Part shown: positions 1 through 64,000 of the stretch, in pieces
Position numbering within the stretch: the stretch's first letter is position 1
How the letters are laid out: the number at the start of each line of letters is the position of its first letter
Source: Hydrogenothermaceae bacterium
GTDB taxonomy: Bacteria; Aquificota; Aquificia; Aquificales; Hydrogenothermaceae
DNA length: 64,000 bases
Direction: 5' to 3'
Assembly: GCA_026418455.1 (NCBI GenBank)
Contig: JAOABH010000004.1
Coordinates: 434,001-498,000, forward strand
Notes under the pieces: generated by a model
Told to the model about the DNA's origin: nothing
The model's database searches: none
What the model saw: the letters and a program-made list of their open reading frames with translations, nothing else
Position numbers and translations under genes: made by a program

Positions 1-180
1 TTCTTAGTTCCCGTAAAAGATAGTATAGAATTAGCCAAAAAAATAGAGATATTGATAAATGATAGAGATTTAAGAGAAAAAATGGGGAAATATGGTAGAG
101 AAAAAGCTGTAAAAGAATTTGACATAAGGAGAGTTGTAGATGAATACATCTCTTTGTATGAACAGCTTTTACAGAAGTAA
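1..180 (+). CDS. Glycosyltransferase (GT4-like), C-terminal fragment
   Basis: The frame is open from the first base to a TAA at 178-180 and gives 59 residues. The start lies outside the window. The pattern [20 protein letters not shown] followed by [10 protein letters not shown] and a closing helix is typical of the last helices of GT-B fold family 4 glycosyltransferases, where the final residues pack back on the first domain. It sits directly before a phosphoglycosyl transferase gene and overlaps it by about 41 bases, so it is probably one of the transferases that extend the same lipid-linked glycan. No catalytic motif is visible in this fragment, so the substrate is unknown. Confidence 0.75.
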
Positions 181-772
181 ACTTAAAAGATGGATAGATA
201 TCTTTATATCTGTTTTACTTATAATAATCTCCTCTCCATTGTTTATATTATTGTATTTAATAATCAGATTAACATTAGGAAAACCTGTTATATTTAAACA
301 AGAAAGACCTGGTTTAAATGAAAAAATATTTACACTGTATAAATTTAGAACAATGACAGATGAAAGAGACGAAAACGGCAATCTTTTACCTGATGAAATT
401 AGATTGAAAGGAGTAGGAAAGTTAATAAGAAGTCTTAGTTTAGATGAATTACCTCAGTTGTTTAATGTATTAAAAGGTGATATGAGCCTTGTGGGACCTA
501 GACCTCTTTTAGTAGAATATTTACCATTATATAATGAACGTCAAAGAAAACGCCATTTAGTTAGGCCTGGAATAACTGGTTTAGCTCAAGTAATGGGAAG
601 AAATGCTATAAGTTGGAAAGAAAAGTTTGAGTATGATGTTTACTATGTTGAAAATTTATCTTTTTGGCTTGATATGAAAATTTTACTACTTACATTTTTA
701 AAAGTTATAAAAAGAGAAGGTATTTCTCAAAAAGGAAAAGCTACTATGGAGAAGTTTAATGGAAATAACTAA
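140..772 (+). CDS. pglC: PglC-like phosphoglycosyl transferase (bacterial sugar transferase)
   Basis: This is a 210-residue monotopic phosphoglycosyl transferase that moves a sugar-1-phosphate from a UDP-sugar to undecaprenyl phosphate at the inner membrane face. One hydrophobic N-terminal segment (about residues 18-42) is followed by the family motifs YKFRTM, LDELPQL (the Asp-Glu catalytic pair) and SLVGPRPL. The length matches the small PglC class rather than the long WbaP class. The ATG at 140 is preceded by AAGGAG six bases upstream, which favours it over the ATG at 158, although it makes the gene overlap the upstream transferase. The next three genes make UDP-diacetylbacillosamine, the usual PglC substrate, so this role is likely; the substrate itself is inferred. 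Confidence 0.87.
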
Positions 773-1391
773 AGTGTATATATACGGTGCAAGTGGTCAT
801 GGAAAGGTAGTTTATGATGTATTAATGAGAAATGGATATTACATAAAAGGCTTTATAGATGATGATAGATCAAAAAGAGAGTTAATTGGATTGGAAGTTA
901 TATCCTTTGATAATTTTTTAACTTTAAGAGATGATAACAGTTTCGTTGCTCTGGGAATAGGTGATAATAAAGCAAGAGAAGAAATTTTTAAGAAATTAGA
1001 AGAGAATAATATTAAGATTTTATCTGTTATAGATAAAAGTGCAATTTTGTCAAATATTATAAAAGTAGGAATTGGGACGGTGATTTTTGCAAACAGTGTA
1101 ATAAATAATTCTTCTTATATAGGAAAAGGATGCATAATAAACACATCTGCTGTTATTGAACATGACTGTTTTTTAAGTGATTTTGTACATGTTTCTCCAA
1201 ATGCAGCACTGGCTGGCAATGTCAGAGTCGGTAAATACACACATATAGGAATAGGTGCATCAATAAAACAGAACATTAACATAGGGGAAAATGTAATTAT
1301 TGGTGCAGGTTCTGTTATAATAGACGATATACCTGACAACGTAGTAGTAGTAGGAAATCCAGGGAGGATAATAAGGAAAAATGAAACATAA
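759..1391 (+). CDS. pglD: PglD-like sugar N-acetyltransferase (NeuD/PglD family)
   Basis: This 210-residue protein has an N-terminal Rossmann-like substrate domain ([16 protein letters not shown]) followed by left-handed beta-helix hexapeptide repeats from about residue 90. AVIEHDC supplies the conserved catalytic histidine (about residue 135). The family acetylates the 4-amino group of UDP-4-amino sugars with acetyl-CoA. It overlaps the gene before it by 14 bases and the aminotransferase after it by 11, as in a tightly coupled operon. In Campylobacter PglD performs the last step of UDP-diacetylbacillosamine synthesis, and the full neighbour set supports that here. A different 4-amino sugar, as in perosamine pathways, cannot be excluded. 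Confidence 0.85.
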
Positions 1392-2496
1392 AATATATTT
1401 ATCACCACCTTATCAATCTGGAAAAGAACTTGAATATATCAAAGAAGCTATTGAATCAAATTACATTGCTCCAGTTGGAGAATTTATAGATAAATTTGAA
1501 GGAGCAATATGTGAATATACAGGTGCTAAGTATGCTGTTGGGGTTTCAAGTGGAACATCAGCTATACATTTAGCATTGAGAGTTTTAGGTATAAAAGCAG
1601 GGGATGTTGTTCTTGCTTCTACTTTTACCTTCATAGGATCGGTAGCTCCTATACTTTATCAGAATGCAGAACCAGTTTTCATAGATAGTGATTATAAAAG
1701 CTGGAATATCGACCCAAATCTTTTAGAAGATGCGATAAAAAATCTTATAAAAATTGGTAAAATACCGAAGGTTTTAATTTTAACACATATTTACGGACAA
1801 CCTGCCGATATGGATGCTATAGTCTCGATATGTGATAGATACAATATAAAATTGATTGAAGATGCTGCAGAAGCTCTTGGAGCTACATACAAAGAAAAAT
1901 ATGTAGGAACATTCGGAGAGGTTGGTATTTACTCTTTCAATGGAAATAAAATTATAACTACATCTGGTGGTGGAGTTGCGGTAACAAATAATAAACATCT
2001 CGCATCAAAAATAAAATTCTACTCTACTCAAGCAAAAGAAAATGAGATCTGGTATGAACATAAAGAATATGGATACAATTATAGGATGAGTAATATCCTG
2101 GCAGCTATAGGCCTAGCTCAAATTGAGACAATAAATTATAGAGTCAAGAAAAGAAGAGAAATATTTAACTGGTATAAAGAATTATTAGCAGATATTGATG
2201 GTTTAGAATTTATGCCTGAACTTCAAGACGCAAAAGGGAATAGATGGCTTACAACAGTTATATTCAAAAATCAAAATCCTTTTAAAATTACTCAAAAAAT
2301 GCAAGTTAAGAACATAGAAGTAAGACCATTATGGAAACCTATGCATATGCAACCAGTTTTCAGAAATACAATTAGGTATACAAATGGTACAAGTGAAGAT
2401 CTTTTTAGCAGAGGACTTTGTTTGCCAAGTGGAACAGATTTAGAGTATGAAGATGTTAAATTTATAGCTAAAGAACTAAAAGAGTGTTTAGAATAA
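1381..2496 (+). CDS. pglE: PglE-like DegT/DnrJ/EryC1 sugar aminotransferase
   Basis: This is a 371-residue PLP-dependent aminotransferase of the DegT/DnrJ/EryC1/StrS family. It opens with the typical YLSPPYQSGKELEYI segment, carries the phosphate-binding GVSSGTSAIHLAL stretch, and has the PLP lysine in SFNGNKIITTSGGG (about Lys190). The family transfers an amino group from glutamate to a 4-keto nucleotide sugar. It lies between the acetyltransferase and the 4,6-dehydratase, the order expected for the middle step of UDP-diacetylbacillosamine synthesis. The stop codon overlaps the next start (TAATG). Confidence 0.88.
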   Translation: MKHKIYLSPPYQSGKELEYIKEAIESNYIAPVGEFIDKFEGAICEYTGAKYAVGVSSGTSAIHLALRVLGIKAGDVVLASTFTFIGSVAPILYQNAEPVFIDSDYKSWNIDPNLLEDAIKNLIKIGKIPKVLILTHIYGQPADMDAIVSICDRYNIKLIEDAAEALGATYKEKYVGTFGEVGIYSFNGNKIITTSGGGVAVTNNKHLASKIKFYSTQAKENEIWYEHKEYGYNYRMSNILAAIGLAQIETINYRVKKRREIFNWYKELLADIDGLEFMPELQDAKGNRWLTTVIFKNQNPFKITQKMQVKNIEVRPLWKPMHMQPVFRNTIRYTNGTSEDLFSRGLCLPSGTDLEYEDVKFIAKELKECLE

Positions 2497-4367
2497 TGGA
2501 AATAAAGGATTTACTAAAACCCACAAAAACAAAAAGATTTTTATTTTTCATTATAAGTGATACTATCATATTTTTCATAAGTTTTTATCTGTCTTTTTTA
2601 TTTAGATTTGAATTTAATTTTCCTACGAACTATTCAGATATATTTCATTTTTGGGTTGTTTCTTTTGTTGTTTCCAAGATTTTTATATTTTATCTACTTG
2701 GAATATATAATCTAAACTGGAGATTTATAGGATTAAAAGATTTTTTTAAAATCAATGTAGGTTTAATTACTTTTTCCTATGTAGTTTTCTTGATAAACAT
2801 TTATCTACAATCTCATCAACAGGAAATTTCCATACCTAAAAGTATAATTATTATTGATTTTTTTGTATCCCTTTTCCTTGTATCACTAATCAGAATATCT
2901 AAAAGAGTATTTACAGAGATATTCTATACAAACAAACATCAGGCAAAAAGAACTCTTATAATTGGAGCCGGAACAACAGGAGAGAGAATACTAAGAGGAC
3001 TTTTAAAGGACGAAAATTACTATCCTGTATGTTTTGTTGACGATGATCCTTTGAAAATAGGAACTCGGATACATGGTGTCCCGGTAGTAGATACGATAAA
3101 AAATATGTCAGAAATTATAAAAGAAAATAGAGTGGAAAAAGTGATAATAGCAATTCCTTCTTTAAGTCATCGGAAAATAAGAGAGATTTTTGATAAATTG
3201 ATGGAAATAGGAGTTAAAGATATACATATTGTCCCAAGTTTATCAAAATTACCAAAAGAACATATTTCAATTAAAGATTTAAAAGAGATATCTATAGAAG
3301 ACCTTTTGTCAAGAGAAGAAGTTAAAATAGACAAACAGAAAGTTAGAGAGTTTATTCAAAATAAAGTAATCTTGGTGACCGGTGCAGGTGGGTCAATTGG
3401 ATCAGAAATAGTTAGACAGTTAATAGATTTTGAACCTAAAAAAATAGTTGCCCTTGAAATAGATGAAACTGAATTGCATAATCTCTCTCTGGAACTAAAA
3501 GATAAAATAAATGACAAAGTTACAGAAGTAGTCTTTATAGTTGCAGATATAAGAGAGAAGGCTAAATTAGAGAATATTTTTAGTAAACATAAACCTAATG
3601 TAGTTTTTCATGCTGCAGCTTACAAACATGTTCCTTTAATGGAATTCTTTCCAGAAGAGGCTGTAAAAACAAATATATTTGGAACATATAATGTTGCAAT
3701 TGCTTCAATAAACAGCGGAGTTGAAAAATTTATTAACATATCCACAGATAAGGCTGTAAATCCCACAAGTGTTATGGGTGCGACAAAAAGATTTGCAGAG
3801 ATAATGTGTACTTCTTTAAACTCCTTAGGAAAAACAAAATTTATCTCTGTTAGATTTGGAAATGTTCTTGGGAGTAGAGGAAGTGTTATACCTATCTTTA
3901 TCGAACAGATTAAGAAAGGTGGCCCAATTACCATTACTCACCCTGAAATGAAGAGATACTTTATGACAATTCCAGAAGCTGTATTACTAGTTTTTCAAGC
4001 TGCTGCTATGGGAGAAGGAGGAGAAGTGTTTGTATTAGATATGGGTGAACCTGTAAAAATTGTAAATCTTGCCGAGGAACTTATAAAATTACAAGGTTTA
4101 AAACCGTACAAAGATATAGATATAGTTTTCACAGGATTACGTCCGGGAGAGAAACTCTTTGAAGAGTTACTTACAGCGGAAGAAGGAACACAGAAAACCT
4201 TTCACGAAAAAATATTTATAGCCAAGATATCAAAAAATCTATCCTTAGAGGAACTAAACATTATATTGAACTCTTTATTGGAGATCCTAAATTCAGATCC
4301 ATCCCCGGAAGAAATAAAACAGTTTCTCAAAAAAATAGTTCCATTTTATGAGGAGAAAAATTTTTAA
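2496..4367 (+). CDS. pglF: PglF/CapD-like membrane UDP-GlcNAc 4,6-dehydratase
   Basis: This is a membrane-anchored nucleotide-sugar 4,6-dehydratase of 623 residues. Four hydrophobic segments fill roughly the first 145 residues, followed by a CoA-binding-like Rossmann domain (LIIGAGTTGERIL) and a second Rossmann SDR domain with the NAD motif VTGAGGSIGSE. The NISTDKAVNPTSVMGATK stretch is the altered SDR active site typical of this family. It converts UDP-GlcNAc to the 4-keto-6-deoxy sugar, first step towards diacetylbacillosamine. A GTG at 2484 is in frame, but the ATG at 2496 overlapping the preceding stop is the better start. Confidence 0.88.
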   Translation: MEIKDLLKPTKTKRFLFFIISDTIIFFISFYLSFLFRFEFNFPTNYSDIFHFWVVSFVVSKIFIFYLLGIYNLNWRFIGLKDFFKINVGLITFSYVVFLINIYLQSHQQEISIPKSIIIIDFFVSLFLVSLIRISKRVFTEIFYTNKHQAKRTLIIGAGTTGERILRGLLKDENYYPVCFVDDDPLKIGTRIHGVPVVDTIKNMSEIIKENRVEKVIIAIPSLSHRKIREIFDKLMEIGVKDIHIVPSLSKLPKEHISIKDLKEISIEDLLSREEVKIDKQKVREFIQNKVILVTGAGGSIGSEIVRQLIDFEPKKIVALEIDETELHNLSLELKDKINDKVTEVVFIVADIREKAKLENIFSKHKPNVVFHAAAYKHVPLMEFFPEEAVKTNIFGTYNVAIASINSGVEKFINISTDKAVNPTSVMGATKRFAEIMCTSLNSLGKTKFISVRFGNVLGSRGSVIPIFIEQIKKGGPITITHPEMKRYFMTIPEAVLLVFQAAAMGEGGEVFVLDMGEPVKIVNLAEELIKLQGLKPYKDIDIVFTGLRPGEKLFEELLTAEEGTQKTFHEKIFIAKISKNLSLEELNIILNSLLEILNSDPSPEEIKQFLKKIVPFYEEKNF

Positions 4368-4379
4368 GAGGTTACACCT

Positions 4380-5924
4380 ATGAAAAAACTTCCAATAGGT
4401 ATACAGAGTTTTGAAGAAATAAGGAAAGGCAACTACTACTATGCAGATAAAACTTATTTTGTATCAAAATTGGTAGAATCCGGTAAATACTACTTTTTAT
4501 CAAGACCAAGAAGGTTTGGCAAATCTCTATTTCTTGACACTATCAGACAAGCATTTTTAGGAAAGAAGGAACTCTTTGAAGGACTTTATCTTGAAAAAAA
4601 TTGGGATTGGTCTGTTAAATATCCAGTTATTTATATTGATTTTGGTGGAGTATTGATAAAAGACTCAGACAAACTAATATCCTATATACTACAACAACTT
4701 CATGAGACTCAAAATAATCTTGGTATAGTTTGTGAAAATAAAGATGACTATAATCTATTTTTCAGAGAGCTAATAATAAAAACAAGCCAAAAATACAACC
4801 AAAAAGTGGTTGTCCTTGTAGATGAATATGACAAACCCATACTTGATAAAATTGAAAACAGAGAAGAAGCTATAAAAATAAGAGATATACTAAAAAACTT
4901 TTACAGTGTATTAAAACCCCTTGATGTTTATCTTAAATTCGTATTCCTAACAGGAGTATCCAAATTCTCAAAAGTATCACTATTCTCCGGACTTAACCAA
5001 CTCAGAGATATAACCATAAGCCCAGAATTTTCTACTATCTGTGGATATACTCAATCTGAGCTTGAAACAGTTTTTTCAGACAGATTAAAAGGAGAAAATT
5101 TAAAAGATATAAAAGAATGGTACAACGGTTATTCTTGGCTTGGAGAGACAGTTTATAACCCTTTTGATATCCTCCTTTATTTACAAGAAAAAAGATTTCA
5201 CCCCTACTGGTTTGAAACCGGAACACCCACCTTTTTAATAAAACTTCTAATCCAAAAAAGATTTTACATACCACAACTTGACGAACTCATAGCATCAGAG
5301 AACCTAATAGGAAGCTTTGATGTGGATGCAATAGAACCAGAAAATCTATTATTTCAGACAGGATACCTTACAATAAAAGATTATGAAGATTCTCCAACAG
5401 GATATATATACACACTCACATATCCTAACAAAGAGGTAAAAATATCTTTAAATAACTACATTACAAGCTATCTAACCCAAAAAGGCTTTGATGCAATCAG
5501 ACTTACCACCAACCTATACAAAGGATTAAAAGAAGGAAAAATAGAAACATTAAGAGATGTTTTAAAATCACTGTTTGCAAGCATACCCTATGAATGGTAT
5601 AGGAGCAACGATATAGCAAACTATGAGGGATACTATGCAAATGTAATTTACAGCTTTTTAGCAGGAGCCGGCTTTAATATGATAGCAGAAGACTACACAA
5701 GCAAAGGCAGAATAGATTTAACCATAATATATGAAGGAAGATGTTATATCATAGAGTTTAAAGTAGTAGAACTTGAACCAGAAGGCAGAGCTTTGAATCA
5801 ATTAAAAGAGAAGAAATATGCCGATAAATATATAGGAAAGTTTAATGATATATATCTTGTAGGTATAGAGTTTAGTAAAGATAAGAAGGATTTAGTTGGT
5901 TTTGAGTGGGAGAGAGTGGAATAA
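4380..5924 (+). CDS. AAA-ATPase-like / DUF1703 PD-(D/E)XK nuclease-like protein
   Basis: This 514-residue protein belongs to the AAA-ATPase-like plus DUF1703 family. The N-terminus begins KLPIGIQSFEEIRKGNYYY, the family signature; RPRRFGKS is a reduced Walker A loop, and VVLVDEYDKPI is the Walker B. The C-terminus has GRIDLTI and YIIEFKV, matching the D-x(n)-E-x-K core of PD-(D/E)XK nucleases. The family is common and often multicopy in thermophiles and gut anaerobes; its function is not established. It splits the polysaccharide genes, sitting 12 bases after pglF, so I read it as a cargo gene picked up by the locus rather than a glycan enzyme. Confidence 0.85.
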   Translation: MKKLPIGIQSFEEIRKGNYYYADKTYFVSKLVESGKYYFLSRPRRFGKSLFLDTIRQAFLGKKELFEGLYLEKNWDWSVKYPVIYIDFGGVLIKDSDKLISYILQQLHETQNNLGIVCENKDDYNLFFRELIIKTSQKYNQKVVVLVDEYDKPILDKIENREEAIKIRDILKNFYSVLKPLDVYLKFVFLTGVSKFSKVSLFSGLNQLRDITISPEFSTICGYTQSELETVFSDRLKGENLKDIKEWYNGYSWLGETVYNPFDILLYLQEKRFHPYWFETGTPTFLIKLLIQKRFYIPQLDELIASENLIGSFDVDAIEPENLLFQTGYLTIKDYEDSPTGYIYTLTYPNKEVKISLNNYITSYLTQKGFDAIRLTTNLYKGLKEGKIETLRDVLKSLFASIPYEWYRSNDIANYEGYYANVIYSFLAGAGFNMIAEDYTSKGRIDLTIIYEGRCYIIEFKVVELEPEGRALNQLKEKKYADKYIGKFNDIYLVGIEFSKDKKDLVGFEWERVE

Positions 5925-5937
5925 AAAGGAGATGAAG

Positions 5938-7344
5938 ATGATGACAGTTATCCTTTCAGGTGGAAGTGGAACAAGGCTTTATCCATTTTCGAGGGAGAAG
6001 TTTCCGAAACAGTTTTTAAATTTTGGTGATAGAGAATCTCTTTTTCAGAAGACTGTAAAGAGAAATATAAAAATCAGTGATAGTATTCTGATAGTTGCAA
6101 ATAAGGAGTATAGATTTCATATATTACAACAGCTTAAAGATATAACTGAGAGTAAAAAATTTAATCTCATCCTCGAACCTGTTGGAAAGAATACTGCTCC
6201 TGCAATTGCTTTGGCTATTAAGTATGTCACAGAGAAACTAGGTTCGGATAAAGATGAAATTTTATTTATATCTCCTTCTGACCATATAATCTCACCGGAA
6301 GATGAGTTTATGAAGTATGTAAGTGAAGCTAAGGAAATTGCAAAGGAGGGATATATAGTTACATTCGGAGTAAACCCTACAAAACCTGAAACCGGATATG
6401 GATATATAGAGGTTGATACAGAAAATAGCATAAACGGAGCTTTTAAGGTAAAACAGTTTCATGAAAAACCAGATTTAGAAACTGCTAGAAACTATCTGAT
6501 GAATGGAAACTACTATTGGAATAGTGGAATGTTTACTTTCAGTATAAAAACCATAATTGATGAGTTTAAAGTACACTCTCCAGAGATTTACGACTTTATA
6601 AATAATAAATCATTTGAAGAAATGCTGGAGAGTTTTAATGATATGCCAAATATATCTATAGATTATGCTATTATGGAAAAAACAGATAAAACAGTAATGT
6701 TACCTCTATTTCTTAAATGGTCAGATGTAGGGTCTTGGGATAGTATCTACGATATTTTAGATAAAGATGAAAATCAAAATGTTAAAATAGGAAATGTAGT
6801 AGATATAGATACTGAAAACTCCTTAATACTTAGTAAAGATAGATTGGTTGCCACTGTTGGATTGGAAGATGTTATGATTTTAGAAACTGCTGATGTGGTT
6901 GTAGTAGCAAAGAGAGGAGAAGGTCAGAAAATAAAAGATTTAGTTTCAATTCTTAAAAAAAGGGATGACACAAAATATCTTACAGAGTTTCATACTACTG
7001 TTTACAGACCTTGGGGAAGCTATACAGAACTTGAGAAAGGAGAAAGATACAAAATAAAAAGGATAACAGTAAATCCTGGAGAAAGTTTAAGCTTACAGAT
7101 GCATCACCACAGAAGTGAACATTGGATAGTAGTAAAAGGGACTGCAAAAGTGATCATAGAATATAATGATGGTAATAAAGTAGAGAAATTTATTCATGAA
7201 AACGAAAGCATCTATGTTCCAAAATCCACAAAACATAGATTGGTAAATCCCGGTAAAATTCCACTTGAAATCATAGAGGTTCAGGTAGGTGAATACGTAG
7301 AAGAAGATGATATAATAAGGTTTGATGATATATACGGAAGATAA
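5938..7344 (+). CDS. manC: Mannose-1-phosphate guanylyltransferase / mannose-6-phosphate isomerase
   Basis: This bifunctional type II enzyme supplies GDP-mannose for surface glycans. The N-terminal nucleotidyltransferase begins VILSGGSGTRLYPFSREKFP, and EPVGKNTAPA and FHEKPD follow. The C-terminal cupin (from about residue 355) has VYRPWGSY and the metal-binding MHHHRSEHW of the isomerase half. The frame extends upstream to 5896, but AAGGAG at 5926-5931 puts the start at 5938 or 5941; 5938 is used here. It gives 468 residues, near the usual 470-480. A mannose- or GDP-mannose-derived residue in the glycan is the likely outcome. Confidence 0.92.
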   Translation: MMTVILSGGSGTRLYPFSREKFPKQFLNFGDRESLFQKTVKRNIKISDSILIVANKEYRFHILQQLKDITESKKFNLILEPVGKNTAPAIALAIKYVTEKLGSDKDEILFISPSDHIISPEDEFMKYVSEAKEIAKEGYIVTFGVNPTKPETGYGYIEVDTENSINGAFKVKQFHEKPDLETARNYLMNGNYYWNSGMFTFSIKTIIDEFKVHSPEIYDFINNKSFEEMLESFNDMPNISIDYAIMEKTDKTVMLPLFLKWSDVGSWDSIYDILDKDENQNVKIGNVVDIDTENSLILSKDRLVATVGLEDVMILETADVVVVAKRGEGQKIKDLVSILKKRDDTKYLTEFHTTVYRPWGSYTELEKGERYKIKRITVNPGESLSLQMHHHRSEHWIVVKGTAKVIIEYNDGNKVEKFIHENESIYVPKSTKHRLVNPGKIPLEIIEVQVGEYVEEDDIIRFDDIYGR

Positions 7345-7350
7345 TGGATT

Positions 7351-7671
7351 ATGAAAAGTGAATTAAATTTAAAACAGAAAGAAGAGTTAGAAGAAATAAA
7401 AAGTAAGCTTAGGTTGGTAAAACCTATTCTTGAAGAAAAATACTATGTAAAGGAGATTGGTATTTTCGGCTCTTATGTAAAAGGAAGGCAAAATAGAAGG
7501 AGTGATATCGATATACTGGTAGAATTTAAAAAACCCATAGATTTATTTAAATTTATAGAACTTAAGCACTTTCTACAAAAAAGTTTAGGTAAGAAAATAG
7601 ATCTTGTGATGAAATCTGCTCTAAAACCCAGGATAGGTAAAAAAATATTGGAAGAAGCTATTTATGTATAA
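7351..7671 (+). CDS. mntA: MntA-type minimal nucleotidyltransferase (antitoxin)
   Basis: This 106-residue minimal nucleotidyltransferase has an N-terminal helical stretch and then the catalytic signature GS-X10-D-X-D: Gly40-Ser41, then Asp52 and Asp54 in SDIDILVEF. Members paired with HEPN proteins act as antitoxins by adding AMP to a tyrosine of the partner. The partner gene overlaps its end by 8 bases, the normal arrangement. The pair lies between manC and galE, unrelated to glycan synthesis, so it is probably a mobile defence or stability module. All nucleotidyltransferase residues look intact. Confidence 0.88.
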
Positions 7672-8026
7672 AAAAGAAAGGGATCTGTTAGATTACTTAG
7701 AGGATATTTTAAAAGAATGTGACTATTTAATCAAAAAATCTGAAGATTTAAACTACAATCAGTTTATACAAAACGAAGATTTATTGCGGGCTTTTATTAG
7801 AAGTCTTGAAATAATCGGAGAAGCAGTTAAGAAAATACCTTCAGAATTTAGGAAAAGGCACAAACATATACCTTGGAAAGAGATTGCTGGCATGAGGGAT
7901 GTGTTAATACATGACTATTTTGGTGTAGATTACAATGTGGTATGGATTACCGTCAAGGAAAAAATCCCTGAACTAAAAAAGGAGATATATATTATTTACA
8001 TAGAGTTAATAAAGGGGGAATCATAA
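7664..8026 (+). CDS. hepT: HepT-like HEPN-domain ribonuclease toxin (DUF86)
   Basis: This 120-residue all-helical DUF86/HEPN protein carries the active-site motif R-X4-H-X-Y exactly: Arg78, His83 and Tyr85 in RDVLIHDY. In characterised MntA-HepT systems the HEPN protein is an RNase and the tyrosine of this motif is the AMP acceptor. The start overlaps the mntA end by 8 bases, so the two are translated together. All key residues are present, so the toxin is probably functional. Target RNA cannot be read from sequence. Confidence 0.88.
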
Positions 8027-8027
8027 C

Positions 8028-9047
8028 GTGAAAATATTGATTACTGGAGGAGCAGGTTATATAGGAAGTCATACTGTAAAGCAGATTATTGAAAGTAGGG
8101 ATTGGGATATTACAGTTATCGATAATCTGTCAACTGGAAGTCTGAAAGCTATAGACACTTTAAAGCAGATACATAAAGAGAATAACAGAAAGGGTGAGTT
8201 TGATTTTATAGAAGCTGATTTAAGGGATTTTGGAGTAATAGAAGGAATCTTTAAAGCTAAGAAGTTTGATGCTGTTATTCATTTTGCTGCAAGTATAGTA
8301 GTTCCGGAGAGCGTTAAAAATCCTCTCAAATATTATATGAATAATACAGTAAATACAACTAACCTCATAAAGTTGGCTGTGGAAACAGGTGTTAAAAAAT
8401 TCATATTCTCTTCAACTGCTGCTGTTTACGGAGAACCTGATGAGGTTCCGGTAAAAGAATCAACTCCCACAAAACCTATTAATCCATATGGAATGAGTAA
8501 ATTGATGAGTGAGACCGTTTTAAAAGACGTAGGTAATGCTCATCCGGAATTCAAATATGTAATACTTAGATACTTTAATGTAGCTGGTGCTGATATTAAA
8601 GGTAGATTAGGACAATCTACTCCTAATGCTACACATCTGATAAAAGTAGCAGCAGAAACAGCTGTTGGAAAGAGAGATAAGATGTATATTTTTGGGACAG
8701 ATTATCCGACTCCTGATGGAACTTGTATAAGAGATTACATTCATGTGGATGATTTGGCAAATGCTCATATTCTGGCATTAGATTATCTTGATAAAAATGA
8801 AAGTGATATTTTTAACTGTGGATATGGAAAAGGTTATTCTGTAAAGGAAGTGATAGATACTATGAAAAAGGTCTCTGGAGTTGACTTTAAGGTAGAAATT
8901 ACAGGAAGAAGAGAAGGAGACCCTGCCGTATTAATTGCAGATAATACAAAGATAAAAGAAAAAATGGGCTTTAAGCCCAAATATAACGACTTAGAACTAA
9001 TCTGCAAAACAGCCTTCGAATGGGAGAAAAAATTAGTTACAGCCTAA
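8028..9047 (+). CDS. galE: UDP-glucose 4-epimerase
   Basis: This 339-residue extended SDR interconverts UDP-glucose and UDP-galactose. ILITGGAGYIGSH is the NAD-binding motif, FSSTAAVYG carries the catalytic Ser/Thr region and NPYGMSK supplies the catalytic Tyr-X3-Lys. The length is the family norm. The start is GTG with a GGGGG-rich ribosome site shortly upstream. It closes the polysaccharide locus, and a terminator hairpin starts at its stop codon. A UDP-GlcNAc epimerase activity is also possible in this family. Confidence 0.93.
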   Translation: MKILITGGAGYIGSHTVKQIIESRDWDITVIDNLSTGSLKAIDTLKQIHKENNRKGEFDFIEADLRDFGVIEGIFKAKKFDAVIHFAASIVVPESVKNPLKYYMNNTVNTTNLIKLAVETGVKKFIFSSTAAVYGEPDEVPVKESTPTKPINPYGMSKLMSETVLKDVGNAHPEFKYVILRYFNVAGADIKGRLGQSTPNATHLIKVAAETAVGKRDKMYIFGTDYPTPDGTCIRDYIHVDDLANAHILALDYLDKNESDIFNCGYGKGYSVKEVIDTMKKVSGVDFKVEITGRREGDPAVLIADNTKIKEKMGFKPKYNDLELICKTAFEWEKKLVTA

Positions 9048-9336
9048 CAACCATGCAGGTTGTTGCTTTTTTTACTCCTGGGATTGAGTTTATATCTCTT
9101 ATAACAACTCTTCCTATTTCATTTTGGTCTTCTCCAACAAGATAAACTATAATATCGTAAATGCCTGTTACTACATCTGCAGATTTCACATTTTCTACTG
9201 TGGACAATGCTTTTAAAATATTTGGTATTTCTGAAGGATTTGCCTCTATCAGTACATATGCAGAAGCTGCATTTTTTACCTCTATTTCCTTTAATAACTC
9301 TTCAAATGCCACTGGTGCTTCCATCTTCTCTGCCAT
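9037..9336 (-). CDS. Stand-alone AsnC/Lrp ligand-binding (RAM) domain protein
   Basis: This protein of 99 residues consists only of the alpha-beta ligand-binding domain of Lrp/AsnC regulators; the helix-turn-helix is absent. AYVLIEANPSEIPNILKAL, then GIYDIIVYLVGEDQNEI and the closing IPGVKKATTCMVVR match that fold. Such proteins bind amino acids or assemble with full-length Lrp proteins. A GTG at 9345 is in frame, but it is part of the GAGGTG ribosome site; the ATG at 9336 is the natural start. It converges on galE and overlaps its end by 11 bases. Confidence 0.85.
   Translation of the reverse strand: MAEKMEAPVAFEELLKEIEVKNAASAYVLIEANPSEIPNILKALSTVENVKSADVVTGIYDIIVYLVGEDQNEIGRVVIRDINSIPGVKKATTCMVVRL
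9046..9073 (+). terminator. Rho-independent terminator of galE
   Basis: AACAACC (9046-9052) pairs with GGTTGTT (9058-9064) around a five-base loop and is followed by GC and seven T. It starts inside the galE stop codon and lies within the last codons of the converging AsnC-domain gene. Confidence 0.8.
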
Positions 9337-9351
9337 CTTTATCACCTCACT

Positions 9352-10692
9352 CTATAGTATATATCTTGATAGATCTTCATCTTGGACAATGTTTTTTAGT
9401 TTTTCTTCTACAACTTTCTCATCTATTACTATTTTCTTTCCTTTTAGATCCGGAGCTTCAAAAGATAGATCTTCCATTATTCTCTCTAAAATAGTATGGA
9501 GCCTTCTTGCTCCTATATTTTCTGTTTTTTCATTTACTATCTGGGCTATCTCTGCTATTTTATTTATGGCTTTTTCTGTAAACTCTAAATCTACTCCTTC
9601 TGTTTTCATAAGAGCTATATACTGCTTTATAAGAGCGTTTTTTGGTTCTGTAAGTATTCTTACAAAGTCATCTTTTGTAAGTGGTTTAAGTTCAACTCTT
9701 ATAGGGAATCTTCCTTGTAACTCTGGGATTAAGTCTGAAGGTTTAGATAGATGAAAAGCTCCAGCTGCTATAAATAGTATATGGTCTGTTTTTACAGGTC
9801 CGTATTTTGTTGAAACAGTTGTACCTTCTACTATGGGTAGTAAATCTCTTTGGACTCCCTCTCTTGAAACATCAGGTCCAGAGGATTTTGAACTTCTTAC
9901 TGCTACTTTATCAATCTCATCTATAAAGACTATTCCAAAATTTTCTGCTCTCTTTACAGCCTCTGATTGGACTTCCTCTAAATCTATTAATTTTTCTGCC
10001 TCTTCCTGTTCTAATATCCTTAAAGCTTCTTTAACTATTAATTTTCTCTTCTTTCTCTTTGATGGTCCTATTGTAGAAAAAAGGTCTCTAAGTTGATTTT
10101 CTATATCTTCAAGTCCGGGAGCAATAACTCCTCCTATAACATTTACAGCCTTCTCTTCAACATCTATCTCAACAACTTTATCATCAAGCTGTCCAGATAG
10201 AAGCATCTGTCTAAACTTTTCTCTTGCTGGTGAGTGTTCTTCCGACTCTTCAAGAGTTGCATATCTCTTTCTCTTTGGTACAAGATAGTCTAAAACTTTT
10301 TCTATTGCATTTTCTCTTGCCTTTTCCCTTACCTCTTCCATTTTTTCAGCTTTAACCATTTTGTATGACACTTCTGTAAGCTCTCTTATTATTGATTCTA
10401 CATCTTTGCCTACATAACCAACTTCTGTAAATTTGGTTGCTTCAACCTTTATAAAGGGAGCTTTTACAAGCATTGCTAATCTTCTGGCTATCTCTGTTTT
10501 ACCTACACCTGTAGGTCCTATCATAAGTATATTTTTTGGTATAACTTCATCTCTTAGTTCTTCTGGTAAATTCTGTCTTCTCCATCTATTTCTTAATGCT
10601 ATTGCAACGGCTTTTTTTGCCTCATTCTGACCTACTATATACTTATCTAATTCTTTAACTATCTGTTTAGGTGTAAGTTCTTCCAAATACAA
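9352..10692 (-). CDS. hslU: ATP-dependent protease ATPase subunit HslU
   Basis: This 446-residue AAA+ unfoldase normally feeds substrates to the HslV peptidase. [17 protein letters not shown] is the HslU/ClpX-type N-terminus, [15 protein letters not shown] the Walker A and [10 protein letters not shown] the Walker B. An I-domain of about 130 residues separates them, and the C-terminal tail DLSRYIL matches the segment that docks into HslV. No hslV lies beside it or elsewhere in the window. It follows acs with a 6-base gap and is probably in that transcription unit. Confidence 0.95.
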
Positions 10693-10698
10693 CCCTCC

Positions 10699-12597
10699 TT
10701 AATCTTCAAGTGTTGAGATATCACCAAGTTCTTGTCCTAACTCTTTTGCTCTTAAAACTCTTCTCATTATCTTACCACTTCTTGTTTTTGGAAGTTTATC
10801 AACAAACTCTATCTCATCTGGGACAGCTATGGCTCCTAAAACTTCCCTGACTGTTTCTTTTATCTCTTCTATAAGTTTATCAGATGGAATGAAGCCTGCT
10901 TTAAGGATAACGAAAGCTTTTATAGACTCTCCTTTTATCTCGTTTGGTTTTCCTATTACTGCTGCTTCTGCAACAGCTGGATGCTCTACAATTGCTGATT
11001 CCACTTCGGCATTTCCTATTCTGTGTCCAGCTACTGATAATACATCATCAGATCTTCCAAGTATCATGATATATCCATCTTCATCTATAGAGGCAAGGTC
11101 TCCTGCTGAATAAACATTTCCAGGTATCTCTTTCCAATATTTTTCATATCTTTCAGGTTCTCCCCAGCATGTTCTTAACATTGACGGCCAAGGTCTCTTT
11201 ATTACAAGATGTCCTACTGTGTTTGGTGGTAAAGGCTTTCCTTCTTTATCCACTATGGCAGGCTCTACACCGAATAGTGGTTTTCCTGCTTTTCCAGGTT
11301 TAGCTGGATAGCATGGTAGTGTAGTTATCATATGGGCTCCTGTCTCTGTTTGCCACCAAGTATCAACCACAACAGCCTTTTCTCTCCCTATATTTTTGTA
11401 ATACCAAAGCCATGCTTCAGGATTTATAGGCTCACCAACAGAACCAAGTATTTTGAGAGATGATAGATCGTATCTGGCAGGTATCTCTTCACCAAATCTC
11501 ATAAGCATCCTTATGGCAGTTGGAGCTGTGTAGAAAACATTTACTCTATATTTTTGGACATACTCCCACCATATTCCAGGATGAGGATATACAGGGACTC
11601 CTTCCATAATAACGGAAGTGGTAGCATTTGCAAGAGGTCCATAAACTATATAGCTATGTCCTGTTATCCAACCTATATCAGCAGTACACCAATAAATGGT
11701 ATCTTCTTTTATGTTAAAAACAGTCTTTGTAGTAAGGTATGTATTTACCATATATCCACCTGTTGTATGTAAAACACCTTTTGGTTTTCCTGTTGTTCCA
11801 GATGTGTAGAGAATAAAGAGAGGGTCTTCACTGTCCATTATCTCCGGCTGACATTCAGAAGAAGAGTTGTCTATTAACTTTTTGAAATCTACTAAAAAGC
11901 TATCAAACTCACCTTCATCTAAATCAGAATCTCTGTCCCAAACTACTATATTTTTAACAAAATCTAAACCTTTTACTGCATCTTTTACAACTGGAAGTAA
12001 AGGTATTTTCTTACCTCTTCTTTTGGTGTAAGTGGCTGTTATAACTACTTTTGCTTTTGCATCATCTATTCTTAACTTTAAAGCCCCTTCACTAAATCCA
12101 GCAAAAACAACACTGTGTATGGCTCCTATTCTTGCACAGGCAAGCATTGAAGCAATAGCCTCAACTGTGTTTGGCATATATATGGATACTCTATCTCCTT
12201 TTGACACACCGAGAGATTTTAGACCATTTGCTAATTTATTTACAATCTCAAGAAGCTCTCCGTATGTATATTTCTTCTCATTTCCCTCTTCATCAACATA
12301 TATGTATGCAACCTTATTTCTTTTGCCATTTTTCACATGTCTATCAAGACAGTTGTAAGTTATGTTTGTTTTTCCGTTTATAAACCATTTTCCATAAGGA
12401 AAGTTCCATTCAAGGATTTTATCCCATTTTTTAAACCAATAAAGCTCTGAAGCTATCTCAGACCAAAATTCATCTGGATTTTCGATAGATTTTTTATACA
12501 TACTCTCATAATCTTTTACTATACACTCTTCTAACATCTCTTTTGGAGGATAAAACTTCTCTTCCACAACCAAGTGAACCTTTTCAATGTTCTCCAT
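10699..12597 (-). CDS. acs: Acetyl-CoA synthetase (AMP-forming)
   Basis: This 632-residue adenylate-forming enzyme makes acetyl-CoA from acetate, ATP and Co[13 protein letters not shown] is the P-loop core, [12 protein letters not shown] the acyl-binding region, and [12 protein letters not shown] near the C-terminus contains the catalytic lysine that is acetylated in regulated family members. A TTG at 12612 is in frame, but it is part of the region around the GGAGGG ribosome site; the ATG at 12597, seven bases after it, is the better start. In an autotroph it probably salvages acetate. Confidence 0.95.
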
Positions 12598-12649
12598 TTT
12601 AAATCCCTCCAAGTTTTAAACTCTTTTATAAATCTTAAATTTAATCATA

Positions 12650-14257
12650 TTAATTTGATTTTTCCAATCTTATTTTGTAAGAAGCTTCTACAAAGGAAAC
12701 GAATAGTGGATGTGGATTAAAAGGTTTACTTTTAAACTCAGGGTGAAACTGGCAAGCTATAAACCATGGGTGAGACGGAATCTCTATGATTTCTGGAAGA
12801 TTTTTTGCCTTATATACTCCACTTACAACTAATCCCTTCTCTTCTAATATAGGTACATACTTAGGGTTAAATTCATAACGGTGTCTATGTCTTTCTGAAA
12901 TCACTTCTGATTTGTATATAGAGTAAGCTTTTGTTCCAGGTTTTATATGGCATGTGTATGCACCCAGTCTCATTGTGCCACCTTTCTTCTCTATACCTTT
13001 TTGTTCCTGCATTATATCTATAACTGGGTGAGGAGTAAAAGGATTAAACTCTGTTGAATTTGCTCCTTCAAGTCCGGCAACAGACCTTGCAAACTCAATA
13101 ACAGCTATCTGCATTCCCAAACATATACCAAAGTAAGGGATATTGTTCTCCCTTGCAAACTTTGCTGTTAATATTTTTCCTTCTATACCTCTATCTCCAA
13201 AACCACCTGGTACAAGTATTCCATCAAGCCCTGATAAAACCTCTTGGTAGTTTTCCTGATTTATCTTTTCTGAGTTTATCCAATGTACATTTACTTTAAC
13301 TTTGTTCGGTATCTGGGCATGAATGAGAGCTTCATATATACTTTTGTATGCATCTTTTAGCTCCACATATTTACCAACGATACCAATATCTACCTGCTGT
13401 TCAAGTTTAGATAGAGTTTGGACTATTTTTTTCCATTTTGATAAATCTGGCTCTCTATACTCTATATTGAGATGTTTTGCTATAACTTTATCAAGTCCTT
13501 CTCTTTTGAAGTATAGAGGTATCTCATAGATAATATTTAAATCCGGAGCCGAAAATACTGAATCTTCATCAACATTAGTAAACATTGCAAGCTTTCTTTT
13601 TATATCTTTTGGTAAAGGAGTTTCTGCCCTACCTATCAATATGTCAGGTTGTATTCCTATAGCTCTTAACTCTTTTACGGAGTGTTGACTTGGCTTAGTT
13701 TTTAACTCTCCGGCAACTTTTATATAAGGTACATAAGTTAGATGTATATAAACCACATTTCCTTTACCTTTTTCTATTCCCATTTGCCTGATAGCTTCCA
13801 AAAATGGAAGACTCTCTATATCTCCTACTGTCCCTCCTATCTCTACAAGGGTTATATCATAATTTTCTGCTACTTTCTCTATTGATCTTTTTATTTCATT
13901 TGTAAAGTGAGGGATTACTTGAACTGTTGCACCTAAGAATACTCCTCTTCTCTCTTTTTCAAGGAGCTTATGATAGAGTTTTCCGGAAGTGGTGTTGTTA
14001 TGTTTTGTCATAACAGCATTTGTAAATCTCTCATAATGACCAAGATCCAAATCTGTTTCTGCTCCGTCTTCTGTTACAAAAACCTCACCGTGTTGGTATG
14101 GATTCATTGTCCCAGGGTCTATATTTAGATAGGGATCGAGTTTCATAAGTGTGATTTTATATCCCATCGCTTCCAATATTGAGCCTATTGCTGCAGAAGT
14201 TACTCCTTTACCTAAGGAAGAAAGAACACCTCCGGTGATAAATATATACTTACTCAC
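12650..14257 (-). CDS. pyrG: CTP synthase
   Basis: This 535-residue two-domain enzyme aminates UTP to CTP using glutamine. The synthetase domain opens with FITGGVLSSLGKGVTSA and contains HLTYVPYIKVAGELKTKP. The C-terminal class I glutaminase has the nucleophile in FGICLGMQ and the His/Glu pair in CQFHPEFKSKP. It ends an operon-like run after ileS, an HU gene, hemE and smpB, 12 bases after smpB. Confidence 0.97.
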   Translation of the reverse strand: MSKYIFITGGVLSSLGKGVTSAAIGSILEAMGYKITLMKLDPYLNIDPGTMNPYQHGEVFVTEDGAETDLDLGHYERFTNAVMTKHNNTTSGKLYHKLLEKERRGVFLGATVQVIPHFTNEIKRSIEKVAENYDITLVEIGGTVGDIESLPFLEAIRQMGIEKGKGNVVYIHLTYVPYIKVAGELKTKPSQHSVKELRAIGIQPDILIGRAETPLPKDIKRKLAMFTNVDEDSVFSAPDLNIIYEIPLYFKREGLDKVIAKHLNIEYREPDLSKWKKIVQTLSKLEQQVDIGIVGKYVELKDAYKSIYEALIHAQIPNKVKVNVHWINSEKINQENYQEVLSGLDGILVPGGFGDRGIEGKILTAKFARENNIPYFGICLGMQIAVIEFARSVAGLEGANSTEFNPFTPHPVIDIMQEQKGIEKKGGTMRLGAYTCHIKPGTKAYSIYKSEVISERHRHRYEFNPKYVPILEEKGLVVSGVYKAKNLPEIIEIPSHPWFIACQFHPEFKSKPFNPHPLFVSFVEASYKIRLEKSN

Positions 14258-14269
14258 TTTCAGACCTCT

Positions 14270-14728
14270 CTATAGCTTTATTTTTCCTTTATACTCTTTT
14301 TCAATCTCTCTTCTTGTTTCTTTCTCTTTTATTGCTTCTCTCTTTTCATATTTTGCTTTACCTTTTACAAGGGCTATCTCTACTTTTGCTTTTCCATCTT
14401 TGAAGTATAGTTGAAGTGGCACTATTGATAATCCTTTTTCTTTAACTTTACCCATAAGTCTGAGTATCTCTCTTTTATGAAGGAGTAATTTTCTCTTTCT
14501 GTAAGGATCATGTCCCCATTTTGCAGCAGGTTTGTATGGAGCTATATAACAGTTATATAGCCAAGCTTCTCCATCTTCTATTATAACGAAGCTATCCTTT
14601 AAATTACAGCTTCCTTCTCTTAATGACTTTACTTCAGAACCTGTTAAAACTATTCCTGCTTCATATTTCTCAATTATTGAATAGTCATGAAATGCTTTTT
14701 TGTTTGTTGCTACAACTTTAACACCCAT
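14270..14728 (-). CDS. smpB: SsrA-binding protein SmpB
   Basis: This 152-residue tmRNA partner rescues stalled ribosomes. KAFHDYSIIEKYEAGIVLTG and SEVKSLREGSCNLKDSF are the hallmark segments, followed by the RKRKLLLHKREI stretch. The C-terminal basic tail is the part that enters the mRNA channel. Its ATG directly follows the hemE stop (TAAATG). The tmRNA gene itself is not in the window. Confidence 0.96.
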   Translation of the reverse strand: MGVKVVATNKKAFHDYSIIEKYEAGIVLTGSEVKSLREGSCNLKDSFVIIEDGEAWLYNCYIAPYKPAAKWGHDPYRKRKLLLHKREILRLMGKVKEKGLSIVPLQLYFKDGKAKVEIALVKGKAKYEKREAIKEKETRREIEKEYKGKIKL

Positions 14729-15763
14729 TTATCTCACCGATAACCTTTTAACCGTATCTACTAAAAATTTAACTTTATCAACTTCCATATCCGGCATTAA
14801 CCCATGTCCTAAGTTAAATATATGTCCGCTGTCTCTCCCCCAACTGTCTAATATCTTTTTTGCTTGTGATTCTATAACAGAGTAATCAGCATATAAAACA
14901 TAAGGGTCAAGATTTCCTTGGACAGATGCCTTTGGATAAACTTTTTCTTTTACCTTTGATATATCTACCATCCAATCTACACTGTAAACATCAGCCTCTG
15001 TTTCTGTGATATCATCTAAGAAGCCACACACACCTTTTGTAAAGTGTATAACTGGTTGTTTATCTCTTTTTAAATTACTGATTATCTTCTTTATAGGATT
15101 TAACCCAAACTCTCTATAACTATCGGGAGATAGATGTCCTGCCCAGCTATCAAATATCTGAACTGCATCTGCACCGCTTTCTATCTGAAAGTTAAGATAA
15201 TCTATAAGCATATCTGCTATCTTATCCAGTAATCTTTTGAAATCTTGTGGATGATTATACATAAATCTCTTTGTTTTCTTAAAATCTTTTGAACCTTTAC
15301 CTTCTATCATGTAAGCAGCCAATGTAAAAGGAGCTCCGCAAAAACCTATTGTAGGTATCTCGTGAGATAACTCCTGATTTACACCTTTTATAATCTCACC
15401 TACATATTCCACATCTTCCCTGTTAAATGGTTTTAGTTTATCAATATCTTGAGGAGAGTTAATAGGATTTTCAAATACAGGACCTTCACCTTCTTTAAAA
15501 TCAAATCTCATACCGATAGATTCCAAAGGAGTCAGAATATCTGAAAATATGATTGTTGCATCTATATCAAGTATTTTCTTAGGAAGTATAGAGGCTTTTA
15601 CAGCAAGTTCTACATTTTTGTAAAAATTCTTAAAATTTCCGGCTTTCTCCCTTAAATCTCTATACTCTTTCATATATCTGCCTGCTTGTCTCATAAGCCA
15701 TATCGGTGTCCTTTCTATCGGCTCTCTATGACATGCTCTCAAAAATAGATCATTTTTTACCAT
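14729..15763 (-). CDS. hemE: Uroporphyrinogen decarboxylase
   Basis: This 344-residue TIM-barrel enzyme decarboxylates the four acetate side chains of uroporphyrinogen III to give coproporphyrinogen in heme synthesis. PIWLMRQAGRYMKEYR holds the substrate-binding arginines, FSDILTPLESIGM contains the key aspartate, and the C-terminal FNLGHGLMPDM is conserved. The start codon directly abuts the stop of the HU gene. The heme made would serve proteins such as the c-type cytochrome at 36364. Confidence 0.96.
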   Translation of the reverse strand: MVKNDLFLRACHREPIERTPIWLMRQAGRYMKEYRDLREKAGNFKNFYKNVELAVKASILPKKILDIDATIIFSDILTPLESIGMRFDFKEGEGPVFENPINSPQDIDKLKPFNREDVEYVGEIIKGVNQELSHEIPTIGFCGAPFTLAAYMIEGKGSKDFKKTKRFMYNHPQDFKRLLDKIADMLIDYLNFQIESGADAVQIFDSWAGHLSPDSYREFGLNPIKKIISNLKRDKQPVIHFTKGVCGFLDDITETEADVYSVDWMVDISKVKEKVYPKASVQGNLDPYVLYADYSVIESQAKKILDSWGRDSGHIFNLGHGLMPDMEVDKVKFLVDTVKRLSVR

Positions 15764-16033
15764 CTATTTCTCCAGATTTTTTAATGAATTTTTTATAACT
15801 TTCCCTGGTCTAAATAGTACGGTTTTTGAATAGCTTATTCTTCTCTTGCCTTTTAGAGGTTTTTTTCTTTTTGTAACTTTAAAGGAACCAAGGTTTCTTA
15901 TCTCTATTCTCTCTCCATTGGCAAGAGCATTTATCATAGCATCAAATATACCATCTACAACCTTTTTTATAGTTTTCTCTTCAAGGTAAGGGTATTTTTT
16001 TCTTATCTCTTTCACTATATCAGGTTTCTTCAT
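15764..16033 (-). CDS. hup: HU/IHF-family DNA-bending protein
   Basis: This 89-residue protein has the size and layout of HU/IHF subunits: helical dimer core (VDGIFDAMINALANGERIEI), the RNLGSFKVTKRKK stretch, and a C-terminal DNA-binding arm with the conserved R-PG pattern in VLFRPGKVI. It is basic throughout. It overlaps the ileS end by four bases, an unusual place for a nucleoid protein and possibly a route to growth-rate-linked expression. HU and IHF cannot be separated by eye. Confidence 0.9.
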   Translation of the reverse strand: MKKPDIVKEIRKKYPYLEEKTIKKVVDGIFDAMINALANGERIEIRNLGSFKVTKRKKPLKGKRRISYSKTVLFRPGKVIKNSLKNLEK

Positions 16034-18843
16034 ACTAACTCCTCCGGATTAATATTCATTTTTTGAAGTTGAGTTAAACATCTATCACACACTTTTTGAC
16101 CATTTTTTCCAACAGATACATCGTAAATCCAGCATCTAGGACATTTTTCACCATCAGCTTTGGAAACTCCAACCTTAGCACCTTTTACAGATTCTCCTTC
16201 AATCACAACATCTCCATTAGCCTCTTCAGACAACACAACCTGACTTACTGTAAAGAAATATTTTATCCAATCTATTCTATCTTTAACTAATTGGTAATAC
16301 TCCAAAGGTAAAGACAAGATAACTTTTGCTTCGTAAGGGTGTCTAACTAAATCTTTCTTCCTTGCTTCTTCAAGGGCTTTTAAAACATCATCTCTTACTT
16401 CCAGAAGTTTATTATACGCCTCTTCTAAATCCTTATCTATTAAGGAAGGATTTGGTAGTTCCATAACTTCAAGATGGATACTCTCTTTCAGAGAACTGTC
16501 TATCTTCCTTGTATACTGCCAAACTTCTTCCATTGTAAATGAAAGAATCGGAGCAAGGAGTTTTGCAAGAGATGTTAAGAGATACCAAAGGACAGTTTGA
16601 GCAGATCTTCTCTCCAAGGAATCAGGAGCATATATATACAATCTATCTTTCAAAATATCCAAGTATATAGCCGACAAATCAACTATCATAAAATTCTTTA
16701 TTGAATGATATATTCTATGGAATCTGTAATCCTGATAAGCTTTATGAGATATGTCAAGGATACCTTGTAGTTTTGATAACATCCATCTATCTATCTCTAA
16801 CATATCTTTATAATCAACTGCTTTTGAAGGGTTGAAATCATAAAGATTTCCAAGGAAAAATCTGAATGTGTTTCTTATCTTTCTGTAATCTTCCGCTATT
16901 TTCTTTATCAGGTTAAATCCTATCTTTATATCTTCTGTGTAATCTTCTGTAACAACCCAAAGTCTTAGTATATCTGCTCCATATTCTTTTATAACCTTCT
17001 CTGGAGCAACCACATTTCCAGCAGATTTTGACATCTTTCTGCCTTTTTCATCAAGGGTAAAACCGTGGGTAAGGACACTGTTGTAAGGAGCTTTGCCGTA
17101 AGATGCTACACTTTCGAGTAAAGAAGATTGGAACCAACCTCTATGCTGGTCAGAACCTTCAAGATACATATCTGCCGGCCATCTTAACTCTGGCCACTCT
17201 CCGTTTTTTAAAACTGCTGAGTGGGAAACTCCAGAATCAAACCATACATCAAGGATATCTTCTTCTTTCTTAAAGTTTACACTGCTACATTTTTTACATC
17301 TATAACCTTCCGGTAGTAGTTCCTTAGCTTCTTTATCAAACCATATATCAGCACCATAAGGATTACTCTTTACCAGCTGTGCAACGTGATTAAATACCTC
17401 TTCATCATCTGCTATAGCCCCGCAATCCTGACAATAAAATACAGCTATAGGTACTCCCCAACTTCTCTGCCTTGATATACACCAGTCTGGTCTGTTTTCA
17501 ACCATACTTTTTATTCTGTTTTGCCCGTAAGAAGGTATCCATTTTACTCTCTCTATCTCTTTTAGAGCTTCTCCTCTCAATGTATTGCCATTTTCAAGAA
17601 TTGCATCCATAGATATAAACCATTGAGGAGTTGCTCTGAATATAACTGGATTTTTACATCTCCAGCAGTGAGGATAAGAGTGGTTTATCTCTTCATAGTG
17701 TAAAAGTGCATCAACCTCTTGAAGTTTCTCTACTATTAATTTATTTCCATCAAAAACTCTTATTCCAACAAGCCAATCTGGAGCTTCCTTTGTAAACCTC
17801 CCTTCATCATCAACAGGAGCAAAAGGTTCCACACCGTATCTTTGACCTATTATATAGTCCTCTTGACCATGTCCCGGAGCCATATGGACAAGTCCTGTAC
17901 CAGCAGAAAGTTCAACAAACTCAGAAAGATATATCTTTGAAACCCTATCTATAAAAGGATGGTAATACTCTTTAAACTCTAAATCTTTACCTTTAACTTC
18001 TTTTACAACCTGTCCATCAAGAGATGTTTTTTCTTTGAAGTTTTGCAATAGTTCTTTGGCTACAACTAATATTCCTTTATCGGTTTTATAGTAAACATAC
18101 TCATATTCCGGATGAACCATTATCCCAAGGTTAGCTGGTAAAGTCCAAGGAGTTGTTGTCCAGATAACATAGTATATATCTTCATCGACATCTTTAAATC
18201 TAACATAAACGGAAGGGTCTTTTTTATCCTGATACTCTACTTCTGCCTCTGCCTCTGCTGTTTTGTCATATATACACCAATAAACAGGTTTTTTACCTCT
18301 GTATGCAACACCCTTTTTAAATATCCTTCCAAGCTCTATAATCTCCTGAGCTTGGTATGAAGGTCTCATAGTAAGATAAGGCTTTTCCCAATTTGCAATT
18401 ATACCCAATCTTTTAAATTCTTCCTTCTGAATTTCTACAAATTTAGAGGCATACTCTCTACACAGTTTTCTAAACTCTGATTTAGAAAGGTCTTCTTTCC
18501 TTATTTTCTTTTCTTTAAGCTCTTTCTCTACTTGCTGCTCTATTGGAAGCCCATGACAGTCCCAACCTGGAACAAAAGGAGCATCTTTACCAAGCATTGA
18601 TTGATACTTTACAAGTATATCTTTAAGGATTTTGTTTAAAGAGTGTCCTATATGAATATGTCCATTTGCATAAGGGGGTCCATCATGGAGGATATACTTA
18701 TCTTTACCTTCTCTCTCTTCTCTGAGTTTGTAGTATATATTTAATTTTTCCCAAAGTGATAATATCTCCGGCTCTTTCTGTGGTAGATTTGCTTTCATAG
18801 GAAATTCTGTCTGTGGAAGATTTAGTGTATCCTTAAATTCCAA
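16030..18843 (-). CDS. ileS: Isoleucyl-tRNA synthetase
   Basis: This 937-residue class I synthetase charges tRNA-Ile. The N-terminal catalytic core has GHIHIGH (the HIGH motif) and, about residue 600, GRKMSKSAGN (KMSKS). The WTTTPWTLPAN segment starts the CP1 editing domain that clears misactivated valine. A zinc-binding CPRCW plus CDRC module ends the protein, as in the bacterial type that carries this knuckle. It heads the ileS-HU-hemE-smpB-pyrG run. Confidence 0.97.
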   Translation of the reverse strand: MEFKDTLNLPQTEFPMKANLPQKEPEILSLWEKLNIYYKLREEREGKDKYILHDGPPYANGHIHIGHSLNKILKDILVKYQSMLGKDAPFVPGWDCHGLPIEQQVEKELKEKKIRKEDLSKSEFRKLCREYASKFVEIQKEEFKRLGIIANWEKPYLTMRPSYQAQEIIELGRIFKKGVAYRGKKPVYWCIYDKTAEAEAEVEYQDKKDPSVYVRFKDVDEDIYYVIWTTTPWTLPANLGIMVHPEYEYVYYKTDKGILVVAKELLQNFKEKTSLDGQVVKEVKGKDLEFKEYYHPFIDRVSKIYLSEFVELSAGTGLVHMAPGHGQEDYIIGQRYGVEPFAPVDDEGRFTKEAPDWLVGIRVFDGNKLIVEKLQEVDALLHYEEINHSYPHCWRCKNPVIFRATPQWFISMDAILENGNTLRGEALKEIERVKWIPSYGQNRIKSMVENRPDWCISRQRSWGVPIAVFYCQDCGAIADDEEVFNHVAQLVKSNPYGADIWFDKEAKELLPEGYRCKKCSSVNFKKEEDILDVWFDSGVSHSAVLKNGEWPELRWPADMYLEGSDQHRGWFQSSLLESVASYGKAPYNSVLTHGFTLDEKGRKMSKSAGNVVAPEKVIKEYGADILRLWVVTEDYTEDIKIGFNLIKKIAEDYRKIRNTFRFFLGNLYDFNPSKAVDYKDMLEIDRWMLSKLQGILDISHKAYQDYRFHRIYHSIKNFMIVDLSAIYLDILKDRLYIYAPDSLERRSAQTVLWYLLTSLAKLLAPILSFTMEEVWQYTRKIDSSLKESIHLEVMELPNPSLIDKDLEEAYNKLLEVRDDVLKALEEARKKDLVRHPYEAKVILSLPLEYYQLVKDRIDWIKYFFTVSQVVLSEEANGDVVIEGESVKGAKVGVSKADGEKCPRCWIYDVSVGKNGQKVCDRCLTQLQKMNINPEELV

Positions 18844-18925
18844 AATCTTTTACCTCCTTATTTTGTTAAAACTTAAAAAATATATTATATCTTATAGTTT
18901 GATAGCTTGAGAGATATTTTGGCAT

Positions 18926-18952
18926 AAAAAAAGCCCCCTTTGAAGGGGGCTT
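18926..18952 (-). terminator. Rho-independent terminator of the FadL/SCP2-like pair
   Basis: On the minus strand AAGCCCCCTT pairs with AAGGGGGCTT around a tiny loop and runs into a seven-base U tract. It ends the transcript of the genes at 20756-18979 and insulates ileS from them. Confidence 0.9.
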
Positions 18953-18978
18953 GTAGAGAGTTTATGAATCAAATCTCA

Positions 18979-19470
18979 TTAAGGACAACTTTCTGAATAA
19001 GGAACCTTACCAAGTCCAGTTAAGAAGGCTTTAAACGGCTCCATAAATTTCATAGCTTCTACTTTTGAACCTTGGAAAGTCATCTTTGACATAATTCCCA
19101 TTCCCATAAATCCAAATTCACCTTTTGATAAAGATTTCCAATTTTTATCGGTAGCTGACATAACAAACTCAGGATTAGGGTCTTTTGCCTCTCCTCCGTA
19201 TATACATACAGCCTTGCCATTTTCATACTTTATCCTGACTTCTACCTTCTTTTTGTCTCCACAGTCCTGTCTGTAAAACTGTATTGTTTTATAGCCTTTT
19301 TGTTTGTTGAAGTTATACTCAGCCCACTCTGCCATAGTGGTTTGTAAATTATTATTCCAGTATTCACAGAATTTTTCAGTCCAAGCCGGACTCATCCAGG
19401 GGTCTGCCGCAAAAGAGAAAGAAACTGTAAAGATTGATAAAGTAGCTCCTAATATAACCTTTTTAAACAT
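18979..19470 (-). CDS. Periplasmic SCP2-like (sterol-carrier fold) protein
   Basis: This 163-residue protein begins with a clear signal peptide (KKVILGATLSIFTVSFSFA, cleaved before ADPW). The mature part has the layout of an SCP2 lipid-binding domain: a pattern of strands, then SATDKNWKSLSKGEFGFMGM and a closing MTFQGSKVEAMKFMEPFKAF helix, which resembles the W-x-x-L-x-x-G-E and G-D/S-x-x-A-x-x-F landmarks of that fold. Three cysteines in the mature chain could form a disulfide. It follows the FadL-type porin gene by 17 bases and shares its terminator, so a periplasmic carrier for hydrophobic ligands imported by that porin is a reasonable inference. Confidence 0.6.
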   Translation of the reverse strand: MFKKVILGATLSIFTVSFSFAADPWMSPAWTEKFCEYWNNNLQTTMAEWAEYNFNKQKGYKTIQFYRQDCGDKKKVEVRIKYENGKAVCIYGGEAKDPNPEFVMSATDKNWKSLSKGEFGFMGMGIMSKMTFQGSKVEAMKFMEPFKAFLTGLGKVPYSESCP

Positions 19471-19487
19471 ACCTATCTACCCCCCTA

Positions 19488-20756
19488 TTAAAAAGACCAC
19501 CGAAGAGCTATACCAACGGAATTTTGAGCATTCTTAGCTCCGGCTAAAACCGTTCCACCCCTAGCCGTCGATTCAACCTTTTTCTCAAATGCATGAACAT
19601 ATGCTAAATCAACTGCAAAGTTCTTTGTAAACTGATAACTTCCACCTAAGGATATATGATGCTCTGTTATAGCCGGAAAACCTATAAGGTTAAACCATTG
19701 GACGTTATAATCAGGAAATGGTTGAGAAAAGTTTGGAATATTGTTTAAATTACACGGATTAGGATCTCCTGACATACAGGTTCCAAGATTACTATAACTT
19801 CTTATAGGAGATTTGGCATAGTTATAACCGGCTCTTAGTTTTAAGGCAGGATTTACCTGATACTCTCCACCTACCGCAAATACCCATTGATCTTTCCATT
19901 TAAACTGTTTATAACCATCTGCACTTGACCAGTTTATCCATCTGATATCTGCACCTACCTTTAAGTTAGGTAAAACTCTGTATCCTAATCCAAAGGCAAC
20001 TTCTTGAGGTTGCTGGAGTTTTAAGTCTTCAAATGAACTATCATTATCCGAGTCAAATACATGTTTGTACTTCATAGATACAGGAGATTGATAGTTTAAA
20101 CCAGCGTAGAGATTATTTATCTGATAAGCCACACCAATATTTGCACCTATACCGTAAGATGAAGACTGTCCACCACCGGCATTATATGATCTACCTGAAC
20201 CATTTGGTAAATACGCTCCTAAGTCAAGAGAACCCCATGCCAAGTCAATTCCTGCACCTACAGATAAGTTAGGAGTTACCTGATATGAGATAGCAGGAAT
20301 GATTCTCATAAACTGAAGTGTAGTGTGCATATTTGCAAGCATTGGATCTTTGTTTCTATAATCTACACCCATTCCAGAAACACCGTAAGCAGCTATACCA
20401 ACAACCACTTTATCATTTATCCTTTGAGTAATACCGATTTCTGGAACAGTAAAGAAGTTTGCTCTACTTGCTACGTATCCAGTATCATATAAGCCACTTC
20501 CAGTAGGTTGTACTACTCTAGCCTTAACATCAGGCATAAACAAGATACCACCAAATGACACCGTGAAACCTTTTTCCGTATTCATCCAAGCTGGGTTTCT
20601 AAAAACCGAATCAATAGAACCCACCGGCATACCAACACCAAGACCACCCATAGCTTCAGAAGCCGGAGTAACACCTATCATGTTATCTCCGTTTGTTGCA
20701 AAAGCTTGTGTTGCTGCTACTGTCAGCAGACCTGCTACTGCAAGAACTCTTTTCAT
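19488..20756 (-). CDS. FadL/OmpP1/TodX-type outer-membrane transport protein
   Basis: This outer-membrane beta-barrel of 422 residues belongs to the family that imports long-chain fatty acids and aromatic hydrocarbons. The signal peptide KRVLAVAGLLTVAATQAFA precedes the N-terminal plug, whose NGDNMIGVTPASEAMGGLG matches the FadL hatch; the chain ends in the barrel signature GIALRWSF, with a terminal Phe. The frame runs to 20822, but the ATG at 20756, preceded by GGAGG and the signal peptide, is the start. A TTGACA promoter lies just upstream. The substrate is unknown; in a lithoautotroph, quinone-like or sulfur-related hydrophobic compounds are as plausible as fatty acids. Confidence 0.88.
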   Translation of the reverse strand: MKRVLAVAGLLTVAATQAFATNGDNMIGVTPASEAMGGLGVGMPVGSIDSVFRNPAWMNTEKGFTVSFGGILFMPDVKARVVQPTGSGLYDTGYVASRANFFTVPEIGITQRINDKVVVGIAAYGVSGMGVDYRNKDPMLANMHTTLQFMRIIPAISYQVTPNLSVGAGIDLAWGSLDLGAYLPNGSGRSYNAGGGQSSSYGIGANIGVAYQINNLYAGLNYQSPVSMKYKHVFDSDNDSSFEDLKLQQPQEVAFGLGYRVLPNLKVGADIRWINWSSADGYKQFKWKDQWVFAVGGEYQVNPALKLRAGYNYAKSPIRSYSNLGTCMSGDPNPCNLNNIPNFSQPFPDYNVQWFNLIGFPAITEHHISLGGSYQFTKNFAVDLAYVHAFEKKVESTARGGTVLAGAKNAQNSVGIALRWSF

Positions 20757-20793
20757 GATACTAACCTCCAGATATATTAAATAATCTTCATAT

Positions 20794-20822
20794 ATTGAAT
20801 AAAAAATATACAAGGTTGTCAA
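20794..20822 (-). promoter_or_regulatory. Sigma-70-type promoter of the FadL-like gene
   Basis: On the minus strand TTGACA (20822-20817) and TTCAAT (20799-20794) are 17 bases apart, about 38 bases before the ATG at 20756. The -35 box is a perfect consensus; the -10 matches at four of six positions. Confidence 0.6.
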
Positions 20823-20843
20823 ACACTAACCAAACAAAAATTT

Positions 20844-21374
20844 TTACAAACTTTTTATAAACCTAACTGCTTCTTCTTTTGTTTTTACTTTTCCTTCTAA
20901 TTGAGCCAAAATTAGTTTCTCTTTTATCTCTCCCACTTCTTTTGAAGGTCTAAGATTTAATAAACCCATTATCTCAGCACCAGATAGTAAAGGCTCCTTA
21001 ACTATTTTGTCTTTGTAATTTTCAAAAAAGTATTTTTGGATATATGTTAAAAATCTTTCATCCCTATTTTCTGCCAAATATAAGATAGCTATATGAGAAA
21101 AGATATCTTCATATTTATAACAAAACAGATTTTTTTCCAAAACCCCAGAACTTTCTTTTAAATTTATAAAATATTTGTAGCCTTCAATCAGTCTAATCCC
21201 AAAATTAGTAGCTTTATTACCAAAAAGTAAATAATCTGATAAAACTTTTTTAACCTTTTTACTATCAATTATTGAGACAGTTTTTAACACAGATATATCT
21301 GTTAGATTGTTGAAAAACTCTACCGAACCTAAAACTGACCTAAAATATTCATCTATCAGATAAACTTTTTTTTT
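20844..21374 (-). CDS. CCA-adding enzyme/poly(A) polymerase, 3' part (reached by -1 frameshift)
   Basis: This frame carries the C-terminal half of a tRNA nucleotidyltransferase. It is open from just below a TGA at 21384-21386 and joins the 5' part at an A9 tract; the residues right after it (VYLIDEYFRSVLGSVEFF) continue the upstream protein sensibly. The end, LLSGAEIMGLLNLRPSKEVG followed by AQLEGKVKTKEEA, is the classic C-terminal motif of class II CCA enzymes. The only canonical start in this frame is a GTG at 21290, too far inside to make a folded head domain. I therefore read it as one gene with the upstream part, about 469 residues in all. Confidence 0.75.
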   Translation of the reverse strand, partial: KKKVYLIDEYFRSVLGSVEFFNNLTDISVLKTVSIIDSKKVKKVLSDYLLFGNKATNFGIRLIEGYKYFINLKESSGVLEKNLFCYKYEDIFSHIAILYLAENRDERFLTYIQKYFFENYKDKIVKEPLLSGAEIMGLLNLRPSKEVGEIKEKLILAQLEGKVKTKEEAVRFIKSL

Positions 21375-22252
21375 AAGACTTCCTCAACCTTTCTTAAAAT
21401 CTCTATATCGTCTGTACTATTTCGAGTTATGAAATCAAGGATACCACACTCTTTAATAAGCCTTATACCTTTATATCCGTCTTCGCTGTTTATTACTTTA
21501 AGAAACTCATCCCTTATTCTCTCCTTAGGAGAGTCTTTTAAAAGATTTACATTTTTCCTTACAAATCTATCAAAATCTTTATCAACATCAAAATCAAGAT
21601 CGGATGCTATTCTATAACCTCTAATCATTCTTACAGGATCTTTTTTGATATTTTCATAAGAGATAGGCCTGATAATGCCTTCTTGTATATCCTTAAATCC
21701 TCCAGAAGGGTCTATCAAAACAGTTTGAGATGCAGACAATCCAGAAGTGTCATCAAAATTAACCGCTATTGCATTAATAGTGAAATCCCGTGAAAGTAAA
21801 TCTTCTTTGAGTTTTTGATATATAAAGTTCTCTTTTTCTTCAAAATCTGAATTTTCTGGCATATCTGATATGTCAAGATAGGAGAAGTCAAATCTATATT
21901 TATACTCTCCCTCTTCAAAAATGAGAGTTGCAACAGTTTTTTCTTTTTCAAACTGGAATATACTTCCACCAACTATAGCTTTTAGATTTTTTACCACTTC
22001 CATAGGAGAAGTGGTTACAAGAAAATCAACATCTATATTTTTACCAATAGGTCTGTTTATTATTCTGTCCCTTACCCAACCACCAACAATAAAACATAGA
22101 CTACCTTTCGGCAAAGCTTTGGCTACAGCATCAAAATAGGTGTTATAAAATATAAGACCGTGTATATATGTATAACCGAACTCCTCTTCCGTTAATTTTT
22201 CTTCCTTTTTCTTAGAAAAAATTTTCTGTAAGAAACCTTCAAAACTTAACAT
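21356..22252 (-). CDS. CCA-adding enzyme/poly(A) polymerase, 5' (catalytic) part
   Basis: This 298-residue frame holds the nucleotidyltransferase head and neck of a class II CCA-adding or poly(A) polymerase. FIVGGWVRDRIINRP is the GG-x-VRD loop, NIDVDFLV supplies the catalytic carboxylates, SRDFTINAIAVNF the RDF-x-x-NA motif, and DPVRMIRGYRIASDLDF the R-M-x-R motif. It then stops at TGA (21358-21356) right after VLKKKFI, far short of family length. The missing tail continues in the -1 frame after an A9 run. The gene follows the 22256 gene by three bases. Aquifex aeolicus divides CCA addition between two enzymes, so which step this one performs is open. Confidence 0.85.
   Translation of the reverse strand: MLSFEGFLQKIFSKKKEEKLTEEEFGYTYIHGLIFYNTYFDAVAKALPKGSLCFIVGGWVRDRIINRPIGKNIDVDFLVTTSPMEVVKNLKAIVGGSIFQFEKEKTVATLIFEEGEYKYRFDFSYLDISDMPENSDFEEKENFIYQKLKEDLLSRDFTINAIAVNFDDTSGLSASQTVLIDPSGGFKDIQEGIIRPISYENIKKDPVRMIRGYRIASDLDFDVDKDFDRFVRKNVNLLKDSPKERIRDEFLKVINSEDGYKGIRLIKECGILDFITRNSTDDIEILRKVEEVLKKKFI
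21366..21374 (-). other. A9 slippery tract with in-frame A-AAA-AAG heptamer
   Basis: On the coding strand the zero frame reads GTC TTA AAA AAA AAG TTT ATC TGA. This contains the A-AAA-AAG heptamer in the correct phase for -1 slippage, the same heptamer used in E. coli dnaX. A -1 shift, or one extra A in the transcript, gives GTT TAT CTG and opens the rest of the CCA enzyme. A plain indel or base-call error in the homopolymer would look the same. Confidence 0.7.
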
Positions 22253-22255
22253 AGA

Positions 22256-22702
22256 TTAAACCTTATATATATCTACTTCTTGTTTTAGATTTTCTATAAA
22301 TTTTATTAACCTTGAAGCTTTCTCTACCCACTCATCTATAAGGTGAGCAGAAACCGGAAACTCTGACTGTATCTCTTTATACTGTGAGATTTTATGGTTT
22401 GTAAATTCTATCAGCTTGTCAAGAAACTCTTTCATCTTATCAACTTGCTTACTGTAATAGAAAAGGTCTTTTAACATCTCTTTTCTCTCTCTTACAGGTA
22501 TATCTATACCTAAGGACAGTCCAATATTTTTTATATCTATCCTTGATACATATATACCACTTTTTGATGGAACTGTTAAAACATTTATTATCCTGTCAAA
22601 CTCAGACTCTTCCTTTAAAAATCCCATCTGTTCTTGAAACTTTGTGTTTGACATAAATGGGTTTTTCATCAAATCTTCCGGTCTCATATCTCTCACCGCC
22701 AA
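22256..22702 (-). CDS. Conserved-looking hypothetical helical protein
   Basis: I do not recognise this 148-residue protein. It has no signal peptide or membrane segment. The C-terminal 80 residues are strongly helical and probably coiled coil (YYSKQVDKMKEFLDKLIEFT and LIDEWVEKASRLIKFIENL). There are no cysteines and no catalytic motif. It lies between folE and the CCA enzyme gene, 18 bases after folE and 3 bases before the latter, so it belongs to their operon. Tight packing and the ribosome site GGTGAGAG support it as a real gene. Confidence 0.7.
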   Translation of the reverse strand: MAVRDMRPEDLMKNPFMSNTKFQEQMGFLKEESEFDRIINVLTVPSKSGIYVSRIDIKNIGLSLGIDIPVRERKEMLKDLFYYSKQVDKMKEFLDKLIEFTNHKISQYKEIQSEFPVSAHLIDEWVEKASRLIKFIENLKQEVDIYKV

Positions 22703-22720
22703 AAAGTTTAGTTTATTCTA

Positions 22721-23284
22721 TTATATCTTTTTATGGGAATTAATCAAATTCAGAAACTCCTCTCTGGTTTTATGACATTCAAGGAATCTTCCAGTTAACT
22801 TACTTGTAACTGTAACACTCTCCGGATTCCTCACTCCCCTAATTGACATACACAAGTGTACCGCCTCCATAACTACTGCCACACCTTTAGGTTGAAGCTC
22901 TTTCTCTAAATACTCTGCTATCTCTGCTGTCAATCTTTCTTGGACTTGAGGTCTGTATGCAAATTTATTTACAACTCTAACTATTTTTGAAAGTCCACAC
23001 ACTTTTTTATCTGGAATATAGGCTACATGAGCTTTTCCGAAAAAAGGTAGGAGATGATGCTCACACAGAGAGTAAAACTGTATATCTCTAACCACAACCA
23101 TCTCATCATAACTTCCAACTTCTTCAAAAACCGTCATATTCATCTCTCTGTAGGATTCAAACTCTTCCCACATCTTTGCAACTCTCTTCGGTGTATCCCT
23201 TAAACCTTCTCTATTTGGATCCTCTCCTATTCCCTCTAAAAACAGTTTTATTGCTTGCTCTATCTTGTTTTTGTCTATAGCCAT
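22721..23284 (-). CDS. folE: GTP cyclohydrolase I (FolE)
   Basis: This 187-residue enzyme opens GTP to dihydroneopterin triphosphate, first step of folate synthesis, and also feeds queuosine via QueD (encoded at 56501). [20 protein letters not shown] holds the zinc Cys and His residues, and [17 protein letters not shown] the second zinc Cys and GTP-binding part. The size matches the homodecameric type I enzyme. It sits between the CoA-binding protein gene and an unknown gene. Confidence 0.96.
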
Positions 23285-23299
23285 TTTTCCTCTCCTAAT

Positions 23300-23716
23300 T
23301 TATAGTAATTCCATACAAGCAACTTTTAAACAGTAGTTCTCCACCACATTGTAGCCTTTTTGAGATAAATCCTTTGAAACTTCAAGGTTCAACGTTCCGG
23401 GTTGAAACCAGAATGTTTTAAAACCCTTTTTAACCGCATCTTGAGCTGTATAAATCACATCTGCAGGCCTCCTAAACAGATCGACAATATCTATATCAAC
23501 CGGAATATCCAGAATAGATTTATAAACTGGCTCTCCCAGTATTATCTGACCTTCATACTTTGGATTTACAAAAAAGATGTTAAATCCGTATCTTTTCACA
23601 ACTTCACTAACGAAATAACTTGGTCGCGAAGGATCAGGGGATATTCCAATTACAGCCACGTTTTTTGAGTTCTTTAAAATCTCTCTTATCTTCTCTTTTG
23701 ATGTTATCACCGGCAT
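23300..23716 (-). CDS. CoA-binding domain protein (YccU family)
   Basis: This 138-residue single-domain Rossmann protein has NVAVIGISPDPSRPSYFV at the nucleotide-binding turn, FVNPKYEGQIILGEPVYKSI, and the conserved FWFQPGTLN loop followed by an invariant-type cysteine in ENYCLKV. YccU-like proteins bind CoA and their cellular role is not settled. The start overlaps the mtaB stop (TAATG), so translation is probably coupled. Confidence 0.88.
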   Translation of the reverse strand: MPVITSKEKIREILKNSKNVAVIGISPDPSRPSYFVSEVVKRYGFNIFFVNPKYEGQIILGEPVYKSILDIPVDIDIVDLFRRPADVIYTAQDAVKKGFKTFWFQPGTLNLEVSKDLSQKGYNVVENYCLKVACMELL

Positions 23717-25020
23717 TATATCACCTCTGCAGTGTTATCTTCCCTATCACTACCTACATAATTGAGTTTTGCCTTTACAACGGAGTTTAAATTTTCTCCT
23801 GTATCTATGTAAGCATGTATGTAGTTAGGTGATAGTCCAACCTTTTTACCATCTCTCTCAGAGATTATAAGAAAGTCCATAGGTTTATTCAAAAATCTAT
23901 TTCTAAACTCTATACTTTTCTGTTTTGATATCTCCATCATTATCTTAGTTCTCTCTTTCTTTTCTATATCACTTACCACATTTTTAAGTTTTAAAGCTGA
24001 TGTATTCTCTCTTGGTGAGTATGTAAAAACATGAATATAAGCAAAAGGTATCTCTTTAATTGTTTTCACACTATTATTAAAAGATTGCTTATCTTCTGTT
24101 GGAAATCCCGTAATTATATCTGTCCCTATGGCTGTTTCAGGTCTTCTACTTAATATCCTATTTACTTTTTGTATATACTCTTTTACAGTATAATCTCTTT
24201 TCATATCTTTTAAAATTCTATCATCTACTGACTGTATAGAAAGATGAAAATGTGGAGCTATCTTTTGATTATCAGTAAGAAAATCTATTGTGTATTCATC
24301 AAGCTCACCAATTCCCATTGATGATAGTCTTACAAGGTATAGATTTTCTATTTTTGTTATCTCTTTAAGTAGATCTATCAGTTTACCTTCTTTGTGATCA
24401 TAACCGTATTGAGATAACTGAGTTCCAGTTAAAACAATCTCCTTGTATCCCCTATCAACAAGTATCTTTATCTGATTTACTATCTGTTGTATTTTCCCAC
24501 TTCTAACTTTTCCCCTTGCAAAAGGAATTATACAAAATGAACAAAAACTGTTACAACCTTCCTGAACTTTCAATATTGGTCTTGTCCCTTCAAAAAATGT
24601 GGATATCTCAAAAGTTTTGAAATCATTTTCTCTGAATATATTTTCTATAAACACTTTATCTTCTAATTTTTCGTTTAAGTAATTTTCCACTATCTCTAAT
24701 ACTGCAGTTTTGTGGCTATTTCCTATGACAATGTCAATCTCTTCCATCTTTGCAAGCTCTTCCGGAGACACTTGTGCATAACAACCAGTTGCTACTACAA
24801 CTGCATTAGGATTTCTTTTCTTTGCCTGTCTGATAACTTTTCTTGATGTTCTGTCTGCATCGTTTGTAACTGTGCAGGTATTTACTACATATATATCTGC
24901 TACATCTTCGAAATTAGTTATCTTATATCCTTTTTTAAAAAAATCTTCCTCTAATGCAGAAGTTTCGAATTGATTCATACGACATCCTAAGGTTGTAAAA
25001 GCAACCTTTAATGCTCTCAT
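23716..25020 (-). CDS. mtaB: tRNA t6A37 methylthiotransferase (MtaB/MiaB family)
   Basis: This 434-residue radical-SAM enzyme probably inserts a methylthio group on t6A37 of tRNA. The N-terminal UPF0004 domain has three cysteines in TLGCRMNQFE, NTCTVTNDAD and VATGCYAQ, which hold the auxiliary cluster. The radical-SAM motif is CNSFCSFC at about residue 155, and a TRAM domain ends the protein. TLGCRMNQ rather than TFGCQMN favours MtaB over MiaB or RimO. Its ATG directly follows the preceding stop. Confidence 0.92.
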   Translation of the reverse strand: MRALKVAFTTLGCRMNQFETSALEEDFFKKGYKITNFEDVADIYVVNTCTVTNDADRTSRKVIRQAKKRNPNAVVVATGCYAQVSPEELAKMEEIDIVIGNSHKTAVLEIVENYLNEKLEDKVFIENIFRENDFKTFEISTFFEGTRPILKVQEGCNSFCSFCIIPFARGKVRSGKIQQIVNQIKILVDRGYKEIVLTGTQLSQYGYDHKEGKLIDLLKEITKIENLYLVRLSSMGIGELDEYTIDFLTDNQKIAPHFHLSIQSVDDRILKDMKRDYTVKEYIQKVNRILSRRPETAIGTDIITGFPTEDKQSFNNSVKTIKEIPFAYIHVFTYSPRENTSALKLKNVVSDIEKKERTKIMMEISKQKSIEFRNRFLNKPMDFLIISERDGKKVGLSPNYIHAYIDTGENLNSVVKAKLNYVGSDREDNTAEVI

Positions 25021-25653
25021 CTATAATCCTATCTCCTCAACTGCTTTTTCTAAATTCCCATGTTTCAAAATCTCAATTAATTTATGCTCATCAAAGGCTT
25101 TTGTAAGTCTATTTCCAGTTTTAAGGTCAAATATATAAAATATCTCTTCTCCATAACTTCCTACATAGTAGGTTCCTCTACCAAGTATAACCCCTGCTAA
25201 AACAGATGATTTATAATCTTCTGTAAGTTTTTCTCCGGTTTGTATATCGTATATGGCAAACTTACCGTTTTTCTTTCCCCAAAAGTAATTACTTTCTCCG
25301 GTTAAAGCTCCTCTATCTCTTATCTTTTCAAAAAAATCAGTTTTCTGTCCATCTGTAGTATAAAGAGCTTCATATTTACCTGTTTGAGCTTTAAAGTATG
25401 GAGACTGTCCCTTTACCAAACCAGCTGTATGTATCCAGTCAAAATCTTCTGAAACTTTTCCTTTGTTAATACTGTACAAACCCCATTTAACCTTATTTAA
25501 ATCTTTTGTATCACGACACTGCTCTTGTGTAGCAATAAAGTAATCAGATACACCTTTAAGATATCCTTCCTTAAATACATAGTAATAACGACCTAAAATA
25601 TTGCCATTTTCATCTGTATGGATATAAACATTATTTTGAAGTATAAGTTTCAA
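25021..25653 (-). CDS. Hypothetical protein with WG-like repeats
   Basis: I do not recognise this 210-residue protein by name. It is rich in aromatic residues and has repeating units such as VKWGLYSINKGKV, GKFAIYDIQTGEKL and IFYIFDLKTGNRL, spaced about 40-65 residues apart. These look like WG-type beta repeats that could form a solenoid or propeller. There is no signal peptide. The frame is open to 25776, inside lpxD, but GAGAGG eight bases before a TTG at 25653 gives a start outside lpxD, which I prefer. It lies between lpxD and mtaB. Confidence 0.72.
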   Translation of the reverse strand: MKLILQNNVYIHTDENGNILGRYYYVFKEGYLKGVSDYFIATQEQCRDTKDLNKVKWGLYSINKGKVSEDFDWIHTAGLVKGQSPYFKAQTGKYEALYTTDGQKTDFFEKIRDRGALTGESNYFWGKKNGKFAIYDIQTGEKLTEDYKSSVLAGVILGRGTYYVGSYGEEIFYIFDLKTGNRLTKAFDEHKLIEILKHGNLEKAVEEIGL

Positions 25654-25706
25654 TAGAATTACCTCTCGAAATTTTCCAAAATTGTAATACAGGAAATGAA
25701 ATGGTT

Positions 25707-26687
25707 TTATGATTTTGATTTGAAAATCTCCGGAAGTTTTTGTAAAATCACCAAAATTCTTTTCCATTTCTTCCATTCCATAGCAGGAATGCCACTACCA
25801 TAAACGTTATTAGGCTCAAGATTACTTCCTACGCCGGATTTTGCTGTAACTATAACATTATCTCCTATTGTTATATGATCTGCTACTCCAACCTGTCCAG
25901 CAAGTATAACATTACTTCCTATATTACAACTTCCAGCAATACCTACCTGAGAGACCAAAATTGTGTTTTGTCCAATTTTACAGTTATGTCCTATCATAAC
26001 AAGATTATCTATCTTAGTTCCCTTTTCTATTACAGTAGCATCTAACATAGCCCTATCTATGGTAGTGTTAGCTCCAATCTCTACATCATCTTTTATTATA
26101 ACTTTACCAATATGTCTGATTTTTTTGTGTTGCCTATCTTCCTGATAATAGCCAAATCCATCAGAAGCTATAACAACACCAGAGTGTAGTATGACATTGT
26201 TTCCTATTACAGTATCCTGATAAATAGTTACCCTCGGATGAAGTAAACAGTTATCTCCTATTATTGTATTTTTACCTATGAAACAAAAAGGCTTTATAAC
26301 TGTATTTTTACCTATCTTAACATTATCCTCAATAACAACATAATCACCTATATATGCAGTTTTGTCTATCTCTACATTTTTACCTATAACAGCTGTTTTA
26401 GACAGATAACCAGATAACCTTTCTTCCGAATAGAGTATATCTATAAGTTTGTAAAAGGCTTTTGCCGGATCTTTTACAACTATCTGAGGTATATCTAAAT
26501 TATCAATCTTTTCCTTTACTAAAATAGCACCGGCTTTTATATCCGGAGGAATTTTTGAGATATTAGCAATAAATGTTAAATCCTTAGAAGAAGCAGTTTC
26601 TAAACTTTTCAGAGACTCTACTTCAAAATCTTCCTTTAAGTTATATATCTCACCTTTTAAAATTTGAGCTATATCTGATATTCTCAT
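25707..26687 (-). CDS. lpxD: UDP-3-O-acylglucosamine N-acyltransferase
   Basis: This 326-residue enzyme adds the N-linked acyl chain in lipid A synthesis. An N-terminal uridine-binding domain ([20 protein letters not shown]) precedes a long left-handed beta-helix of hexapeptide repeats ([20 protein letters not shown]), and MIGHNCKIG holds the catalytic histidine. The C-terminal helix [17 protein letters not shown] matches the family. It overlaps the skp stop by four bases and ends the lol-clpC-bamA-skp run. Confidence 0.95.
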
Positions 26688-27184
26688 TTCTTACTGTTGT
26701 ACTCCTTTATAACTAAATCTGTTATATCTAACCCTTTATTAGCATACAAAACTCCACTTAAAAGCCCACCGTAGAAGACGATATCATAGTTATTTTTCTG
26801 AGCTATTGATTTAACAATATCCTTTATCTCTTTAACCATAGACGTTTCGGCATCTGCTTTCATCTTTGCAAGTTCTTTATTTGCCTGTTCTTCAAGACTT
26901 TGTAACTCTCTTGCAAGCTGACGAAGTTCTTCTCTTTTCTGATCTTTTGCTTTATCGTTTAGGGTAGGGCTTGCAAGCTGTTTCTGAGTCTGCTGAAGTT
27001 TGTCACTCAGTTCCTTTGCTTTATCTTGGTAATACTTAAGCTTTGCTTCCAACTCAGCTTTGTACTTTTTACCTTTAACTGACTCATTCATAACCCTATC
27101 AATGTCAACATAAGCATAACTTCCAGCAAAGGATTTAATAACAGTAGCCAACACAACTGTAAAGACAACTAAAATTTTTTTCAT
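26684..27184 (-). CDS. skp: Periplasmic chaperone Skp/OmpH
   Basis: This 166-residue protein starts with a signal peptide ([19 protein letters not shown]). [13 protein letters not shown] is the OmpH-family beginning, followed by about 85 residues of charged coiled coil forming the tentacles ([20 protein letters not shown]) and a closing [12 protein letters not shown] beta segment. Skp holds unfolded outer-membrane proteins in the periplasm. It lies 26 bases after bamA and overlaps lpxD, the standard Gram-negative order. Confidence 0.93.
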
Positions 27185-27210
27185 TTCTTACTCCTTTAAA
27201 CTGTTTATTA

Positions 27211-29574
27211 TTAGAAGAATGTTCCAAGTATAAAGCCAAATTTAGAACCACTAACTCCGGAAGGTGGGTTTAATACCTTTCCATAGTAAAGTTCTATAGG
27301 AGCAAAAGGTGTTATTATCTTAAAGCTAACACCTACAGAGTTATAAAGTCCAGAGAAAAAGTTTCCACTGTCAAAACCTTTACCTTGGTCTAAAAATACA
27401 GATCCCCACAAAAATCTATCAACAATAGGATGACTTAATTGATAGTTTAAAACTATCTCTCTCTTTGCTCCAGCAGGATTATTACTACTATCTCTTGGAC
27501 CTGCCATACCCCAATCAAACCCTCTAATTGTAAAGTCACCACCTACAAAGAAAAGTTCATCAAGTGGTATATCTTTTGATATATGTTCAACAAATCCGAA
27601 GGTTCCCTTAACAGAAAAAACAAAATCTGTATAGAATATCTTATCCGGAATTATTTTGGAAGCTGATAAAACAGCTTTATAAAAGTCTCTTGTTCCTGTT
27701 CCAGTTTTTAATGTAAGAGTTATATCACTTCCATCAGTTGGAAGTAGTGGATTATTTATAGAGTTTCTGTTTATAAACCAGTATATAGAGTATAAATCAT
27801 ACTTACCTGCCTGTCTCTTTATATATGTAGTTGCTGCATCCTGAATATCTTTGTACTCACCTTTTTCAACTGTTAAACCTACACCTGTTCTCCAAAATTC
27901 CTTAAACTCAAAGGAAAGTGTAGGTGAAAATCCTGTTTTTGTAGAAACAAAAGATGTGTAATTCACATACCTATCGTACAGATCTAATCCTAAATCGAGA
28001 GGTTTGTAGAAAGCCCAACGGTGGAGATAGCTCAAACTGTTATTTCTATATCTTGATCCCAAAGATAGGGTTAGTCCTGCTGTATCTCCGGTTCCCATAA
28101 AGTTTCCTTTCCTTAAAGATGCGAAGAAAGACAGTCCGGTTTGTTGGCTATATCCAGCACCTATGGACATCTGACCTGTAAATCTTTCATTTACTTTTGT
28201 GTCTAAATCTATTTCTTTATCAGATTTTACATTAGGGTCAAATCCTATCATATCATAGTATCCAAGTCTATAAAGTCTCGATTGGGATCTAAGGAGCTTA
28301 TCTTTTAAGAACAGATCTCCTGGAGTCAACCTTAACTCTCTTCTTATAGTTGCGTCTCTTGATTCATAGTTTCCAGATATATCTATCTTATCCACATAGT
28401 AGATATTTCCCTTCTGGAGATTAAAAATAACATCTACAGTTTTCTTTTCTTTATCTACTAACTTATTAACCTCAACATTAGCAAAAAGATAACCAAGGTC
28501 ATTATATTTATCAATAATAGTTTTCTTTATAAAATCTATCTTTTCTCCATCATAAGGATCCAAAGGTTTTATACGCTTTCCTTTGGATATGTTAAGTATT
28601 TCATCGTTTGTATACATATCATTTCCAACGATATCAATTTTGTTTACTCTATATCTTTCTCCTTCTTTTATCCTTATAGTAATAATGTATTTATTACCTC
28701 TTTCGAGTAGTATCTCCGGAGGAGATATATCTACATCTAAAAATCCTTTACTTATATAAAGCTCCCTTATTTTATCAATATCTTCATATAGAGTCTCTTT
28801 AACTAAGGAAGGTCTGAATTTTAACTTAAGTATGTTTCTTTCAGAAGTTTCCATAACTGACAGAATCTCTTTCTTCTTAAGATGTTTGTTGCCCACTATC
28901 CGAATTTCATCTATATAAGCTTTAGAACCTTCCTCTATCTTAAAAATTAAGGTATTACCTTTATAGTAATAAGATATCTTTGTGTTGTAATACCCTTTTT
29001 TTTCATACATTTTAATAAGTTTTTTTTGCATTTGGCTTATCTCATCTACAGAGAGAACTCTACCTAATCCTCTCTTTATACTGGAAAGTTTTTCATTTAA
29101 TTCAGGTCCTAAGGTTGAAAATGGTAAAGGTTTTCCAGATTCAACTTTTTGTGACAGGTCAAGTCTCAACTCTTTTAAGAGGTCTTCCCTTGATACAGCT
29201 TTATTACCTTCAAACTCTATTCTCTGGACCACAGGAAGCTCTGAAAATACAAATGTTATATCTATACCATTTTCTGTGTATCTTGTATAAGCTTCTACAT
29301 TAGAGAAATATCCAAGTTTATAAAGGTCTCTTAATGTTGAAGATATTGTCTCTCTTGAAACAATTGCACCATTTCCGAATGGTATTATAGGCTTTATAAC
29401 TTGTGGGTCTAAAAATTGTAATCCCTTTATCTCTATCTTTTCTATTCTGTATACTTTTCCAGCTTCTTCTTGGATTGTTCCTGTTTGAATCTGAGGAGTT
29501 GTTTGAGGTTCTTCTGAAAAAGATACAGATGATAGAATCAGAAGAGAAGCCAGCGTATAGCTGGCTTTTTTTAT
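27211..29574 (-). CDS. bamA: Outer-membrane protein assembly factor BamA
   Basis: This Omp85 protein of about 787 residues folds barrels into the outer membrane. A signal peptide (KKASYTLASLLILSSVSFS) is followed by five POTRA domains, starting with YRIEKIEIKGLQFLDP, and a 16-strand barrel with the conserved FTIRGFDWG loop and a terminal Phe. The frame has no ATG, GTG or TTG between the clpC end and well inside POTRA 1. ATA at 29574-29572, overlapping the clpC TAA, is where the signal peptide naturally begins. The open frame upstream of it is clpC read in another frame. BamA is essential, so it must be translated somehow. Confidence 0.92.
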   Translation of the reverse strand: MKKASYTLASLLILSSVSFSEEPQTTPQIQTGTIQEEAGKVYRIEKIEIKGLQFLDPQVIKPIIPFGNGAIVSRETISSTLRDLYKLGYFSNVEAYTRYTENGIDITFVFSELPVVQRIEFEGNKAVSREDLLKELRLDLSQKVESGKPLPFSTLGPELNEKLSSIKRGLGRVLSVDEISQMQKKLIKMYEKKGYYNTKISYYYKGNTLIFKIEEGSKAYIDEIRIVGNKHLKKKEILSVMETSERNILKLKFRPSLVKETLYEDIDKIRELYISKGFLDVDISPPEILLERGNKYIITIRIKEGERYRVNKIDIVGNDMYTNDEILNISKGKRIKPLDPYDGEKIDFIKKTIIDKYNDLGYLFANVEVNKLVDKEKKTVDVIFNLQKGNIYYVDKIDISGNYESRDATIRRELRLTPGDLFLKDKLLRSQSRLYRLGYYDMIGFDPNVKSDKEIDLDTKVNERFTGQMSIGAGYSQQTGLSFFASLRKGNFMGTGDTAGLTLSLGSRYRNNSLSYLHRWAFYKPLDLGLDLYDRYVNYTSFVSTKTGFSPTLSFEFKEFWRTGVGLTVEKGEYKDIQDAATTYIKRQAGKYDLYSIYWFINRNSINNPLLPTDGSDITLTLKTGTGTRDFYKAVLSASKIIPDKIFYTDFVFSVKGTFGFVEHISKDIPLDELFFVGGDFTIRGFDWGMAGPRDSSNNPAGAKREIVLNYQLSHPIVDRFLWGSVFLDQGKGFDSGNFFSGLYNSVGVSFKIITPFAPIELYYGKVLNPPSGVSGSKFGFILGTFF

Positions 29575-32009
29575 TAAGCTAACTGAAGCTCTCTTTTCTT
29601 TCTTGGTTTCTTGGTTTTTATTCCAACTGATCCATCTTTTGCCATAACTATCTCTACTTTCGATCCAGGTATTACTTTTCCTGCTAATATCTCTTCTGCC
29701 AATAGGTCTTCTACTTTTGATTGGAGAGCTCTCTTTATACTTCTTGCTCCGTATTCCGGTTTGAACTCCTTCTCTATCAGGTACTCTACAAACTCCGGAG
29801 AAAGTTTTACAGTTATTTCCCATTCCTTCAACCTTCTATTTATTTCAGCAACTTGTATATCTATTATACCTTTAATTACTTCTTTGTCCAACGGTTTAAA
29901 TACTATTATCTCATCAAGTCTGTTTATAAACTCAGGATTAAAGGCTTTTCTCACTTGATCCATTACATTCTTTTTAAGCTCTTGATAATCTACTATAGCA
30001 GATTTTGTTTCAAATCCCATCTTTCCACTGTCAAGTATCATCTTAGCACCAAGGTTAGAAGTCATTATGATGATAGTATTACTAAAATCCACAACCCTTC
30101 CAAGTGAATCTGTTAATCTTCCATCGTCAAAAATCTGTAAAAATATGTTATAAACGTCAGGATGGGCTTTTTCTATCTCATCAAACAGTATAACTGAGTA
30201 AGGTTTTCTTCTTACTGCCTCTGTAAGTTGCCCTCCTTCTTCATAACCTACATATCCCGGAGGTGCACCTATTAATCTGGATACTGTATGTTTCTCCATA
30301 TATTCAGACATATCAAATCTGATTAATGCATCTTCCCTACCAAAAAGATACTCTGCCAAAGCTTTAGCTGTTTCTGTCTTACCTACACCGGTAGGTCCCA
30401 AGAATAAAAACACTCCTATAGGTCTGTGTCTTCCTTTTAATCCTACACTGTTTCTCCTTATAGCCTTGGCTATAGCTTTTATCGCCTCAGACTGATCAAC
30501 TACTCTCTTATGAAGCTCCTCTTCTATATGTAGCAACTTCTCTTTGTTTGATTCAGTTAATCTGGCTATAGGTATTCCGGTCCATTTTGCTACAACTTCC
30601 GCTATATCCCTTTCTGTAACCTTAGGTCTGTTTTTAGACCTTTCCTCTTTCCATTTCATCTTTTCAGTTTCAAATTTCGCTCTTAGTTTAAGCTCTTCAT
30701 CTCTAAGTTTTGCAGCTTTATCAAAGTTTTCTTCCTTAATAGCCTGTGCTTTCTCATCTTCAAGTTGTTTTATCTTTTCTTCCATTTTTAACAGATGTTC
30801 TGGTAAACCAGCTTCTCTAAGTCTTACTAATGCCCCTGCTTCATCAAGTAGATCAATAGCCTTATCAGGAAGCTGTCTATCAGATATATACTTAACAGAA
30901 AATTCAACCGCTTTCTCAATGGCAGTTTTTGTGTATGCCACATTATGGAAATCTTCAAATTTAGATTTAAGACCTTCCAATATCTCAACTGCTACCTCAG
31001 GAGTAGGAGGGTCAACCAACACAGGTTGAAATCTTCTCTCTAATGCTCCATCTTTCTCTATATACTTTCTATACTCATCTAAGGTTGTTGCACCTATTAC
31101 CTGTATCTCACCACGGGCTAAAGCCGGTTTCAACATATTTGATGCATCTATCGAACCTTCGGCAGCACCTGCTCCTATTAAAGTATGTAACTCATCTATA
31201 AAGAGAATCACATGGGTAGCTTTTTCAAGCTCTTTCATTATATTTTTCAATCTCTCTTCAAACTGTCCTCTATATTTAGTTCCAGCAACTAAAGATGCCA
31301 AATCTAATGCTATAATTCTTTTACCTTGAAGGTTTTCAGGAACATTTTTATTCGCTATTCTTTGAGCTAAACCTTCCACTATTGCTGTTTTCCCTACTCC
31401 CGGTTCTCCAAGTAAAACAGGATTATTTTTTCTTCTTCTGGATAGTATCTGGACAACCCTCTCTATCTCTTTATCTCTTCCTACAACAGGGTCAAGTTTC
31501 CCTTCTTTTGCAAGCTGAGTCAAATCCCTTCCAAATCTGTCTAAATTAGGAGTTGGAACTTGTTTAGACTGCTCTTGAGCTGGTATCTCACCGAGTATCT
31601 GGAGTATCTCTCTTCTTATTGAGTATTCATCTATACCAAAACCTCTTAAAACCCTTCCACCAAGTCCAGTTTTCTCTCTAACTATACCTATCAAAAGATG
31701 CTCTGGACCTACAAATGGATGATGAAGTATCCTTGCCTCTTCAACCGCAAACTCAAGAACTCTCTTGGCATCTGGAGCAAACAACACCTCTCCTGTATAA
31801 CTACCCTTTGGCATCTGTGATGTCAATGTCTTTCTTACCTTCTCTATAGAAAGTCCAAACTTCGACAAGGTTAAAACAGCTATATCATCTTGGTCTATGA
31901 GAGATAAGAGTAGATGCTCACTTCCAAGATAGTTATTTCTATAGTTAATAGCATGCTCCCTTGCATCAAGTATAACTTTTCTTGCTTTTTCTGTAAATTT
32001 CTCAAACAT
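29574..32009 (-). CDS. clpC: ATP-dependent Clp protease ATP-binding subunit ClpC
   Basis: This 811-residue Hsp100 unfoldase has two N-terminal Clp repeats ([16 protein letters not shown]), AAA module 1 with [15 protein letters not shown], a UVR motif in the middle domain ([20 protein letters not shown]), and AAA module 2 with [19 protein letters not shown]. The short middle region with UVR separates it from ClpB, whose linker is much longer. It would pair with ClpP, not encoded here. It lies between lolD and bamA, and its stop codon overlaps the apparent bamA start. Confidence 0.94.
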
Positions 32010-32057
32010 GGTAAATACCTCTTCTATTAAATTTGCCTACCAAAATTTATTTTCAGT

Positions 32058-32744
32058 TTAATTTTTTTCAACATTAACAATGATACCATCTTTTAGGTAA
32101 TAAATATACCTACAATATTTTGCAATTTCAATATCGTGTGTAGCTATGATAACTGTCATCAGATTCTTTTCAGAGATCTCTTTTATAAGATTTATCACAT
32201 TTTTTGCATTTTCAGAATCCAGATTACCGGTTGGTTCGTCTGCTATAAGGATTTTAGGATTATTTACGATAGCTCTTGCTATTGCTACTCTCTGTTGCTC
32301 TCCACCTGAAAGTGTAGGTGGTTTATGATTCAATCTATGTCCAAGTCCAAGTTTTTCCAAAATATCCGCTGCTTTTTTAATGGCATCTTTATCACCTTTA
32401 ATCTGAAGAGGAATTGCAACATTTTCTAAAGCTGTAAACTCTGAAAGAAGATAATGAAACTGAAAAACAAAACCTATATTTTCATTTCTAAACCTTGATA
32501 GCTCTTTATCCTCAAGCTTGTATATATCTGTCCCTTCTATCAGAACTTCTCCAGAAGTTGGTATATCTATACCACCTAATATATGTAATAAAGTGCTTTT
32601 TCCAGAGCCTGAAGGTCCCATAATAGCCACCATATCCCCTTTCTCAATTTGCAGGTCTACACCTTTAAGAGCAATAGTATCACTATTACCTTCTGTTTTA
32701 TATACCTTTTTTATAGATTTTGTTATAACTGAAAAACTACTCAT
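32058..32744 (-). CDS. lolD: Lipoprotein-releasing ABC transporter ATPase LolD
   Basis: This 228-residue ABC ATPase has Walker A GPSGSGKST, the Q-loop in FVFQFHYLLSEF, signature LSGGEQQRVAIARA and Walker B ILIADEPTGNLD. FQFHYLLSEFTALENV is typical of LolD among MacB-like ATPases. It overlaps the permease gene by 8 bases. Together they extract outer-membrane lipoproteins from the inner membrane and pass them to LolA, encoded at 61704. Confidence 0.92.
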   Translation of the reverse strand: MSSFSVITKSIKKVYKTEGNSDTIALKGVDLQIEKGDMVAIMGPSGSGKSTLLHILGGIDIPTSGEVLIEGTDIYKLEDKELSRFRNENIGFVFQFHYLLSEFTALENVAIPLQIKGDKDAIKKAADILEKLGLGHRLNHKPPTLSGGEQQRVAIARAIVNNPKILIADEPTGNLDSENAKNVINLIKEISEKNLMTVIIATHDIEIAKYCRYIYYLKDGIIVNVEKN

Positions 32745-33951
32745 ATCTTATAACCTCTGCTGGAATAGCAACAGATGCTGATCTTGCAGGAAATATTGAA
32801 GAGATAAAACATATAAAAAGAGAGGATATAACCACAGCAGAGATTTCAAAGATAGATATCTTTAAAGGCAGATAATCTATCAGATACACTTCCGGATTAA
32901 GTTTTATAAGATGGTATGCATCTGCAATATAAACTATAGAAAGTCCTAAAATCAGTCCCAATAAAGTTCCGGTTATACCTATAATCATACCTTGAGCTAC
33001 AAAAACTTTTGTTATAAAACCTCTATCTGCTCCCATAGTTCTAAGTATACCTATCTCTTTTCTTTTCTCTCTTGCTTTTGTTATTAAAAGACTTGATATA
33101 TTAAAAGAAGCAACAACAACTATAAGTGTTATAACTAAAAACATAGCAAACTTTTCTAGCTCCAAAGCCTGAAACATACTTTTGTTTAAATCCATCCAAC
33201 TTCTCACTATATAAGGAAAACCTACAACTTTCTCAACCTTTGATTTAACTTTATCTGCTACAAATGGATCTTTTAACTTAAACTGGATACCAGTAACAGA
33301 GCCATCCATATCAAAAAAGTTAGAAGTATCTGTTATATTCATCATAACAAAAGAAGAGTTATATTCATATATTCCAAGGTCAACTATTCCTACAATCTTC
33401 ACCTGCCGGATTTTTGGTAAAAAACCAAAAGGTGTTTTTTTACCAATTGGTGACATCAAGTTAACAGTATCTCCGACCCAAACATTTAAAGACAGTGCTA
33501 CATCTTTACCTACTATAACTGTATCTGGATTATTAAGTAAATTATAATCACCAATTACTGACTTTTTATTAATAGCCATAAATCCCTTATCCTTTTCCGG
33601 ATTAACACCTCTCACATAAACAGCAACTATATTACTGTCCTTTGATAACAAACCTTGTGTGTATATAAAAGGTTGATAATCTACTATCTCGGAAGTAGCT
33701 TTTTTTATCCTTTTTGCAACTTCATCATACTCTATAAACTTTCCCTCTGCTTTAATTACCATAAGTTGAGGAGCAGATTCTAAAAATTTAGTTTTTATTC
33801 CATACATAAATCCACTCATAACAGCTAAGGTAACTATCAAAGCTGATACTCCCAACATAACACCAAGTATAGACACAACAGCCATAAAAGACAAAGTTTT
33901 TGATTTTGCTGTTGTTAAATATCTGAAAGCTATCTTGATATAAAGCGGCAT
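32737..33951 (-). CDS. lolE: Lipoprotein-releasing permease LolC/E
   Basis: This 404-residue permease has one N-terminal membrane segment (about residues 20-45), a periplasmic domain of roughly 220 residues, and three C-terminal membrane helices. FRYLTTAKSKTLSFMAVVSI and EKRKEIGILRTMGADRGFI are the LolC/E landmarks. A single permease gene sits with lolD, so a homodimeric LolF-like transporter is likely, though a second permease elsewhere cannot be excluded. It is the first gene of the envelope run and diverges from purT. Confidence 0.9.
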   Translation of the reverse strand: MPLYIKIAFRYLTTAKSKTLSFMAVVSILGVMLGVSALIVTLAVMSGFMYGIKTKFLESAPQLMVIKAEGKFIEYDEVAKRIKKATSEIVDYQPFIYTQGLLSKDSNIVAVYVRGVNPEKDKGFMAINKKSVIGDYNLLNNPDTVIVGKDVALSLNVWVGDTVNLMSPIGKKTPFGFLPKIRQVKIVGIVDLGIYEYNSSFVMMNITDTSNFFDMDGSVTGIQFKLKDPFVADKVKSKVEKVVGFPYIVRSWMDLNKSMFQALELEKFAMFLVITLIVVVASFNISSLLITKAREKRKEIGILRTMGADRGFITKVFVAQGMIIGITGTLLGLILGLSIVYIADAYHLIKLNPEVYLIDYLPLKISIFEISAVVISSLFICFISSIFPARSASVAIPAEVIRYE

Positions 33952-34007
33952 TTAACTCCTTTGATGTAAAATATTTAAACCTTAAAAATTATACCACGAG
34001 GTAAGAT

Positions 34008-35192
34008 ATGATTATAGGAACTCCTTTAAGCCATAATTCAAACAAAATACTGCTTTTAGGAAGTGGAGAGCTTGGAAAAGAGTTTGTAATTGAAGCTATG
34101 AGAATGGGTATTGAGGTTATAGCTGTAGATAGCTACCAGAATGCACCAGCTATGCAGATTGCCCACAGATACTATGTTATAGATATGAAAAACGGAAAAC
34201 AGATAAGAGATATTGTTTATAGAGAAAAACCTGATTTTATAGTTCCGGAGATAGAAGCCATAGATACAGACACTCTCGTAGAGTTGGAGAAAGAAGGCTA
34301 CAATGTAGTTCCTTGTGCTAAGGCAGTAAAGTACACTATGAATAGGATAGGAATAAGAAAACTTGCTGCAGAAGAAGTAGGTTTAAAAACTTCAAAGTAT
34401 GCCTTTGCCTCGGATATAGACACATACAGACAGAAGATAAGAGAGATAGGACTTCCAGCAGTTGTCAAACCTGTTATGAGTTCCTCTGGAAAAGGTCAGT
34501 CCATTGTGAGAAAAGAAGACGAGATAGACAAAGCATGGTTTTATGCTCAGGAAAATGCAAGAGGCAAAGGGGGAGAAGTTATAATCGAGGAATTTATAGA
34601 TTTTGATTACGAGATAACTCTTCTTACAGTAAGAACAAAAAATCAAGGAACAATATTCTGTGAGCCAATAGGACATATTCAGGTTGATGGAGATTACTGG
34701 GAAAGTTGGCAACCTCATCCTATGACAGAGACTGCTCTAAATAAAGCAAAAGATATAGCCAAAAGAATTACAGATGCTCTTGGAGGTTATGGGATTTTCG
34801 GTTGTGAAATGTTTGTTAAAGGTGATGAAGTCTGGTTTAACGAGATATCTCCAAGACCCCATGACACAGGAATGGTTACACTTATATCTCAAAATATGTC
34901 AGAGTTTGAGATACATCTAAGAGCTATATTAGGTTTGCCTATAGATATTAAACTACTTAAACCTTCTGCTTCTTACTGTTTTCACTCCTGGGAATATGGA
35001 TCTGCTCCGGTTTATGAAGGTATAGAAGAAGCACTGAAAATAGCAGATAAGATTAGAATATTTGGAAAACCTACAACAAGACCAAAGAGAAGAATGGGAA
35101 TAACCCTTGCAACCGGAGAAACAGTAGAAGAGGCCAGAGAAAAAGCTAAAAAATCTGCAAGTTTGATAAATGTTTACCCATCTTTGTTGTGA
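34008..35192 (+). CDS. purT: Formate-dependent GAR transformylase PurT
   Basis: This 394-residue ATP-grasp enzyme makes formylglycinamide ribonucleotide from GAR, formate and ATP in purine synthesis. [20 protein letters not shown] opens the pre-ATP-grasp domain; [18 protein letters not shown] is the ATP-binding loop and [20 protein letters not shown] the metal site. GAGGTAAG precedes the start. Using formate rather than formyl-tetrahydrofolate fits a C1-rich autotrophic metabolism. It converges on the Fic gene with a 19-base overlap. Confidence 0.96.
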
Positions 35193-36154
35193 TTTGATTT
35201 TAAGAATTTAACTAAAATATCTCTAACAGATAGCCATCTATTTTTTCTCTTTATTGCAATAACTTTCCCCCTCTTTATTAGCTGTCTTGAACTGGAAGGA
35301 CTATAACCAATATCTGCTAAAATTTCTTCAACAGGTTCAAAACTAAATCCTCTACCTTCATATCTACTTATAATAAGTTCATCTAATGACTGCCGTAAAC
35401 TGTTTAAAATTATATCTCTTAAAGATAATGACTTGGCAGACTTTAAGTGATTTATAATATCTTTCAAATCCGGTAAAACCTTTTCATATTTATCAAACAA
35501 TGGAGCTAACTGTATATCTACTTCTTCCAAGCCTTTATAGTATAAATTTTTATTTTTTTCATCACCTTTTATTATCACAGGAGGATAACCATTACTGATA
35601 AGAATATAATTTAATAAAATTCTACCTGTACGTCCATTTCCATCTACAAATGGATGTATTTCTTCAAAAAAGCAGTGAGAAACAGATAAGTAATTAAAAT
35701 CAAAATCTTTCCATAACAGTTTCACAAATTCAACAAATATATCAATCCACTCTTCTATATAAGCTACAGGGGGATTAAACTTTGCCCCAGATATCTTTAT
35801 TTCTGTTTGACGAAATTCACCTTTGTTACCGATACCTTTATTTATCTGTCTTATAAGTGGTGTTCCGAATAAAAACTCTTTTTGTTTATAATTTTCATAA
35901 GCAAGACTGTAAATAAAATTTGCTGTTCTAAAATAGTTTAATGCTTCTTCCTGGGTTCTTGTCACTGCAAAATTTTTAGATAAAATTTTCTCAAATTCAT
36001 CTTCAGAAATAAAATATCCTTCAACCATTATAGAGTTTCTGGTTTCCTCTGATAAAAGATAAAGCCACTCTTTATTTGTAACCTTAGGCTCCGTTATACC
36101 ACCTAAGCTGTCTAAAATCTCTTTTCTTCTCTTTATAAGAATCTCATCGATCAT
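35174..36154 (-). CDS. Fic-domain protein with N-terminal inhibitory motif
   Basis: This 326-residue Fic protein has the complete active motif [12 protein letters not shown] (about residues 168-179), so it should transfer AMP or another nucleotide to a target hydroxyl. SIMVEG near residue 38 matches the S/T-x-x-x-E-G/N inhibitory helix placed before the Fic core, making it a class II, self-inhibited member. The C-terminal 60 residues ([19 protein letters not shown]) resemble a winged-helix DNA-binding part. No separate antitoxin is needed or seen. Target unknown. Confidence 0.88.
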
Positions 36155-36224
36155 CTGTCACGATTTTTCCTTTCTTCAATTTGTAAAATATTATTTTATA
36201 ATAAATTTAAGCCTGTCACGGTTT
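36155..36224. repeat. Direct repeat CTGTCACGRTTT
   Basis: CTGTCACGATTT (36155-36166) and CTGTCACGGTTT (36213-36224) lie 58 bases apart between the Fic gene and the cytochrome gene. The first copy touches the Fic start. Function unknown; possibly an operator. Confidence 0.4.
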
Positions 36225-36306
36225 ATGTAAATATAAAATTCGTAACAATAAAATTCTTGGCATATATATCTTTTTTGTGTGATACAATTTTTGTGTTTAT
36301 AAAAAT

Positions 36307-36335
36307 TTGCCAACTGTAAAAATTAGTATTAAAAT
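36307..36335 (+). promoter_or_regulatory. Sigma-70-type promoter of the cytochrome c gene
   Basis: TTGCCA (36307-36312) and TAAAAT (36330-36335) are 17 bases apart, each one base from consensus, 28 bases before the ATG at 36364. A GGAGG ribosome site lies between. Confidence 0.6.
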
Positions 36336-36363
36336 TATTTAGTAGAGTTAACGGAGGCAAAAA

Positions 36364-36906
36364 ATGAAAAAATTTTTGGGAGTAAGTTTAATATCAGCAT
36401 TAATTTTGACATCTTGTCAGAAGAAAGAAGAAGCGACAGCTCCTGCCGGTGAGGAAACTGCTCTGGCTACACAAACCCAAAATCAAGCTCCAGCTCAAAC
36501 TCAGCAACCAGTAGTAGAAGAGAAACAAACTCAGGAAACAAAAACCGAAGATCAAAAATCATCTGAACCAACCAAGAAACAACCTGAAGCAGAAAAGCAA
36601 AAAGAAGAACCTAAAAAAGAACAAGAACAAACTAAAACAGCATCAGTAGATGGAAAATCAATATTTACATCTAAAGGTTGTGGGTCTTGCCATCAGGAAG
36701 CAGTTGAAACTGTTGGACCATCTCTCAAGAAGATAGTTGCAGCTTATGGAGGAGATAAAAATAAACTTCTTACTTTCTTTAAAGGTGAAGGAAAAGCTAT
36801 AGTTGACCCTGCAAAAGAAGCGATAATGAAACCACAGATAGAAGTTATAAAGAAACTTTCAAAAGAAGAACAAGAAGCTCTTGCTGACTTTATTTTAAAA
36901 CATTAA
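36364..36906 (+). CDS. Lipoprotein c-type cytochrome with charged linker
   Basis: This 180-residue protein starts with a lipoprotein signal (VSLISALILTSC, lipobox LTSC). A spacer of about 75 residues rich in Gln, Glu, Lys and Thr follows, then a class I cytochrome c domain of about 85 residues with the heme motif GCGSCH and a likely distal Met in EAIMKPQ. It would sit on the outer face of a membrane and shuttle electrons; the long tether would let the domain swing between partners. A GGAGG site precedes it. A 40-residue membrane peptide follows it by 17 bases, probably in the same transcript. Confidence 0.87.
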   Translation: MKKFLGVSLISALILTSCQKKEEATAPAGEETALATQTQNQAPAQTQQPVVEEKQTQETKTEDQKSSEPTKKQPEAEKQKEEPKKEQEQTKTASVDGKSIFTSKGCGSCHQEAVETVGPSLKKIVAAYGGDKNKLLTFFKGEGKAIVDPAKEAIMKPQIEVIKKLSKEEQEALADFILKH

Positions 36907-36923
36907 TTTTGGAGGTGTTTGCC

Positions 36924-37046
36924 ATGGAGATAACTTTTGGAGGAATTCCAAATGCAGAAGTGATTTTATTAGTTCTTATGCTAACTCAGCTTGTTTTCCT
37001 CTGGGGTTCAATAATGTATAAAATGGGAACAAAGGAAGGTAAGTAA
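36924..37046 (+). CDS. 40-residue single-span membrane peptide
   Basis: This is a short gene of 40 codons. GGAGGTG lies six bases before the ATG. The product is MEITFGGIPNAEVI followed by a hydrophobic segment (LLVLMLTQLVFLWGSIMY) and a KMGTKEGK tail that would stay in the cytoplasm. It lies between the cytochrome c lipoprotein and a terminator, so the two form a small transcription unit. I do not recognise the family; by size and position it could be an accessory subunit of a respiratory complex. Confidence 0.7.
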   Translation: MEITFGGIPNAEVILLVLMLTQLVFLWGSIMYKMGTKEGK

Positions 37047-37055
37047 GAAAGGATT

Positions 37056-37084
37056 GCCGGTTTTTTGCAACCGGCTTTCATTTT
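37056..37084 (+). terminator. Rho-independent terminator of the cytochrome c unit
   Basis: GCCGGTT (37056-37062) pairs with AACCGGC (37069-37075) and is followed by TTTCATTTT. It closes the cytochrome c and membrane-peptide unit. Confidence 0.75.
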
Positions 37085-37105
37085 GCTAAAATAAAAGGAG
37101 AGTTT

Positions 37106-37354
37106 ATGGAAAAAAAAGCTTACGCTTTTGTTTTTGCTGGATTTTTTATAACAGACAAAGAACCGCAGGAGATCTTCAGAGAAGATGTATCAGCTGAAGA
37201 TATGGAGCAGATAGAGAAACTTGTTAAAGAAAAGCTTTTTAAACCAGAAGTAGATGTTGCACTGGCACCTTCTATAGTCCCTCCTAATCAAGCAAATGAA
37301 CTCCTTCAAGAGTTTGGAAATGTAATATTTGGTAGAGGAGAGATAGATGCTTAA
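37106..37354 (+). CDS. Hypothetical small acidic protein
   Basis: I do not recognise this 82-residue protein. It begins EKKAYAFVFAGFFITDKEP, has an acidic helical middle (SAEDMEQIEKLVKEKLFKP) and no cysteines or membrane segment. An AAAGGAG site precedes the ATG, and its end overlaps dapB by 8 bases, which supports a real, co-translated gene. No function can be assigned. Confidence 0.75.
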   Translation: MEKKAYAFVFAGFFITDKEPQEIFREDVSAEDMEQIEKLVKEKLFKPEVDVALAPSIVPPNQANELLQEFGNVIFGRGEIDA

Positions 37355-38153
37355 GATAGGTATATCCGGTGTATCTGGTAGGATGGGAAGAAAGATAGCG
37401 GAGTTGTCCTTAAACTATTCGGATATAAATATTACTGCTGGAATAGAAAGCCCAGATTGTGCCCACTATTACAACACAGTTGGAGAAATTATAAATAAGG
37501 ATTTATCAGCCCCAGTAACGGCAGATTTATCAGAAGTTATTGATAAAATTGATGTTTTGATAGATTTTGCTTCAAATCAAGAGGCAGTTTTGGGACATTT
37601 GAGACTTTTAGCTGCTGATGTTAATAAAAAGGCGGCAGTAATTGGAACAACTGGATTTACTCAATTTCAGATAGAAGAGATAAAACAGCTTTCAAAGGAT
37701 CTTCCTATTGTCCTTGCTCCGAATATGAGTATAGGAGTAAATCTCCTTTTTAAACTTGTGGAAAAGGCTGCAAGAGTATTAAAAGATAAAGGATTTGACA
37801 TAGAAGTTGTGGAAATGCATCACAGATTTAAAAAAGATGCACCTTCGGGAACGGCAGTAAAGATAGTTGATATTCTTAAGAAAGAGACAGGTATAGAAAA
37901 AGTAGTTTACGGTAGAGAAGGAATAACCGGAGAAAGATCTACAAAAGAGATAGGAGTGTTTGCTTTAAGAGGTGGAGACGTAGTAGGGGAGCATACCGTT
38001 ATATTTGCCTCTGATGGAGAGAGAATAGAGATAACCCATAGAGCTACATCAAGAGATATATTTGCAAAAGGTGCATTAGAAGCAGCAAGATGGGTTTACT
38101 CGAAAGAATCAGGACTTTATGATATGCTTGATGTTTTAGGATTAAATGAGTAA
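37347..38153 (+). CDS. dapB: 4-hydroxy-tetrahydrodipicolinate reductase
   Basis: This 268-residue enzyme acts in lysine and diaminopimelate synthesis. KIGISGVSGRMGRKIAEL is the NAD(P)-binding turn, and VEMHHRFKKDAPSGTA holds the catalytic His and Lys residues. It overlaps the small gene before it and the AtpZ-like gene after it by 8 bases each, so three unrelated genes are coupled. Confidence 0.96.
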   Translation: MLKIGISGVSGRMGRKIAELSLNYSDINITAGIESPDCAHYYNTVGEIINKDLSAPVTADLSEVIDKIDVLIDFASNQEAVLGHLRLLAADVNKKAAVIGTTGFTQFQIEEIKQLSKDLPIVLAPNMSIGVNLLFKLVEKAARVLKDKGFDIEVVEMHHRFKKDAPSGTAVKIVDILKKETGIEKVVYGREGITGERSTKEIGVFALRGGDVVGEHTVIFASDGERIEITHRATSRDIFAKGALEAARWVYSKESGLYDMLDVLGLNE

Positions 38154-38364
38154 TACTTCAAAAACATTTTCTTTCCTTACAATAGGATTACACCTTGTTT
38201 CTGGGATAATAGTTGGAACAGCTATAGGATATTTTTTAGATAAATTTTTCAACACATCTCCTTACCTTACTCTACTCTTTTTTTTCTTAGGACTCTTTGC
38301 AGGGTTTAATAACATGTATAAAGATGCAAAGAAATATATAAAAAGTGAAGAAGAAAATAGATAG
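38146..38364 (+). CDS. AtpZ/AtpI-like small membrane protein
   Basis: This 72-residue protein has two membrane helices: LHLVSGIIVGTAIGYFLDKF and a second in YLTLLFFFLGLFAGFNNMYK. GxxxGYFLD at the end of the first helix and the G-x-x-x-G-F-x-N-x-Y pattern of the second are typical of AtpZ/AtpI proteins, which help F-type ATP synthase assembly or magnesium supply. No ATP synthase genes follow here. Confidence 0.8.
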   Translation: MSNTSKTFSFLTIGLHLVSGIIVGTAIGYFLDKFFNTSPYLTLLFFFLGLFAGFNNMYKDAKKYIKSEEENR

Positions 38365-38428
38365 ATATTGAATATTTTTAATGACACAATAAATTTATAA
38401 ATAGAAATCAGCGAGGGAGGTGAGAAAT

Positions 38429-38860
38429 ATGAACTTCGAAAAGTATGTTGAAAAAGGAAATCTGTTTCTCAAAGAGTTAGCCCAAGAAATTGGTGTTCCA
38501 GATGATAGAGATAGGGCAGGCCGTATCTTAAGAACAGTTTTACACGTTTTAAGGGATAGACTTACCTTGGAAGAATCCTTTGACCTTATATCTCAACTTC
38601 CAATGTGTATTAAAGCAATTTATGTAGATGGATGGAAGCCAAAACCTGTCCCTGACAAATCTATAAAATCTGTTGAGGATTTTGTACAAGCTGTGTTGGA
38701 GCATGATGCAAGAGCTGCAGGAAAAGATTTTGGTAATGAAGAACATGCTTTACAGATGATAAAAGCTGTATTCAGAGTAATAAAGAGACATGTATCAGAT
38801 GGTGAGTTCCAAGATATAAAAGGAGACTTACCTAAGCATCTAAAACCTTTATTAGATTAA
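38429..38860 (+). CDS. DUF2267 family protein
   Basis: This 143-residue cytosolic protein has two similar helical halves. RAGRILRTVLHVLRDRLTLE with ISQLPMCIKAIYVDGW is the DUF2267 signature in the first half; MIKAVFRVIKRHVSDGEF with IKGDLPKHLKPLL repeats it in the second. The function of the family is not established. The GTG at 38420 belongs to the GGGAGGTG ribosome site; the ATG at 38429 is the start. A terminator follows. Confidence 0.85.
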   Translation: MNFEKYVEKGNLFLKELAQEIGVPDDRDRAGRILRTVLHVLRDRLTLEESFDLISQLPMCIKAIYVDGWKPKPVPDKSIKSVEDFVQAVLEHDARAAGKDFGNEEHALQMIKAVFRVIKRHVSDGEFQDIKGDLPKHLKPLLD

Positions 38861-39060
38861 TCTCTTTTTTCTTCATTTACCGGGGTTTTTATACCCTGGT
38901 ATTTTTTTGCTCTTTCATCTTCTTGGTTATGTTTTTTAACAAATTTAAAAACATAGTAAAGTATAATAAAAGCTATACTCCATCCTATAAAGTGAATAAT
39001 TCCCTGCATAGCTGTATAGCTTCTCTCTGTTAAATTTATAACAGCTTGAAATGGTTCCAT
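38857..39060 (-). CDS. Hypothetical small membrane protein
   Basis: This 67-residue protein has one membrane segment (IIHFIGWSIAFIILYYVFKF) and a charged, lysine-rich tail of about 25 residues. AAAAGGAG precedes the ATG. It converges on the DUF2267 gene with a four-base overlap and diverges from mrp. I do not recognise the family. Confidence 0.68.
   Translation of the reverse strand: MEPFQAVINLTERSYTAMQGIIHFIGWSIAFIILYYVFKFVKKHNQEDERAKKYQGIKTPVNEEKRD
38879..38908 (+). terminator. Rho-independent terminator of the dapB/DUF2267 run
   Basis: ACCGGGGT (38879-38886) pairs with ACCCTGGT (38893-38900), one G-U pair, and is followed by A and seven T. It lies inside the 3' coding part of the converging small membrane protein. 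Confidence 0.75.
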
Positions 39061-39162
39061 CTTTTCTCCTTTTTAAGACTTTTTTATCTTAATCTGACAA
39101 CTATCATAGTATAATAGTAATATAAGTTTATTATAACATAACAAAAAATATAGGAGGTATCA

Positions 39163-40251
39163 ATGGCTTTACAAGGTGTAATAGATGCATTAAAAAGAAC
39201 AAATCTTCAAGAAATAGGTGTTAGCTTCTCTCTGGCAGACATAATGAAAGATTTAAGAATAGAAGGGAATAATGTTTATATAAAACTTTTTTCTCCTTCA
39301 GAAAAGTACTACGATTACCTAAGAGAGAAAATTTACAGCACATTAAAACCTCTCGGAGCTGAAAATATCGAGGTAGAGTTTAGTTCAGAGCCTCCGGTTC
39401 AAAGACAGACTCAGCCTCCACCACCACCTCCTCCTCAAAATCCATTTGAGAGTAGAAGAAGAATACCTAATATAGATAAAGTTATTCTTGTTGCATCTGG
39501 GAAAGGTGGAGTTGGAAAGTCAACAGTTGCAGTCAACTTGGCTTCTGCATTGAAAAAACTGGGACATAACGTAGGATATCTTGATGCCGATATGTATGGA
39601 CCAAGCGGTCCCACAATGTTCGGTGCAAAAGATAGGAAGGTTATGGCAAAAGAAACTCCGGAAGGCCAAAAAATAATAGCCCCGGAAGCTCACGGTGTAA
39701 AAATCATGTCTATCGGTTTTCTGCTTCCTTCTGAAGATACACCGGTTATATGGAGAGGTCCAGTTTTATTTAAAGCTTTAACGCAGTTCCTATTTGATAT
39801 TGATTGGGGAGATGAAAAGTTAGATTTCTTAGTTATAGATTTACCTCCAGGAACAGGAGATATTCAGATAACTCTTGGGCAGACAGCAGAAGTTGATGGT
39901 GCTATAATAGTAACAACACCTCAAGATGTAGCACTCATAGATGTCAAAAAAGGTATTCAGATGTTTAATGAAGTTCAGATACCAATAATTGGGATTGTTG
40001 AAAATATGAGTTACTTTGTATGTCCAGACAGTGGTAAAAAGTACGAAATATTTGGAAAAAGTAAGACAGAAGATATAGCAAAAATCTACGGAACTGAGCT
40101 TTTAGGACAGATACCTATTGAGCCGAAAGTAGCTGAATTTTCCGATTTAGGTATTCCTATAGTGTTTGCAAAAGAAGATTCTCAAACTGCACAAGAATTT
40201 ATAAATATAGCAAAAAAAGTGATAGAAAAACTTTCAAAGAAAGGAGAGTAA
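39163..40251 (+). CDS. mrp: Mrp/ApbC Fe-S cluster carrier ATPase
   Basis: This 362-residue P-loop protein has an N-terminal MIP18/DUF59 domain (about residues 1-85), a proline linker (QPPPPPPPQNPF), and the deviant Walker A SGKGGVGKSTVAVNLA. LDFLVIDLPPGTGDIQITLG is the Walker B region. Family members deliver Fe-S clusters to target proteins. The usual C-x-x-C that binds the bridging cluster is here FVCPDSGKKY: the second cysteine is Ser. It starts the Fe-S/sulfur-transfer operon behind AGGAGGT. Confidence 0.94.
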   Translation: MALQGVIDALKRTNLQEIGVSFSLADIMKDLRIEGNNVYIKLFSPSEKYYDYLREKIYSTLKPLGAENIEVEFSSEPPVQRQTQPPPPPPPQNPFESRRRIPNIDKVILVASGKGGVGKSTVAVNLASALKKLGHNVGYLDADMYGPSGPTMFGAKDRKVMAKETPEGQKIIAPEAHGVKIMSIGFLLPSEDTPVIWRGPVLFKALTQFLFDIDWGDEKLDFLVIDLPPGTGDIQITLGQTAEVDGAIIVTTPQDVALIDVKKGIQMFNEVQIPIIGIVENMSYFVCPDSGKKYEIFGKSKTEDIAKIYGTELLGQIPIEPKVAEFSDLGIPIVFAKEDSQTAQEFINIAKKVIEKLSKKGE

Positions 40252-40252
40252 G

Positions 40253-41467
40253 ATGCAAAAAAGAATATACGTAGACCATTTGGCTACAACGCCAGTTTGC
40301 GATGAAGCAATAGAGGCTATGATGCCTTACTTTAAGGAAAAATTTGGAAATCCTACATCTCTACATGAGATGGGAATAGAAGCTAAAAAGGCAATAAATA
40401 GAGCAAGAGAACAGGTAGCACAGCTTCTAAATGTAGGAAATCCAGAAGAGATAGTGTTTACAAGTGGGGCAATAGAGGCAAACAATCTTGCTATAAAAGG
40501 TTATGCAAAAGCTCCTGGAAGAAGAGGGAAACATATAGTTGTATCTTCTATAGAGCATCACTCGGTATTACATTCCTGCAAAACTTTAGAAAAAGAAGGT
40601 TTTGAGATAACAGAAGTTCACCCAGATGAATACGGTATCATAGACCCGCAAAAACTTGCAGACGCTGTAAGAGAAGATACTATACTTGTATCTGTTGGCT
40701 TTGCAAATAGAGAGATAGGAACTATTCAAGATATGCCTGCACTGGTTGCTGCTGTGAAAGAGAAAAATCCCAGAGTAGCTTTTCATTCAGATATAGCTGC
40801 TGCTGTTGGACACTACCCTGTTGATGTAGAAGGTTGGGGATTGGATATGGCTTCCTTTACCGGACATTACTTCTATGCTCCTAAAGGTGTAGGAGGACTT
40901 TATGTTAAGAAAGGTATTAGACTTAAGCCGTTGATAGAAGGTGGAATACAGGAAGGCGGAAGAAGAGCAGGAACTGAAAATGTACCGGGAATTGTAGGTA
41001 TGGGAGCAGCTGCAGAACTTGCTATAAAAGAGATGGATGATAGGGTAAATAGATTGAGATACCTTAGAGATAAGTTGAAAAAGGGTATAGAAGAGAGAAT
41101 ACCTCATATAAGATTTACTGGACATCCAGAAAAAAGACTTCCAAATCACCTTTCACTTATAGTTATGTATATAGAGGGAGAGGCTATGCTCCTTATGTTG
41201 AATATAAAGAAAACTTACACAGCTTCCGGATCTGCTTGTGTTTCATATGCTTTGAAACAGTCTCATGTCCTTGCAGCTATAGGAGTAGAAAAAGAAGCTT
41301 CTAACGGCTCTATAGTATTCTCCTTAGGAAGAGATAACACAGAAGAGGATATAGATTACATAATAGAGGAGTACCCAAAGGTTATCCAGAGACTTAGAGA
41401 TATATCTCCATTTAACCCAGAAAACTGGGAAGATTTTACTAAGAAAGCTTCAAAATTCAAAGGATGA
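40253..41467 (+). CDS. IscS/NifS-like cysteine desulfurase homologue lacking the PLP lysine
   Basis: This 404-residue protein is plainly of the IscS/NifS fold: DHLATTPVCDEAIEAMMPYF, GNPTSLHEMG, SSIEHHSV (His stacking on PLP), SDIAAAVG and GSACVSYALKQSHVLAAIG with the active-site Cys (about Cys329). The residue equal to Lys206 of E. coli IscS, which forms the Schiff base with PLP, is Tyr206 (TGHYFYAPKG), and Gln183 is Ala. Asp180 is kept. It therefore may not be a normal desulfurase. It lies between mrp and iscU. Possible roles are an inactive scaffold partner for IscU, or a sulfur carrier loaded by another enzyme. Confidence 0.85.
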   Translation: MQKRIYVDHLATTPVCDEAIEAMMPYFKEKFGNPTSLHEMGIEAKKAINRAREQVAQLLNVGNPEEIVFTSGAIEANNLAIKGYAKAPGRRGKHIVVSSIEHHSVLHSCKTLEKEGFEITEVHPDEYGIIDPQKLADAVREDTILVSVGFANREIGTIQDMPALVAAVKEKNPRVAFHSDIAAAVGHYPVDVEGWGLDMASFTGHYFYAPKGVGGLYVKKGIRLKPLIEGGIQEGGRRAGTENVPGIVGMGAAAELAIKEMDDRVNRLRYLRDKLKKGIEERIPHIRFTGHPEKRLPNHLSLIVMYIEGEAMLLMLNIKKTYTASGSACVSYALKQSHVLAAIGVEKEASNGSIVFSLGRDNTEEDIDYIIEEYPKVIQRLRDISPFNPENWEDFTKKASKFKG

Positions 41468-41556
41468 TAAGAATCAGATGACAAATATCATTGGAAATTG
41501 GCTTTAAAAGGAATAAGTTAATGAAAACTAAAAAACCTAAACAGGAGGTATAAAAA

Positions 41557-42018
41557 ATGTTTGAATATACAGAAAAAGTTATGGATCACTTTATGAATCC
41601 AAGGAATTTAGGTGAAATACCTAACCCAGATGGATATGGCCAGTGTGGTAATCCATCTTGTGGAGATGCTATGCTCTTTACTATAAAAGTTGACAAAGAG
41701 ACAGATATCATAACAGATGTTAAATTTAAAACATTCGGTTGTGGTTCTGCGATAGCTGTTTCCTCTGTTTTAACAGAGATGGTGAAAGGAAAACCTATAG
41801 ATTATGCTTTAAATCTCACATACAAAGAGATTTTTGAGGAACTCGGTGGACTTCCTGCACAAAAGATCCACTGCACTAACCTTGGATTAGAGACTCTACA
41901 CGTAGCAATAAAAGATTACCTGCTAAAACAAGGTAGAGTTGAAGAAGCAAATAAAATACCTGACTGTATAGAAGAAGAACACGAAGAAGAAGCAGTATCT
42001 TTAGAACATGTAGGATAA
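41557..42018 (+). CDS. iscU: Fe-S cluster scaffold IscU
   Basis: This 153-residue IscU-type scaffold keeps all three cluster cysteines, in NPSCGDAM, KTFGCGSAIAVSS and KIHCTNLGLETLHVAI, and the aspartate after the first. The C-terminus has an extra acidic and histidine-containing tail (EEEHEEEAVSLEHVG) beyond the usual end. AGGAGG precedes the ATG. Its stop overlaps the next start (TAATG). An intact scaffold next to a lysine-less IscS homologue is notable. Confidence 0.93.
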   Translation: MFEYTEKVMDHFMNPRNLGEIPNPDGYGQCGNPSCGDAMLFTIKVDKETDIITDVKFKTFGCGSAIAVSSVLTEMVKGKPIDYALNLTYKEIFEELGGLPAQKIHCTNLGLETLHVAIKDYLLKQGRVEEANKIPDCIEEEHEEEAVSLEHVG

Positions 42019-43058
42019 TGGAAAAGATAAAAGCGGTTGCACTATACTCAGGAGGGCTTGATAGCACGCTTGCTATCAAGCTTATCCAAAACCAAGGGGT
42101 AGATGTATTAGCTGTTCATTTTTATACTGGATTTTGTATAACAGAGACAAAGAGAAGAAGAGGAGAAAAACGGGAAGATGGTTCCCACTATATAAACCCC
42201 GCTCTAAAATATGCAGCCAAATATGGCTTTCCCATAGAGATAGTAGACATATCTGATGGATATATAGATGTAATAACAAATCCAAAGTATGGTTATGGAT
42301 CAAATATCAATCCCTGTATAGACTGTCGTATCTATATGTTTAAAAAAGCAAAAGATATAATGGAAGAGATAGGGGCTCAATTTGTAATAACCGGAGAGGT
42401 TTTAGGACAAAGACCTATGAGTCAGCATCTTCAAGCTATGAAAATCATAGAGAGAGATTCTGGTTTAGAGGGAGTTGTTTTAAAACCTCTCTCTGCAAAA
42501 AGGCTACCTCCTACAATTCCGGAGATTAAAGGTTGGGTAGATAGAGAGAAACTTGAAGGTATAGTTGGAAGAAGTAGAAAACGTCAAATTCAGCTGGCAA
42601 AGGAGCTGGGAATAGATGAGTTTGAGTCCCCAGGAGGAGGCTGCTGTTATCTTACAGATGAAAATTATGCCAGAAAGTATAAAGAAGTTATAAGAGTAGA
42701 GAATAAGATAACACAGGATGATTTGACACTTCTTACCGTAGGAAGACATTTTAGGCTACCTGCCGGAACAAAACTTATAGTTTCAAGAAATGAAGGAGAA
42801 AATAATTTTCTATACGGATTTAGAAATAGATATCACTTCTTTGAACCCATAGGGAAAGGTCCAGTAGCTTTGGCAAAACCGTTAAATTCCTATATTCTTC
42901 CGGAAGAAGACATTGAGATAGCTATAAACATAATCGCAAGATATTCCAAAACTGAAAATGGTAAAATAGATATACTATACAGTACTCCGGAAGGAGAAGA
43001 GATGGTAATGGAAGGTTATGAAATTGAAGATAATCTTATAGAAAACTGGAGGGTATAA
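42018..43058 (+). CDS. PP-loop ATPase, MnmA/ThiI-like tRNA sulfurtransferase
   Basis: This 346-residue protein has an N-terminal PP-loop ATP-pyrophosphatase (ALYSGGLDSTLAIKLI) that adenylates its substrate. NPCIDCRIYMFKKAKDI holds a C-x-x-C pair, and FESPGGGCCYLTDENYARKY a Cys-Cys pair, both suitable for a cluster or persulfide. Relatives with this layout are annotated as MnmA-like tRNA thiouridylases. Lying between iscU and a TusA-like gene, it probably takes sulfur from TusA or a cluster to thiolate tRNA. It lacks a THUMP domain, so it is not standard ThiI. Confidence 0.8.
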   Translation: MEKIKAVALYSGGLDSTLAIKLIQNQGVDVLAVHFYTGFCITETKRRRGEKREDGSHYINPALKYAAKYGFPIEIVDISDGYIDVITNPKYGYGSNINPCIDCRIYMFKKAKDIMEEIGAQFVITGEVLGQRPMSQHLQAMKIIERDSGLEGVVLKPLSAKRLPPTIPEIKGWVDREKLEGIVGRSRKRQIQLAKELGIDEFESPGGGCCYLTDENYARKYKEVIRVENKITQDDLTLLTVGRHFRLPAGTKLIVSRNEGENNFLYGFRNRYHFFEPIGKGPVALAKPLNSYILPEEDIEIAINIIARYSKTENGKIDILYSTPEGEEMVMEGYEIEDNLIENWRV

Positions 43059-43059
43059 G

Positions 43060-43293
43060 ATGGATATTAAAGCTGACATAATCCACGATGCAACTGGAAC
43101 ATACTGCCCGATACCTATAACAGAATTAGCAAAGGTGGCAAAGAAAGCAGAAAAAGGACAGATAATAGAGTTACTTGCCGATGATGAAGGAGCGATCCAA
43201 GACGTACCTGCTTGGTGTCAAGCTACGGGGAACAGTTTTCTTGGCTACAAAGAAGAAGACGGAGTACTTCATTTCTTCGTGAGGAAGGAATGA
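43060..43293 (+). CDS. TusA-like sulfur carrier
   Basis: This 77-residue protein is a TusA/SirA/YeeD fold carrier. DATGTYCPIPITELAKVAKK contains the single catalytic cysteine in the C-P-x-P motif, which carries a persulfide, and LADDEGAIQDVPAWCQATGN is the conserved second half. It follows the PP-loop gene after one base, so it is a natural donor to that enzyme. TusA proteins in sulfur oxidisers also take part in cytoplasmic sulfur oxidation. Confidence 0.92.
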   Translation: MDIKADIIHDATGTYCPIPITELAKVAKKAEKGQIIELLADDEGAIQDVPAWCQATGNSFLGYKEEDGVLHFFVRKE

Positions 43294-43511
43294 GAGTTAC
43301 AGTGGAAAGTAAAATTAGAGATATATTTGAGAACTACCCGAAAGTGAAGGAGATAGTTGACCCGTATTTAGAATTTTTTTACAAAGAAAGGTTAGACGGC
43401 ATACTGTTTAAGAGGTTAAGTCTATCTGGTTCCTTAAAACTTATAAACATCCCTCAGGAAGAGAGAGAAAATCTTATACAGGAAGTTAACAAGATTTTAA
43501 ATAAAGGCTAA
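43290..43511 (+). CDS. Small helical protein (possibly DUF1858-like)
   Basis: This 73-residue protein overlaps the TusA-like stop (ATGA) and has GAGGAAGG just upstream. RDIFENYPKVKEIVDPYLEF and the closing EERENLIQEVNKILNKG resemble the small helical DUF1858 or ScdA-N domains found with Fe-S and nitric-oxide-repair proteins, but the cysteines often seen there are missing. I regard the family link as weak; the gene itself is supported by tight operon packing. Confidence 0.7.
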   Translation: MRVTVESKIRDIFENYPKVKEIVDPYLEFFYKERLDGILFKRLSLSGSLKLINIPQEERENLIQEVNKILNKG

Positions 43512-43526
43512 TGAAGAGGTGTTGTT

Positions 43527-43778
43527 ATGGTTATAAGTAAAGAACAAGAAATCGAAGAAATTTTAGAAAAGATAAGACCTGCATTAGTTCAAGATGCTGG
43601 GAATATAGAGCTTGTAAAAGTAGAAGATGGGGATGTGTATCTTAAACTCCACGGAACGTGTCAGCAGTGTCCCGTAGCAGATATTACTATGAAAGAGCTT
43701 GTTATATACACAATACAGGAAAGTCTTCCTTGGGTCAAAGCCGTTTATATAGGTGAAGAGAAGTATCAGATAGCATAA
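43527..43778 (+). CDS. nfu: Nfu-type Fe-S carrier (NifU C-terminal domain)
   Basis: This 83-residue protein is the NifU C-terminal domain alone. KVEDGDVYLKLHGTCQQCPV contains the C-x-x-C motif that binds a cluster at a dimer interface, and TMKELVIYTIQESLPWVKAV matches the rest of the domain. GAGGTG lies eight bases before its ATG. With IscU and Mrp it completes a scaffold-carrier set. Its stop overlaps aroE (TAATG). Confidence 0.93.
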   Translation: MVISKEQEIEEILEKIRPALVQDAGNIELVKVEDGDVYLKLHGTCQQCPVADITMKELVIYTIQESLPWVKAVYIGEEKYQIA

Positions 43779-44614
43779 TGTTTATAAACGGAGAAACCGC
43801 AGTTTACGGTATATTCGGTTACCCTGTAAAACACTCTAAGTCTCCTACTTTTCAAACAGAAAGTTTCCATCATCTTGGTATAAATGCTGTATATGTTCCT
43901 TTTGAAGTAAAGCCTGAAAATCTTCAAGAGGCAATAAAATCTATGAAAATCTTAAATATAAAAGGTATCAATGTTACCATTCCACATAAAGAAGAGATAA
44001 TAAAATATTTAGATGAAGTTTCTCAAGAAGCAAAAATTATAGGTGCAGTCAACACAGTAAAAAATATAGACGGTTATTTGATTGGCTATAATACAGACGC
44101 TTATGGATTTATAGAAGGTTTAAAGGAGATTATAGAGATAGAAGGCAAAACAGCTTTGGTAATAGGAGCAGGTGGAGCTTCAAGGTCTGTAATCTACGGA
44201 CTTTTACAACAGAACATAGTAAAAATATATTTAGCAAACAGAACTCCACAAAGGGCTATAGAGATTATAAATGATTTTTGTAAATATTACAGAGTGATAG
44301 ACCAAATAGTTTCAGTTATAAGTCTTGACCAGATAGATGAAGTTTTAGAAAATGTTAATATCGTTGTAAACACAACATCTGTAGGACTTAAAGATGATGA
44401 TAAACCTTTGTTTGATTATGATAGATTACAAGAAAAACATACAGTTGTAGATATTATTTACAGAGAGACAAAATTACTTAAAAAAGCAAAAGAGAAAGGT
44501 TGTAACCATCAAGATGGTTATCCAATGCTTATATATCAAGGTGCTAAATCTTTTGAGATATGGACGGGGCAGAAAGCTCCCGTTGAAGTTATGAAAAGAG
44601 CTTTAGGAATTTAA
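43778..44614 (+). CDS. aroE: Shikimate dehydrogenase
   Basis: This 278-residue enzyme reduces 3-dehydroshikimate with NADPH in aromatic amino-acid synthesis. YGIFGYPVKHSKSPTFQTE binds shikimate, GINVTIPHKEEI holds the catalytic lysine, and LVIGAGGASRSVIYGL the NADP loop, with NRTP after it. It is coupled to nfu by a one-base overlap but has no evident link to Fe-S chemistry. It converges on the molybdopterin protein gene with a four-base overlap. Confidence 0.96.
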   Translation: MFINGETAVYGIFGYPVKHSKSPTFQTESFHHLGINAVYVPFEVKPENLQEAIKSMKILNIKGINVTIPHKEEIIKYLDEVSQEAKIIGAVNTVKNIDGYLIGYNTDAYGFIEGLKEIIEIEGKTALVIGAGGASRSVIYGLLQQNIVKIYLANRTPQRAIEIINDFCKYYRVIDQIVSVISLDQIDEVLENVNIVVNTTSVGLKDDDKPLFDYDRLQEKHTVVDIIYRETKLLKKAKEKGCNHQDGYPMLIYQGAKSFEIWTGQKAPVEVMKRALGI

Positions 44615-45204
44615 TCATCCCAGTATCTCTGTTCTTTCCAAGGGTCTCCAAGTATATGGTATCCTCTCTTTTCCCAAAATCCAGGTTTATCTTCCTTCAT
44701 AAACTCTATTCCGGTAACAAACTTGGCACTCTTCCAAGAGTAAAGTTTAGGAACAATAAGTCTCAAAGGATAGCCGTTATCAGCTGGAATAGGCTTTCCA
44801 AAAAGCTGATAAGCGAGAATAACATCTTCATCAAAGAAATACTCAATAGGTACATTTGTTGTGTATCCTTCTAAGGAGTGAATCATAACAGATTTAACAT
44901 CTTCTTTTATCTTGACTATCTTTTTTAGCTCCTCAACATGGAATCCCTGCCAAACTACATCTTTACAACTCCATCTTGTAACACAGTGAAAATCGGCCAC
45001 AAGTTCAACTTTTTCAAAATCCATAATATCATCCCATGTTAAAGTGACAGGACTCTCTACTTCACCAAATATATGTAATCTGTAATCTCTTAGATCAATT
45101 TCAGGTGGATCTGATATACCTAATATTATAAGTCTATCTGTCCAGTGTTGTCCTGGAGGAAGCCTGTCTTCTCTAAAGTTTATAGGACTAATTATCCTTC
45201 TCAA
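44611..45204 (-). CDS. Sulfite-oxidase-fold molybdopterin protein
   Basis: This 197-residue protein has the core of the oxidoreductase molybdopterin-binding domain. VADFHCVTRWSCKDVVWQGF includes the cysteine (DFHCVTRWS) that ligates molybdenum, and IPADNGYPLRLIVPKLYSWK is the conserved C-terminal part. There is no signal peptide, so it is cytoplasmic, unlike YedY/MsrP, and lacks the dimerisation domain of true sulfite oxidase. The substrate is unknown. It overlaps the Fur-family gene by 17 bases, so the two are transcribed together. Confidence 0.87.
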   Translation of the reverse strand: MRRIISPINFREDRLPPGQHWTDRLIILGISDPPEIDLRDYRLHIFGEVESPVTLTWDDIMDFEKVELVADFHCVTRWSCKDVVWQGFHVEELKKIVKIKEDVKSVMIHSLEGYTTNVPIEYFFDEDVILAYQLFGKPIPADNGYPLRLIVPKLYSWKSAKFVTGIEFMKEDKPGFWEKRGYHILGDPWKEQRYWDD

Positions 45205-45592
45205 CTTCTCTCTCCTTATTACATTTCCTACATATACCGTAAAACTCTATATCATACCTACAAACCTTAAATCCTTTCTTTTCAAGAGAAGATGTATCTA
45301 ACTGTAAGTTTATATCTGAAGGTTCTATATCATAAACGTTATTACACAGATCACATTTAAAATGGAGATGGTCATCAGTCCTTGCATCAAATCTACTTTG
45401 CTTTCCGTCAGATATCTCTAATATATAGCCTTCCTCTTTTAACACTTTAAGGTTCCTATACACTGTCCCAAGGCTGATATTAGGTATATACTTCCTAACC
45501 TTTTCATATATCCAATCTGCTGTTGGATGAACATCTGTACTTTTCAGTATGTCATATATAATCTTTCTCTGGGAAGTATTTCTTCTCTGCAA
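45188..45592 (-). CDS. Fur-family repressor, PerR-like
   Basis: This 134-residue metalloregulator has a winged helix (GTVYRNLKVLKEEGYILEI) and a dimerisation domain with HFKCDLCNNVYDI and GICRKCNKE, giving the two C-x-x-C pairs of the structural zinc site. QSRFDARTDDHLHFKC has the His/Asp sensing pattern of PerR-type proteins. It diverges from the Omp85 gene at 45666; an AT palindrome in the shared gap could be its own operator. Zur or Fur-like roles are not excluded. Confidence 0.85.
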   Translation of the reverse strand: MQRRNTSQRKIIYDILKSTDVHPTADWIYEKVRKYIPNISLGTVYRNLKVLKEEGYILEISDGKQSRFDARTDDHLHFKCDLCNNVYDIEPSDINLQLDTSSLEKKGFKVCRYDIEFYGICRKCNKEREVEKDN

Positions 45593-45625
45593 CCTAACAC
45601 CTCATCTATAAAAAAATATTCAGAT

Positions 45626-45635
45626 ATAATATTAT
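45626..45635. promoter_or_regulatory. AT palindrome between the PerR-like and Omp85 genes
   Basis: ATAATATTAT is a perfect ten-base palindrome overlapping a TATAAT hexamer, 31 bases before the Omp85 ATG. It resembles the core of a Per/Fur box, but AT-rich DNA makes chance palindromes common. Confidence 0.35.
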
Positions 45636-45665
45636 GGATTAGCTACAAATTGCAATTGGAGAAAT

Positions 45666-48221
45666 ATGAGAAAGATTATATATCTACTTTTGGTATTTTT
45701 TCAAATTAGTACTTTTTATAACATCTACGCTGATACCCTCGAAAAAAGCAACTGGAAAGAGATATATGAGAAGACACAAAATCCGGAACTAATAGAAAAA
45801 TTGTTAGATTTATCCGGAGATTTCAAAAAGGTAGAGTTTAACGGTAAAGATTTTATATTTGAAAAGAAGCCTATCGTAAAAAGTATAGATATAAAGGGTA
45901 ACAGATCATTTTGGGACTCAGAAATTAAAGCTTTAACTGGTTTAATTGAAAATTATCCCTTTGATGAAGAATTAATAAAGGTGATTCCACTTAGGATAAG
46001 ACAGTTTTATGCAGATAACGGATTTTTCTTCGCAAATGTAAATTTAGATTACAAATTAAAGGATAATTATGCTTATTTTACAATAAAGATAGATGAAGGT
46101 AAAAAGTCAAAACTTAGAGATATAAATTTTATCTCTGATCAAGAAGTTAGCTCAGTAGATAAGATAACATTTAAAAAAGTGATGGGTTTGAAAGAGGGCA
46201 AAACTGTAAAGTTTAGTGACCTTCAAAATAGTTTAGACACATTACAAAAATACCTTCATAGTATAGGTTATTTTGAAAGTAGTGTTGAACTTTTGGATAT
46301 AGAAGATGCAACAGATGGATATATAAACCTTTTTATATCTATAAATTTTGGCACAAAGTATATTGTAAGATTCAACGGTAATAAAAGTATTCCAGAGGAA
46401 AAACTAAAAAATTTACTAACATTCTATGAAGAAAGTTTTAACTACTATCAACTTGGACTATCTTTACAAAAGATAATAGAGGAGTATTACAATAACGGAT
46501 TTTTGAATATCCACCTTAACTTTAATGTAGAGGAATCTTCCGATACAGTAGAAAACCTCTATCCTGTTTTTACAATCATAGATATAAACATAGATGAAGG
46601 GGAAAAATTTAAAGTCAAAAATATAAGTATAGATACAGATAGCGATGAGGTTAAAAATGATATATTGAACTTACTGAAAGATGGAGTTTATAGAAAGAGT
46701 GAAGTTGTAGAGTATTTAAAAAATAAGGTTAGCAACTTTACTAAGAAAGGATATCTCTCTGCCTTTTATGGCATTGAAGAAGAAATTACCTCTGAAAACA
46801 GTTTAGATCTGAAAATAAAACTTTTTAAAAATCAGAGGTATATATTAAGGTCAGTTAAGTTTGACGGATATAAGCCAAATGAAAAAATTAAAGTTAATAC
46901 ATTTTATGATCCTAACAAACTTATAGAGTTTCAAGAGAGATTAAGGGAGGAGAGTAAGGATAATGGATACCTTGATGGAGAAGTTTTACTTGATGTAAAT
47001 ATAACACCTGATAAAGAGTATAACTTTGTAGATGCAGTTTATAAATTTAATCTTGGAGAAAGATATAAAAATGGCTTTACTTTTGTCTATGGCTCAAGAT
47101 TTATAAATCCTAATATGATTACCACCCAATTTCCAACAGAAGATGAGTTTTACAGAAAAGATAAAGTTGATAATGGATTAAACAGGTTATATGATTCAAA
47201 GCTTTTTGATTCACTAAATCTCTACACACTTGAAGATAGAGATAAAAAAATTATAAATAAAGCTATAGTTTTACATGATGATAAAAGAGGATTATTTCAA
47301 GGAAGCATAGGTTATAGCACGGACCAACAGCTTAAAGTATCTATACTTGCTGTTTTTAAAAATCTCTTCGGATATGGTTTTGAAGCTTCTACTTATTTTG
47401 AAAGATCAAACTTCCAAACAAACTATAGGCTATCACTTGCTAACAGACTTCTACCTTATAATTTCTCCGCCGTTACCTCCGGATACTCATCTAATCAATA
47501 CAGAAGATTCTTCAACTTAGAACAGAAAGGTTATGAGTTGTCTGTTGATAAGAAAAATAACTTATGGACAACCACAACAATTTCCTTCTCTCATACATCT
47601 AATAAACTTTCCAACATCTCAATTCCTACGAACCTGACAGATTACTCTTTAAATAAGATATCAATTTCTATAACAGACGACCACAGGAATCCAAAGATAG
47701 ATACAAAATCAGGATATTTTATAACAGGAAGAGTTGAAAATAGTTGGGGCAAAAAAAGTTTTACAAGAGCGGAAATTTCCGGAAGATACTTTATACCATT
47801 TTTTGACAGAGTAGTTTTCTCTCAGAGAGTTATGTCAGGTTATACATTTACTGATATAAATAACCTACCTCTTTCAGAGAGATATTTCTTAGGTGGAATT
47901 TCATCTATGAGGGGATTTGGATTAGAAGAGTTAGCCGGGGAAAGTAATATAGGAGGAAACAGTTTTATCTTACTCAACAACGATTTAAGAGTTTTGGTCT
48001 ATCCAAAGTACAACCTATATCTGTTTACATTCTTTGATTTAGGTAATGTTTATAAAGATAAAAGGGAATTTAGTGACTTAAAATTAAGGAAAACTACTGG
48101 TATAGGTGTATATGTTCCCACTCCTGTAGGATCTTTAATTTTTGATATAGCTAAGAAGATAGAGAGATTACCTGGTGAATCTCTATACAGATTAGAGTTT
48201 AGTATAGGAGCAAATTTTTAA
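45666..48221 (+). CDS. Second Omp85 (BamA/TamA-like) outer-membrane protein
   Basis: This 851-residue Omp85 protein starts with a signal peptide (RKIIYLLLVFFQISTFYNIYA). About 500 residues of POTRA-like repeats follow, for example KSIDIKGNRSFWDSEIKAL and YIVRFNGNKSIPEEKLKNL, then a barrel with ISSMRGFGLEELAG, the R-G-F motif of loop 6, and a terminal Phe (SIGANF). It is clearly distinct from the bamA gene at 27211 and lies apart from skp and lpxD, next to Tat genes. TamA-like autotransporter assembly or a specialised barrel assembly role is inferred. Confidence 0.85.
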   Translation: MRKIIYLLLVFFQISTFYNIYADTLEKSNWKEIYEKTQNPELIEKLLDLSGDFKKVEFNGKDFIFEKKPIVKSIDIKGNRSFWDSEIKALTGLIENYPFDEELIKVIPLRIRQFYADNGFFFANVNLDYKLKDNYAYFTIKIDEGKKSKLRDINFISDQEVSSVDKITFKKVMGLKEGKTVKFSDLQNSLDTLQKYLHSIGYFESSVELLDIEDATDGYINLFISINFGTKYIVRFNGNKSIPEEKLKNLLTFYEESFNYYQLGLSLQKIIEEYYNNGFLNIHLNFNVEESSDTVENLYPVFTIIDINIDEGEKFKVKNISIDTDSDEVKNDILNLLKDGVYRKSEVVEYLKNKVSNFTKKGYLSAFYGIEEEITSENSLDLKIKLFKNQRYILRSVKFDGYKPNEKIKVNTFYDPNKLIEFQERLREESKDNGYLDGEVLLDVNITPDKEYNFVDAVYKFNLGERYKNGFTFVYGSRFINPNMITTQFPTEDEFYRKDKVDNGLNRLYDSKLFDSLNLYTLEDRDKKIINKAIVLHDDKRGLFQGSIGYSTDQQLKVSILAVFKNLFGYGFEASTYFERSNFQTNYRLSLANRLLPYNFSAVTSGYSSNQYRRFFNLEQKGYELSVDKKNNLWTTTTISFSHTSNKLSNISIPTNLTDYSLNKISISITDDHRNPKIDTKSGYFITGRVENSWGKKSFTRAEISGRYFIPFFDRVVFSQRVMSGYTFTDINNLPLSERYFLGGISSMRGFGLEELAGESNIGGNSFILLNNDLRVLVYPKYNLYLFTFFDLGNVYKDKREFSDLKLRKTTGIGVYVPTPVGSLIFDIAKKIERLPGESLYRLEFSIGANF

Positions 48222-48251
48222 TGCTAAAATATATAGTGGAGGATTGAAAGT

Positions 48252-48590
48252 ATGTTTGGCATAGGATTACAGGAGCTTTTACTTATAATGGTTGTTGCGT
48301 TGATAGTCCTTGGACCTCAGAGACTTCCGGAGGTTGCCAAGAGTTTAGGAAAGTTTTATAGGGAGATAAAAGGATCAATTGAAGATGTTAAAAGTTCAAT
48401 TGCTCAGGATATTTCTTCTGTTAAAGATGTTACAAAAGATATAAAGATAGAAGACATACAGCCTGCTAAAAAAGAGATAAATACTCCCTCATTTGAAGAT
48501 GAGTTTGACAAACAGATAAAGGAAAAATCAGAAAAAAAAGAAGTAGAGAGAGAAAAGATATCTTTTAAAAAAGATAGTAAAGAGGTGTAA
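48252..48590 (+). CDS. tatB: Twin-arginine translocase subunit TatA/TatB
   Basis: This 112-residue protein has the short N-terminal membrane helix IGLQELLLIMVVALIVLGPQ, the hinge Gly-Pro, and an amphipathic helix (RLPEVAKSLGKFYREIKGS), then a charged tail. GPQRLPE favours TatB over TatA, but a bifunctional TatA is possible because no other Tat small subunit is seen. It precedes tatC by two bases. Confidence 0.9.
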   Translation: MFGIGLQELLLIMVVALIVLGPQRLPEVAKSLGKFYREIKGSIEDVKSSIAQDISSVKDVTKDIKIEDIQPAKKEINTPSFEDEFDKQIKEKSEKKEVEREKISFKKDSKEV

Positions 48591-48592
48591 AA

Positions 48593-49351
48593 TTGGATAA
48601 TCAACTACATGAAGCACCTTTAACAGAACATCTTGCAGAGTTAAGAACCAGACTTATAAGAATAATAATAGCTCTTATTATCGGAACAGTTATATCTTTC
48701 ACAAAAGCTTCCGTTATATTTGAGCTGCTTAAATATCCTCTTCTTAAGGCTAATCCTAATATGAAACTGTACTTTTTATCACCTACGGAACCATTTTTTA
48801 CAGCATTTAAAATATCATTTCTTGCCGGGTTTATATTGGTTTCTCCCTATATTTTCTACCAAGTATGGAAATTTATAGAACCTGCTCTGTATGAACATGA
48901 GAAAAAACTTGCTATACCTTTCGTTTTCTTTACAACATTATTTTTCTCAATTGGAGTTTTTTTCAGTTTCTATGCCGTTTTACCTATTGCTATCGGATTT
49001 TTCATAAATTTTGGTAATATTCAGCTTGGTGCAGAAGCTATATTCTCCGTAAAAGAGTATATCTCCTTTGTTTTGAGGATGCTATTTGCTTTTGGAATAA
49101 CCTTTGAACTTCCTGTAGTTTTATCACTACTTGCAAGATTAGGATTAGTTACACCGGATTTTTTAGTCAGAGTAAGACCTTACTTCATAGTGTTAGCATT
49201 TATTGTGGCAGCTATACTTACTCCTACCCCTGATATTTTCAGTCAGCTTATGCTTGCAGTACCTTTACTACTATTCTATGAGTTATCAATAGTTATGGCA
49301 AAGATACTCTATCCAAGAAGTACCAAATACAAGGAGAGTCAGGTTGAATAG
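48593..49351 (+). CDS. tatC: Sec-independent translocase TatC
   Basis: This 252-residue protein has six membrane helices and recognises twin-arginine signal peptides. LTEHLAELRTRLIRIIIA is the N-terminal signature; FLSPTEPFFTAFKISFLAGF and FGITFELPVVLSLLARLGLV follow. The start is TTG, with GAGGTG five bases upstream overlapping the tatB stop. Its end overlaps the next gene by 8 bases. Confidence 0.95.
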   Translation: MDNQLHEAPLTEHLAELRTRLIRIIIALIIGTVISFTKASVIFELLKYPLLKANPNMKLYFLSPTEPFFTAFKISFLAGFILVSPYIFYQVWKFIEPALYEHEKKLAIPFVFFTTLFFSIGVFFSFYAVLPIAIGFFINFGNIQLGAEAIFSVKEYISFVLRMLFAFGITFELPVVLSLLARLGLVTPDFLVRVRPYFIVLAFIVAAILTPTPDIFSQLMLAVPLLLFYELSIVMAKILYPRSTKYKESQVE

Positions 49352-50027
49352 TTATATCATAAACGAGTTAAAAAAAGAGGAAGCTTGGAGATTATTTAAG
49401 ATAATAGGAGATTTTATAGACGGTTTTGAAGTTATGCCAGAGTATCAACCTTCTGTTACTGTCTTTGGGTCTGCAAGGGTAAAGGAAGGAGATATATACT
49501 ACGAAAAAGCAAGAGAGCTTGGATTTAAATTAGCAAATAAAGGATTTACAATAGTCACTGGTGGTGGTCCTGGAATAATGGAAGCTGCAAACAAGGGAGC
49601 ATTTGAAGCCGGAGGAATATCTATAGGACTAAATATAAAGCTACCAAAAGAACAGAAACCAAATCCATACCTAACACACACACTTAACTTTAACTACTTC
49701 TTTGCAAGAAAGGTTATGCTTGTAAAGTATGCTGTAGCCTTTGTACTTTTTCCAGGTGGATATGGAACTTTAGATGAATTGTTTGAAACACTTACACTTA
49801 TCCAAACTCAAAAGCTGAAACCTTTTCCAATATTTCTCTATGGAAAAGAGTACTGGGAAGGACTTTATAACTGGTTAAGGGATAAAGTGGCTGCAGATGG
49901 ATATTTAGAGAGAGAAGATTTAGTAATCTTTTCAATTATAGATGATATAGATAAAATCGTCGAGTATATTGAAAAATTTTATATACAGGGACATAAATTT
50001 TTAACAGAGGAGATATATGGAGTTTGA
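49344..50027 (+). CDS. LOG/TIGR00730-family nucleotide phosphoribohydrolase-like protein
   Basis: This 227-residue Rossmann protein has TVFGSARVKEGDIYYEKA, VTGGGPGIMEAANKGAFEAG and VLFPGGYGTLDELFETLTL, the GGGPGIME and PGGYGT-x-x-E motifs of the lysine-decarboxylase-like (LOG/YgdH) family. Members hydrolyse nucleoside monophosphates to ribose phosphate and base. The start is TTG with AAGGAGAG six bases before it. Confidence 0.88.
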   Translation: MNSYIINELKKEEAWRLFKIIGDFIDGFEVMPEYQPSVTVFGSARVKEGDIYYEKARELGFKLANKGFTIVTGGGPGIMEAANKGAFEAGGISIGLNIKLPKEQKPNPYLTHTLNFNYFFARKVMLVKYAVAFVLFPGGYGTLDELFETLTLIQTQKLKPFPIFLYGKEYWEGLYNWLRDKVAADGYLEREDLVIFSIIDDIDKIVEYIEKFYIQGHKFLTEEIYGV

Positions 50028-50625
50028 TGTAAAAGAGCTAACATCAGAGCATATATATAAACTTATGGTAAGCTCAATAGTCCCAAGACCTATAGCTTGG
50101 ATTTCAACAGTATCAAAGGACGGAGTTTTTAATATTGCACCTTTTAGTTTTTATAATGGTATAACAAGTGAGCCACCTTTGGTAGTAGTATCAATAGGTA
50201 AAAAAGATTCCGGTGTAAAGAAAGACACATGGAAAAATATTGATGAAGTTGGAGATTTTGTTATAAACCTTGTGACTTACGACCTCATTGAAAAGATGAA
50301 TATAACAGCAACTGCCTTTGATGAAAATGTAGATGAGTTTATAGAGGCAGGACTCACCCCTGTACCATCTATTGATGTTAAAGCTCCACGGATAAAGGAA
50401 TCTCCGGTAAATATAGAGTGTAAGAAACATATGATAATAGATATAGCAGATATGGGTGTTGTAATAGGAGAGATAGTTAGATTTCACATAGATGATAATC
50501 TAATAAATGAGAAAGGCTATATAGATAACAGAAAACTAAAAATAGTAGGAAGAATGGGAGGAGCAGATTACTGTCTTGTATCTGCCGAAAATATATTTAC
50601 AATCAAGAGGTTAGATAAAAAATGA
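50017..50625 (+). CDS. Flavin reductase-like FMN-binding protein
   Basis: This 202-residue protein has SSIVPRPIAWISTVSKDGVF and NIAPFSFYNGITSEPPLVVV, typical of the flavoredoxin/flavin reductase family that binds FMN. No Fe-S or heme site is present. It overlaps the LOG-like gene by 11 bases and the fur gene by 4 bases, so it sits between a purine-salvage-like gene and a metal regulator. Its electron partner is unknown. Confidence 0.85.
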   Translation: MEFDVKELTSEHIYKLMVSSIVPRPIAWISTVSKDGVFNIAPFSFYNGITSEPPLVVVSIGKKDSGVKKDTWKNIDEVGDFVINLVTYDLIEKMNITATAFDENVDEFIEAGLTPVPSIDVKAPRIKESPVNIECKKHMIIDIADMGVVIGEIVRFHIDDNLINEKGYIDNRKLKIVGRMGGADYCLVSAENIFTIKRLDKK

Positions 50626-51083
50626 AGCAGAAAATAGATATTGAAAAACTGCTTAAAGAAAGGGGATTTAAGTTAACAAAACAGAGAATAGAGGTATTTA
50701 ACGAAATTTTAAGAAAGAGAGGACATTTTGAGATAGAAGATATAGTACATTTTCTTAGAAAGAAGAACCTAAAAGCTTCACGGGCTACAGTTTATAGAAC
50801 ATTGAATATTCTAAAAGAAATTGGGCTTTTAAAGGAAGTTATAAAGTTTGGTAATAAAACGTATTATGAAGTAGGAACCAAGGATCATCACGACCATCTT
50901 ATATGTTTAAACTGTGGGAAGTTTATAGAATTTCATAATGATGAGATTGAGAAAATTCAGGAAAGAATTTGCAATGAGTTTAACTTTAAACCTGTTTATC
51001 ACAGATTAGAAATATACGGCATTTGCGAGGACTGCTTAAACAGAGAAGATGATTCTAAATCCGGGGATAAAATCCCCGGTTAA
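50622..51083 (+). CDS. fur: Fur-family metalloregulator
   Basis: This 153-residue regulator has the winged helix LKASRATVYRTLNILKEIG, the metal-site TKDHHDHLICLNCGKFIEFH, and a C-terminal GICEDC zinc pair. HHDH-L-I-C-L-N-C-G-K and the extended N-terminus fit Fur better than PerR. It is the second Fur-family protein of the window (the other is at 45188) and ends the tat run; a terminator overlaps its stop codon. Confidence 0.9.
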   Translation: MKQKIDIEKLLKERGFKLTKQRIEVFNEILRKRGHFEIEDIVHFLRKKNLKASRATVYRTLNILKEIGLLKEVIKFGNKTYYEVGTKDHHDHLICLNCGKFIEFHNDEIEKIQERICNEFNFKPVYHRLEIYGICEDCLNREDDSKSGDKIPG

Positions 51084-51090
51084 TTTTTTT
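51061..51090 (+). terminator. Rho-independent terminator of the tat-fur run
   Basis: CCGGGGAT (51061-51068) pairs with ATCCCCGG (51072-51079) and is followed by TTAA and seven T. It overlaps the last codons of fur and reaches the stop of slyD on the other strand. Confidence 0.88.
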
Positions 51091-51571
51091 AATGTATTAT
51101 TCCACCTTGTCCGTGAGCATGTCCGTGGAGAATTTCGTCTGGAGTTGCTTCTCTAATGTGAACTACTTCGATATCAAATACCAAATCTCTTCCTGCCAAA
51201 GGATGGTTTAAATCTACTGTAACTGTGTTTTCATCAAAATCAACTACTACCATGCTTATAACATGACCTTCAGGTGTTTGTGCTTGAAGAGGCATTCCCA
51301 CTTCAAGGTCTATCCCTTGGAAATACTCCCTTGGTGCCTGTTGAATAAGATTAGGGTCTACTTCTCCATACGCTTCTTCAGCCGGAACTTCTATAGTTCT
51401 CCTTTCTCCCTCTTTCATTCCTATCATCCTACTTTCTAAACCGGGTATAATCTGATTTGCTCCAACTAAGAACGTAAGTGGATTACCAGCACTTGAGTCA
51501 ATAACCTCTCCTGTTTCTTTGTCTCTGAGAACATACTCAAAAGAGACTACATTCCTGTTTTCTACCTGCAT
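51089..51571 (-). CDS. slyD: SlyD-type FKBP peptidyl-prolyl isomerase
   Basis: This 160-residue protein has FVLRDKETGEV-type strands (YVLRDKETGEVIDSSAGNPL), the FKBP core (ESRMIGMKEGERRTIEVPAE) split by an insert-in-flap chaperone domain (QGIDLEVGMPLQAQTPEGH), and the closing NHPLAGRDLVFDIEVV. The tail HGHAHGQGGIIH is a short histidine-rich metal site, as in nickel-handling SlyD. It works as prolyl isomerase and holdase. Confidence 0.93.
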   Translation of the reverse strand: MQVENRNVVSFEYVLRDKETGEVIDSSAGNPLTFLVGANQIIPGLESRMIGMKEGERRTIEVPAEEAYGEVDPNLIQQAPREYFQGIDLEVGMPLQAQTPEGHVISMVVVDFDENTVTVDLNHPLAGRDLVFDIEVVHIREATPDEILHGHAHGQGGIIH

Positions 51572-51652
51572 ACTTCTACTCCTATAAAAAATTTAGTGCA
51601 TTAAAGCACCATCCGGAAACTCTTGATTAAAGACGGATTCCCTTTCCCCTCT

Positions 51653-52888
51653 TTACCCAAGAATATCCTTTATCTCTAAAACCTTCTTTTCACCATTTTT
51701 AGAAAAAATATATACCCTTTTCTTATTATTTTCAACAGTTATGATTATAACATTTTCAAAACCTTTTTTAAATGCTATATCCATTGATTTTTCAACATCT
51801 CTCTTAACTATATCTCTTGCAACAGAAAAACCTTTAGATCTCAAATTTGATGCTATTCTATAAGCTGTCAGCTTATCATCTGTGGTGTCTATTATATAAT
51901 AATCTTTTTTGTTGTGAAACTTTCCAATAAGAATATCCATAAGATAGTATAAATCAAAAGCAAATCCAGTAGCTGGATAATCTCCGTTATACTTTGAAAT
52001 TAAGTTATCGTATCTTCCACCGGTTCCAATAACTTTTTTATTCTTAACTGAAAACACTTCAAACACTATACCTGTATAATACTCAAACTCCTTAGGTTCC
52101 CCAAGGTCAAAAACTAAATAATCACTTAACCCATACTCTTTAAGGATACTGTATATCTTTACCAACTCATCTATAGGCTCTTTTAATCCAGTCGGAAGTT
52201 TATCTTTTAAATTGGATATGATCTCTATACCACCTTTAAGTTTAGGAAGTGAAACTATGAACTCTTTTAAATCTTCCGGTAGAATAAATTTTGAGACAAA
52301 TTTTTTAAGATTGTATATCTCCCTGTTTTTTATAAATCCCATAAATTCTGCAAAAGTTCCATCATCTAAATTAAGTATCTCCTTTATTCCATAGTGGATT
52401 TTTACGTTGTTTATATCTATCTGAAAATCAGATATTCCCAAACTTTTAAGAGAAGTTACAGCTACAGCTATAACCTCCGCATCAGCTTCTATCTGTGGAA
52501 CTCCTATAAGCTCCACTCCTACCTGTCTTCTTTGGTATATATTATCTGCCTTTGGAACGGTATATCTAAAAATATCTCCACAGTAATACACTCTAAGAGG
52601 AAATGTTTTATCTTTTAAAGATGCAACAAACCGTGCAATCTGTGTTGTAAAATCTGGACGAAGTATCAAAGTTTCTCCCTCGTATCTATCAACAATCCTA
52701 AAACTGTTCTTTAAAAGATTCTTATCAAGGGTTTTACTGTGGGTATGGTAATACTCGATCAAAGGAAGGTATAGTTTATCATACCCCCACAACTTAAAGT
52801 TATCTTCTATAATCTTCTGTATAGTGTCAAGAGTATAACTTTCTTCAAATGAAAGCTGTCTAACACCTTTTGGAGTATCCACTTTCAC
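51653..52888 (-). CDS. hisZ: ATP phosphoribosyltransferase regulatory subunit HisZ
   Basis: This 411-residue HisRS-like protein has class II synthetase motifs such as LILRPDFTTQIARF and RQVGVELIGVPQIEADAEV, but lacks the histidine-tRNA anticodon specificity expected of HisS and starts KVDTPKGVRQLSFEES, as HisZ proteins do. HisZ activates the short form of HisG, which is not in the window. It follows the phosphoserine phosphatase gene by 9 bases. Confidence 0.87.
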   Translation of the reverse strand: MKVDTPKGVRQLSFEESYTLDTIQKIIEDNFKLWGYDKLYLPLIEYYHTHSKTLDKNLLKNSFRIVDRYEGETLILRPDFTTQIARFVASLKDKTFPLRVYYCGDIFRYTVPKADNIYQRRQVGVELIGVPQIEADAEVIAVAVTSLKSLGISDFQIDINNVKIHYGIKEILNLDDGTFAEFMGFIKNREIYNLKKFVSKFILPEDLKEFIVSLPKLKGGIEIISNLKDKLPTGLKEPIDELVKIYSILKEYGLSDYLVFDLGEPKEFEYYTGIVFEVFSVKNKKVIGTGGRYDNLISKYNGDYPATGFAFDLYYLMDILIGKFHNKKDYYIIDTTDDKLTAYRIASNLRSKGFSVARDIVKRDVEKSMDIAFKKGFENVIIITVENNKKRVYIFSKNGEKKVLEIKDILG

Positions 52889-52897
52889 AGCTTATCC

Positions 52898-53533
52898 TTA
52901 AAGTGCATCAAGGGCAGGTATAAAGTATTCACCTAAGTAATAGGTGTTGTTGAGCTTATAAAGTATTGGTCTTACCGTATCGTAATCAAGTATAGAGTAA
53001 GACGCATTATCACAACCAAAACTCCAAAACTTATCTTCCGGTAGATTTAAACCTGCAGTTAAACAGGCTCTTATAGGAACCGTATGTGAAACAACTACTA
53101 TAGTCTGTCCTTCGTGTTTCTCCACAGCAAACTGTAAAAACTTTCTTACTCTACTGAAAACATCTAAAAGTGATTCACCGTTTGGAAATTTTACCGTGTG
53201 AGGCTCATATATCCAGTCTCTAAACATCTCTGGGTATTTCTCTTTAACTTCCTCGACAAGCATACCTGACCAATCTCCGTGGTCTATCTCTATCATATCT
53301 GTATTTATATTTATAGGTAGATTTAAAGCTTGACTTATATAGGTGGCTGTCTGATATGTCCTTTTTAGAGGACTTGAGTATAGAGCTGTTGGACTATACT
53401 TCTTTAAAGCTTCTCCTATTAATTCAGCTTGTCTATGTCCCTTTTCACTTAACTCTGGGTCTAATCTTCCCTGATATCTTCCTATTGGATTCCAAAGACT
53501 TTCCGCATGTCTAACTAATATTATCCTAACCAC
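52898..53533 (-). CDS. pspA: Metal-independent phosphoserine phosphatase PspA-type
   Basis: This 211-residue histidine-phosphatase protein has the RHAES nucleophile motif (His9), then SSPLKRTYQTATYIS, DHGDWSGMLVEEVKEKYP, VVVSHTVPIRA and KFWSFGCDNASYS. From memory, its length and these last stretches match the phosphoserine phosphatase PspA described in Hydrogenobacter thermophilus, rather than a phosphoglycerate mutase. It lies two bases after a class V aminotransferase gene, so the pair could do the last two steps of serine synthesis. Confidence 0.85.
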   Translation of the reverse strand: MVRIILVRHAESLWNPIGRYQGRLDPELSEKGHRQAELIGEALKKYSPTALYSSPLKRTYQTATYISQALNLPININTDMIEIDHGDWSGMLVEEVKEKYPEMFRDWIYEPHTVKFPNGESLLDVFSRVRKFLQFAVEKHEGQTIVVVSHTVPIRACLTAGLNLPEDKFWSFGCDNASYSILDYDTVRPILYKLNNTYYLGEYFIPALDAL

Positions 53534-53535
53534 CT

Positions 53536-54684
53536 TTACTGCTCCTGAAGGTTGTTTAATAAAATTTCCTGTGCCTTTTTAACACCTTTACCTAACTCTA
53601 CTTTATATCCCATTTTGTAGAGTGTAATTTCCACTGCAGATATAACCTCTATCATATCAAGGTAATCAAAGTATCCCATATGGGCTATCCTTATTATCTT
53701 TCCTTTTAGATGATCTTGTCCTCCAGCTACTCTTACTCCTATCTTTTGAAGCTCTTTTCTAAATTTATCTGCATCTATATTTTCTGGTGTAAAAACTCCG
53801 GTTGCAGAGTTTGCAGGGCTTTCAGAGAGAAGTTTTAAACCTAACTCTTTCATAGCTTCTCTTGTCATATCTGCAAGGATTGAGTGCCTCTTTTCAAGGT
53901 TGTCAAGACCTTCTTCAAGTATCATCTTTAAACTTTCATTTAGAGCTATGATTAGATTTATAGCTGGAGTGTATGCAGTTTGACCTTTTGACTGTTTTTT
54001 ACTCTCTGCCTTTACAGAAAAGTAATACTTCGGAAGATTACTTCTTTCTAACCTATTTTCGGCTTTCTGACTGTAATAAAGTATAGAAAGTCCTGGAGGT
54101 AACATAAGAGCTTTTTGACTGCCAGTTACAAGTATATCTATACCTATCTCTTCTGGAAACACCTTGTAAACTCCAACAGAAGTAATACCATCAACTACCA
54201 ACAGACAATCTTCTAATGAATTACTTATTTGAGCCAAGAAGTTAAGGTCATGTAAGGTTGTTGTTGAAGTTTCTGAATGCTGAACTAATATACCTTTTAA
54301 ATCTGGATTTTCTTTTACTATCTGACTAACTTTTTCTCTATCGTAAGTTTTACCCCACTCTATCTGGTAATCTATAACATTTAACCCAAAAGTCTTTCCC
54401 AAATCTCTCCATCTTTCTCCAAATTTTCCGGCATTTATAACTAAAACTTTATCTCCTTCATTGAAAAAATTAACAATTGAAGCCTCCATAGCACCTGTTC
54501 CAGATGAAGCAAACATTAACACATCTCTGTTAGTATTTAAAAGTTTTTGAAGGTTTTCCCTTGTTTGTAAAAAAATCTGGGTAAATTCTGGAGTTCTATG
54601 GTGAATTATCTGCTGTCCCAGAGCTTTGATAACCTGCGGTGGAAGTGGAACAGGTCCCGGTGTAAAAAGTCTCTCTTTTATCAA
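53536..54684 (-). CDS. Class V aminotransferase (serine-pathway candidate)
   Basis: This PLP enzyme of about 382 residues belongs to class V. LFTPGPVPLPPQVIKALGQQ opens the fold, MFASSGTGAMEA binds PLP phosphate, and VTGSQKALMLPPG has the PLP lysine. Relatives are alanine-glyoxylate or serine-pyruvate transaminases; beside a phosphoserine phosphatase, a phosphoserine aminotransferase role is plausible. An ATG at 54699 is in frame, but its own GGAGG is a ribosome site for the TTG codons at 54687 and 54684; the ATG has no such site. A regulatory RNA unit lies just upstream. Confidence 0.85.
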   Translation of the reverse strand: MIKERLFTPGPVPLPPQVIKALGQQIIHHRTPEFTQIFLQTRENLQKLLNTNRDVLMFASSGTGAMEASIVNFFNEGDKVLVINAGKFGERWRDLGKTFGLNVIDYQIEWGKTYDREKVSQIVKENPDLKGILVQHSETSTTTLHDLNFLAQISNSLEDCLLVVDGITSVGVYKVFPEEIGIDILVTGSQKALMLPPGLSILYYSQKAENRLERSNLPKYYFSVKAESKKQSKGQTAYTPAINLIIALNESLKMILEEGLDNLEKRHSILADMTREAMKELGLKLLSESPANSATGVFTPENIDADKFRKELQKIGVRVAGGQDHLKGKIIRIAHMGYFDYLDMIEVISAVEITLYKMGYKVELGKGVKKAQEILLNNLQEQ

Positions 54685-54726
54685 CAAAGAAACCTCCATC
54701 TAATTTAGGTAAAAATATTTTAACAT

Positions 54727-54754
54727 AAAAAAAGGGCTGGCTATAAAGCCAGCC
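54727..54754 (-). terminator. Intrinsic terminator at the end of the leader/sRNA unit
   Basis: On the minus strand GGCTGGCT pairs with AGCCAGCC around a four-base loop and is followed by C and seven U. It lies about 43 bases before the aminotransferase start. Confidence 0.88.
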
Positions 54755-54803
54755 AAAGATAATGGGAGGAGGTAGGTCAAAGCCACTTAGTTAGCAGCAG
54801 GGT
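54727..54803 (-). ncRNA. Candidate small RNA or attenuating leader with anti-SD tract
   Basis: A consensus promoter and a strong terminator define a transcript of about 77 bases. Between them lies CCTACCTCCTCCC (54776-54764, minus strand), predicted single-stranded, which is complementary to GGAGG-type ribosome sites, including GGAGGT before the aminotransferase start. It could act in trans as a small RNA or as a leader that limits transcription and translation of the downstream operon. A 29-codon GTG frame runs through it but looks accidental. Confidence 0.6.
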
Positions 54804-54808
54804 AAAAT

Positions 54809-54836
54809 ATTATATGCAAATTTTATACCAATTCAA
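54809..54836 (-). promoter_or_regulatory. Sigma-70 promoter of the anti-SD RNA
   Basis: On the minus strand TTGAAT (54836-54831) and TATAAT (54814-54809) are separated by 16 bases; the -10 is a perfect consensus. Transcription should begin near 54803. Confidence 0.72.
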
Positions 54837-54867
54837 ATTTTGAGAAAAATTCAATAATCTTAAAGTA

Positions 54868-54908
54868 AAAAGTCCAAAAATGGACAGATTAGGTGTCCAA
54901 AAAAGGAC
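54868..54908 (-). terminator. Twin GTCC/GGAC hairpins after the methyltransferase gene
   Basis: Two small hairpins (GTCC-T6-GGAC and GTCC-ATTTTT-GGAC) lie back to back just after the stop of the methyltransferase, the second followed by five U. The two halves also form one inverted repeat with TGGACA and TGTCCA seven bases apart. It is probably a weak terminator; a protein-binding site is the alternative. Confidence 0.5.
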
Positions 54909-55537
54909 TAAATTCTTAAACCTATCAAAACTCCATCTCTTAAAGGAACTATCTGAGATACAAATTTTCCGGATCTAAACATATACTCATTAAAATCTTT
55001 TATTGCCTTTGTTTTTCTATCTGTCTCTTCCAAAACCACATTTCCATACCACAGAACATTATCAGCTATAACTAATCCATCTTTTGAAAGATTTTCTTCC
55101 ATAACTTTTATGGCTTCAAAATATTTTATCTTTTCTAAATCTAAAAATAAAATATCTATATTCTTATACTCCTTTGCTATTTCCAAAGCATCTCCAACTC
55201 TAAATTCAGCTTTATCTAATAAACCAGCTTTTTCAAAATACTGTTTTGCCATATCTATATTTTTCTGCTGAAAATCTATAAGAACTACCTTTCCATCATC
55301 AAGAGCTTTGGCAAACCAGTAAGCAGAGTATCCGTATCCAGAACCCATCTCAACAACAAGTTTTGGCTTTTTAAGTTTAGTGAAAATATACAGTAAAACT
55401 CCTACCTGTCTTCCTACAATTGGAAAATTAATCTGCTTTGCGTAATCTTCCATCTGCAAGAGTATATCGTTATCAAAACTCATACTTTCAGTAAGATTTT
55501 GTATATACCTCTCTATATCTGGGCTTACAATAAACAT
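54908..55537 (-). CDS. SAM-dependent O-methyltransferase (class I, CCoAOMT-like)
   Basis: This 209-residue methyltransferase has the SAM motif LVVEMGSGYGYSAYWFAKAL, VVLIDFQQKNIDMAKQYFEK and NIDILFLDLEKIKYFEAI, as in the caffeoyl-CoA O-methyltransferase-like family, which in bacteria has diverse acceptors. The last strand VPLRDGVLIGLRI fits the fold. There are no membrane segments. The acceptor is unknown. It diverges from the ROK kinase and ends at a likely weak terminator. Confidence 0.87.
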   Translation of the reverse strand: MFIVSPDIERYIQNLTESMSFDNDILLQMEDYAKQINFPIVGRQVGVLLYIFTKLKKPKLVVEMGSGYGYSAYWFAKALDDGKVVLIDFQQKNIDMAKQYFEKAGLLDKAEFRVGDALEIAKEYKNIDILFLDLEKIKYFEAIKVMEENLSKDGLVIADNVLWYGNVVLEETDRKTKAIKDFNEYMFRSGKFVSQIVPLRDGVLIGLRI

Positions 55538-55631
55538 AACTCCTCCAAAATTTTTAAAAGTTTTATTATATGATAAAATTCTTAGACAGAAAGCTATAAA
55601 AAAAAGGATTTATAAAATAGGAAGGATTAAT

Positions 55632-56513
55632 TTGAAGGTCTTAGGTGTAGATATTGGCGGGACATTTGTTAAGATTATTCTAAAAGATGGGGATAGTGTA
55701 GTTAAAGAAAAAATAGCTATTTCTGAAGATGTTAAAGAGAAAGGGAAGTTTGAGAAATTTATGTTAGATACAATTTTAAAGTACTCTCCACAGAAGGTAG
55801 GAATAGCGGTTGCAGGACTTGTAAATAAAGAGGGTGTAATAACAAACTCTCCAAATCTAAGGTATATAGAAGGTATAAATTTAAAAGTTTATTTACAGAA
55901 CTACTTAAACATTCCAGTTTTTGTTGGAAATGATGCAAACTTTGCAGCATATGGAGAATATATATACGGAAATGGTAAAGGAAGTAAAATACTTATCTGT
56001 CTTACTTTGGGAACTGGGTTAGGTGGAGGTACAGTTATAGATGGAAGGATAGTCGAAGGTGTAAGTGGGTCTGCTATGGAGATAGGACATATGATTATAG
56101 AAAAAGGTGGCAAGTTATGTAACTGTGGTAGGAGAGGTTGTTTAGAAGCCTATGTTTCTTCTTATGGACTGGAAAGAATATACAGAGAGATATCCGGAGA
56201 AGATTTTTCATCTTTTGATATTATAAAACTTGCAAAAGAAGGGGATATAAAAGCTTTAAACAGCTTTGATATATTTATTGATTATCTGTCAGTAGGTGTA
56301 ATGAATATAGCTCATATATTTAATCCGGACAAGGTGTTGTTGTCCGGTGGCATAGTGGAGAATTACCCTCAGCTTTTACCAAAATTAAGAAAGATAGTAA
56401 AACGTATCACATTTCCACTTCCGGCGAAAGATTTAACTATAGATTCCGGACTTCTTGGAAGTTGGAGTGGAAGTTATGGAGCTTTAGCGGTAGCTGAAAA
56501 TCATTCTTCGTAA
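55632..56513 (+). CDS. ROK-family glucokinase
   Basis: This 293-residue ROK kinase has LGVDIGGTFVKIIL (ATP phosphate loop), GNDANFAAYGEYIYGNGKG (catalytic Asp), LGTGLGGGTVIDG, and the zinc motif CNCGRRGCLEAYVSSYG. There is no DNA-binding domain, so it is an enzyme, most likely glucokinase or an N-acetylhexosamine kinase. Start TTG at 55632 has AGGAAGG upstream. It could phosphorylate sugars for the glycan and storage pathways. Its end overlaps the queD gene by 13 bases. Confidence 0.88.
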   Translation: MKVLGVDIGGTFVKIILKDGDSVVKEKIAISEDVKEKGKFEKFMLDTILKYSPQKVGIAVAGLVNKEGVITNSPNLRYIEGINLKVYLQNYLNIPVFVGNDANFAAYGEYIYGNGKGSKILICLTLGTGLGGGTVIDGRIVEGVSGSAMEIGHMIIEKGGKLCNCGRRGCLEAYVSSYGLERIYREISGEDFSSFDIIKLAKEGDIKALNSFDIFIDYLSVGVMNIAHIFNPDKVLLSGGIVENYPQLLPKLRKIVKRITFPLPAKDLTIDSGLLGSWSGSYGALAVAENHSS

Positions 56514-56848
56514 TACTCAGCTCCACCCCACTTTGTTTCCCAAACAATAACCTTCTGTAAAGTTGGGTATCTCTCTTTAATTTTTTCATAAAAATATTTA
56601 GCTAAATTTTCTGCACTTGGAGAAAAATCGTATATATCATTCATACATCTATAATCTGGTAGAATCTCATCAAGAAGATTTTGTATCTCTAAAAAGTCAT
56701 ATCCCATTCCACCGTTATCAACCTTATCAGCTCTTATAAATACCTCTATCTCCCAAGTGTGGCCGTGGAGTGGCTCTGGTTTCCCATGGTAATCTGTTAA
56801 ATAATGAGCTGCATTAAACTCTCTTCTAACTCTCACAATATATGGCAT
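56501..56848 (-). CDS. queD: 6-carboxytetrahydropterin synthase QueD
   Basis: This 115-residue 6-pyruvoyl-tetrahydropterin synthase family enzyme has the zinc histidines in FNAAHYL and LHGHTWEIEVF, and SAENLAKYFYEKIKE before VIVWETKWGGAEY with its catalytic Glu. In bacteria of this size it serves queuosine synthesis from dihydroneopterin triphosphate, the product of FolE (22721). The usual catalytic cysteine position is not obvious to me, so the exact activity is less certain. Confidence 0.85.
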   Translation of the reverse strand: MPYIVRVRREFNAAHYLTDYHGKPEPLHGHTWEIEVFIRADKVDNGGMGYDFLEIQNLLDEILPDYRCMNDIYDFSPSAENLAKYFYEKIKERYPTLQKVIVWETKWGGAEYYEE

Positions 56849-56933
56849 ACAAATTCACCTCACATAAAAATTATGTATAAAGTCATAAAAAACCATTGAT
56901 TATTTTATAACAAAGTTTTATATTATTAACAAG

Positions 56934-57045
56934 TTCCGCGGGGGTGGTTACCTACAAGGTAGCCTGAGAATATACCCCTTGAACCTGATGCAGGTAATAC
57001 TGCCGTAGGGAAGCGGACTTGGGATTTCTTAACCTCCAAGTCCAT
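56934..57045 (+). promoter_or_regulatory. TPP riboswitch (THI element) controlling thiC
   Basis: The thi-box consensus is visible: TTCCGCGGGGGTGG at the 5' end, CTGAGA at 56964, ACCCCTTGAACCTGAT at 56974-56989, and TAATACTGCCGTAGGGAAGC to about 57014. The P1 stem joins TTCCGC with GCGGA at 57014-57018. The platform then has GGACTTGG (57015-57022) able to pair with CCAAGTCC (57036-57043), or ACCTCCAAG (57032-57040) able to pair with the thiC SD region CTTGGAGGT (57068-57076). TPP binding should hide the SD and turn translation off. Confidence 0.95.
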
Positions 57046-57058
57046 TTTCCTTAGGTAG

Positions 57059-58450
<1,392 letters not shown>

Positions 58451-58456
58451 TCAATC

Positions 58457-58476
58457 AAGCCCCCAAAGGGGGCTTT
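58457..58476. terminator. Hairpin terminator between thiC and the permease
   Basis: AAGCCCCC pairs with GGGGGCTT around AAA, a near-perfect palindrome. It follows thiC by seven bases and the permease stop by five on the other strand, so it can serve both; the U-tracts are short. Confidence 0.75.
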
Positions 58477-58480
58477 ATAT

Positions 58481-59857
58481 CTATTGTTTACCTAAAATAC
58501 TATTTTTAAATCCGTAAATAGCATAAATAGTCATTCCTATAAAACTCCAAATCATAAATCTTATCCATGTATCCAGAGGAAGTCCTGCCATTATTAAAAG
58601 TAGAAAGATTAAATTTAGAGGTAGAAGTATGTTTGGAGCTGGAACTTTAAATAAAGGAGAGTAATCTTTTTTTTGTCTTATTACTATTGCAGCAACACCT
58701 ACCATAAAGTAAGCAAAAAGAGTTCCAATATTAACAAGCTCTGCCAACACTTTCAAAGGCAGTATTCCAGCAAGTATTGACAAAAATATACCACCTGTTA
58801 TAGTTGCTTTATACGGTGTTTTGAATTTAGGATGTATATCTGAGAAAAACTTAAATAAAAGTCCATCACGGGATAAGGCATAGAGAACCCTTGTAAATCC
58901 TATTCCCATAACAAGCATGACAGAAGTTATTGTTATAACTGCTCCAATAGAGATAAAGTCCGCAACCCATTTCTCATTTACCTGATACATAGCATAGGCA
59001 AGGGCATCAGGTTTACCTTCATACTCTTTATAGTTTAACATACCTACCAAAACAAAAGATACAGCGATATAGAGAATTGTGCTTACTCCAAGAGATGTTA
59101 TTAAGCCTTTCGGTAATGTCTTTTGAGGGTCTTTTGTCTCTTCTGCTAAGGTAGAGACAGCATCAAATCCAAGATAAGCAAAAACTATTAAAGAGGCAGC
59201 AGTCCAAACACCCTCCCAACCATAAGGTAAAAAATTAGATGTTATATTTTCAAGATTTACATACTTCAAACCGATAAATATAAAAACTAAAAGTATCAGT
59301 ATCTTAAGTCCTACCACAAAGTTGTTAATCTTTGCACTCTCTTTTATTCCTATAGTAAGAAGAGTAAATATCCCAAGTATCCCTAAAAATGCAAACAGGT
59401 CTATAACTGTTCCTTTAGAAGGATCAAAAGCCCCAGTTAATGCTTTTGGAAGTACAAAACCTAAGTTATTTTCCAGAAAAGCTCTAAGATAACCAGACCA
59501 GCCAGTTGCAACTGCAGCAGCTGCAACTCCATACTCAAGGAGAATGTTCCAAGCTACAAGCCAAGCTATAATCTCTCCAAGAGTTGCATAAGTATAGCTG
59601 TATGCACTTCCAGATATAGGAAAAGAAGAACTAAACTCAGCATACACAAGGGCAGTTATACCAATAGCTATTGCAGAGAATACAAAAGAGAGAATAATAC
59701 CAGGTCCAGCATAAGAAGCTGCAGCCTGTCCGGTTATAACAAATATTCCAGCTCCTATAATTCCACCAATGCCAATAAAAACAAGTTCCCAAAATCCAAG
59801 ACTTCTCTTTAAACCTGTCTTAACATCTCCATACTCTTTTTTTCTAAAAAACTCCAC
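58481..59857 (-). CDS. Amino-acid permease (APC superfamily)
   Basis: This 458-residue permease has about 12 membrane helices. [20 protein letters not shown] is the APC helix-1 signature with the unwound Gly-rich segment, and [20 protein letters not shown] helix 2. The layout and [20 protein letters not shown] are typical of cationic or general amino-acid transporters (CAT/YfnA-like). Substrate unknown. It precedes no evident pathway gene; the DUF29 gene lies 12 bases upstream of it. Confidence 0.9.
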
Positions 59858-59869
59858 CTTTTACCTCCT

Positions 59870-60346
59870 CTATATTTCTCTATTCATTATCTCTTCATAA
59901 CTGTAAGGACATTCCTGTGGAATATAAAAATTTTCAGGATTTAATCCATTATTTTTAATCCAAACTTTTAATTTCTTACTTGCTTTACTCCAAGCAGTAT
60001 TAATTTCTCGTGGAAGTTTATTCCTTAAACTTGGGAAACTTTCCAATAAAAATTCTATTTCAACCCTTGCATTCCTTATACTTCTTATCCATCCATCTCC
60101 GGCTGTTCTTCCTCCGGCTAAATCTTTAAAGTTATCAAGTTTATAGAGATGTTCCAAAATAACAGCAAGGTGGCTTATACAAGCTTTTAAGTCTGATCTT
60201 CCCATATCTTCAATCTCCTCAATCATATTGTCCCAATCAACAAGGTCAAAAGCTTTATCTTTTATAAGCTCAAGATTTATCTCCACCCAAAGAGGATAAT
60301 CTTTATCGTAAAGTTGTTTTAAATCTTCTTTTGTTAATGTTTTCAT
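59870..60346 (-). CDS. DUF29 family protein
   Basis: This 158-residue helical protein has LYDKDYPLWVEINLELIKD, DLVDWDNMIEEIEDMGRSDL and ISHLAVILEHLYKLD, the DUF29 signature. The family is common in cyanobacteria and thermophiles, often in multiple copies, with no established function. It shares a strand with the permease gene 12 bases after it. Confidence 0.87.
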   Translation of the reverse strand: MKTLTKEDLKQLYDKDYPLWVEINLELIKDKAFDLVDWDNMIEEIEDMGRSDLKACISHLAVILEHLYKLDNFKDLAGGRTAGDGWIRSIRNARVEIEFLLESFPSLRNKLPREINTAWSKASKKLKVWIKNNGLNPENFYIPQECPYSYEEIMNREI

Positions 60347-60419
60347 CTTAAGACCTCCGGCATACCTTTACAGTTATAATATAAATCATACAGAAAATTT
60401 TACTATAAAGGAGAGTATT

Positions 60420-60833
60420 ATGGCTATAAAAACACCTTTTGTTGCCGTTGACGGAATAGTTAAAGTTTTTTCTGAAGATGGTTTATTTAAAGGTATAGTT
60501 TTGATAGAGAGGAGAAATTTTCCGCAAGGTTTAGCACTTCCCGGAGGGTTTGTTGACATCGGCGAATCTGTGGAAGATGCCCTTTTAAGAGAGATGAAGG
60601 AAGAGATAAATTTAGATGTTGAAATTGAAAGGTTGTTTGGAGTTTACTCTAAACCGGACAGAGACCCAAGATTTCATACTGTATCCATCATTTTTGTGTG
60701 TAAAGCGGTAGGAAGCCCAGAAGGAAAAGATGATGCCAAGAAAGCAGATATATACAAATTAGAAGATATACCTTTTGAAAATCTCGTCTTTGACCACAGA
60801 GAAATCTTACAAGATTTTTTGAAAAAAATCTGA
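60420..60833 (+). CDS. NUDIX hydrolase (ADP-ribose pyrophosphatase-like)
   Basis: This 137-residue protein has the full Nudix box in GGFVDIGESVEDALLREMKE followed by EINLDV, including the R-E-x-x-E-E metal-binding core. The N-terminal RRNFPQGLALPGGF is the usual lead-in. Substrates are probably nucleoside diphosphates linked to another group; ADP-ribose is typical for this layout. AAAGGAG precedes the ATG. Confidence 0.88.
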   Translation: MAIKTPFVAVDGIVKVFSEDGLFKGIVLIERRNFPQGLALPGGFVDIGESVEDALLREMKEEINLDVEIERLFGVYSKPDRDPRFHTVSIIFVCKAVGSPEGKDDAKKADIYKLEDIPFENLVFDHREILQDFLKKI

Positions 60834-60839
60834 TAAAGA

Positions 60840-60855
60840 TTATAATATATTATAA
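60840..60855. promoter_or_regulatory. 16-base palindrome before the thioredoxin-TPR gene
   Basis: TTATAATATATTATAA is a perfect palindrome. It differs from the PerR box TTATAAT-N-ATTATAA only by a two-base rather than one-base spacer, and lies about 40 bases upstream of a redox-related gene. A PerR-like regulator is encoded at 45188. Confidence 0.45.
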
Positions 60856-60894
60856 GAAAGATCAATAATAGTAAAAACTTTGAAGGAGGTAGAG

Positions 60895-61704
60895 ATGATA
60901 ATTGATGTAAATACTGAGAACTTTTCGGAAATAGTTGAAAAGTCCTATGAGAATGTTGTTGTTATAGATTTTTGGGCTGCTTGGTGTGGTCCATGTAGAG
61001 CTTTAAAACCTATACTTGAAAAACTTGCCAATGAGTATGGATTTATCCTTGCAAAAGTTAATACAGATGAGAATCCAGATATAGCACAAGAGTTTGGAGT
61101 CCATGGCATTCCAGATGTAAGAATAATAAAAGACGGTAAAGTGGTAGATAAATTTGTTGGGGCTCTTCCGGAAAGTCAAGTAAGACAGATAATAAGTAAG
61201 TATGTAAAATCAAAAGCAGATGAGTATATAATTCAAGCAAATAATTTTATCAAAAGTGGAGATTTACAATCAGCTTATGACCTATATAAAAGAGCTTTAT
61301 CAGAATATCCACAAAACAGAAAACTTGCACTTGAAGCAGCAAAAGTTATGATAAAGTTAGAGAGATTTGATGAAGCTTTAGATCTTTTAAACTCAATAAA
61401 AGAGTATGAAAAAGAGTATTTCACAAAAGCTCAAAGCCTAAAAGCTCTAATAGACTTTAAAAAAGAATGTATAAAAGATAAATTTGACAATGATTTAGAA
61501 ATGTTATACTCTCAAGCTTCCTGTTATGCATTAGAAGAAAACTACGAAGAAGCATTGAAGCTATTCTTAGAGATTGTTAAAAAAGATAGAAACTTTAAAG
61601 ATGATGGAGCAAGAAAATCAATGGTTGCTATATTTAATCTACTTGGAGAAGATAACCCTCTAACAAAAGAATATAGGAAAAAACTTGCGATGTGGTTATA
61701 CTGA
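60895..61704 (+). CDS. Thioredoxin-domain protein with TPR tail (CnoX/YbbN-like)
   Basis: This 269-residue protein has a thioredoxin domain with the active site WAAWCGPC at about residue 28-35 and a TPR region after residue 110 (SAYDLYKRALSEYPQNRKLA). The layout matches YbbN/CnoX, a chaperone-like holdase; unlike E. coli CnoX both cysteines of the active site are present, so it may also be a reductase. TTG at 60880 is in frame; the AGGAGGT site favours ATG 60895. Its stop overlaps lolA. Confidence 0.9.
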   Translation: MIIDVNTENFSEIVEKSYENVVVIDFWAAWCGPCRALKPILEKLANEYGFILAKVNTDENPDIAQEFGVHGIPDVRIIKDGKVVDKFVGALPESQVRQIISKYVKSKADEYIIQANNFIKSGDLQSAYDLYKRALSEYPQNRKLALEAAKVMIKLERFDEALDLLNSIKEYEKEYFTKAQSLKALIDFKKECIKDKFDNDLEMLYSQASCYALEENYEEALKLFLEIVKKDRNFKDDGARKSMVAIFNLLGEDNPLTKEYRKKLAMWLY

Positions 61705-62297
61705 TGAAAAAGATTTGGTTTATTTTTCTATTTATTTTTTCTCTATCTTATGCAGATCAGACAGCCAAGGACTGGCTTGAAAGTAAAATTAAAACATCTT
61801 CCGGTATACAAGCAAAATTTATACAGAAAACATACCAATCTGACTCAAAACTTCCGGAGATTTTCTCCGGAACATTAACTGCTTCAAAACCATTTAACAT
61901 CAGAGTAGATTACTCACAACCTTTCCAACAGATACTTTTTACAACCCAAGAAAAGACAATCTTATACACTCCTTCCGAAAACCAAGCAATAGTATCAAAA
62001 AAAGATATAGACAACTTCATGGAAGATATAGTAGCTATTTTCTTACAGACAAAACCCTTAAAATCTGTTTTTGATGTTGTTCAAGATACAGAATCAAAAC
62101 TAACATTAAAACCAAAGAATAACCCTGATATAAGACTGATAGATATTTATATACAGAATAACACCATACAAAGCATAACGGCTATTGACAGAGATAACAA
62201 CAGAGTAGAACTTGAATTTAAGACATTTAAATTTTTAACTCAAAAGCCTCAAGTTGAACTAAACATTCCACCAAACACAAAGATAATTAACTATTAG
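61704..62297 (+). CDS. lolA: Outer-membrane lipoprotein carrier LolA
   Basis: This 197-residue periplasmic protein starts with a signal peptide (KKIWFIFLFIFSLSYA). SSGIQAKFIQKTYQSDSKLP and SGTLTASKPFNIRVDYSQP match the LolA fold; it carries lipoproteins from LolC/E-LolD to the outer membrane. GTG at 61692 is in frame, but the ATG overlapping the previous stop (ATGA) is the start. It lies far from lolD and lolC/E in this window, with a thioredoxin-like gene. Confidence 0.87.
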   Translation: MKKIWFIFLFIFSLSYADQTAKDWLESKIKTSSGIQAKFIQKTYQSDSKLPEIFSGTLTASKPFNIRVDYSQPFQQILFTTQEKTILYTPSENQAIVSKKDIDNFMEDIVAIFLQTKPLKSVFDVVQDTESKLTLKPKNNPDIRLIDIYIQNNTIQSITAIDRDNNRVELEFKTFKFLTQKPQVELNIPPNTKIINY

Positions 62298-62306
62298 GAA
62301 ACAGAG

Positions 62307-62747
62307 ATGTTAAAAAAAATATCATTGTCAACTATATTTTTACTAACAGCTTTAACTATAATATTTTTCTCAAATAAAACCCTTTTCTACACATTTTTAC
62401 TTATAGATATATCTGTGATAACATTTACCATTCTTGTCTGGCTAAATGACAGATACCATAATGAAGAGATAGGTCAGAGAGTTTTGTCTTTTCCACAAAA
62501 AGATATGATAAAAGATATAATTCAAAAACAGGCAAACATGCTGAAATTTGACAAGATAGAAGAAAAAACTGATGGATTAGAAGTTTATAAAGGAAAACAC
62601 AAAGTTATAGATGTAACTTTTGAGAAGGACGAAAATGGAAATCTATTGGTTATAGATGGTAAATATATTGCAAAAATTGAGGCTCCGGAGTATGTCCTTC
62701 ATAATATAGACCAAGAGATTTGGAGCCATATAGGTTTAAAAAAATAA
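62307..62747 (+). CDS. Hypothetical membrane-anchored protein
   Basis: I do not recognise this 146-residue protein. The first 50 residues form two close membrane helices (ISLSTIFLLTALTIIFFSN and TFLLIDISVITFTILVWLN), followed by a soluble alpha-beta domain of about 95 residues (KGKHKVIDVTFEKDENGNLL). It follows lolA by nine bases and precedes the kinase-like gene by three, so it is in the operon. Confidence 0.75.
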   Translation: MLKKISLSTIFLLTALTIIFFSNKTLFYTFLLIDISVITFTILVWLNDRYHNEEIGQRVLSFPQKDMIKDIIQKQANMLKFDKIEEKTDGLEVYKGKHKVIDVTFEKDENGNLLVIDGKYIAKIEAPEYVLHNIDQEIWSHIGLKK

Positions 62748-62750
62748 AAA

Positions 62751-63251
62751 ATGAGATTTGAAGATATAAAAGATAAGATTGAAAATTTAGAAAAGATAGG
62801 GGGAGGATGGAGGTCAGTAGTTTATAGAGGATTTTTTGAGGGAAAACTACTATCATTTAAAACTCCTTTAGAAGATATACACCGACATGCTATTCTTAAA
62901 GAAGGCAAGATTTTACAAATTGTAAACAAAGAAGGAATTGGTGGAAAACTTCAAATAATAGGAGAAGACTTTATAGCGTATGACTACATAGAGGGAAAAC
63001 ATCTAATAGATGTGTTAAATGAAGAAAACAAAGAGATATTACTAAAACAACTTTTAGACCAAGCCAGAATACTTGATAAACTGAAAATAAACAAAGAAGA
63101 GATGCACAGACCCTATAAAAATGTCCTTGTTGATAAAGATTTAAAGCTCTATCTTATAGACTTTGAAAGATCAAAACCAACATTAAGACCAAAGAATGTA
63201 GCTCAAGTTATGCAGTTTATAAAGAGATTAGATAAAATAGATATTACATAA
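62751..63251 (+). CDS. COG2112-like small protein kinase homologue
   Basis: This 166-residue protein resembles the predicted Ser/Thr kinases of COG2112. IGGGWRSVVYRGFFEGKLLS is the glycine-rich loop, EMHRPYKNVLVDKDLKLYLI the catalytic loop region, in which HRPYKN replaces the normal H-x-D-x4-N, and DFERSKPTLRPKN stands for the D-F-G segment. At this size the fold is minimal, lacking much of the C-lobe. It may be a kinase, a small-molecule phosphotransferase or a pseudokinase. It is operonic with lolA and a membrane protein gene. Confidence 0.72.
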   Translation: MRFEDIKDKIENLEKIGGGWRSVVYRGFFEGKLLSFKTPLEDIHRHAILKEGKILQIVNKEGIGGKLQIIGEDFIAYDYIEGKHLIDVLNEENKEILLKQLLDQARILDKLKINKEEMHRPYKNVLVDKDLKLYLIDFERSKPTLRPKNVAQVMQFIKRLDKIDIT

Positions 63252-63267
63252 ATTAAGGGGTGAGAAA

Positions 63268-63921
63268 ATGAAGAAGATATATATACTTAGTTTAAAGAAG
63301 AATGAATATCTCTCAAATCTATATGAGATACTTAAAGAGTTTAACATAGAGAGTAAAAATCTTCTAAAAAATCTTAAAGATAACAAGCCATTTCCAGTTG
63401 TATTAGATGATAGTATTGGAGAGAACTTTATAGAAAAAATCAGAGATATTACGAATTTTAAAGTGGAAGAATCGTATTCTAATGAATTGGAAAAAATAGA
63501 TAGATGGGGAGTTTTATCTATACTAATTTTTGATGTAATTTTTATACTTTCAATAGTAGAGATAGCATTTAAAACAGCTGACATCTATAACATAATGTTA
63601 AATATTATAACCATTCAAAAATTCCCCATAATTATAGTTACTATACTTAAAATTTTACTGGTAGTTGTTTTACTTAAAGGAGTTATTAATATAACAAACT
63701 CTACTCCTATTGGATATATATTTAAACTACATTTTATTGGCGATACAAAAAATTTAGTGATGTTTCTATTGCTTCCAGTTATAGGATTTTATATGATAAA
63801 TATGGGTTTTGGGAAAATTTATGAATTATTTGGATTGTTTTTAATAATATTTTTTGTAGTATCAATTCTAACGGCTTTTGAAAATCTTCAGATAAAATTT
63901 AAAAAATCTACTAATTCCTAA
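63268..63921 (+). CDS. Hypothetical multi-span membrane protein
   Basis: I do not recognise this 217-residue protein. The first 90 residues are soluble (NEYLSNLYEILKEFNIESK); four membrane helices follow, for example VLSILIFDVIFILSIVEIAF and NLVMFLLLPVIGFYMINMGF. AGGGGTGAG precedes the ATG. It follows the kinase-like gene by 16 bases, suggesting one transcription unit, and converges on a partial gene on the other strand. Confidence 0.72.
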   Translation: MKKIYILSLKKNEYLSNLYEILKEFNIESKNLLKNLKDNKPFPVVLDDSIGENFIEKIRDITNFKVEESYSNELEKIDRWGVLSILIFDVIFILSIVEIAFKTADIYNIMLNIITIQKFPIIIVTILKILLVVVLLKGVINITNSTPIGYIFKLHFIGDTKNLVMFLLLPVIGFYMINMGFGKIYELFGLFLIIFFVVSILTAFENLQIKFKKSTNS

Positions 63922-64000
63922 ATATCTTAAAGAGATAAATAAACAAATATCCAGAGTTTATCAAAAATATGTATAAGAGATATTCATAAGGTGTTGGAAA
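63911..64000 (-). CDS. C-terminal fragment of a probable membrane protein
   Basis: The minus-strand frame is open from the window edge to TAG (63913-63911) and gives 29 residues, ending YLLYIFLINSGYLFIYLFKI then FRN. It is strongly hydrophobic, as in the last helix of a membrane protein. The start lies outside the window. It overlaps the end of the converging gene by 11 bases. Short AT-rich frames can be open by chance. Confidence 0.4.
   Translation of the reverse strand, partial: FPTPYEYLLYIFLINSGYLFIYLFKIFRN

Follow-up and report, generated by a model that had tools for sequence, protein, structure and literature searches.

The ISC system is usually taken to depend on IscS for its sulfur and to be unable to do without it. 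In the window (the whole stretch of 64,000 nucleotides from a Hydrogenothermaceae bacterium that was analysed here), an IscS-like gene within an Fe-S operon encodes a protein without the PLP-binding lysine, which raises the question of what such a protein does and from where the sulfur for the clusters is taken. The protein aligns over its full length with IscS and NifS proteins, and the gene and the positions of interest, as aligned with E. coli IscS, are as follows.

40253..41467, + strand: putative Lys-less IscS/NifS-type pseudo-desulfurase, 404 aa, ATG start, Pfam Aminotran_5 244.9 bits
40472..40474, + strand: Ile74 (ATA), at the position of Thr76, a ligand of the PLP phosphate
40709..40711, + strand: Arg153 (AGA), at the position of Asn155
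40799..40801, + strand: Ala183 (GCT), at the position of Gln183, the PLP O3' ligand
40868..40870, + strand: Tyr206 (TAC), at the position of the PLP lysine, Lys206
41237..41239, + strand: Cys329 (TGT), the sulfur-accepting Cys of the mobile loop, kept in SGSACVS (Cys328)
41315..41317, + strand: Val355 (GTA), at the position of Arg354, which binds the substrate carboxylate

Compared with E. coli K-12 IscS, five catalytic positions including the PLP lysine are replaced, and His104, Asp180, His205 and Thr243 are unchanged. The change from Lys (AAA/AAG) to Tyr (TAC), located in the motif TGHYFYAPKG (40859-40888), amounts to two base changes. Codons and alignment agree with the original prediction on Tyr at 206, Ala at 183, the kept Asp180 and an intact sulfur-accepting Cys at about 329. 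Judged from these residues the normal desulfurase site seems indeed to be lost, and three further changes (Ile74, Arg153 and Val355) had been overlooked in that prediction. The class-V aminotransferase fold is present, as seen from the Aminotran_5 match and a TM score of about 0.9 to IscS structures. It should be noted that the NCBIfam models discriminate weakly, since the protein (470.2 bits for NifS, 382.0 for IscS) and the canonical paralogue L001 both fall under the equivalog cut-offs of 530.75 (NifS) and 643.2 (IscS). Lys211 in the PKG motif was considered as a substitute PLP lysine; it is the only close lysine, yet it is also found in enzymes bearing Lys206 and probably does not serve this role.

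Further we surveyed 136 Aquificota genomes, taking proteins of at least 60% identity as orthologues and counting by hand. Orthologues of the Lys-less IscS were found in 97 of the 105 Hydrogenothermaceae and Aquificaceae genomes (38/41 and 59/64, respectively), and in none of the 31 other Aquificota. The first group was assigned to Hydrogenothermaceae from named GTDB records with identical sequences; the second, with Aquifex aeolicus VF5 and Hydrogenobacter thermophilus TK-6, we take to be the Aquificaceae. None of the 75 distinct orthologues has Lys206, and all carry Ile76, Arg155, Ala or Pro at 183 and Val354 while keeping Cys328 (E. coli numbering). Position 206 is Tyr in all 37 distinct sequences from Hydrogenothermaceae and Leu in all 38 from Aquificaceae. 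The check for conservation within a clade, proposed with the original prediction, is thereby passed. A Hydrogenothermaceae gene of this type (82% identity) was also seen on a contig of a MAG titled Flavobacteriales, which is probably mis-binned.

Comparing the window gene with those of its nearest relatives gave dN/dS values of 0.02-0.04; across every pair that yielded a value the range was 0.01-0.04 (dS was saturated in two further pairs), versus 0.11-0.16 for the canonical paralogue of the window genome. These low values together with the conserved change indicate that the gene is under strong constraint and is neither a relic nor a product of miscalled bases. The loss of the residue is the one thing that speaks for a pseudogene or a sequencing error, and we give this explanation practically no chance, as the change recurs in independent assemblies and in 75 distinct sequences with an intact reading frame. 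In particular, a miscall at 40868-40870, to which the original prediction had been held open, is excluded because every Hydrogenothermaceae orthologue has Tyr and every Aquificaceae orthologue has Leu.

As His104, Asp180, His205 and Thr243 are kept, some residual PLP binding would be possible, and by the account of PMC9978102 the K206A variant of E. coli IscS retains a very low rate. One might accordingly picture an enzyme that binds PLP without the lysine and processes cysteine slowly or in an altered manner. We consider this very improbable, since four more catalytic positions have changed jointly in 75/75 orthologues and several of them were restored in the Aquifex protein by the depositors of its structures, as described below.

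The surrounding genes in the window are the following.

39163..40251, + strand: Fe-S carrier ATPase of the ApbC/Mrp type, encoded immediately 5' of the Lys-less IscS gene
41557..42018, + strand: IscU/NifU_N scaffold, NifU_N 173.6 bits, three Cys and the Asp intact
42018..43058, + strand: PP-loop thiolation-type protein (ThiI/MnmA-like with NFACT-R_2), from profile matches, with PCIDC and GGGCC cysteines
43060..43293, + strand: TusA sulfur-transfer protein with CPIP motif, 74.5 bits, two genes past iscU in both families
43290..43511, + strand: small protein, unnamed, encoded in this operon, uncertain start, weakly matched by tblastn at the corresponding site of relatives
43527..43778, + strand: Fe-S carrier with the Nfu/NifU C-terminal domain, 77.5 bits

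IscU, TusA, ApbC and the Nfu domain confirm the Fe-S operon setting, and the IscU cysteines are intact as predicted, in SCGDAM, GCGSA and IHCTN. In the window and in many Hydrogenothermaceae genomes the Lys-less IscS gene is followed by iscU, the PP-loop protein gene, tusA, the small protein gene, the Nfu-domain gene and aroE; some Persephonella-type genomes have iscU about 2-3 kb away or outside the piece retrieved. Eight Aquificaceae genomes preserve iscU-PPloop-tusA-(small)-nfu as a block, at a site apart from the Lys-less IscS gene. The order IscU-PPloop-TusA-Nfu is common to both families, and the separate placement in Aquificaceae points to two modules, apbC with the Lys-less IscS gene and iscU-PPloop-tusA-nfu, brought together in the window. 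Throughout the surveyed loci, the neighbour of IscU that handles sulfur is TusA. The PP-loop protein, which lies between iscU and tusA wherever surveyed, is possibly a thiolase that depends on a cluster and uses sulfide.

The linkage to apbC deserves attention, as apbC is found directly upstream of the Lys-less IscS gene in every surveyed relative's locus of both families. With iscU elsewhere in the eight Aquificaceae genomes, ApbC could be the main partner, and the protein would then chiefly serve ApbC in handing over or holding clusters and have little to do with IscU. This seems improbable to us, as iscU lies directly 3' of the gene in many Hydrogenothermaceae, the window included, and as the two genes co-occur in the same genomes.

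The scaffold itself follows the two families closely. IscU (PF01592) was detected in 98 of the 105 Hydrogenothermaceae and Aquificaceae genomes and in 0/31 of the others in the phylum, whereas the SUFBD core (PF01458) was detected in 0/105 and 29/31, respectively. From this complementary distribution the two assembly systems appear mutually exclusive in Aquificota, and SUF was rejected as the actual Fe-S system of Hydrogenothermaceae and Aquificaceae. In the remaining groups (f3-f5) we observed a short SufB-like protein of about 315 aa that is SMS-like (e.g. G132:C2:406415-407095), with IscU absent.

We then come to the other possible donors of sulfur. The search for a second, normal desulfurase succeeded, in that the window genome encodes a canonical NifS/IscS of 376 aa with both lysine and cysteine (SGHKFNAPKG and SGSACSS, at G000:C8:172103-173212). 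An organism without any normal desulfurase is thereby ruled out, and the claim that its Fe-S assembly is not reliant on cysteine is weakened and, as worded, unsupported for this organism. Lys-type paralogues (33-46% identity, some fragmentary) are present in about 31/41 Hydrogenothermaceae and about 9/64 Aquificaceae genomes, and the 16 full-length ones retrieved besides that of the window genome all have the Lys and the Cys. In one near-complete genome the canonical paralogue seems to be in two pieces (G082:C1:1692834-1693963), which may reflect decay.

The class-V PLP proteins were classified in 13 near-complete genomes, namely 12 relatives and the window's own. A Lys-bearing cysteine desulfurase was found in three of these (G000, G001 and G009) and none was found in the other ten (G029, G030, G033, G036, G037, G039, G051, G053, G058 and G099). 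Besides the Lys-less IscS, these ten encode an AGXT-like aminotransferase and, in three of them, a Lys-less nif paralogue; some also have a protein of about 480-490 aa with a short class-V match, which was taken as a glycine dehydrogenase subunit. L-cysteine desulfidase (PF03313) gave no match in the 13 near-complete genomes and was thus rejected as a hidden cysteine route. Cysteine synthase was found in 13/13, which implies that these bacteria make cysteine from sulfide and so have sulfide as an intermediate.

These results bear on a possible relay of persulfide, in which TusA, a rhodanese or the canonical NifS/IscS loads Cys329 with sulfane sulfur that is passed on to IscU, the scaffold using no free sulfide. 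The invariant Cys loop fits such a relay, as do tusA two genes past iscU in both families, the 3-5 TusA-domain matches per genome and the canonical paralogue of the window genome. The latter could supply persulfide here, as could its counterparts, some of them fragmentary, in the Hydrogenothermaceae that have one; being missing from 10/13 near-complete genomes, it cannot be the general donor. On balance we regard the relay as rather unlikely, though worth keeping in mind.

The reading we favour, and hold to be reasonably probable, is that of a desulfurase-dead IscS kept as a partner of IscU assembly, which presents Cys329 while sulfur comes from sulfide directly or via TusA. The protein would be an IscS-family pseudoenzyme that has lost PLP-dependent cysteine desulfuration and would be retained as a dimeric partner in cluster assembly of the IscU type. 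Cys329 on the mobile loop would be offered to the IscU site, either to ligate the cluster, as its counterpart does in Archaeoglobus fulgidus, or to accept sulfur for a short time. The sulfur would be inorganic sulfide, arriving directly or through TusA, and not cysteine sulfur mobilised by this protein. We infer the inactivity of the protein, its binding to IscU and the source of sulfur from the patterns above. The original proposal that IscU is loaded from free sulfide or TusA is strengthened by the relatives without a Lys-bearing desulfurase and by the linkage of IscU and TusA in both families, and we suggest that Hydrogenothermaceae and Aquificaceae probably build their clusters from inorganic sulfide.

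Some nitrogen-fixing Aquificaceae carry a third and more degenerate paralogue within the nif cluster, next to NifV, NifB, NifH and NifD. Four such genes were located.

L206:5821-7014, - strand: Lys-less nif-cluster NifS, Aquificaceae, Cys in SPC/TPC kept
L207:5857-6924, - strand: Lys-less nif-cluster NifS, Aquificaceae, Cys in SPC/TPC kept
L208:5665-6771, - strand: Lys-less nif-cluster NifS, Aquificaceae, Cys in SPC/TPC kept
L209:2190-3353, + strand: Lys-less nif-cluster NifS, Aquificaceae, Cys in SPC/TPC kept

At the position of the lysine these proteins read GHYFYAPHYSG (G031), DGPSLMAPQGVG (G036) and DGPFLLAPQGIS (G051). Further, we speculate that the ancestor of Hydrogenothermaceae and Aquificaceae dropped desulfurase-driven Fe-S assembly and kept the ISC-type scaffold. 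Both the IscS for housekeeping and the NifS of the nif cluster would then have become pseudoenzymes, sulfide would enter through IscU-PPloop-TusA-Nfu even for nitrogenase, and the canonical NifS of some genomes would belong to a distinct lineage with other roles. This wider scenario is quite possible but tentative, and may well turn out wrong.

Two families of thermophilic sulfur bacteria that encode IscU with a strongly conserved, site-less IscS, many members being without another Lys-bearing desulfurase, offer a natural setting for studying in isolation what IscS does apart from catalysis. They suggest that sulfide can sustain ISC as it does SMS. Throughout Hydrogenothermaceae and Aquificaceae, the label cysteine desulfurase given by automatic annotation is misleading.

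Among known systems the nearest in pattern is IscS of A. fulgidus, which, in PMC7585200 (citing PMID 22511353, 25447670 and 23160436), is described as having no lysine and no desulfurase activity, its Cys serving as ligand of a [2Fe-2S] cluster on IscU. Like the window protein, A. fulgidus IscS (4eb5, 4eb7 and 4hvk; D199K in 4r5f) is Lys-less, keeps the Cys and is changed at the positions of Gln183 and Arg354; unlike it, A. fulgidus IscS has Asp at the lysine position and retains the equivalents of Thr76 and Asn155. The window protein thus matches the A. fulgidus type in having no lysine, a kept Cys loop and IscU encoded too, and comparison of its predicted model with the IscS-IscU structures of A. 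fulgidus gave TM scores of 0.89 (query) and 0.95 (target). In a tree without the long nif paralogues the Aquificota proteins fall on one side of a 100/100 branch. The best tree places A. fulgidus IscS apart from the Aquificota clade, with archaeal, Lys-bearing sequences from Methanomicrobia and Thermoplasmata (99/92), and a union of A. fulgidus IscS with the Aquificota clade was not rejected (AU p 0.188). As far as the sequences allow, it seems likely that the lysine was lost independently in A. fulgidus and in Aquificota.

Other cases are more distant. IscS1 of Methanosarcina acetivorans is Lys-less and is suggested, in PMC7585200, to act like A. fulgidus IscS; the likeness is taken from that description, and the protein differs from ours in being archaeal and one of several IscS copies. 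E. coli IscS and bacterial NifS share the fold and the Cys loop and differ in the five catalytic positions. The SMS system (SmsCB) of Methanocaldococcus assembles Fe-S clusters without cysteine desulfurase and with sulfide as source (PMC12192291), its scaffold being SufBC-like, whereas that of Hydrogenothermaceae and Aquificaceae, which have no SUFBD, is IscU. In anaerobic E. coli lacking IscS, H2S feeds IscU, according to PMC13015791. Outside these systems we observed, in Rokuibacteriota (L067), a Lys-less IscS with SCTAHLIYGPKG, which groups with E. coli IscS at 100/100, and roughly 5 kb away one that has the lysine (ORFs at the start of the locus and at about 5983). An apparent Lys-less case with Val at the lysine position and the Cys loop GSACAN was seen in Endomicrobiellum (L056, about 6001-7164).

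The best solved relatives of the window protein are the PDB entries of the Aquifex IscS orthologue (9wfy, 9wfe, 9wfb, 9wf8, 9wew, 9wer and 9wep). Our structure-library comparison (library to April 2026) did not have these entries among its matches, and literature searches on the Aquifex protein and on PLP-less or Lys-less desulfurases found no paper on the Aquifex protein. Residues 9-404 of 9wfy are identical to the G001 orthologue over 396 residues; this protein has 68% identity to that of the window and a like pocket, with Leu for Tyr206 and Pro for Ala183. It was deposited as 'cysteine desulfurase', whereas we read the window protein as desulfurase-dead. The other six entries are engineered, and the sequences of 9wfe, 9wfb, 9wf8, 9wew and 9wep display progressive reversions toward an active site, 9wep with nine (I16A, I80T, G155M, R159N, A188V, P189Q, T209S, L212K and V361R). 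These stepwise reversions are consistent with a natural Aquifex protein without a working site, and they imply that the dead site was already recognised and rebuilt by the depositors. A Lys-less IscS is hence not unprecedented, with A. fulgidus published and the Aquifex orthologue in the PDB, and the lineage-wide pattern is clear.
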